From IMG/VR virus record IMGVR_UViG_3300023116_000160, positions 1 to 34,152 of that record: DNA of 34,152 nt. One strand, written 5' to 3'. Under the pieces are notes generated by a model that saw nothing but the letters and a program-made list of their open reading frames with translations, searched no databases and was not told the origin of the DNA. Source of the DNA: a virus. Shown piece after piece: positions 1 to 34,152 of the stretch (positions within the stretch are counted from its first letter, which is position 1; every line of letters begins with the position of its first letter). The translations under genes and the position numbers were made by a program.

Positions 1-3000
1 CTGCGGATCTGCCGAGTTTGAATGCGGAAGAAAAGCGGCAGCTTATAATTAAGCTGTTGGTCAATTATGTTAAGGAAGAGGGTATATCTCAAGCTAAGTT
101 TATAAGAGCATTTGAGCTTGTTTTAGGTTCAACAATTCCTGGCTATAATAATGTGGAGAAGTGGCAGCTTTTAACTTCTTTTATAAACTTTACTGAAGAA
201 GAAGATGATGAAGATAATCCGTTTATGAACGAAGTTTCTGGTGTTGGATCGTTTATTGTTGGAGATCTTTCAACAGGCACTGATTATCAAATGAAAGAGT
301 CTTTGGAAGCCGCATTAGAGGGCGCTTACAGCCTTCCTGATGAGGAGTATGTAAGCTTCCATCCTGATACCGTTGATTTCCATAAGGTAATATTGATTAT
401 ACCTGCTAACGATCAAACTCAGCTTGATGAAAATAATGTTTCTGCAATGATGCTATCTGCAGCAGGTACTCATTTTGGTTATATTAATCAGACAACTGGA
501 AGATTTTATCTAACAGTCGCAGGCAGTAATGTTAAAGTTGATTCTGAAAATAGAAGACTTACTCTTCGACCTAACTTAACTCAAGATGTTCAAACTCCAG
601 ATACTGGCAATACAACTGTTAATAGTGGTATTGCTACTCTGAAGGGTGTTTCTGAATATCAGAAAGCTTACGATGGTGATGAGTATCGTCATTGGGAGAA
701 GATGATGGTTGATACTTCTTATAGAGATGTATCTGGTCGAATGATAAGGGCTTTTCCAACCTACATGCTGTGGCTTATAGATGAGGGTGGTTATTTTGCT
801 GGTGTAAAACTTTTTGATAACTTCTACGGTCTTCAGTCCATTATAGATTTTTCTGTTGTTTCTTCTGAAGACATTATGGGCGATACTCTAATTCTTAGAT
901 TGTCCAATATGTATTCTAAAATAACTCGTCCAGAGTCATCAAAGATTTTTAATCCTAATATTGATGATTTTAATCAGGAAGAATTATCTTTGACTGAAGG
1001 TTTGGCTAATATAGTCGAAAGAACCTTGAACATGTCCAGAAATCTTTTGGGCCACATGCGTCATCAGTATATTGTTGACATTAACAATATTAGACTGAAG
1101 CCTGGTGTTAGGGTGCATTTAAGGGCAGGTTATGGTTCTAATCCAAGTTCTTTAAATACTCTTTTTAATGGAATTATAACTAGTGTTGAGCAGGGTGAGA
1201 TTGTAACTGTAACTGCTCAGTCAGATGCTATAGAGCTAGGTGCTATGGTTAATAGCACAAATAAAAAAGGTGATAGTGGTAAAATAGACGGCGGAATAAA
1301 TACCGGTATGTGGCTATCTGAGCCTAGGGACTTAATGGTCAGACTCTTAAGCATGGGGGCATCTCGTACAAGAGAGGCTTTATTGAGAGCTACTAAGGGT
1401 ATTGTTTTTTCTGAAAACAGATTTGGCATCAGACATTTTGGTAGCATACTTTATGATTTTATGGGCGACGACGCAATTAAGCATGAGCAAATTTCTAATG
1501 CTATAAGTGGAGCATTTACCACAATTGGTAGGGGTAGTGATGTCAATAATTTCTCAAGCAATGAGCGTTCCTCTACTCTAAGCTTAATTGGTACACTGCT
1601 GGCAAATATGCAGTCAGATGTGGATTTAGAATTATTTAAGAGAAATATTTATCCTGGTAATGGTACCGGTATAGCACAGTTTTTGGGTGGAGATATAGAT
1701 GATGGTTGGTCTACTGTGGCCTCACTTACTCCAACAGACTATAATGCCAGATCCTCCTCCGATCTTGCTTCGCTGACTGATAGAACTTGGAATAGGTTAG
1801 TTATGGAATCGGGCCAGGGTATACCTGGATCAAACTTTACTTTAGATACTTTAACTCAAGATAATAAATTGTATGAATCTAGCTCTGGAGATGTTGTAAG
1901 CAATATTTTAGGAATAGCAACTAGCGCGCTATCTGTTCCAATAACTTCTGCGTTAGGTGGACCTATTTCTACCACTGTCGTTGGAGGTTCGCTTCTTGGA
2001 ATTCTTACTGGTAGAGGTGGTAAAAATATATTTAGAACCATGGGCGTAATCTCTATGAATGATGATAGCGATCTTCCTGGTTTTGATGAGGTTTCATTTA
2101 GGGCTCAGACATATATGAGAACTATATGGGATCTATTTCAGACATGTGCAAGACTTCTACCTAATTACATAGTTGCAGTCAGGCCTTTTGAGGATAGGTC
2201 AACTGTTTTTTATGGTAAACCTCATTGGCTGTATACTTCTGGTGTGGTTCCGGTTACGACTGGATATAGGGTTGATAAGTCACCCGCTGCAAGAAAAGAA
2301 GATAACTTTTTAGCTGATTTGTTAGATACGTTAAATAGATCTTCAAATCCTTTATCTGACTATGCAGCTTATTTTAGTGCTCAAGATATTAATGAAGCTT
2401 TTGCTTTAAATGCGAGAGATATTTCTCAAAGAACTGGTATTTATTCTCCAACAGAAAGTTTAAAAAATAAGGTAATTAATTTCTCTGATTCCAGATCGAC
2501 AGTTTATTACGATCCTAGTAATCAGGATGAAGTAGTTTCTAAGATTCCTGTTTCAAAAGGTAATGTATATATTGGTTTTCACCTTCCTGTCAATGGTAAA
2601 GCTAATACTATTCAGGAGCCACATAAGCAAATTTCAAATCTTCCGGACAGATATAGATATCCATTCTTTGCAAATACGGAAAATGTAAAAATTCTTAAAA
2701 GCCCTGCTTTTGATATAGAGGAAGACGAGACAGCTTTCTCGGATAACTTTGGTAGGTTGATGGAGCTTGAAAGAGAGTATTTAAAAGAGACTTCTCAGAC
2801 TCTGCTGGATGTAAATGGTGAGATAGAGTTTGATAAGGTTCTTAATTTTGGTTCTGATATTCAAAAAGCTGCGCTACAATATTCGGGTTCAACAACCGAC
2901 ATAGTTAAAATGCCAGTGCCGGAAAGTTTGCCAGTAGATCAGTTTAGTCCTGTGGAAAATTTTGGTTCTAGTGCAACAGTAGATATATTTTCTGAATGGG

Positions 3001-6000
3001 GATTGCCAGAAACTGAAGAAGATGAGCAGTTTTATATTGCAATGAAGTGGCCTTATTCACCTAGTATGAGTAACTCTGGAGTTGAAAGATTTAAGCAAAG
3101 GTATGGTATACAAGAGGTTTATGGTGGCGTTCAGGACTATAAGAATAGAAAGATTCTAGTTTATAATCCAGTAAATAAAAGGGCAGTGGTTTGTAAGCCA
3201 GCATATTTTTTGTGGGGTGAGTTAGAGGATTCAGATCTGAATAGTCTTTCTGATATAGATGCAGTTGTTTCTCCTGATGCAGCCTATTATCTAGGTGTTA
3301 TTACTGGGGAATTTGACGGTAATGAGTTGGCTGATTGGCTTCGACCATCTGTTTTTATGGAGCTTGACCAATTTGGTTTCACTAAATATCCTAAAAAACA
3401 AGAATGCGTTTTTGCTTTTGTTCCAGATGAAGTTCCTGTTGGTGTTATTTCCCCTCAAATTGCTCCAGCTGAAAAATTCATTTTGAATGAAGTTGATGGT
3501 AGCTCTAACGATTCAGATCTTCTTGTTGGATTTGGATCTTTTGTTGGTGACGATTCTGATGTTCTTTATGCTCGTCAAAATATTTTTGATAATCCAAATC
3601 CGATTGAAATAAATGATTATCTTAATCGCTATCAATCTGTTAGTGCTGCGGATACGTCGTATTTAGATAACTATAAGTTTAGTGGAAATGGCTTTATAGA
3701 TAAAACGCACTATTTTGAGGCTGTTTTAAATAAACAGTTTGATAAACTGGAGTTTGATTATCTAAAGAATATTTATGTTAATGAATTAGAGTCTATTGAT
3801 CAGTCTTCTTCAATTACCGATCAGTCAACAAAGCGTATGACTGGCACATTTACGCCTGTCTATACTGAAATGGATCAAATTTCTATTCAGGCTAGATCTT
3901 TTTATGATGAAAATTATAACCCAGATATTTCTGTTATAGCTGGTGATGGCCGGCATTTGGCTGATGCTCAAGATGTATGGGATGAATTTAGGTATTCCTA
4001 TCACACTTTAGATAGTGTGAAAAAGATATTTTCAGATTTATATGGAATGGATCCGGACTCAGAAGACGCAATGCCAAAGTATATTACAGATATTTTATCT
4101 GGTTCTGAATATAGAGATCCAATTAGAAAATTTTCTACTCCAGGAACTTTAGATAATTTTTCTTTGATACTAGGTGATGATTTTATAAATTCTGGAAATT
4201 CCAACTATCAATATAATCCCACTACTTCTACGATTGATTATCAAACAGATGTTCAGGAAGCATTAGAGTTTGTTAGAACATCTTTTATTGATGCCCCCTT
4301 AGATCAAGGTGGTTTAATTGAAAGTTTAAATAATTTCTTAGCTGTTAGATTGAAAAAGGTTAAGGAAAATTTCTTTGATGATCCAAGTGTTAACAATAAT
4401 CTACAAGTTAGTTTAGAGTCTAACGATTCAGAGATACCGTCGTCAAATTTAGCATCCAAGATTGAAACTCCTAAGCAGCTATTTCTATTAATGGTAGGAA
4501 TGTTTAGGCAAGCTCTTTGGAATAGCCCTTATGGCAGGGCTTGGCTTGTTTTGCAGCCGGATAGAAAGCTTTTTGCTGGTGATAAAATTGTAGATCAGCA
4601 GTGGTCTTTTAGGCCTGTTGACAAGGTGTTTAGAGCTTTTATAGATCCTTATAGCGATTACGCAAAAGGTGCTTTAGCCGATTTTAATGCGAGTAATGTT
4701 GGCGCTACTACTGGTCAGAGTAAGTTCTTAAAGCTTTTAGTTGCCACAAAGGCAGAGGGCAATAGTTCCAATAACGTTGTCTCGTATGCAGCTTCCAGTG
4801 TTAAGGATTTCTTTAGTGAGAATGTTGGGCCAATTTTTAGCGCTCTTACAAATGGTTTAAGCGGTCTTTATTCGATGTTTAAATTAAATATGCAGCAGTT
4901 AGGATACGGTGTTTCTGAAGCAGCTGATTTTAGAAAGCATGCCCATATCATGAATAAGGCTTTAAACGATTCAATTTACTATTCTCTTGGAAGAGAGGGC
5001 TCTCTTTTAAGGGCTGTTGATAATCCATTTACTAGAGAATACGGTGAACCTGTAGTTGAAGTAAGGGAGCCCTTTCAGAGGCTTCATTACTTAAGCTCTT
5101 TCTCTCATATACTGGCTAATAACATACAGGAAAATATTAATGGTGTGGCGACTGTGGTTACTGCAGTTTCGGACGGAAAGTATCCTGTAACTGTAGCTTT
5201 GGATAAGGGTGCGCCAGCGGAAAGGCAGACAGAAAAAACTGTAGAAACCGGTCTTTATTATGACAACATGGTTGGAAGTGGCTTTTTTGGCTTCCTGCAT
5301 CCGCTTATGCATCCGTTAGAAACTTTCAGGGGTGCAGCTAAAAATGTTCAAGGAACTCCTGATGAATTGAGTGCAAGAAGAGTTGCATTAGCACATCTAA
5401 AAGAATCTATTAAAGATGTTTATGGTGGTGAACTTCTGATAATTGGAAATCCTGATATTAGGCCTCATGACATAGTTTATCTTTCTGATGTTTATGAAAG
5501 AATGTATGGTTTGTTTGAAGTAGAGCAAGTAGTTCATCATTTTACGAGCGATCTTGGTTTTGTTACCGCTATTACCCCGAATGCTTTAGTTACTGTTAAT
5601 GATCCTAGTAGATGGTATCTTACTTCTTGGATAAATTCCTGGATGAATACTCAGGCAATTAGAAATGACGCTAGAATCTATTTGGATAGCATTAGAGATG
5701 GCGACTCTTCTATGTTGGTTGGAGGTTCTATTTCTATGGATCGACTTAGCGACATGCTGGGACCTCAAATAGTCGGAGGTCTACAGTTTACTCAGGGGTC
5801 AAGTGCAATAGTAAAAGACGCTATAGCATTAGAGACGGCAAAAGAAATGCCCGATGCTACAGAGGCTGTAATTAGGCAAACTCAGTCAAATACAAACGCT
5901 GCTGGAGGCGCAGCTCTTGCTAGTGTTGGTTTTGGTGTTCTTGCAGGAGCTGTTGCCGGTGTTGCCACTGGTGGTGCTGCTCTAGTAGCTGCACCTATAA

Positions 6001-7259
6001 TTGGTACTTTGGGTTCTCAGTTGGCTTGGAAGGGTTGGAGCTGGGTTAGAGACAATCTTCTAGATCAGCACGGATGCTACGTGCAGTATTTAAATAGAAA
6101 TGGTCAGCCAATGGACGGTGGTTTATCTTATAGTCAGGGAATGGTTGTTGGACAGTATCATAGCAAAGCGCTTCTTCCTGGTATTTTGGGTGTTAGAAGT
6201 AAGGTAAGAACTCCAGAAGGATATTCTTACGTTAGAACAGACGATCTTTTTAAGAGTTTGGGTTGGCGCGAAACAGAGATTAAAGAAGCAGCTAGATATA
6301 TAAGTTATGAAAATGCTCTCGTTCATGCTAGAGTTCTAAATCTTTCTGGATTGGGACCAGAAAAGGCGCAACTAGAACCGCAGTTTAAAGTTATAGTTAA
6401 AGTCGTAGACGTGGTGGACGGTGATACGATTAAGGTTGTAGACGCCATCAGAGGCGGCGATCCCTATACTATTCGTTTTGATGGTATTAATACACAGGAA
6501 ACAAACGTTATAGAAGGAAAGATTTATGCGGAAGAGGGCGCAGAATCACATGAGCTCAGCATATTAGATGTTTCCACTCCTGGTGGTAAGGCAAAGTTTT
6601 TTGTCAAGGAAAGAATATCGGATAGCGTTATTATTTTAAGAATTAATAGATCTAGAGAATCTTTGTCTGGTACGGATCAAGACTTTGATGCTGGCGCCGA
6701 GTATAATCAGCCTGCTAGCTATGTTAAAGATCAGTTTGAAAGAACTATTGCTACAATATTCTATAAGTTCAGTGATGATACTGTTGCACAAAGTGTATCT
6801 TTTGTTTCTTCTATATTTACTTCCTTGATTGATTCTGGTGAAGTTAATAACTTTTTCAAGATTAAAGAAAATTATAAGCAGAAGTTAGATCAGTTCTCAC
6901 CATTCTTTATAGCTTATGACAAGTTGTATAATCAAATTTTTACTCAGGATCAAAAATATCAATTCTTTAATGATTATGTATCTGAATCTTCTGATTTAGC
7001 TCAACAAATTGACGAAAGTAATATTCGTGTTTTTGATACTTTAGTTTATATGAAGTGTTTGGAAAGTGTTTACGAAACTGCTTCTCAGTGGCCTACTATA
7101 TTGTGGGATGAATACTATGAGGATGGTGCACCAGTAACATTGAACTGGGAGCTAGTTGCCAATAACCTAGCTAAAGTTTACGTTAAAGACTTACAAAAAG
7201 AATCGATGTCTATTGTAGATTCTTACGAGCAAGCAGCACTGCCGAGAAGGGTGGATTGA
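1..7259 (+). CDS. Giant tail/baseplate hub protein with C-terminal SNase-like domain (5' partial)
   Basis: The reading frame is open to the left edge (from base 3), so the gene begins upstream. Residues here are counted from the TTG at 18, which need not be the true start. About 2413 residues are visible. Residues 230-400 resemble the first barrel module of gpD/gp27-type tail hubs (KPGxRVHLRAGYG, then LFNGIITSVEQG and VTVTAQSD). Residues about 1780-1860 resemble the closing hub module (IIGNPDIRPHDIVYL, GLFEVEQVVHHF, GFVTAITP). Some 1400 residues of unrecognised sequence separate them. Two glycine/alanine-rich hydrophobic stretches lie near 628-665 and 1961-2010. Residues 2125-2255 look like a staphylococcal nuclease fold: VVDGDTI (D2136), TIRFDGINTQE (R2153, N2158, E2161) and R2242 in FERTIATIFY. 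Placement just before a wall hydrolase and the baseplate wedge genes fits a hub at the tail tip. The hub role is inference from motifs; the SNase call is firmer. The stop lies one base before the next ATG. Confidence 0.7.
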   Translation, partial: ADLPSLNAEEKRQLIIKLLVNYVKEEGISQAKFIRAFELVLGSTIPGYNNVEKWQLLTSFINFTEEEDDEDNPFMNEVSGVGSFIVGDLSTGTDYQMKESLEAALEGAYSLPDEEYVSFHPDTVDFHKVILIIPANDQTQLDENNVSAMMLSAAGTHFGYINQTTGRFYLTVAGSNVKVDSENRRLTLRPNLTQDVQTPDTGNTTVNSGIATLKGVSEYQKAYDGDEYRHWEKMMVDTSYRDVSGRMIRAFPTYMLWLIDEGGYFAGVKLFDNFYGLQSIIDFSVVSSEDIMGDTLILRLSNMYSKITRPESSKIFNPNIDDFNQEELSLTEGLANIVERTLNMSRNLLGHMRHQYIVDINNIRLKPGVRVHLRAGYGSNPSSLNTLFNGIITSVEQGEIVTVTAQSDAIELGAMVNSTNKKGDSGKIDGGINTGMWLSEPRDLMVRLLSMGASRTREALLRATKGIVFSENRFGIRHFGSILYDFMGDDAIKHEQISNAISGAFTTIGRGSDVNNFSSNERSSTLSLIGTLLANMQSDVDLELFKRNIYPGNGTGIAQFLGGDIDDGWSTVASLTPTDYNARSSSDLASLTDRTWNRLVMESGQGIPGSNFTLDTLTQDNKLYESSSGDVVSNILGIATSALSVPITSALGGPISTTVVGGSLLGILTGRGGKNIFRTMGVISMNDDSDLPGFDEVSFRAQTYMRTIWDLFQTCARLLPNYIVAVRPFEDRSTVFYGKPHWLYTSGVVPVTTGYRVDKSPAARKEDNFLADLLDTLNRSSNPLSDYAAYFSAQDINEAFALNARDISQRTGIYSPTESLKNKVINFSDSRSTVYYDPSNQDEVVSKIPVSKGNVYIGFHLPVNGKANTIQEPHKQISNLPDRYRYPFFANTENVKILKSPAFDIEEDETAFSDNFGRLMELEREYLKETSQTLLDVNGEIEFDKVLNFGSDIQKAALQYSGSTTDIVKMPVPESLPVDQFSPVENFGSSATVDIFSEWGLPETEEDEQFYIAMKWPYSPSMSNSGVERFKQRYGIQEVYGGVQDYKNRKILVYNPVNKRAVVCKPAYFLWGELEDSDLNSLSDIDAVVSPDAAYYLGVITGEFDGNELADWLRPSVFMELDQFGFTKYPKKQECVFAFVPDEVPVGVISPQIAPAEKFILNEVDGSSNDSDLLVGFGSFVGDDSDVLYARQNIFDNPNPIEINDYLNRYQSVSAADTSYLDNYKFSGNGFIDKTHYFEAVLNKQFDKLEFDYLKNIYVNELESIDQSSSITDQSTKRMTGTFTPVYTEMDQISIQARSFYDENYNPDISVIAGDGRHLADAQDVWDEFRYSYHTLDSVKKIFSDLYGMDPDSEDAMPKYITDILSGSEYRDPIRKFSTPGTLDNFSLILGDDFINSGNSNYQYNPTTSTIDYQTDVQEALEFVRTSFIDAPLDQGGLIESLNNFLAVRLKKVKENFFDDPSVNNNLQVSLESNDSEIPSSNLASKIETPKQLFLLMVGMFRQALWNSPYGRAWLVLQPDRKLFAGDKIVDQQWSFRPVDKVFRAFIDPYSDYAKGALADFNASNVGATTGQSKFLKLLVATKAEGNSSNNVVSYAASSVKDFFSENVGPIFSALTNGLSGLYSMFKLNMQQLGYGVSEAADFRKHAHIMNKALNDSIYYSLGREGSLLRAVDNPFTREYGEPVVEVREPFQRLHYLSSFSHILANNIQENINGVATVVTAVSDGKYPVTVALDKGAPAERQTEKTVETGLYYDNMVGSGFFGFLHPLMHPLETFRGAAKNVQGTPDELSARRVALAHLKESIKDVYGGELLIIGNPDIRPHDIVYLSDVYERMYGLFEVEQVVHHFTSDLGFVTAITPNALVTVNDPSRWYLTSWINSWMNTQAIRNDARIYLDSIRDGDSSMLVGGSISMDRLSDMLGPQIVGGLQFTQGSSAIVKDAIALETAKEMPDATEAVIRQTQSNTNAAGGAALASVGFGVLAGAVAGVATGGAALVAAPIIGTLGSQLAWKGWSWVRDNLLDQHGCYVQYLNRNGQPMDGGLSYSQGMVVGQYHSKALLPGILGVRSKVRTPEGYSYVRTDDLFKSLGWRETEIKEAARYISYENALVHARVLNLSGLGPEKAQLEPQFKVIVKVVDVVDGDTIKVVDAIRGGDPYTIRFDGINTQETNVIEGKIYAEEGAESHELSILDVSTPGGKAKFFVKERISDSVIILRINRSRESLSGTDQDFDAGAEYNQPASYVKDQFERTIATIFYKFSDDTVAQSVSFVSSIFTSLIDSGEVNNFFKIKENYKQKLDQFSPFFIAYDKLYNQIFTQDQKYQFFNDYVSESSDLAQQIDESNIRVFDTLVYMKCLESVYETASQWPTILWDEYYEDGAPVTLNWELVANNLAKVYVKDLQKESMSIVDSYEQAALPRRVD

Positions 7260-7260
7260 T

Positions 7261-10206
7261 ATGGAAAGTTTTATCTCTGAAGATCTTTCTACATTTAGAA
7301 GCATAACTAAGAGAGCGATACAAAATGCCTACCCCGAAGGTGAAATAAGGGTAAAGGGCACAACTAACTCCATAGAAGGTCCCTCTAAAAACACGTTAAC
7401 GAGTAGAACAGTTTCTGACTTCTTAAACAGTGATGCTCTGTATAGGAGTTTTAAGTTTTCCGGTCAGTTTAATTCGCAAAGTGTGGAAAGTTCTCTAAAT
7501 GGTCTTTTGATCGGTGGCGCAGAAACCGCAGTTTCAATTAGCATCAATAATGCCGATGAAAATGGTGAAAGCGATTTACTTGTTCTTGATCCTGACAGTT
7601 TGTCTTCTGATCCGAATTCTGCAATAGTTTTAAGAGGTGGTCCAGCTTTTTCTGAGATATTGGCTTCATCGGTTGTATCTAGAAATGGTTCGGATCAGTT
7701 TGTTAGAAATTCATTAAATAATGCTACAGCAAGAATGAATGGATACTTGCTATCTACTGAAAGCAGGGGGCTTTCCTCTACTTCTATTGATGGCAATGTT
7801 CACGATAGCACTTATAATTATGTGACTGGCGTTGAGCTTACTGGTGCTGTCGGCAGAGATGTGGCTATTGGTGCCGACATGTCTGCTGAAGAGCTGGGTT
7901 GGCATAAGGATAGATTGAGGCTTCTTAATGATTCTGGTATTGTTGAAGATTCAGGTAGTTTAGTTAATGGATTTACTTTTGATATACCAAATGATGTTGC
8001 TAATTTAAGGCAGACTTCGCAAAGTTATGGTGGAAATTTTACTACTTCTTTAGTCAATCAGGATATTATCCAGAGTAATGATTCAACCGTAGCCTATCTC
8101 GCGCCTGCACTGATAGAGCTTTTGTTATATTTATCTTCAGATGATTCTGACGTAACTATCAGATGTAATACGGGGGTTAGTAGTCAGATAGTTTCTTCTA
8201 ATGATGTTTATAATATTAACTCTTCTACTACCGGGATGTATGTTTTGGATCACGTTTTTGGTAGGGCTGTAGATATTACGCAAATATCTAGAAGAAATGG
8301 TCAAGACTCTGTTAATTTTTATAATAATGGAGATGGTGTTTCTGGTTCTTCCTTTAGAATTGGTTTTGAGCTTTTGATGGAAGAGCTTAATATTATAGGT
8401 ATGAGTCATCCGTATCTTCTTCCTGATTCTATATCTGTTCATCCGGATTTGGCTACAGAGTATGAAGTTAGTGATGATAGTTTTGAGCTTGGGGAATCTG
8501 CATTAAGAATCAGGTATCCTGGTTTAAGGAATGTGGATTTTCACAGTAATAGTTCTCAGCATAGGAATCATATACATTTAAGCTTTGGTGCGTATAGGTC
8601 TGGAATATATTCTGGACCAGGCGTTTTGGCTTTAGAGGCAGGTGGGCGAGAAAGTACTATCGATTTTTCTGACGGGCATGCTGATGCACTACCTCAGATA
8701 GAGGGGTCATATGTTTTGATTGGAGATTTATTTGAGGATCCTAGACTTAATGTTAGCTACAGAAATAGTCAAGGAACATCTCTTTCTGCGCAAGAAGTTT
8801 TTGATCTATTAAGGGGAACAGTTTGCTCGGACGAAGCCGCCGCAATTTTTACTGCAATAGCTGAAAGAGAAACTAATTTTAGACCCGCCGCTTTTAATCC
8901 TCAGGCAAGAATCTCTGGTTCTACTTCAGGTTCAACTCAGCAAAGAGTTATTACTCCAAATGATTTTGTTTTAAAGGGTGAAGAAGCAAAGCAGCAGCAA
9001 GATATAAGGGGCGTGACTTCGTTGTATATCAATAACAGTCCTACATCTTCTCAGGTTGCTCTTCCTGCTAGTGAGATTCCCGGCTGGGATTGTTCTGGAT
9101 TTATTTACTGGATAGCGTATCAGCTTGGAATATATTTTAAAAACGTTGGTGGTAGATGGCAGTTGACAACTAACTCTTCCGAAAATGCTGACTGGAGTTT
9201 GACTAATACTATTGCAGATATTATGCGAGATGCCGGCGAGCTTTTTACCTTAGGCGATGGTAGTGCAGATGTTCAGAGGGCTTTAGATACAAAAGGCGCT
9301 TTGCTAGTGTATCCTTGGACAGATAAGGATACACGTCTTCCGACTACTCCTGGGGCTAGTAATGGTACTGCTGGTCATGTAGGTATATCTATTGGTGATG
9401 GATCTCAAATAATAAATGCAGCTAATACTCAATCTGGACTTAAGCTGAGTCCAGCTAAGGCAAGTAATGCATATCAGTATCCAGATGGAACGTATAAGTG
9501 GACCCATGTTGGCTACTTTCCTGGTATTAACTATAGCGAAAATGTGAACCTAGTTGATGCGGGGTCGGTAACTGGTGATTGGTCAGTTACCCTTTGGCAG
9601 ATAAATATGCTTGCGCATGGCAGTAAAGATTTTTCTTTCTTTTTTCCAAATAGTGGTACGAGATCTGGATGGAAGTTGGCTTACAAAGATTGGAGTCAAG
9701 AGGGTGTAACAACTTTTGATAATTTTAAAATTTCAGCAGGTGTTGCAGGAAATAATTATAGGAGTAGAACTCCTGGTTATTCTGATACAGAAATGTATAG
9801 ATATCTTTCGGATGAGGTTCTTACTCCAATTAATCAACCTTTTATGTTGTATAAGGTGATTACTGATGTAACTCCTGATGGTGTTTTGACTGAGGATCAG
9901 AAGCTTGGTTTAAACGCCGAGTCAGCATATTACTTTTTTCCTTGGGGTGATTATGGTGGTGGTCCAGATTATGGTTGGATTTCTAATGTTGATTTTCAAA
10001 CTGCAATAGAAGTTTATGAAAGTTCAACTGGAAAGAGCAAAACCGTTTTAAGGGATTGGGTTTTAAGAATGTTTGAGACTTCCGGGTCTAGTTCTAAATC
10101 CGCTCAATATGCGGAGAATTGGGTAAATGGTTGGTACTATGAGGTTAGATGGTCTAATGGATGGCAGCCCTCAGATCCAGTTAGAAGAACTATAATTAAC
10201 TACTAG
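7261..10206 (+). CDS. Tail-associated cell-wall hydrolase: M15-like peptidase plus lysozyme-like fold containing an NlpC/P60 domain
   Basis: A 981-residue protein, probably a baseplate lysin that cuts peptidoglycan during DNA entry. Residues 1-280 are unrecognised. Residues about 290-445 carry the zinc-site pattern of M15-like D-Ala-D-Ala peptidases: H331 in DHVFGRAVDI with D338, and H437-I-H439 in HRNHIHLSFG. At 525-545 the sequence AIFTAIAERETNFRP matches the start of lysozyme/SLT folds, with E537 as likely catalytic acid. The matching second half, GDWSVTLWQINM, appears only at residues 772-783. Between them (about 560-745) sits an NlpC/P60 domain: C611 in WDCSGFIYW, H706 in GHVGISIGDG and N719 in IINA. 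This looks like one fold inserted in another. ATG 7261 follows the hub stop directly, with AGAAGG at 7245-7250 as ribosome binding site. There is no signal peptide, as expected for a virion protein. Activity of all three domains is inferred from motifs. Confidence 0.8.
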   Translation: MESFISEDLSTFRSITKRAIQNAYPEGEIRVKGTTNSIEGPSKNTLTSRTVSDFLNSDALYRSFKFSGQFNSQSVESSLNGLLIGGAETAVSISINNADENGESDLLVLDPDSLSSDPNSAIVLRGGPAFSEILASSVVSRNGSDQFVRNSLNNATARMNGYLLSTESRGLSSTSIDGNVHDSTYNYVTGVELTGAVGRDVAIGADMSAEELGWHKDRLRLLNDSGIVEDSGSLVNGFTFDIPNDVANLRQTSQSYGGNFTTSLVNQDIIQSNDSTVAYLAPALIELLLYLSSDDSDVTIRCNTGVSSQIVSSNDVYNINSSTTGMYVLDHVFGRAVDITQISRRNGQDSVNFYNNGDGVSGSSFRIGFELLMEELNIIGMSHPYLLPDSISVHPDLATEYEVSDDSFELGESALRIRYPGLRNVDFHSNSSQHRNHIHLSFGAYRSGIYSGPGVLALEAGGRESTIDFSDGHADALPQIEGSYVLIGDLFEDPRLNVSYRNSQGTSLSAQEVFDLLRGTVCSDEAAAIFTAIAERETNFRPAAFNPQARISGSTSGSTQQRVITPNDFVLKGEEAKQQQDIRGVTSLYINNSPTSSQVALPASEIPGWDCSGFIYWIAYQLGIYFKNVGGRWQLTTNSSENADWSLTNTIADIMRDAGELFTLGDGSADVQRALDTKGALLVYPWTDKDTRLPTTPGASNGTAGHVGISIGDGSQIINAANTQSGLKLSPAKASNAYQYPDGTYKWTHVGYFPGINYSENVNLVDAGSVTGDWSVTLWQINMLAHGSKDFSFFFPNSGTRSGWKLAYKDWSQEGVTTFDNFKISAGVAGNNYRSRTPGYSDTEMYRYLSDEVLTPINQPFMLYKVITDVTPDGVLTEDQKLGLNAESAYYFFPWGDYGGGPDYGWISNVDFQTAIEVYESSTGKSKTVLRDWVLRMFETSGSSSKSAQYAENWVNGWYYEVRWSNGWQPSDPVRRTIINY

Positions 10207-10218
10207 TAGAGGTTTATC

Positions 10219-10587
10219 GTGCCGACTAATTATCCTAAGTTTGATAAAAAGATACAGGATCAGATAGATGTATCTCGTATGCAGAATTCTAGGACTAGAC
10301 CTGGAATAATTGTTGGATACAATAAGCAGAATAATACTGCACATGTTATTTTAGATGAACAGTATTCTGAGCAGATGGGTTCAGCCTTAAAGAATGTACC
10401 GTGTCCTATAAATAGAGGACTTCAGACTGTTGCTCCAGTTATGGGCACTAGATGTTTGGTAGGTTTTAGGGACAATAATGAATTAAGTCCATATATCCTC
10501 AACTATTTTGAAGACAACAGTGCTAATATAAATTTTAATAGAAACTATGCAGTGAGAACCGGTGTTCCTAGGTTTATGGTGAGATAA
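10219..10587 (+). CDS. Baseplate spike-type OB-fold protein
   Basis: A 122-residue protein starting at GTG 10219, with AGAGGT at 10208-10213 as ribosome binding site. After a polar N-terminus (residues 1-25), RPGIIVGYNKQNNTAHVIL opens a short beta barrel, continuing through CPINRGLQTVAPVMGTRCLVGF and SPYILNYFE. This pattern (a 'G.V..y....n...V.l' strand, then 'pG..vlvgF.d') is that of the OB-fold domains of Gp138/gp45/gpV-type baseplate hub and spike proteins. The length is that of the OB domain with almost nothing after it, so the needle tip would have to be supplied by another protein, perhaps the next gene. Its place between the wall hydrolase and gp25-like genes supports a puncturing-device role. 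The family is recognised by pattern only. Confidence 0.6.
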   Translation: MPTNYPKFDKKIQDQIDVSRMQNSRTRPGIIVGYNKQNNTAHVILDEQYSEQMGSALKNVPCPINRGLQTVAPVMGTRCLVGFRDNNELSPYILNYFEDNSANINFNRNYAVRTGVPRFMVR

Positions 10588-11241
10588 ATGTCAGAGATTA
10601 ATTTCGATTCTTTAAGAAAGATGTATGATCAAAAAACTCATTATCCTGTATCAGAGGAAGTAAAAAGAAGAAATGAGTTTTCTGATAGAGAAGTTGGGTT
10701 AACGCATCCTGATTTGTCTAGTTTTTTAAGACTTAATGATCAAGGCGATATAGAGATTTTTGCTGCCCCAGGTGTTGGCATAGTTATTTCTTCTAAGTCT
10801 AAGAGTATATCTTTTTTTGGAGACTCGGTTAGATTTTTCTGTCAAGAAGATGGTTTGAGGTGGAATAATTATAAGTTTAATTACGCTGCATCTAGTTATA
10901 TTGAGCCCACTTTGGTTAAGATAAATCGTAAAAGCATTCACTCAGCACAAAATGGAATATCGCATTATATGGATATGATTAGTGTTTTAGAAGAGGAAGA
11001 GCAGCAAAAAACCATTACTATAGATAAGAGTTACGGATACGGTAACGCTCAGGTGCTTCCAGAACAAAATCTGACTTCAAATGTAGATTATTCAAATCTT
11101 TCAGTTGAACAAATAGGTTTGCTGGAAGCTTATTCTACAGATTATTCTCCTGAGCATATTAATCTAATTGTAAAGTTTATTGAGCAAGGTCTTGATTTTA
11201 ATCAGGCACATGAAAGAGCATTAAGGGAAACAAATGAGTGA
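10588..11241 (+). CDS. Unknown protein of the baseplate core cluster
   Basis: 217 residues; ATG 10588 directly follows the previous stop and the 3' end overlaps the gp25-like gene by 8 bases, so translation is probably coupled on both sides. I do not recognise a family. Residues 1-45 are charged and likely helical. Residues 45-105 are beta-rich with short alternating strands (GDIEIFAAPGVGIVIS, SISFFGDSVRFF, GLRWNNYKFNY), which could be a small beta-prism or needle-like domain. Residues 125-150 are acidic. Residues 175-215 form a helical tail (SPEHINLIVKFIEQGLDF, then AHERALRE) reminiscent of a three-helix UBA-like fold. Between an OB-fold spike protein and a wedge protein, a role as spike extension or hub-wedge adapter is possible but unproven. 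Confidence 0.5.
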   Translation: MSEINFDSLRKMYDQKTHYPVSEEVKRRNEFSDREVGLTHPDLSSFLRLNDQGDIEIFAAPGVGIVISSKSKSISFFGDSVRFFCQEDGLRWNNYKFNYAASSYIEPTLVKINRKSIHSAQNGISHYMDMISVLEEEEQQKTITIDKSYGYGNAQVLPEQNLTSNVDYSNLSVEQIGLLEAYSTDYSPEHINLIVKFIEQGLDFNQAHERALRETNE

Positions 11242-11614
11242 TTTCTATTTCACGCTTAGTGGAGATATTGCGCTAAATGGTTCTAAGGATATTGCTCTTA
11301 CGAACTCAGCTATGCAGTCGGATATACAGCAAGTATATATTAGGTTAATGACTGAACCTGGTGATTTCTATATATATCCTCTTTTAGGAACTGATCTTTC
11401 TGTTCTTTACGGTATGCCACAGCGGTCTTCTACGGGTGAGCTTGGTAAGAAGATAATTAGAGCAGCTCTTCAAAGAGAGGGATTGTTTAGGGAAAGAATG
11501 ATTAAGATTGATGCTGTTCCTACAGGTCCAGATACTATCAGGTTTGATATTCATATCATGTCTGATCTTGATCAGCCAGTTACCTTATCTATTAATCAGG
11601 AATTAGGAGCATAA
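11234..11614 (+). CDS. GPW/gp25-like baseplate wedge protein
   Basis: 126 residues. T4 gp25 and its relatives sit in the inner baseplate wedge and trigger sheath polymerisation. The family layout is visible: an N-terminal strand pair (FYFTLSGDIALNGSKDIALT), a helix with SDIQQVYIRLMTEPGDFYIYP containing the conserved helix-turn 'L.T.pGd....P..G', then LLGTDLSVLYG, a second helix (GKKIIRAALQREG) and final strands (IRFDIHI). The length is normal for the family. ATG 11234 lies inside the end of the upstream gene, and the next gene begins at 11615, immediately after this stop. This gene is the main evidence that the phage has a contractile tail. Confidence 0.85.
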   Translation: MSDFYFTLSGDIALNGSKDIALTNSAMQSDIQQVYIRLMTEPGDFYIYPLLGTDLSVLYGMPQRSSTGELGKKIIRAALQREGLFRERMIKIDAVPTGPDTIRFDIHIMSDLDQPVTLSINQELGA

Positions 11615-12784
11615 ATGACTGTTTATGGTGTTAAAAATAAATCTGAGATACTTGTCTCTATTCTTGACGGACTTCAAAAGAATGCTGGCATCACAGCTGT
11701 TCATCCAGGTTCTGTAGCTAGAGCTTTTGCAGAGGCAGTTAGCGATGAGGTTTCTGACTTGTACGAAGCTTTTAGGTTTACTGTAGATCAATCCGATCTT
11801 TCTACTGCTTCAGGAAGAAATTTAGATCTAATAGGAGATCTGTACGGTGTACAAAGAAAGAGTGTTAGCAATCAGGTATCTATAGAAAGAAGATCTTTTA
11901 ATATTGAGTTTTATCTTTCTAAGCCACATAGTACATCTGTGGTAATTCCAGCTAACACACTTATCTACAATGATGTGAGCAACTTCGCCTCGAAGCAGTA
12001 TAGCTATACGGTTCAGGAGGCAGTGACTATTCCCGCTGGTGCTACAAGAGCTTACGGTAGAATAGAGCCTAATTTTAATAACAATACGTATGTGGCACCT
12101 AAGGGTACTTTAACAAAACATAATTTTGTATCTCCACCTTCTGTCATCGTTTTCTGCACAAATCCAAAAGAAGTTTACGCCAACATTTCTGCAGAGTCAG
12201 ATGCAAACTATAGAAGAAGGATAATGGCTTCTATGAAGACTAGGGTTTCAGGTACGGCAGAGTCAATACGCTTTGCTGCGCTATCTGTTTCTGGTGTGAA
12301 AGATGTAAGGATACGTGAAGCCTCTTATGGTATAGGGTCCTGTGATGTTATAGTGGTTCCTGAGGTTGGTTCTTCTTTTAAGAGAATGCCAGAAGCAGTC
12401 TTGGCTGCCATTAATTCCGTTAAACCTGTTGGAGTAAGATTTAATGTTTCTGTAGCAGAAAAGGTCGCTGTCGGACTTAATTTAACAATAACTATTCCTT
12501 CGGGTAATAGCGGTAGTGTTGTTCAGGGAGTAAGGAATCAGTGTGCGCTGTTTATCAAGAGGTATCTGAATTCTTTGACGATTGGTGATTCTGTTTTTCT
12601 AAGTGAAATAGAAAGACAGGCTAAACTTTCTTCAGATATAATTAGAAGTGTGACTATTAATTCTATGACTGCAGATGGAAGAGAGGTTCCGCTTAAAGAT
12701 TTTTCCCCTTCCGGTGTAAGAGAGTATCTTGCAGCTGGAAATGTTAATGTTTTCTCTGTTATAATAGGTAACAGTAATTACTGA
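11615..12784 (+). CDS. Baseplate J-like (Mu gp47 family) wedge protein
   Basis: 389 residues, typical for baseplate J/gp47 proteins, which build the wedge around the hub with gp25. The N-terminal family pattern is clear: PGSVARAFAEAVSDEVSDLYE (residues about 30-50), then SGRNLDLIGDLYGVQR (about 66-82), where the conserved 'A.G..Ld.ig...gv.R' motif lies. The middle has the strand-rich insertion expected (TSVVIPANTLIYND, VTIPAGATRAYGRI). ESDANYRRRIMASM followed by GTAESIRFAALSVSGVKDVRI is the conserved 'E.d..yR.ri.......Gt...i...a..v.GV..v.v' segment. The C-terminus has PVGVRFNV and strand-helix pairs. The start overlaps nothing; AGGAG lies just upstream and the previous stop is at 11614. The gp25-J order is the canonical wedge pair. 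Confidence 0.88.
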   Translation: MTVYGVKNKSEILVSILDGLQKNAGITAVHPGSVARAFAEAVSDEVSDLYEAFRFTVDQSDLSTASGRNLDLIGDLYGVQRKSVSNQVSIERRSFNIEFYLSKPHSTSVVIPANTLIYNDVSNFASKQYSYTVQEAVTIPAGATRAYGRIEPNFNNNTYVAPKGTLTKHNFVSPPSVIVFCTNPKEVYANISAESDANYRRRIMASMKTRVSGTAESIRFAALSVSGVKDVRIREASYGIGSCDVIVVPEVGSSFKRMPEAVLAAINSVKPVGVRFNVSVAEKVAVGLNLTITIPSGNSGSVVQGVRNQCALFIKRYLNSLTIGDSVFLSEIERQAKLSSDIIRSVTINSMTADGREVPLKDFSPSGVREYLAAGNVNVFSVIIGNSNY

Positions 12785-12806
12785 TATTTTGCGCAAAGGC
12801 TAGTAT

Positions 12807-15800
12807 ATGAAACAGTATTTGTATACTTTAAAAAGTGGCGACTTTACTAAGGTTGATAATGTTTGGCGCTCTTCTTCTATCAACTTATATAATAATGATC
12901 AGTATAAGAATTTTTCTTACAGCAGGTTTTCAACTGGTCTGGATTTGATTGGTACCAGGATATTTTCCGGTACCGAGATAGCCTCCCCTAACACAAATGG
13001 GGATCATGCCACACCTGTCGATAGTAACGCTGTGTATGTTACTGATTTGGGTGAAGTTATATACGATTCTGCTACGCCAGATCTTTTAAGGTTTGTAGAT
13101 ACTTTTTCTGAAGTAGATATCTTATCTTATAAATATAAATTCACTAATCTTCAAGGTATTACCGATCCTAGTTTTAATATTAGTATTTATGAATCTGATT
13201 CTGCGGATGGACCATGGCTAAGGAATATAGCGTCCGGTCAAATAGGTACGCTTTTTATTACTGATGTAAAGCCATATATTCAGGTAGAGTTAAGTATAGA
13301 TTCTGATGAGGCGGATTTAAATTCTGTCGGTTTAGTTTTCTATTTAGAGATAGGTATACATGATCCAGTTTCACCCGTTGCAACTAGGTCTGTAAAAAAT
13401 GTTTTAAAGAGATTTCCTAGTTGGACATCTTTATACTCAGATTCAGAAAATTCTGCTACACCTCAATTAGATATTCCAGATTCTGAGGGCGGCAAGTTTC
13501 TAACTGCGCTAGTGCAAGATAGCTTTGAGCTTTTTCAAAAGAATGTTGATCTACATCAAATAAATTCATTTATAAATAGTGCCGACGAAGATATGTTGGC
13601 TTGGATGTATGTAAGCTACAATGTTCCACCCAATATTAGTAGCGTAAAAGGCGATGCTGTATCGCTAGCTTCTGTTTCTAGTTTTAATGATTTCCTTTCT
13701 TTAAGAAAAGAAGACTACGCATACTATTATGACCCTCTTGGCAAGAAGCTGTATTCAATTAGATCTTTTGATAATTTAACTGTTAACGGAATTTCTTTTG
13801 ATCAAGAGGCTATAAATATATTCAATGATTTTGATGAGTTTGGCGCAAGGATGGGCTTGCCCAGATTGTATCTAGAGTCTAATGCTCTTTTTAAGAAAAG
13901 GATTCTTGATGCGGCAGCTAATCCTGGTGGATCTAATTTAGAAGGTTTAAAATTAATTCTTAGAAGAGAATTAGATATATGGAGAGCTTATGGCGCAACT
14001 CCTGACTCCAACTATTTAGGGGCAACTCCTGAAATATTAGAAATATCTGACATAGAAACCTCTACCCCTTACGTATCTTACTCGGGTAAACCTGAGTCTG
14101 CGTTTAAAGATTTTGTAACTTCTCTTAATGAAAGATACCCATCTAACTATGGTTATGTCAAGTGGGATGACGGCGTATGGGATTATGGTGGCATTCTTGG
14201 CGAAGGAGTTTCTAGAGTTCCTGCAGTTTATGACGAGGATGCCTCGCCGCTGGGTGTTAATTATCAGCCTGGTGTTGGTGATTTCGATGACGCTAAGCTG
14301 TATATAGATATTGATGATAACTCTAATGCTACGGTTTCTTTTGATGGTTATGTTGAGATAACTGGTCTTAAAGAAGTTGACTATAGTGACGCTTATATGC
14401 CGATAGTCGTTGATTATTCTTGGTATGCATCTTACTTAATCAATATTGCTGATGTTAATGCTCAAAGAGATGCTGTTGAATCTTTTGCCTCTAATCAGAT
14501 TGATTTAACCAGCGATGACATCGATGCCTTGGACCAGTTTGGTTATAAAACCGCTATGTCTAGAGATGGAAATACTCTAGTCGTTTCTTCTTATAAGGCT
14601 AATATAGAACTTCCTGGCTTCTTTGGTACGATTGATACTGAAGGGGTTGGTGCAGTATATGTCTTCAACAGGTCTGGGTCTTCTTGGACTCAGGTGGCTA
14701 AACTTGACCAGACCGAAGTAAGCGGTGGTAATGGTGCGGCAGAGGACGATCTTTTTGGGTATTCAATAGCCATTTCTGGAGACGGTTTAACTATTGTTGT
14801 CGGATCCCCTAATAACAGCTCTTCTGCTCTGCTGGGTGGCAGTGGTCCTCTTAATGGCGGCGCAGCGTTTGTGTATAGATATACTGGTGGTGTTTGGACT
14901 TATGAAGATTATCTTGTTCCAGATATCCCACAAGCTAATTGTTTATTTGGTTTTAGTGTAGATGTTTCTTATGATGGCAATGTTGTGGTTGTGGGTTCTC
15001 CAAGTTGGGAATATAATTCTATAGTTGGTGGAGCATTTCATAGCTTTTTTTATGGTGGTTCATCTTGGTCTTACGAGGCTGCTAAAATTCCTACTGGAAC
15101 ATTAGATGGTGACGATGTTGGTTGGAGTATTTCTTTGGCTGATGATGTTTCTAAAGTTTTTATTAGTGCACCTAATTTTAATTATGGATCAGGATTAGAT
15201 ACAGGCGCCGTATACATATATGATATGGATTTTACATATTATCCTTCTCTAGGTGTAAAGTGGATTAACGAAGAGCAATTAGTTTCAGATTTAATAAGTG
15301 ACAGAGATTATTTTGGTATATCTATAGATTCATCTCACGATGGAAAATATCTTGTTGTCGGCGCTAACGAAGATAATCTAGCAACTCCTGGAACAGGATA
15401 TATCTCAGTATTTGCTTATTCTTCTGAAGACGGTAGCACTTTTGCCTGGCAAGAGATGCTGAAGTATTCATCAGATGACTCTTCATTAAGTGATGGATTT
15501 GGCAGCTATGTTTCCATCTCTAATGATAAGAGAGTTATCTCAGTTGGGACAAGTTTAAATGATGGTGATGTCTACATTTATTCTTACGATAAAAATGAAA
15601 CCGTAAAAGAAATAGGTAGACTATCTCCAGTTTCTAGTGAAACAACAACGAGTTTCGGTAATAGTTTCTCATTCTCTAACTACGCTGATAGCTTTGTGGT
15701 TGGTAGTCCGGGAGATGATGAGTACGCTTCACCTAATGGTGGATCTGTTGATATTTACGATTCTATCTTGCAGACTACTGGAATTGGTGCAGCTTTTGTT

Positions 15801-18659
15801 TATGAAATAGATGTTCAGGCGCATGATAATTATGCTACGCCTTCAACTTTCTACGCCAATTTAAATTATGAAAGCGATGAATCTTTACTTCTAGAGAATT
15901 TGTATCCTGAAAATAGTTCTGCAAGTCCGGAATATAAAGGTTATAAAATTTTTGGTTCCGATAGTGTTACTGAAGATACGATAACTTTTAGGGATAAGAT
16001 CTATAATGAGCCATATTCGAATACTTTGTCCACTCCCAACTCAACAAGGGTAAGCATCTTCGATGCTGACGAGGTCAGGGTTATACCCGCTAAGGCATGG
16101 AATCCAATCACTCATCAGTATGATGATGTAAAGGTTAATGATTATAAGCTGTCTTTTGATGAATCTACACCAAATTACAGAGACGGTGATGGGTCTTCTA
16201 TTTCCATTGCTAGCCCAAATATAGATAGCTATAATGCAAACCTTCTAATTGTTTCAGATAGGTATGATTCAACTCCCACTATAAGGTATACGGATACTCT
16301 TTCTGATTCTTTGATTCTTAATTCTGACAATACTTTTTCTTCTACATCTGCTACTCCTTCTGCAATAAGTGTTCAGAGCCTAAAAGATTATTTAATTTAT
16401 CCAGCTTCAGCCACACCAGAAAATATCTATTTTAATGTGAGTGAAAATGTAATATATACAAAAAATAATGGTGAGCTAGATATTTATACCTATGGAGGAG
16501 TTGCAAAGGATCCAAATGATGATGACATATACTTTGTTCCTTCGTCTCCAAATATAGTTTTTACTCAATATGATTCTTCTGATTCAGTCGTAGTTGCACA
16601 AGATTACTTCGAAGCTGCAACAATAGATTATGACGGATCAGTTGATTATATGAGCGTTGAATCTGCTAGTGGTAACTTTTATCCTTTAAGATATCTCTAT
16701 TATGATTTCTTCTCTGCAACCACTAATGATCCTTTCTTTAGCGGCTTTATGGATAGATATGGAAATGCCTACCGAGATGGTGAGCAGCTCACTAACGTAT
16801 TTTTTAATAAAGATAATTTAATAGATAATTATCTATTAGATGCTAGCGATTTTGGTATTACAAACAATGTGGAATACATTGTAGAAAACATAAAACTTAT
16901 TAGTGACAGTAGTGACGTTAGGGTTTTTGTAGATAATCCAACACAAGCTGCTGCCGACATGACTGCTGCTATTGAGCAGGGTGAACATGCAACAGTTTCA
17001 TTTATGGCGGCTAAAGAAGAGCCATATAAGTTAGCTGTTAATCCTGGCTGGATATACTACGGAGAAAAAGATAGATACATATATTCGGTTCCTCACACTC
17101 AAAACGAGAATGGTCAATTCTTCTCAATTACTTTAGATAAAACTCCTATAGTTGGATATCCGGTAATTGTAAATGTTGATGGTGAAGAGTATAGGAATAT
17201 TGTTTTTGAAGATTCTGCTACTCCTGGTAATCATAGTTTCTATAATATAGAGTCTGTCATTGGAAATGACAGTAACTCGCTTTATTTAGCATATGAGAAT
17301 GTGTCTGATGTTACGGTAACTGATGGGTATAATAATAGTGTATTATTTACTGGTCTTTCTTCTCAAAGCTCTATAATATCACCCTTTGACTCCAGCACTC
17401 CGTCAGTTAAGGGTAGAGAGTATTTGGTGTCTTATAAGGTTGAAAATTCATTCTTTGCTGATCCAGATGTTTATAATGAATCTTCTGGTTTATATGATTC
17501 AATTCTGTATTTGTCTTCGACTCCATCTTCTTCTTCGTCTTATGAAATAACGTATGAGACTAGTGAAAAAGAATCTTTGTCTTCTGTGGATCTTGAAGTG
17601 GATCAGATTGACAATCCTTTAAATGAAGGATTTGTTTTTGTTTCAGATGAAGATTATCAGTTCAATTATGTTGATCCAATTTTGTCTCCCGCTTATATCG
17701 TAGATGATCCAAATGATTACATGAGTCTTTCTTTGGTTTCTTATGATGAGAATAATAATTTAAAGCCTGGACAGACTTTTAAGGTGTACGGAAGTAATAT
17801 TTCGGCAGTTCCAGAATATGTGACTACGAATGATAATGGATTTGGATTTACTACAATTAGGTACTCAGGTGCTGTTCCTGCCACTCTTGCGGAGGATTCT
17901 ATAACTATAGAGGGTATAGGTTCTGCTACTCCTAATGGTGGCGCTAACAGTTCTTCAGAGGGTTACTTTGAGGATGTGAATTTTAAGATTGTTAGAGGTA
18001 ACAACTTTAGATTAAAGATAAAAGCTATACCGGTAAGATTTACGCTAGATGCGGATGGTCAGTCGCAAGTTGTTATAGCCGGAAGAGTGTATTGGGATGA
18101 CAAGCCTCTTGAGGAGCAGATTGATCTAAATTGGTATGAGAGTTCATCATATAAGGTTTTGTTTACAACTTCTTCTCCATCTTCTGTGACAACTAATTCA
18201 GATGGTTCGTTCTATATAAATGATTCTATTACTGTTAACGATAATCTGAACCCTGGCTTAAGATTTGTCAGGATAGAGCTTCAGGATCCCGCTGCAGTCG
18301 AGTCACTGCTTGTATCTAATGGTGAGGTTTTAGCATCTTCTGATATTACTATATCTGGAGATGTCGTTTATTGGCATGAGCTCTACGACAACATTCACTA
18401 TACAAATGAACTCTTGCCAATGTCTTCGGTGTTTACTGTAGATTTGGATAGTGAAACTCAGATGCTAACTACTCCATCTTTTGTATATGATCACAGTAAT
18501 ACTGATGTAATTTACTACTCTGATTCAACTCCTAATTGGATACCCAGTGACTGGATACCGATTAGAAAGTATGATCAATATCAGCTGGGCCTTTTAGGTT
18601 CAACACCAAATAGAATTACAGACTACAGCAATTTACATCCAGATTATGAGGATAGCTAA
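12807..18659 (+). CDS. Giant baseplate/tail protein (tail-protein-I position) with seven-blade FG-GAP propeller
   Basis: 1950 residues. It follows baseplate J, where P2 gpI-like proteins sit. Residues about 200-390 (FPSWTSLYSDSE, helices ending DAAANPGGSNLEGLKLILRR) resemble the helical wedge-attaching part of such proteins. Residues about 570-990 hold seven repeats of the type DxFGxSxxISxDGxxxVVGSP followed by a VYxY strand, the FG-GAP pattern of integrin-like propellers. The remainder is beta-rich, with an Ig- or carboxypeptidase-regulatory-like stretch near 1650-1830 (PGQTFKVYGSNI, QVVIAGRVYWDDKPL, TTNSDGSFYINDS). I count 19 A/S-T-P tripeptides, far more than in neighbouring giants. No enzymatic motif is seen. 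The likely role is an outer baseplate protein or receptor-binding appendage attached through its N-terminus. ATG 12807 follows AAAGG; the stop overlaps the next ATG (TAATG). Confidence 0.75.
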   Translation: MKQYLYTLKSGDFTKVDNVWRSSSINLYNNDQYKNFSYSRFSTGLDLIGTRIFSGTEIASPNTNGDHATPVDSNAVYVTDLGEVIYDSATPDLLRFVDTFSEVDILSYKYKFTNLQGITDPSFNISIYESDSADGPWLRNIASGQIGTLFITDVKPYIQVELSIDSDEADLNSVGLVFYLEIGIHDPVSPVATRSVKNVLKRFPSWTSLYSDSENSATPQLDIPDSEGGKFLTALVQDSFELFQKNVDLHQINSFINSADEDMLAWMYVSYNVPPNISSVKGDAVSLASVSSFNDFLSLRKEDYAYYYDPLGKKLYSIRSFDNLTVNGISFDQEAINIFNDFDEFGARMGLPRLYLESNALFKKRILDAAANPGGSNLEGLKLILRRELDIWRAYGATPDSNYLGATPEILEISDIETSTPYVSYSGKPESAFKDFVTSLNERYPSNYGYVKWDDGVWDYGGILGEGVSRVPAVYDEDASPLGVNYQPGVGDFDDAKLYIDIDDNSNATVSFDGYVEITGLKEVDYSDAYMPIVVDYSWYASYLINIADVNAQRDAVESFASNQIDLTSDDIDALDQFGYKTAMSRDGNTLVVSSYKANIELPGFFGTIDTEGVGAVYVFNRSGSSWTQVAKLDQTEVSGGNGAAEDDLFGYSIAISGDGLTIVVGSPNNSSSALLGGSGPLNGGAAFVYRYTGGVWTYEDYLVPDIPQANCLFGFSVDVSYDGNVVVVGSPSWEYNSIVGGAFHSFFYGGSSWSYEAAKIPTGTLDGDDVGWSISLADDVSKVFISAPNFNYGSGLDTGAVYIYDMDFTYYPSLGVKWINEEQLVSDLISDRDYFGISIDSSHDGKYLVVGANEDNLATPGTGYISVFAYSSEDGSTFAWQEMLKYSSDDSSLSDGFGSYVSISNDKRVISVGTSLNDGDVYIYSYDKNETVKEIGRLSPVSSETTTSFGNSFSFSNYADSFVVGSPGDDEYASPNGGSVDIYDSILQTTGIGAAFVYEIDVQAHDNYATPSTFYANLNYESDESLLLENLYPENSSASPEYKGYKIFGSDSVTEDTITFRDKIYNEPYSNTLSTPNSTRVSIFDADEVRVIPAKAWNPITHQYDDVKVNDYKLSFDESTPNYRDGDGSSISIASPNIDSYNANLLIVSDRYDSTPTIRYTDTLSDSLILNSDNTFSSTSATPSAISVQSLKDYLIYPASATPENIYFNVSENVIYTKNNGELDIYTYGGVAKDPNDDDIYFVPSSPNIVFTQYDSSDSVVVAQDYFEAATIDYDGSVDYMSVESASGNFYPLRYLYYDFFSATTNDPFFSGFMDRYGNAYRDGEQLTNVFFNKDNLIDNYLLDASDFGITNNVEYIVENIKLISDSSDVRVFVDNPTQAAADMTAAIEQGEHATVSFMAAKEEPYKLAVNPGWIYYGEKDRYIYSVPHTQNENGQFFSITLDKTPIVGYPVIVNVDGEEYRNIVFEDSATPGNHSFYNIESVIGNDSNSLYLAYENVSDVTVTDGYNNSVLFTGLSSQSSIISPFDSSTPSVKGREYLVSYKVENSFFADPDVYNESSGLYDSILYLSSTPSSSSSYEITYETSEKESLSSVDLEVDQIDNPLNEGFVFVSDEDYQFNYVDPILSPAYIVDDPNDYMSLSLVSYDENNNLKPGQTFKVYGSNISAVPEYVTTNDNGFGFTTIRYSGAVPATLAEDSITIEGIGSATPNGGANSSSEGYFEDVNFKIVRGNNFRLKIKAIPVRFTLDADGQSQVVIAGRVYWDDKPLEEQIDLNWYESSSYKVLFTTSSPSSVTTNSDGSFYINDSITVNDNLNPGLRFVRIELQDPAAVESLLVSNGEVLASSDITISGDVVYWHELYDNIHYTNELLPMSSVFTVDLDSETQMLTTPSFVYDHSNTDVIYYSDSTPNWIPSDWIPIRKYDQYQLGLLGSTPNRITDYSNLHPDYEDS
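14532..15765 (+). repeat. Seven FG-GAP-type propeller repeats
   Basis: Seven protein repeats start near bases 14532, 14745, 14937, 15105, 15300, 15486 and 15645. Core motifs in order: DQFGYKTAMSRDGNTLVVSS, DLFGYSIAISGDGLTIVVGS, CLFGFSVDVSYDGNVVVVGS, DDVGWSISLADDVSKVFIS, DYFGISIDSSHDGKYLVVGA, DGFGSYVSISNDKRVISVG, TSFGNSFSFSNYADSFVVGS. Most repeats also have a later strand such as GAVYVF, AAFVYRY, GAVYIYD, YISVFAY, DVYIYSY or GSVDIYD. Blade length is about 53-71 residues. Seven blades match a closed integrin-alpha-type beta-propeller. The DNA itself is not repeated, so the copies are old. Confidence 0.8.
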
Positions 18660-21600
18660 TGGAAAAATTTGTTAATTTAACTTCTAGCGGGAACGAAAAA
18701 GCAATTAAGATTGGTAATAATGTTCCTGATAATTCCGTTGGTCTGGCTTGGTTTAATGCTGAAGAAATGACTCCATCAAATTCTTTGAGTTTGATTGATA
18801 TTTCTACTTCCATTCAGGAGAATAGAGTTGGTAATGGCATATCTGGAGAAAAAGTTTTAGCCTATGCGGATGAGCTAGGTGTGCTACATAGATTTGATGG
18901 AAGTTATAATTTTTATTCTAATGATATTACAATTTCTAATGTTCCTTTAACGACAGAGTTTACAACTCAACGTGTTTACACTGACAGTGTTGATGTTGCA
19001 GATTTCATTCACTATAAGTATGTGAGTAGATATTTTATTTCTGCACCCCCGTTTTTTAGTCCTTCTTCTGATAGAGACTTTTTAAATCCTGATAAGCTTT
19101 CTGATCTTTCTATAAAGGTTATTGATTCTGAGGGTTTTGAGTATTTGGATGAGATATCTGGAAAAAGAAAATACAGAGTTTTGTTGGAGCCATTTAAGAC
19201 AAGTGAAAACTATTCCAGGAACGAAGTGCCATGTCGCGTTGTTGTTTTCTTTAATGCAGACCCGCCAGTAAACTTAAAGTTAGTTTACGATAAAGTTAAC
19301 TCAGATGAATACGGGAATATATATGGTCAGGAGCTGGCTTACACTGAGACTGTAAATGCTGTTCCTTATATGAATGAAGTTCCAGAAGAAAGCGCTGTTG
19401 TAGATAAAAACAGTTATAATAAAAATATCTTTTCTTTGAAAAAGGTAAATGATAAGTACAGTACTTTAGTTGATGGTTCAAATATAGCTGGTGGTTATCA
19501 AATATTTTCTCCTTCAAAAGGGTTTTCTGACTATAGAACGTATGAGGTTTTTAACTGGAGACTTATAGCTAAGTCTAGGCTTTCTATTAATCTTGATGAG
19601 ATTGATTTTGGCGATGAATTAGATGGCGATTTACTTGCACTAAGAACGGTGAACGCAGGCGTACTGTATAGTTCTGCTAATCAAAAAACCAATAGTATAA
19701 TTAATCCATATGTTTTTCAAAGATTAGGTAAGTCTCCTTTTAATCTTTTTAGATATAGATATGTTAATCCTAATTCCATTTTAGATGATACGCTTTTAGC
19801 TGATTATTGGAAGGTCGATATAGATTCTGTAGATGATTTAAGAGATTACGATGTTTTAGTTTGGTCTCCTAATTTTAAAATAACCGAAGTTCAAGCTAAT
19901 AAGTTAATTACCTTTTTGAAAAATAACGGAACTATTGTTTTAGATCTTAGTTTAGGTAATGCTGATGCAACAGCTTTGGATGCAAACCTAAAGGTTGAAA
20001 GAGATACTGTTCCCGGAAATCATACTATTCTAAGTGAGCAGTCTCCTATTTTATCTTCTGCTAAGAGTGGTGGATGGAATATAAATGATACTGTATTTGA
20101 TCAGCCATACTATAATATATTTGGTTCTTCGAATACGGCTAGAACTGGTGATCCTGTTTATCGTCGTTACAGATATTTTTCTTCTTCAGAAAATTCTTTT
20201 ATTCTTTCTGGTTTTGATGAAACTTCTGCGGCATCTTCGATAGGTGCTTTGCTTCCGTATATAACTTCTTCAGACAGGTTATCTAAAGGAAATATTATAG
20301 CTACGACTTTCCCGCTACTTCAGTACTGTAATTCGATATATTCTACTTCTCAAAACCAGGAGCCATTGAACAGTAATTACGGGGATAGTTCTTTGGATAC
20401 TGAGGATAGAAATTTTTATTCTGGAGTTGTTGAAGGGCCATTGAAGTTTATGTTCAACATTTCTGCCTATGCCACTTACTGTAAGGCACATTCGAGTCGT
20501 ATAATAGATACTCGTTCCGCAGTGTACAATTTTGTTTCTGATTGGAATTCTTCTTGGGTTATGAACAATGATGCTCTTTTGGATGACGAAAGAAAAGAGC
20601 TGTATGTAAATGTTTCTGATAACTCATCTACACAGTTTTATGCTAGAGATCTTATTAAAGATTATCCTACGATTTTAGATTTCTATAAGAATGAACTGAG
20701 TAAAATTCTTCCTGATTATCAGAGAGACAGAATTGCAACCAATGTTGATAGTATAGAGATGTACATTGAGACAACTAATCCTGATGTAGAAGTTTATAAC
20801 TCTGAGTTAATAAGTAATGATCTGGCTATAGAAGATGAAGATATTCCATCTTCCTATACCGTTTGGAAGATGAATGGCAATGATGAGAAGCTTTATGCCT
20901 ATACTTCTAAGGGCTCTCCTCTTTTAAGGGTTCTTTCTTCTATGGGCCCATATGCTATTTTGACTAAGCCTGTTAGTGCATCCGGTAATGCAGTTTTATC
21001 AAATAATATTGGCGTTTTAAATTCTTTTAAGTCTTATCCGTTTAAGCTTTCTTCTTCTTATTCTTATGTTTCTGTTCCTGAAGAGAAGGCTTCTAGGTTT
21101 AACGCTAAGGTAAACTTTTCTTGTTCAGCTACTTTTACTGCTACGCTTAATCAGCCAGAAGAAATATTATCAGATCCAATAGCAGGTGAAGATAGTACGC
21201 CTAATTGTTTTAGTTTTAGATCTGCACTAGATGATCTTGGCCAGGGTAGGGAAGCAAATACTAGTAGTCCTTCAAACATATTTCCTTATACTGGAGATAT
21301 AGATCTTGGAAACAAAACTGCTATTTGGGCTAATGGAAATTCTGGAGACTACGCAACATACATTCAGTATACTCTTTGGACCTACAAGAATATTACAGGA
21401 AGAAACTTTTACCCTTATCCTTTGGATGGTGTTTATGGTTCTCAAACAGCAAATGGAATACGTCAGTTTCAGCAGCAAGAGGGTGCAAGATATATTGATG
21501 GCATAGTTGACAGTGAAACTAAGTGGTTGATGGCAAGATTCTGGAAAGACGCTAAGGAGAATCATAGGGGTAGTTATGATCAAAGTGTTAATCTGGCCCC

Positions 21601-24160
21601 GCCACAAGTTAATGACAGGGTAAGAAACTTTATAATAGCTGCTGCGAACACTGTTACTGCAGATAAGATAAATATTAAAGATAATTATAGAAAGATTACT
21701 TTTACTGGAACTGTCGGTCCTAGTGAGGGTATCGATTATATCTATTTTTCTATTCCTACTAATTTAGAGACTGTTAATAGAATTGTTATAGAGGGTGTAG
21801 ATGGGTGGACTAATTTTAAGATTACTGAGTATGGGCTAAGTTCTTCAGGTGGTAATGATAGAGGTTCTTACAGAAAAAATAATACGACTTTAAATGTTTC
21901 TGGTGGCAAAGTTGCTATAGACATTAATGGTCCTGGATCTGAGAACAGATTCGGATACATAAAGGTTGTTGGTGGCTCTCTTGGTTCTAAGTATGGATCT
22001 AGGGCAGAGGGATTTGGCATTAAAAGAATAAAGGCAGAGGGTATCACTAATGGAATTCCGAGTAGGGGTACTGGGGAGTTTGAGGATAATGAAAGACCTG
22101 TTTCTGTAGATCTTGTTTTTGATGTTAGAAATATTCCTGTTAATGGAATTATAGAGGTGGGGGCAGAGCAAAGAGTCCGTGTGGGTACAAATGAACTTAT
22201 TAAAAGATTTGATAATAGTGACTACTCGTTAAAGATAACTGGTCTTAGTTATGGTGGTAGAACTTACGGGCTTGATTTTGATGTGTATGATATTTTGAAT
22301 GGTAGAGAAATATTTGTGCAGATCAACAATAGAGATACAATTAAGCTGAAGTTAAATCAGTCTACTTTTAGCCATTCTAGGTCTAGACCTTCAGCTATTA
22401 AGAACGGGTCGTTTAGTGTATCGAAGGTAACTACACCCACTAATCAGCTTATATGGTCTTCTGGTTCTTCTGAAACACAACCTGTCGGTGTTACAAATAT
22501 AGCTGATGGTAATAGATCTGTTACTGGTGTTTTAACTACTTCTCAAATATATTTCGCAGACGCGAATGTTGTTAGTGTGACTAGGGACCTTTCTTCTGGC
22601 TATTCATTAAGAAGCTTTAAAGACGAAAGTCTAATATATAGAGATGGAAGAAAAGATGTTACGGTCAATGATGGCGTAATGTTGTTGTGCGATATTTCAG
22701 GTAAACCTTTCGGATTGCCGAGCGGCTCTGACATAGCTGCTGCAGCTGTTGATAATATTGATGATCAAGGTGATTTAAGGTTTGGAAGTTTTATTATTTC
22801 AAATGAAACACCAGAAGAGGGTTTGGTTTACGGTTTCTACGATATTAAAGAAAAAGAATTTTTGGGTAAAAACATTCAGTATATAGATTTTGTAACTAGA
22901 GGCGTATCAAATATATTTATAGGAGTTTGCGCCATAGATGCCGATGGTAATACTCAGAATGATAATGAGTTTATAGGTCCAATAGTTGATACTACGTTTA
23001 GGCCTGTGCAGGTTCCAGTGAAGTATGTGGCTCCTGTTTATTCTATATCAATTAATACTCCTTCTTCTATTGGTATAGGTTCTTTTCCTGAAGATATATC
23101 TAGGTTTGAAACTTGGGAGCTTCCAGTTAAAAACGGTTCTTTTAAGAAAAAGATTCTTTTTAATCGTAAATACAATTTAGGTTCGTGGGAAGACAACTAC
23201 TTAAATCAGGAATTGCTAGCGGAGTACAGTACTTTAGATTTATCTAATAATTCTTGGTCAGAAATATACGGCTATGGAAACTATGACGTTTACGATGAGT
23301 CTCCAGTTTTAATGGATGAGAGAAAGATCAGAGTTAGAAGAGCCCCAATTTTATCTTGGAATCATCCAACAAATTATTTCAGCTCTATCTTTGGTGTTGT
23401 TAAACCAGAATTCTCTATATATATAAGAGATTCCATATTCGATCCATGGGTAGCGGTCCCATATAGTGACATAAGAGATGTCAACTGTTTAAGTGGCGTT
23501 ATAGAATTTAAGGAACCAAAAGTCCCTTCAGATAAGAAGCTTATTAAAATTTCGTATACTACACAAAATAAGAGTAGTATGATTAGGCATATAGATGGGT
23601 CTGCAATACCTATCAATCCTGTTCTTAATTATGAGGATATATTCTTTGATACTCCTATGTATGTATACATACTTCCTAAAGAGTTGTATAAGAGGGATTC
23701 TGGCAGTTCTGTTTTAGACTCCGCTGCCGGAGTATACCAGCAGGTCTCTGAGTATGAGGTGGGAAGTGTAATAAACTATACTTGGGATTATAATATATTT
23801 GATTCTTCTTCTAAAGATTATAATCCCTTAGCCATTCCAATAGCTATCGTTTATGTCTTAAGTAGGCCTAGGAATACTCCGCCAAATCTTTTGGATATAA
23901 GAATTAAGGGTGGCGGTGTTGCTCAGGATAAGAGTAATTATGAGTTATTAAACGAAATTCCAGAGGTACTATCTAACTGGGATGTTTACTCACCTCTCGG
24001 TGAAGCATATTCACGCGGTGGTTATGTTATAATTAGAATTCCAGAAGAAGTTAGAGATAACTTTATAGATGAAAAAGAAATTTATTCTGTTATATCAAAT
24101 AACCTTACTGCAGGCATTGCCTATGAGATTCAAGATATGAACGGAAATACTTGGAGTTAG
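18659..24160 (+). CDS. Giant tail/baseplate protein with amidotransferase-like fold and peptidoglycan-binding domain
   Basis: 1833 residues; its ATG overlaps the previous stop by one base. Residues about 1-300 are unrecognised beta-rich sequence. Near 390-470 the segment RDYDVLVWSPNF, then ANKLITFLKNNGTIVLDLS resembles the Rossmann-like core of class I glutamine-amidotransferase/ThuA-type folds. There is no nucleophilic cysteine in a G-x-C-x-G elbow, so it is probably non-catalytic. Residues about 900-965 match PG_binding_1: a helix, DGVYGSQTANGIRQFQQQEG (G924), DGIVDSETKWLMARFW. Several beta-sandwich stretches follow. Near the C-terminus, PPNLLDIRIKGGGVAQ resembles a D-x-R-x-x-GGG motif I associate with some phage tail proteins. 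This could be a wall-binding baseplate arm that positions the lysin. Enzyme activity is not supported. The stop is one base before the next start. Confidence 0.7.
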   Translation: MEKFVNLTSSGNEKAIKIGNNVPDNSVGLAWFNAEEMTPSNSLSLIDISTSIQENRVGNGISGEKVLAYADELGVLHRFDGSYNFYSNDITISNVPLTTEFTTQRVYTDSVDVADFIHYKYVSRYFISAPPFFSPSSDRDFLNPDKLSDLSIKVIDSEGFEYLDEISGKRKYRVLLEPFKTSENYSRNEVPCRVVVFFNADPPVNLKLVYDKVNSDEYGNIYGQELAYTETVNAVPYMNEVPEESAVVDKNSYNKNIFSLKKVNDKYSTLVDGSNIAGGYQIFSPSKGFSDYRTYEVFNWRLIAKSRLSINLDEIDFGDELDGDLLALRTVNAGVLYSSANQKTNSIINPYVFQRLGKSPFNLFRYRYVNPNSILDDTLLADYWKVDIDSVDDLRDYDVLVWSPNFKITEVQANKLITFLKNNGTIVLDLSLGNADATALDANLKVERDTVPGNHTILSEQSPILSSAKSGGWNINDTVFDQPYYNIFGSSNTARTGDPVYRRYRYFSSSENSFILSGFDETSAASSIGALLPYITSSDRLSKGNIIATTFPLLQYCNSIYSTSQNQEPLNSNYGDSSLDTEDRNFYSGVVEGPLKFMFNISAYATYCKAHSSRIIDTRSAVYNFVSDWNSSWVMNNDALLDDERKELYVNVSDNSSTQFYARDLIKDYPTILDFYKNELSKILPDYQRDRIATNVDSIEMYIETTNPDVEVYNSELISNDLAIEDEDIPSSYTVWKMNGNDEKLYAYTSKGSPLLRVLSSMGPYAILTKPVSASGNAVLSNNIGVLNSFKSYPFKLSSSYSYVSVPEEKASRFNAKVNFSCSATFTATLNQPEEILSDPIAGEDSTPNCFSFRSALDDLGQGREANTSSPSNIFPYTGDIDLGNKTAIWANGNSGDYATYIQYTLWTYKNITGRNFYPYPLDGVYGSQTANGIRQFQQQEGARYIDGIVDSETKWLMARFWKDAKENHRGSYDQSVNLAPPQVNDRVRNFIIAAANTVTADKINIKDNYRKITFTGTVGPSEGIDYIYFSIPTNLETVNRIVIEGVDGWTNFKITEYGLSSSGGNDRGSYRKNNTTLNVSGGKVAIDINGPGSENRFGYIKVVGGSLGSKYGSRAEGFGIKRIKAEGITNGIPSRGTGEFEDNERPVSVDLVFDVRNIPVNGIIEVGAEQRVRVGTNELIKRFDNSDYSLKITGLSYGGRTYGLDFDVYDILNGREIFVQINNRDTIKLKLNQSTFSHSRSRPSAIKNGSFSVSKVTTPTNQLIWSSGSSETQPVGVTNIADGNRSVTGVLTTSQIYFADANVVSVTRDLSSGYSLRSFKDESLIYRDGRKDVTVNDGVMLLCDISGKPFGLPSGSDIAAAAVDNIDDQGDLRFGSFIISNETPEEGLVYGFYDIKEKEFLGKNIQYIDFVTRGVSNIFIGVCAIDADGNTQNDNEFIGPIVDTTFRPVQVPVKYVAPVYSISINTPSSIGIGSFPEDISRFETWELPVKNGSFKKKILFNRKYNLGSWEDNYLNQELLAEYSTLDLSNNSWSEIYGYGNYDVYDESPVLMDERKIRVRRAPILSWNHPTNYFSSIFGVVKPEFSIYIRDSIFDPWVAVPYSDIRDVNCLSGVIEFKEPKVPSDKKLIKISYTTQNKSSMIRHIDGSAIPINPVLNYEDIFFDTPMYVYILPKELYKRDSGSSVLDSAAGVYQQVSEYEVGSVINYTWDYNIFDSSSKDYNPLAIPIAIVYVLSRPRNTPPNLLDIRIKGGGVAQDKSNYELLNEIPEVLSNWDVYSPLGEAYSRGGYVIIRIPEEVRDNFIDEKEIYSVISNNLTAGIAYEIQDMNGNTWS

Positions 24161-24161
24161 T

Positions 24162-26771
24162 ATGTTAAATATATTACCAGACACTATTAACTCTTTGTCT
24201 AGTTCTAGCAGGGCAAATGTTTCGTCTTTGATAAGAACTATGAGGGTTCAAAAGTCGGACATGCAGGCTCTAATAAATACCGTTAGCGGTTATGCCGGAA
24301 ACACCGCTTTTGCTGCTAGTAGGATTCCGCAGCTGTCTGTTATGAACAGAGATGTTGTCGTTGATCTATTTAGAGATTCTTTTCTTAGAATCAAACAGCT
24401 TTTTTCGATCACCAATTCAATAGGTTTGGTCACAAATTCTATGATAAGTGTTCTTGATTCGGAAATAGAAAAGGTGAAAAAGGATATTTCTAATCTAGAA
24501 TTATTTGTTGATAATTATGAATTTTTATCCGGTAAAGACGACTATTACAATTCTAATTATGTTGAAAAGTTTGACAATATTTTAGATAGCTATATTTACG
24601 ATAGTATTTCTTTCGCAATTCCAGATAGGGATTCTGAAGGCTTCCCTATGGGTGGTAACGGTTTTGTTGATTCTAGAATGGGCATGTTTAAGATAGGGAA
24701 TTCCTACTCGTCTAAAAATGTTATAAATAATATAAAATCAGTTTCTGTTAAAACTAATTACGATAACTATGTCACTAGTCAGAGTGATTTTGAAAATGTT
24801 TTCAATGACTTGTCAAAGGATGCCTGGAGCGTTACTGCTAAAAGTCCAGTTATTTTAAATTCGTTTTTACCTGATTATAATAAGTATTTAACTTACGATA
24901 CAGATGGTATATCTGGTGCTCAGGTTGCAGTAGAGTTTGAGTTTATTTCTAGTGTTGAAATGGATACTTTAAGAATTGCTCCTAATTTTGGTAATGGTTT
25001 AAAGCTTTTACAGGCTGTGATTTTCTTTGATGATGTTAATAATACAAATAGCTCTCTTCAAGATGATAATTATCTCACCCTTTTAAATGCACCTAGACTT
25101 TTGGCTAATGATTTTGAAGCTTCTTTCTCTAAGCAGCTTGTAAGAAAAGTAATCCTGCTGTTTAATCAATCTACTTATTACAGAAGTAAGATGACTCCTA
25201 TAAATGGTGAGCTTAATTCAAAACTTGTTCAAGATTTTGCTAACAAGAGAACAGCTGAAAGAAGTGGGAGATTTAGTTTAATACAAGATGTTGTGTATGA
25301 TTTCTTTAAGATGAGGAATACTGTTTCTGGTTTAAGGAAAAATAGTTCTCAGAACTATAATTACTATAGTTATAAATTTCCGCAAGATAAGAACACCTAT
25401 GAGAACAAAATTCAAAATGAAATTTATATGATTAATAATTTTGATTTTGAAGATCAGCCGATATTTTACAGGTCACCAATATTTATAGATTTAGTTTTAT
25501 CTATTATGGAAACTCTTGATAGAAATTCTGACATTGTTAGATCTTCAAGTTTTATTGAAACTCGATCTGCAACTTCTGTTTCTAATAATCTTGCAAGTAA
25601 GGGATTTTTGACCAGAAAAAATTCTAACGATCTAGTAGATATAAAGAGGCAATTCTATCAAAGACCTATTATTGGTAGAGATTACAATGATGCAGTCAGG
25701 TCAATGCTGATCAATGAGTCTTCAGATCTGTATGAGTATACTTTTTCTATAAAAGCAGTTGAGTTTTTGTCAACTGATTACAATAATAATTCAAAGGCGG
25801 CTTTCGTCAGTAAAAGAATACCAACATCTGGGCAGGTTTTGGGGCTAAAGGCTAAGGTGGGTGTAGCTAATGATTCTTTAATTTCCTCTAATCTTAGTTA
25901 TGATATACCAGAGCTTACGTCGTATGAGTTCTCTGTTTCCACTAGTCAATCTCCTTCTTCGGAATCGGACTGGTACCCTCTTTTGCCGTCGAATCTAGAT
26001 GAGATATCTTCTGAAGTTTTATATTTAGACGCCGTTGATTTATCTTGTAGGCTTAGGTTTAATGCAGTGCCGACATCAGTTGTGGTTTATAAAGATGGAA
26101 TATTGGTAAATGCTACAAAGTATAAATACAATCAGTCTACAAATAAGTTAACGATTTTAGATAGAGATATATATTCAAGTAATAGTGTCTTCTGTGCAAG
26201 GTATTCGCCTAATCTGTCTAATTATAATCCTTATGAGATCGACTTTGTTAAAACTAACATATTCAGTAATGCGGTAAGAAAATATTCTACTAGTGAGGGT
26301 TCTGGGCAAAAGTTTATAGGAACTGGTTCTGATAGAACTGTTTCTTTAAAGTATAATCCTTATGTTAACAGTGTGTATACATCTAATTCTAGATATGTAG
26401 AAAATACTGGAACAATATTTTTAGATACTTCTGGTGCCTACATGCCGGTTAGAGTTCGTTTTTCTAATGGCAGTTATGCAATTAACTTAACTAATTATAC
26501 TGGTAAGCCACAAAGCGTTTCTTTCTTTGCATCTGACACTCCCTTGTTTATACAAAATGGAAATAGAATTGTTTTTGATAGAGCTATTACGGATACATTC
26601 TTTGTTGAATATGACTATATTCCAGACAATCTTAGGTTTAGATTAGTTGTAAGGAAAAATGTTTACTCTGTTGAGGCGCCGGGTAAAGTAGATTCTGTGA
26701 TTATAAAGATGAAAACAAATAATTATAATCCGTATTATGATAAACTAAATTTCTTAAATCAGATAGTTTGA
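24162..26771 (+). CDS. Tail appendage protein, member 1 of a four-gene family
   Basis: 869 residues; family not named. Residues about 70-125 are helical and coiled-coil-like (TNSMISVLDSEIEKVKKDIS). Around 215-350 there is a discoidin-like sandwich: FNDLSKDAWSV begins it, VAVEFEFISSVEMDTLRIAP is its core strand pair and VRKVILLFNQSTYY its closing strands. At about 586 comes YEFSVSTSQ followed by DWYPLLPS, the Y-x-V-S...W-x-P-L motif shared with three neighbours. Then short beta modules of the 'vvVYKDGILVNATKYKY' type follow, with LTILDRDI and a repeat of the idea at FIQNGNRIVFDRAI, FVEYDYIPD. No enzyme motif is visible. It probably builds a baseplate-attached fibre or arm. It starts one base after the previous stop. 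Confidence 0.6.
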   Translation: MLNILPDTINSLSSSSRANVSSLIRTMRVQKSDMQALINTVSGYAGNTAFAASRIPQLSVMNRDVVVDLFRDSFLRIKQLFSITNSIGLVTNSMISVLDSEIEKVKKDISNLELFVDNYEFLSGKDDYYNSNYVEKFDNILDSYIYDSISFAIPDRDSEGFPMGGNGFVDSRMGMFKIGNSYSSKNVINNIKSVSVKTNYDNYVTSQSDFENVFNDLSKDAWSVTAKSPVILNSFLPDYNKYLTYDTDGISGAQVAVEFEFISSVEMDTLRIAPNFGNGLKLLQAVIFFDDVNNTNSSLQDDNYLTLLNAPRLLANDFEASFSKQLVRKVILLFNQSTYYRSKMTPINGELNSKLVQDFANKRTAERSGRFSLIQDVVYDFFKMRNTVSGLRKNSSQNYNYYSYKFPQDKNTYENKIQNEIYMINNFDFEDQPIFYRSPIFIDLVLSIMETLDRNSDIVRSSSFIETRSATSVSNNLASKGFLTRKNSNDLVDIKRQFYQRPIIGRDYNDAVRSMLINESSDLYEYTFSIKAVEFLSTDYNNNSKAAFVSKRIPTSGQVLGLKAKVGVANDSLISSNLSYDIPELTSYEFSVSTSQSPSSESDWYPLLPSNLDEISSEVLYLDAVDLSCRLRFNAVPTSVVVYKDGILVNATKYKYNQSTNKLTILDRDIYSSNSVFCARYSPNLSNYNPYEIDFVKTNIFSNAVRKYSTSEGSGQKFIGTGSDRTVSLKYNPYVNSVYTSNSRYVENTGTIFLDTSGAYMPVRVRFSNGSYAINLTNYTGKPQSVSFFASDTPLFIQNGNRIVFDRAITDTFFVEYDYIPDNLRFRLVVRKNVYSVEAPGKVDSVIIKMKTNNYNPYYDKLNFLNQIV

Positions 26772-26780
26772 TAGGTTAAC

Positions 26781-28979
26781 ATGGCACAGTCATCTTCTAA
26801 TACATTAAGTTACCACCAGATCTTTATGAAGCTTAGATCTTTCTATGTCAAAGAGGCTAGAAATGAGTTTAAGTCTAATCAAGAAAGAATACAAGAATAT
26901 AATAGTATTTTGTCTGAGATATATGAAAATATATCTGCTCCAATGTCTAAGTATACTCCAGTTATTAAGGGTGAGCCTCCGTACTCTGAGAAGATGAATA
27001 CTTTTTCTCAGAATTTAGAAGAAGATATTAACGCAATCATGCCGCAGGTTGATTACCTGAGTGCAAAGCTTGTTAGTTCTTTTAATCTATTTTTTGAAGA
27101 AGTAGAAAATGAGAAGAAATATGTAGAAAGAATATCTTCTAAGTCTAAAATTCTTCAGATGTATAGTTTAAGTGAGGCTGAAGATATTATTTATGTTGGC
27201 GATTCTTTTGATAATTTGGATAAAGTAGATATTACAAAGATTAAAAAAGGATTTATTCCTATCATCAGTTCTGGAAGTGCCAATTTTCCTGTTTCTACTG
27301 TAACTAGTTGGCAGCCAACTTCTGTCTCTATTTCTTCGGGAAATGGTTTTATAGGTAATAATCATCAGGTTATAAAATCAGTAAATTCAGAAGGAGTTGA
27401 GTTTTATAAATATATTTTTGAAGATTCTCCTTCATTAAATTATATAAGGTCTGCCGTAGATTCAAGTCCGCTGACATACTTTGAGTATGAGGCCTTGAAC
27501 GTTGACAAGGAGAGTCTGTACTCAGTCGGCAATTTACCTTCAGAGAAAGAGTTCTGCTTCGTAGCTGACGGTGAGTTTGATTCAACATTACCCGAAGGTT
27601 CTCTGGTTAATTGGTCTAACCACGATATTAGCTCACCTCTTCAAATGAGCCTTTTGATGGAAAAAAGTTCGGCGCAAAAAGCTAACTCGGTAGATATTGT
27701 CCCGTACTTCTCTTCAATGAGGCTTGTAAAGATTTCTTCTATAAAAGTTTTTTCTGCTGACGGATCTTTTGAAGAAATATTAGATGACAATATATACATA
27801 GGTTCTTCTCTTCTTCCTTTAACTTCTTCTGCACCTAAAAACTACTTCTACAATAAAGCTTCTATTAAGTTTAGTGAGAGATTAGTTTCTAAGATAGAGA
27901 TTGCTTTTGAGCAAGAAGAATTCCAGCAGGTTGAGATACAGCATGCGTACTGGAGACCCAACTACTCTGATGCAGATTCTTCAAATAGTCCTTTTGTTGG
28001 CTTAAATAGGTTCTCTCCAGATCAGCTTCGTGGATATTCTTCAGTTGAATACGATGTTCGTTCTTTGCTTCCAGTTCTTTCTGATACGCTGGAGTATAAG
28101 ACCGCCAGCGGCGCGTATAAAAATGTTCCTGTTACCCTTTCTCAGAATGGCGGAGCGGAAAGTTTTAAGGTTATTACTTTTATTGATTCTAATACTGGGA
28201 CTACATATTATTTTGCTGGGTTTAGTGAATCTAGTGAGATTACTTTAGGCAGTACTCCAGATGGCTTTTTGTATTCTTCTGATTTTATATACGATAATGT
28301 TTTCAAACAGACTATACGCTTCTCTTCTGAAGAGGATGCAAGCACAGCAAAGTCTGTTTTGCAATTAGTTATACAAAGTCATGCTAGTGATCAGGGCGAT
28401 GGAACGTATGTTTACAATCCAGGAAATACTTTTCCAGAAGTTAGGATAGATCCTCAAAGTATTAGTGTTATAGATTATTCCTATAGTCTTTCTGCTAGTT
28501 CTGAAACCTATAATGTACCAGTTGCATTGGAAAAAGAGGTTTTGCCAGCTAAGAGAATGGCATTAGGTATAAGAGATATATCTGTTAATTATGAAACTTA
28601 TTCTAATAATATAGAGATAGTTTCTACTGTTTATGATTTTGATGTAGCTTTAGATTCGATAATGCTGTCTGTTGATACAAATGTTGGAAATGAGTATCTA
28701 AATAAGGTAGATGCAAATTACTATATCTCTGTTGAGGATGGAAGATGGATATCTATATCGCCCGTCCAGCTTGATCATAAGGGTATACCAGAAGTTATCT
28801 GTTTCAATAAAAACGTTGCCGATTCATTCAAGCTACCCGGTGTCGCCTACTTAAATTATCCGGAAGTTCCAAAGACTGTAAAGCAAGTAAGAGTTAAGAT
28901 GGAAATTTCTAAAAACAGAAATGACAATGTCACACCTAACATAAACTCTTATCAGTTAATAGCTAAGGTGAAAAGATAA
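26781..28979 (+). CDS. Tail appendage protein, member 2 of a four-gene family
   Basis: 732 residues. Residues 1-130 are strongly helical (KEARNEFKSNQERIQEYNSI, then LFFEEVENEKKYVERISSKS), fitting a coiled-coil stalk. A beta-rich sandwich at about 270-400 has IVPYFSSMRLVKISSIKVFS and a closing strand VSKIEIAFEQEEFQQVEI, parallel to the closing strands of the discoidin-like region in the neighbouring genes. At about 646 is NYYISVEDGRWISISPVQL, the shared Y-x-(V/I)-S...W-x-x-I motif. The end, KQVRVKMEIS, then NVTPNINSYQLIAKV, matches the C-terminal 'T-P-x-h-x-S-h' ending of the next two large family members. No catalytic motif is seen. ATG 26781 lies 9 bases after the previous stop with AGG upstream; its stop overlaps the next ATG (TAATG). 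Confidence 0.6.
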   Translation: MAQSSSNTLSYHQIFMKLRSFYVKEARNEFKSNQERIQEYNSILSEIYENISAPMSKYTPVIKGEPPYSEKMNTFSQNLEEDINAIMPQVDYLSAKLVSSFNLFFEEVENEKKYVERISSKSKILQMYSLSEAEDIIYVGDSFDNLDKVDITKIKKGFIPIISSGSANFPVSTVTSWQPTSVSISSGNGFIGNNHQVIKSVNSEGVEFYKYIFEDSPSLNYIRSAVDSSPLTYFEYEALNVDKESLYSVGNLPSEKEFCFVADGEFDSTLPEGSLVNWSNHDISSPLQMSLLMEKSSAQKANSVDIVPYFSSMRLVKISSIKVFSADGSFEEILDDNIYIGSSLLPLTSSAPKNYFYNKASIKFSERLVSKIEIAFEQEEFQQVEIQHAYWRPNYSDADSSNSPFVGLNRFSPDQLRGYSSVEYDVRSLLPVLSDTLEYKTASGAYKNVPVTLSQNGGAESFKVITFIDSNTGTTYYFAGFSESSEITLGSTPDGFLYSSDFIYDNVFKQTIRFSSEEDASTAKSVLQLVIQSHASDQGDGTYVYNPGNTFPEVRIDPQSISVIDYSYSLSASSETYNVPVALEKEVLPAKRMALGIRDISVNYETYSNNIEIVSTVYDFDVALDSIMLSVDTNVGNEYLNKVDANYYISVEDGRWISISPVQLDHKGIPEVICFNKNVADSFKLPGVAYLNYPEVPKTVKQVRVKMEISKNRNDNVTPNINSYQLIAKVKR

Positions 28980-31111
28980 TGGATATTTCTACAATACAGA
29001 AAAGAAAGTTTCTAAATAATTTATATAAACTTTATTATTCAGAGGGAAGTAAGCCTTCTGAGCAAGAAGTTAGGGCGGACTTTAACAGGTATTTCTCTAA
29101 GTATAGATTTGGTTTACCTGTGGACGTGGATTACGATTTGCTTCTTAGAAAGAATATAATTAATCCTGATGATTTAAACGAGTTGATGGCTAATACTCTA
29201 TTAAATCTTGAGGTTTTATATGACTGTGTTTTTGAGAATAATAATGAATTGTTCTCTGTTGTAAATGTTTTGAATAATAAATTAGATTCATTAAAGGCCA
29301 GAAGAAAGCAGCTTGAGTCTAAAATAGATGAACTTCTTTTTGAGAACTCTAATACAGATGGATATTTCTACTCTTTTGCGGACACATTTTCGACAGCGGA
29401 CAATGTCGATCTTTCTTTGACCACCGCGCATGTCGACTTGCTAAACAATAATGTGGCAATACCTAAAATTACTTCTAACATATCTGAGGTTATATCGGTA
29501 GATCAGATCACCTCAAATGCGGTTTCATATTCAATGCGTGTTGATGGTCAAGAAATTATAACTTCTAACACAGCAGAAAACTTCGATTTTGTTTTCGACG
29601 GTTTAAATGATACTTACTGGAAAAAAGATTATAGATCATCAAAACCTGCTATAGTTGCTCTTTCTGTTAATATACCCTTATCTACTTCTATAGAAATATC
29701 TAAGGTCTCTGGTTCGATTATAACAGCTTCGCCGGTAAATATATATGTTACCTGTACTCCTTTGGACTCAACATTGCAAGCCAGATATTTTGAAAAGCTT
29801 TCTTCCGAAGAGTACAATAGATTTTCTTTTAACATTCCTTCAGATATATACAGTTCGGTTAGCATTACTCTTGTAAAGAATGAGCCTGATAGAATTCTTT
29901 CTTCAAATTCAGATCCCTATTTTTATGGAATGGGCTTCAGGGAAATTGCAATTGGTTCTGATTATCATGATGTTAGATCTGTTCTTGTTTCAAATCCGAT
30001 AACTTTAAGTAAGAGGGATAATTCTTTGTTAGAGATAGCTTCTGTTGCAATAGATGCTTCGGCTAATGTCCCTCCTGAAACTGAGCTTAAATACTACGTC
30101 GCTGCTGATATGGAAAGCTATTCTGGTATATCTGATTTTAATTGGATACCTATAGAGCCTTTGAGTTCTTCTGCGCAAGAGAATAAAAAGTTTGTTACTT
30201 TGGCTTCTTCGAACTATAATAATAAAACTATTGATTATACAGATTCTGACTATACTTTTATTCCGCTAAAAGATGATTCCGATTTATCCAGTGAGTTGAA
30301 TCCCGCTAAGATACCTTTTACTGAGAAAACGGCTTACAGAATTGCTGCAGTCCCTGAGAATGAGCAGGTCCTTAAGCCGTACATGCTTGTTGGGTTAAGT
30401 AACTTTAGGCATTATGGTAAGATACACTCTGGTAATTTAGTTGATGCGATTTTGTATAAGTCTCCAGAGTATTGGTCTTCTGAAATATCGCGTGAGAATA
30501 ATCTCTCGGTTTTAAAGGAGACCGTGTATGACCAAATTATTTCAACCAATACACCTTTAACTTCTGAAAGTTCTGGTTTTTTCTCTACTAATTTACTTTG
30601 CCAGAATGCAGTTAGTGTTTCTCATAAAATAAGGAAGAGTTCACCTGATTTCAATCTCTCTGTTTATTTAAATGGTGTAATGATAGCTGACATTCCTGCG
30701 GGCTTTTCTTCCGCCGAGGTCGATTGGAATTTTGTTGAGGGTGTTAATAATATAAATATTCTTTATGATAAAAATGTAAGTGGATATTTTTCCTTCAGTT
30801 TAATGGCTGGGGTTAGTTTGGAAGAGTATGGTACAGTTTTCTTGGATTACTACAATTATGTTGATCCAATTGAGTTTAGGAAAAGATCTTCTGATTCCGT
30901 AAAAATATTTACAGTTGATTCTTTATTTGGTAGAAGAGAGATCTTGTCCTCTACCAGCATAGGACAGAGATCTCTGATAAGATATTATTCAAGCATGTCT
31001 GATGTTATTAGTGCAGTCAGATATAGGGTGGATTTAATTAGGTATTCAAATCCATTGAAGACGCCAAGTGTTAATTCTGTAAAAGTTAAATTTAGACATT
31101 CGGATGGTTAA
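28979..31111 (+). CDS. Tail appendage protein, member 3 of a four-gene family
   Basis: 710 residues; ATG overlaps the previous stop by one base. Residues 60-120 are helical with a coiled-coil stretch (LNNKLDSLKARRKQLESKID). From about 205, VFDGLNDTYWKKDYRSSKPA followed by IVALSVNIPLSTSIEISKVS reads like a discoidin/F5-8-type carbohydrate-binding sandwich (the 'lfDg..dt.W' opening), closing with YSSVSITLVKNEP. At about 370, LKYYVAADMESYSG and FNWIPIEPL give the shared Y-x-V...W-x-P-I motif. Later, FNLSVYLNGVMIADIPAGF and WNFVEGVNNINILYDKN look like a second small sandwich. The end, VDLIRYSNPLKTPSVNSVKV, has the shared T-P ending. It is probably a glycan-binding tail arm; the binding function is inferred from fold resemblance only. 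Confidence 0.62.
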   Translation: MDISTIQKRKFLNNLYKLYYSEGSKPSEQEVRADFNRYFSKYRFGLPVDVDYDLLLRKNIINPDDLNELMANTLLNLEVLYDCVFENNNELFSVVNVLNNKLDSLKARRKQLESKIDELLFENSNTDGYFYSFADTFSTADNVDLSLTTAHVDLLNNNVAIPKITSNISEVISVDQITSNAVSYSMRVDGQEIITSNTAENFDFVFDGLNDTYWKKDYRSSKPAIVALSVNIPLSTSIEISKVSGSIITASPVNIYVTCTPLDSTLQARYFEKLSSEEYNRFSFNIPSDIYSSVSITLVKNEPDRILSSNSDPYFYGMGFREIAIGSDYHDVRSVLVSNPITLSKRDNSLLEIASVAIDASANVPPETELKYYVAADMESYSGISDFNWIPIEPLSSSAQENKKFVTLASSNYNNKTIDYTDSDYTFIPLKDDSDLSSELNPAKIPFTEKTAYRIAAVPENEQVLKPYMLVGLSNFRHYGKIHSGNLVDAILYKSPEYWSSEISRENNLSVLKETVYDQIISTNTPLTSESSGFFSTNLLCQNAVSVSHKIRKSSPDFNLSVYLNGVMIADIPAGFSSAEVDWNFVEGVNNINILYDKNVSGYFSFSLMAGVSLEEYGTVFLDYYNYVDPIEFRKRSSDSVKIFTVDSLFGRREILSSTSIGQRSLIRYYSSMSDVISAVRYRVDLIRYSNPLKTPSVNSVKVKFRHSDG

Positions 31112-31116
31112 TTTAT

Positions 31117-31521
31117 ATGTTTAGAACTTATAAAAATAGAGCAAAATATGAGAGAATTCTTCAGCCAGCATTTGCAAAGTTTAGAACTAAGTATAGATCT
31201 CATAGATCAAGTCAGCTTGAGAACGTAGAAACTAATCTTTTTAAGATAGATTTAGAGAGAATTTATAAAAGTTTGCAAGAAGTAGATTCTAAAATCCTAG
31301 AAGATTTAACGTATTTTGTTGGTGATGTTGAAGACGTCGATAGTTCGGTACTATTAAGTGAGGGTCTTTCCTACAATCTTGATGGTGTAGATTTTTATTT
31401 CGATGATACTGGAGTAAATTCTCAGGATGTAGAGATAAAAACTATCAACACTATGAGTTCTAAAATGTCAAGAATTTTCGATAAGGTTCAAAGACTAGAG
31501 AGAGATAGTAATTATGGCTGA
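31117..31521 (+). CDS. Small unknown protein in the appendage cluster
   Basis: 134 residues, not recognised. The N-terminus is very basic (MFRTYKNRAKYERILQPAFA, then KFRTKYRSHRSS), followed by a helix (NLFKIDLERIYKSLQEVDSK), an acidic middle (VGDVEDVDSS) and a C-terminal helix (MSSKMSRIFDKVQRLERD) that could pair into a coiled coil. It lies between two members of the appendage family; the next gene overlaps its end by 8 bases, pointing to translational coupling and a matched dose. A linker or adaptor joining appendage proteins is one possibility; no function can be read from sequence. Confidence 0.5.
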   Translation: MFRTYKNRAKYERILQPAFAKFRTKYRSHRSSQLENVETNLFKIDLERIYKSLQEVDSKILEDLTYFVGDVEDVDSSVLLSEGLSYNLDGVDFYFDDTGVNSQDVEIKTINTMSSKMSRIFDKVQRLERDSNYG

Positions 31522-32767
31522 TATAATTCATACTAAAAAGAGGGATTATAAATATAATGGTCCCGTAGACAGCTCTGACTATAACGCCAGGATTGAAGAG
31601 AACTATAAGGACCTTGTATATCTTTATAACAAAGCCGCTTTGATTGACGCTAAGTTGGCTAGTGCATTCGAGAGGGTTCTTAAAGACCACATATTTTTAA
31701 CTTCTGCGATTGAAGACTTAGATGACAGGATAGCTGCCTTAGAGGCGGCAGAGAAAAAGATTTCCATACACTCTTTTAGCCAAGTAGATTATGCTTCGTT
31801 AGCTAGTTCTTCTTTTGCTGTTTCTGGAACTGAGCTTCTTTATTTTGATCCAGTCTATAATATAATTACTCTTCCTAAAGTGGAAAGCGGTTCTTATTCT
31901 AAGCTAAAGTTTTCTGGTGCAGTAACGGGGCAGGTTGTCCCAGACTTTTTTAAGGCTAGAGTTGATACTACTTTTGCTGGTGTTGATGGGCCCGGGTCTG
32001 TTGTTGACTCTACTCCAATATATAATGCTCTTTTAGATAAGTCTGATAAGTTTTGGAGCAGAACAGTTATAGCTGATACACCGTCTGCTTCTGGTGCTCA
32101 GATGATGCTGTATTTGAAGGTTCCTTCCGAAGTTTCTGGTTCTCTGAAAACTAATATTTTAAAACTTAATCCTTATCCAGCTTTTGGTGTTGATATTGCT
32201 TCTATTGAGTACACTACAAAGCCTAATCCTGTTTTAGATTCCTCTGATGGATGGCTCCCTTTAAATAGAACTGCGCTATATGATGGCGAATCCGATGCTG
32301 TCGGCAAGGTTCCACCCGGGGGTTGGGATGTTATTGGTTCCGATAAGGTCAGTAATTCAGGTCCATTAGCTTTTGTCTTCCCTGATACTGATATAACTGC
32401 TTTAAGGGTGAAGATGAATCAGAGGAGCTATTTCACTGAGCAGGGTAAAGCTATCTATACTTATGGTTTATCTGATTTAGATGTCGGATTCAATAAGTAT
32501 TTACCAACTGGTAGAACTATTATCAAGTTCACTCCAGCAGATGGTAGTGTAATTAACAATATTGTTAGTGTTAATCCAAAAATATATAATGTTCCAAGAA
32601 GTCTTATGTCTAGTGCATTTTCTTATAGAGTAATATATGAGAATGGAGGGGTTTATTCTTTGACTAATCCTGGAGCTTCTAATAGTGTTTGGATAGAGGT
32701 TACTTTAAGTATGCTTGATGATAAGACTGCTCCGGTTTTGAGTGATCTTATAATTGAGTATAACTAA
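31514..32767 (+). CDS. Tail appendage protein, member 4 (shortest) of a four-gene family
   Basis: 417 residues. The N-terminal 85 residues are helical with a regular coiled-coil end (LTSAIEDLDDRIAALEAAEK). A discoidin-like sandwich starts at about 170 (NALLDKSDKFWSRTVIADTP; MMLYLKVPSEVSGSL; ILKLNPYPAFGVDIASIEYT). The shared W-x-P-L motif follows at about 240 (DSSDGWLPLNRTALY), then FVFPDTDITALRVKMNQRSY, the 'i..lri...Q..y' strand. The end, VWIEVTLSMLDDKTAPVLSD, then LIIEYN, matches the T-P/A-P ending of members 2 and 3. This member is compact and shows the shared architecture most clearly. ATG 31514 lies within the end of the upstream gene. It is the last gene of the tightly packed block. Confidence 0.62.
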   Translation: MADIIHTKKRDYKYNGPVDSSDYNARIEENYKDLVYLYNKAALIDAKLASAFERVLKDHIFLTSAIEDLDDRIAALEAAEKKISIHSFSQVDYASLASSSFAVSGTELLYFDPVYNIITLPKVESGSYSKLKFSGAVTGQVVPDFFKARVDTTFAGVDGPGSVVDSTPIYNALLDKSDKFWSRTVIADTPSASGAQMMLYLKVPSEVSGSLKTNILKLNPYPAFGVDIASIEYTTKPNPVLDSSDGWLPLNRTALYDGESDAVGKVPPGGWDVIGSDKVSNSGPLAFVFPDTDITALRVKMNQRSYFTEQGKAIYTYGLSDLDVGFNKYLPTGRTIIKFTPADGSVINNIVSVNPKIYNVPRSLMSSAFSYRVIYENGGVYSLTNPGASNSVWIEVTLSMLDDKTAPVLSDLIIEYN

Positions 32768-32829
32768 AGTGGGGAAAACAAGTTTTTAAATTACTATATA
32801 TATCATACCGTTTTATAAGGAGATAAGAA
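32768..32829 (+). promoter_or_regulatory. AT-rich leader with consensus ribosome binding site; possible promoter
   Basis: This 62-base gap is the largest between genes up to this point. It contains TATATATAT at 32795-32803 and AAGGAGAT at 32817-32824, whose GGAG core lies 7 bases before ATG 32830; this is the strongest ribosome binding site seen in the window. No good -35 hexamer is present at the usual distance and no terminator hairpin is visible. The ribosome binding site is sure; a separate promoter is only a guess from spacing and from the change of composition downstream. Confidence 0.35.
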
Positions 32830-33468
32830 ATGGCTACATTTTACGTAGGTCCTAGACCAGTCTTAAAGGGTCGTAGTACTGTTAATATGGTCAACCCATA
32901 TACAACTATGACCGGCAAAGCAAAGGGTACCGGCACCTATTCTTTCTATCCACTGTACAGCACAGACCATGTACTTGACGGTGCTCCCGATAATCATCAT
33001 GTTCCTGGTACAGGCCGTCATCCTGGCAACCTGTTCCTGTCACAACTGTTTACGGGATCTGTTTTCTATGTTCATCCTCTCTCAGGCACATTCCCAGACG
33101 GTAGTGCCACGTATGAGGGTGCTAGATTTAGGCCATATGAGTACAAGGGTCTAGAGGGTTCTGTTGCTTTCCCAAGAGATTTTGGTCAAGCAAATCAGTA
33201 CTTCTCTGAGTACAGCTATAACAATTATATCTTTGATGGTGTAGACTCAGCTAATGTCATGACCGGTGTCGGTCATGCTCAGAGAACCGAGGCTCAAGGG
33301 GCGCCAAGTTCATTTGGCTACTTTATCCCAGCTGCCTTTAGTGGTGTTCAAAGTGCTGTTGTCTTCACCGCAGGATATGGTGAGGCTTATCCTACAGGTT
33401 ATGACAATGAGTATGGGCAAAATAGAGTTCAAGAGTTCCAAGGGGTTCCTTCGGCCAAAGCTCTCTGA
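32830..33468 (+). CDS. Unknown, probably highly expressed phage protein
   Basis: 212 residues, family not named. The protein is rich in Gly, Tyr, Pro and Ser with few charged runs (MATFYVGPRPVLKGR, GTGTYSFYPLYSTDHVLDGA, RHPGNLFLSQLF, GYFIPAAFSGVQSAVVFTAG) and shows no transmembrane segment, coiled coil or catalytic motif. It has the strongest ribosome binding site in the window and more GC-rich codons (GGC, ACC, CTG, GTC) than the appendage genes. Those traits fit an abundant virion protein such as a decoration or fibre protein, though its position just before the membrane/holin genes leaves other roles open. Its 3' end overlaps the next gene out of frame. Confidence 0.6.
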   Translation: MATFYVGPRPVLKGRSTVNMVNPYTTMTGKAKGTGTYSFYPLYSTDHVLDGAPDNHHVPGTGRHPGNLFLSQLFTGSVFYVHPLSGTFPDGSATYEGARFRPYEYKGLEGSVAFPRDFGQANQYFSEYSYNNYIFDGVDSANVMTGVGHAQRTEAQGAPSSFGYFIPAAFSGVQSAVVFTAGYGEAYPTGYDNEYGQNRVQEFQGVPSAKAL

Positions 33469-33718
33469 TATATTCTCTGGACCACTTGTTTTAGATTCCA
33501 AGGATCGAACAAGCGGAGTTTATGGATGGGTAGCATTGGTCTTGGGTATTATGGCATATGATATTTATGCTATAAAGTCCAGTAAGATCGAAACTCTAAC
33601 TAGGTCTTTCTGGAGACTAACCGAAAAACCGAGCACAGGGAGCATATTTATAGGAGCGTGGTTAGGCTTAACTTTTCATCTTCTTATAGAGAAGCTAATA
33701 CGTAAACAATATAGTTAA
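33407..33718 (+). CDS. Small membrane protein of the lysis region
   Basis: 103 residues from ATG 33407. In-frame ATGs also exist at 33401 and 33413; 33407 is chosen because AGG at 33396-33398 is suitably spaced (8 bases). The frame is open further upstream to 33266, but that part only mirrors the previous gene. Two hydrophobic segments are visible: GVYGWVALVLGIMAYDIYAI and SIFIGAWLGLTFHLLI, flanked by basic residues. The pattern 'AYD.....ETL...FWR......(helix)..H' recalls a small membrane-protein family next to holins in actinobacterial phages, by memory rather than search. It likely acts with the downstream holin in the inner membrane, or as an accessory lysis protein. The overlap with the upstream gene is 62 bases. 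Confidence 0.65.
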   Translation: MSMGKIEFKSSKGFLRPKLSDIFSGPLVLDSKDRTSGVYGWVALVLGIMAYDIYAIKSSKIETLTRSFWRLTEKPSTGSIFIGAWLGLTFHLLIEKLIRKQYS

Positions 33719-33730
33719 AGAGGTTAAATT

Positions 33731-33931
33731 ATGAATAAACTTTATAAAGACGTAATAGAAAGAGCAGCTTGGACAGCGGCTCAGGCTTTCTTGGCCATTT
33801 ACACCGTTGGTGGTGTTGACGAGCTCAAGGCTGCCGCGACAGCTGGTGTTGCAGCTGCTATCAGCGTTCTCAAGGGTTTTGTTGCTACACGCGTCGGTGA
33901 TCCCGGCAGTGCAGCTACCCTTAAAGGCTGA
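33731..33931 (+). CDS. Holin, r1t-like small type
   Basis: 66 residues, with the layout of r1t-type holins common in phages of Gram-positives: a short charged N-terminus (MNKLYKDVIERAAW), a hydrophobic helix (AAQAFLAIYTVGGV), a short DELK link, a second Ala/Gly-rich helix (AAATAGVAAAISVLKGFVAT) and a polar tail (RVGDPGSAATLKG). The final 'GDP.SA' is typical of the actinophage versions I recall. Holins oligomerise in the cytoplasmic membrane to time lysis and release or activate the endolysin. AGAGG at 33719-33723 precedes ATG 33731. By hand count the gene is about 51% GC, far above the appendage genes. No endolysin is visible inside the window; it may lie just downstream. Confidence 0.8.
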   Translation: MNKLYKDVIERAAWTAAQAFLAIYTVGGVDELKAAATAGVAAAISVLKGFVATRVGDPGSAATLKG

Positions 33932-33941
33932 AGCTTAAGCT
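33932..33941. repeat. 10-base perfect palindrome after the holin stop
   Basis: AGCTTAAGCT lies directly behind the TGA of the holin gene. It is perfectly self-complementary but has no loop, so it is unlikely to form a stable RNA hairpin; a protein-binding site or chance are both possible. Confidence 0.3.
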
Positions 33942-33956
33942 ACACGTAATACCTTT

Positions 33957-33977
33957 CCCTGTGCTATAATGCACGGG
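33957..33977 (+). other. Hairpin with TATAAT in the loop
   Basis: CCCtGTGC-TATAAT-GCACGGG can fold into a 7-pair stem with one bulged T and a six-base loop. TATAAT at 33965-33970 is also a perfect -10 box, but there is no credible -35 hexamer 16-18 bases upstream. A transcript starting about 7 bases downstream would run at once into the terminator at 33995. It may be an RNA structure in the 3' end of the upstream transcript rather than a promoter. Confidence 0.45.
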
Positions 33978-33994
33978 TGAAAATCTATAGAGTG

Positions 33995-34023
33995 ACCCCG
34001 CCATTAGGCGGGGTTATTCTTTT
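33995..34023 (+). terminator. Rho-independent terminator after the holin gene
   Basis: ACCCCGCC-ATTA-GGCGGGGT (33995-34014) forms an 8-pair GC-rich stem with a four-base loop, followed by the T-rich run TATTCTTTT (34015-34023). It lies 63 bases after the holin stop and closes the late transcript, separating it from the gene starting at 34078. With the hairpin at 33957-33977 it accounts for the 146-base gap between genes, in which no tRNA or ORF is seen. Confidence 0.88.
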
Positions 34024-34077
34024 CATCAGCAAGTTTATAAGTTTTGGTAGTTTTATTTAAGATTATAAGGGAAGTAA

Positions 34078-34152
34078 GTGTCGTCATTAGATATTGAGTC
34101 AGTAGTTGAAGAGAGTGTTCTTCCGATAGATGTCGCCAATAAGTATCTGAAA
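34078..34152 (+). CDS. Start of a further gene (3' partial), function unknown
   Basis: A frame opens at GTG 34078 behind AAGGGA (34067-34072, 5-base spacing) and runs open to the window end for 25 codons (MSSLDIESVVEESVLP, then IDVANKYLK). The fragment is acidic, probably helical, and too short to assign. It lies beyond the terminator, so it starts a new transcription unit or is reached by read-through. Confidence 0.55.
   Translation, partial: MSSLDIESVVEESVLPIDVANKYLK

Follow-up and report, generated by a model that had tools for sequence, protein, structure and literature searches.

The gene directly 3' of the baseplate hub gene in the virus record IMGVR_UViG_3300023116_000160 (IMG/VR) raises the question of whether one wall-cutting enzyme carries a second one inside its own fold. 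The window analysed here is this virus contig over its full length of 34,152 bases, and all coordinates refer to its + strand. The gene in question is the ORF at 7261–10206, which encodes a lysin of 981 amino acids. The original prediction had proposed that an NlpC/P60 domain is inserted within a lysozyme-like fold. In the ORF translation, the motif AIAERETNFRP of the first lysozyme half, previously assigned to residues 531–541, is present at residues 532–542, that is, it had been misplaced by one position. GDWSVTLWQIN starting at residue 772 as well as C611 (in WDCSGF) and H706 (in GHVGIS) were found exactly as described.

The neighbouring genes indicate in which context this lysin operates. 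Upstream, a hub-like gene (3–7259; PHROG 20474, E = 3e-77) is truncated by the contig start; hub ORFs in relatives encode ~3,500–4,000 amino acids, and the TTG start at 18 of the hub ORF is therefore an artefact. Downstream, a gene for a gp25-like baseplate wedge protein of 126 amino acids (11234–11614), which has weak PHROG baseplate matches and is conserved in 18 relatives, is followed by a gene for a Baseplate J-like protein (11615–12784; Pfam Baseplate_J, E = 2e-14). These neighbours place the lysin gene among the baseplate genes of a large tailed phage, and the same gene order occurs in most relatives that were fetched via the hub or the gp25-like gene. Near its C-terminus, the hub ORF also contains a staphylococcal-nuclease-like motif (VDGDTIKVV...IRFDGINTQE; window 6400–6560), which is present in the related loci L002, L012 and L023 and was not found in most other relatives; Pfam gave no match.

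A direct search with the 981-residue protein retrieved no relatives from IMG/VR (using short patterns), from cultured phages or, by sequence, from the PDB. Relatives were instead obtained via the neighbour genes, that is 35 IMG/VR loci with the hub protein and 80 further loci with the gp25-like protein, supplemented by an extra scan with the second lysozyme half. The site of the presumed insertion is crossed without a break in 130 ORFs, corresponding to 81 distinct domain sequences and 58 clusters at 90% identity. Pairwise alignments revealed that query residues 1 to ~547 and ~771 to 966 match adjacent stretches in the relatives with almost nothing between them, and a multiple alignment agrees. 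A lysozyme profile built mainly from uninserted relatives matches these relatives as one piece (81 distinct domains) and the window protein in two consecutive pieces, with profile positions 3–72 corresponding to residues 482–553 (E = 4e-20) and positions 69–260 to residues 769–967 (E = 5e-67). In the relatives, the residues matching 482–548 and 771–967 make up a single uninterrupted lysozyme-like domain. In the window protein, the first lysozyme half comprises residues 491–548 (8731–8904) with the invariant pair R536-E537, and the second half residues 771–967 (9571–10161) with D773, Q780 and N782. Between them lies a segment of ~222 extra residues (549–770; 8905–9570), which has low-confidence linkers at both of its ends and is lacking in all uninserted relatives. 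The proposed insertion is borne out by this difference between a two-piece and a one-piece match.

The identity of the interrupted domain was addressed by profile comparisons. As anticipated, the joined flanks scored better against Pfam SLT_3 than the single pieces, reaching 22.0 bits (E = 2.2e-4) across the junction as compared to 13.1 and 13.5 bits, which is below the curated cut-off of 27; the relatives likewise stay below the cut-offs of SLT_3 and Phage_lysozyme2. Both families span the site weakly in uninserted relatives (E = 2e-4 in L017 and 5e-4 in L104). A profile of 14 uninserted domains yielded C-type lysozyme as its best match (E = 0.006) with the E and GLFQ motifs in register; the alignment reads 'RESglnpsslnpkkltgDfslGlfQln' over 'YESNFNTRAFNGKNANGSYDYGLFQLN'. 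The Glu of this motif, E537, is invariant in all 81 uninserted relatives and in both inserted proteins known so far (see below).

An AlphaFold model computed from 32 aligned sequences provided a structural view of the split domain. The two lysozyme halves obtained pLDDT values of 84–96 and 80–96, respectively, and pack into one fold, as had been predicted, rather than placing the helix with ERETNF and the segment with LWQIN in unrelated domains, an outcome that would have spoken against nesting. C-type lysozymes align nearly over their full length to model residues 506–923 (Z 7.2–8.2, rmsd 2.8–3.5), the best match being 2fbd (Z 8.2, 112 of 122 residues, rmsd 2.9), and hen and human lysozymes reach Z 7.5–7.8. 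These Z scores were obtained in a second look with VIA-align; plain Foldseek against the PDB returned nothing below E 0.001 for either the full-length model or a model of the insert. Thus, the lysozyme is discontinuous in sequence and forms one fold in the model. That the host domain would work like a lysozyme is suggested by this modelled fold together with the conserved Glu. The insert follows the helix that bears the catalytic Glu, precedes the 'GD.S...WQ.N' strand and is flanked by model strands 545–547 and 774–776. Judged from the alignment, the insertion point probably corresponds to the turn of the first β-hairpin after the catalytic Glu (~46–49 in hen lysozyme numbering).

What is the nature of the guest? 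The insert alone scored 22.3 bits against Pfam NLPC_P60 (cut-off 23) and 19.8 bits against CHAP (cut-off 26), and we assign it to the NlpC/P60-CHAP superfamily without deciding between these two Pfam entries. Since both the host and the guest domain score below cut-off, Pfam alone misses nested cases. When modelled separately, from an alignment to the relatives' C-terminal peptidases, the insert yielded a model of modest confidence (pLDDT 52, pTM 0.59), which matched 46 chains at Z ≥ 8, with few exceptions NlpC/P60 proteins. The best match was 6biq (Z 10.4), and the list includes Bacillus subtilis LytE and CwlO, Escherichia coli MepS and the peptidase lobe of the diffocin hub-hydrolase. The match covers model residues 22–217, equivalent to residues 562–757 of the protein (8944–9531), leaving ~13 low-confidence linker residues on each side. 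C611 is positioned at a helix N-terminus and H706 at the start of a strand, as is typical for the catalytic Cys and His; both residues are conserved in the second nested protein and aligned with their counterparts in the C-terminal peptidases of relatives. From its spacing, N719 is a candidate for the third catalytic residue. In the full-length AlphaFold model the insert has a pLDDT of only 27–49 because just two sequences carry it, a confidence too low to position it against the lysozyme. A muramidase-type and an endopeptidase-type site had been envisaged to share one nested globule. The nesting holds, but the P60 domain appears in the models as a separate lobe tethered by the two short, low-confidence linkers.

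To date, the split lysozyme is confined to the window and to contig IMGVR_UViG_3300033182_001391 (L002; refetched as L037, L038, L120 and L121). A comparable insertion is absent from all alignments of uninserted proteins, whose largest other insertions measure 17–31 residues and are located elsewhere. Further relatives of the insert were found neither in IMG/VR nor in species genomes, and phages provided only matches with E 0.5 or worse. The two nested lysins share 72% identity over the whole protein and 71.5% within the insert, and with pS ~0.65 their synonymous sites are near saturation. The dN/dS ratio is ~0.13 in the insert and in the C-terminal lysozyme half alike (0.05 and 0.135 for the two lysozyme halves), which indicates that the insert, with its complete NlpC/P60 fold, is kept by purifying selection. 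In a tree calculated without the insert columns, the nested pair forms one clade with a support of 100 and a long stem among the uninserted proteins, so that the insertion is most simply explained by a single derived event. With ~58 other groups of related phages possessing an uninterrupted lysozyme, we conclude that the insertion of one enzyme into another is natural and real here, so far seen in two related phages. Relocation of a C-terminal peptidase into the lysozyme was also considered as its origin and is unsupported, as the insert resembles those peptidases at the motif level only.

Could the apparent nesting have a more trivial cause? As a contig from a virus record, the window might in principle contain two genes fused by a mis-join or a sequencing artefact. 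However, identical junctions are present in the second contig, and 72% protein identity combined with nearly saturated synonymous divergence identifies the two as independent genomes, which excludes a chimeric assembly for practical purposes. Scarcely more credible is a self-splicing element, an intein or intron whose excision would leave a normal lysozyme behind. Such elements typically sit inside conserved enzyme motifs, as this insert does, but here the frame is open throughout, the window contains no Rfam intron match, and the insert folds as an NlpC/P60 domain with catalytic residues rather than as a Hint domain. In addition, the host Gly next to the junction is replaced by Thr, a change that would be unneeded if excision were precise. 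It is equally improbable that the domains are merely adjacent in tandem and that the helix and the LWQIN segment resemble a split lysozyme by chance. Apart from the weak Pfam scores of the single pieces nothing was found in favour of this idea. It conflicts with 81 distinct relatives in which the homologues of the two pieces run on without a break, with the E-values of the two profile matches given above and with the single lysozyme fold in the model.

A more serious alternative concerns the activity of the host domain. R536, E537, D773, Q780 and N782 are kept in the inserted lysozymes. However, both inserted proteins have Thr at position 777, four residues past D773, where the G-[LMI]-[FW]-Q motif starts with a Gly that all 81 uninserted domains retain. 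Position 854 is Leu in both inserted proteins and Trp in 71 of 77 cases. Because Thr777 replaces the motif Gly, we refrain from a specific SLT/GH23 assignment. Going by these substitutions, the inserted lysozyme may be weakened, retuned or changed. It is conceivable, albeit with limited probability, that the nesting is real and the lysozyme is no longer efficient, acting mainly in scaffolding or wall binding for P60, or that P60 regulates the lysozyme. The loss of both conserved residues would fit such a role, for which the conjugation hydrolase PrgK provides a precedent: it contains tandem LytM, SLT and CHAP domains, of which only the SLT domain is active in vitro, while LytM and CHAP downregulate its muramidase, that is, neighbouring hydrolase domains regulate without cutting (PMC11323569). 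On the other hand, retention of E537, D773, Q780 and N782 and the purifying selection acting on both lysozyme halves speak against this alternative.

Upstream of the lysozyme, the protein contains an additional domain that had escaped the original prediction, as had the relatives with P60 or CHAP domains at the C-terminus. Structure, weak Pfam matches and conservation point to an M15/LAS metallopeptidase-like domain at residues ~200–450 (7858–8610) with a conserved core at ~266–450. Model residues ~200–460 match MepA (Z 5.6 and 5.4), LysECD7 (4.8) and the DD-peptidase 1lbu (4.6) with moderate Z scores, and weak Pfam M15/extensin matches are observed in relatives. The H(x6)D and HxH zinc-site motif is present, with H331, D338 and H439 being invariant in 32 sequences and H437 conserved in 27 of them. 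The lysin is therefore predicted to carry three enzyme-like domains, namely M15/LAS, lysozyme and NlpC/P60. Its gene context in the baseplate module suggests that the protein is part of the virion. Taken together, the protein is very probably a virion-associated baseplate peptidoglycan hydrolase, in which an M15/LAS domain precedes a lysozyme with an NlpC/P60 domain inserted in its first β-hairpin turn. Upon tail contraction, the lysin head would meet the cell wall. There the lysozyme would cut glycan strands, and P60, which two short linkers would keep beside the glycan cleft, would cut the stem peptides attached to these strands. With the M15 domain cleaving further peptide bonds, a local hole for DNA delivery would open. 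In such a hydrolase, nesting presumably improves the cooperation of the activities. More tentatively, a peptidase at the substrate-cleft hairpin might couple glycan and peptide cleavage, or one site might gate the other, and loss of the GLFQ glycine would then be how the host fold adapted to its guest.

Known multi-enzyme tail lysins line up their domains like beads on a string. In phage T4 gp5 a lysozyme is likewise part of a nested baseplate protein, but there it is the guest inside the hub, whereas here the lysozyme is the host. The closest working parallel appears to be the diffocin hub-hydrolase, which its authors liken to scissors whose two blades, a transglycosylase and an NlpC/P60 peptidase, are joined sequentially (PMC11329794; PDB 8v3w). 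It is also a baseplate component of a contractile machine, combines glycan-cutting (lytic transglycosylase) and NlpC/P60 lobes in one chain, and its P60 lobe matches the inserted P60 with Z 10.3. However, its hub, transglycosylase and P60 parts follow one another without nesting, and an M15 domain is lacking. PrgK of pCF10 and TraG of pIP501, conjugation hydrolases of the DELTA family, similarly cut the wall with peptidase, lysozyme/SLT and CHAP domains united in a single chain, with three enzyme-like domains in PrgK, but these are arranged in tandem, the metal domain is LytM instead of M15, and the proteins belong to a secretion system instead of a virion (PMC11323569). In Bacillus phage vB_BauM_KLEB27-3, gp036 is encoded directly after a homologous hub gene and comprises an SLT domain (Pfam, E = 1e-30) and, by eye, an M15-like motif. 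In this case the canonical SLT comes first and the M15-like motif second, P60 and nesting are lacking, and no homology to the window lysozyme is detectable. Nested lysozyme-P60 enzymes were not found in the literature searched, which described tandem arrangements only; as coverage of subscription journals was thin, this is weak evidence. What is new is thus the nested arrangement, so far in two related uncultured phages, within an otherwise known kind of multi-domain virion lysin.

A further comparison is offered by the uncultured relatives themselves (e.g. L013/L017, L006 and L104), which combine M15 with the homologous lysozyme at the same gene position. Three layouts occur, i.e. M15-lysozyme, M15-lysozyme-peptidase and the nested form. 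The C-terminal peptidases, present in many relatives, are NlpC/P60 (L013/L017) or CHAP-like domains; unlike in the nested form the lysozyme is uninterrupted, and these peptidases are similar to the insert at the motif level only. By providing an empty site and a peptidase elsewhere, the relatives set up a natural experiment that asks if two wall-cutting activities cooperate differently when nested. A lysozyme loop that tolerates a 222-residue guest may also be useful for compact lysin design.

Several relatives show further peculiarities. The lysins at L142:3495–6416 and L144:3309–6443 (974 and 1,045 amino acids) are homologous and extend C-terminally to the lysozyme by ~400 residues without any Pfam family match. 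At L031:17572–22283, the lysin region is rearranged and split over three ORFs, apparently with two lysozyme copies that are separated by a CHAP-like domain and a linker rich in Thr and Pro. In L035 (19350–19430) and L019 (13015–13110), whose contigs are 83% identical, a +1 frameshift at the identical place within the lysozyme disrupts the homologous lysin gene and may represent a programmed frameshift, an inherited break or an error. A +1 shift is also needed in two other contigs, L023 (19540–19640) and L080 (960–1140), in both cases just after 'WQTNF' in the lysozyme.
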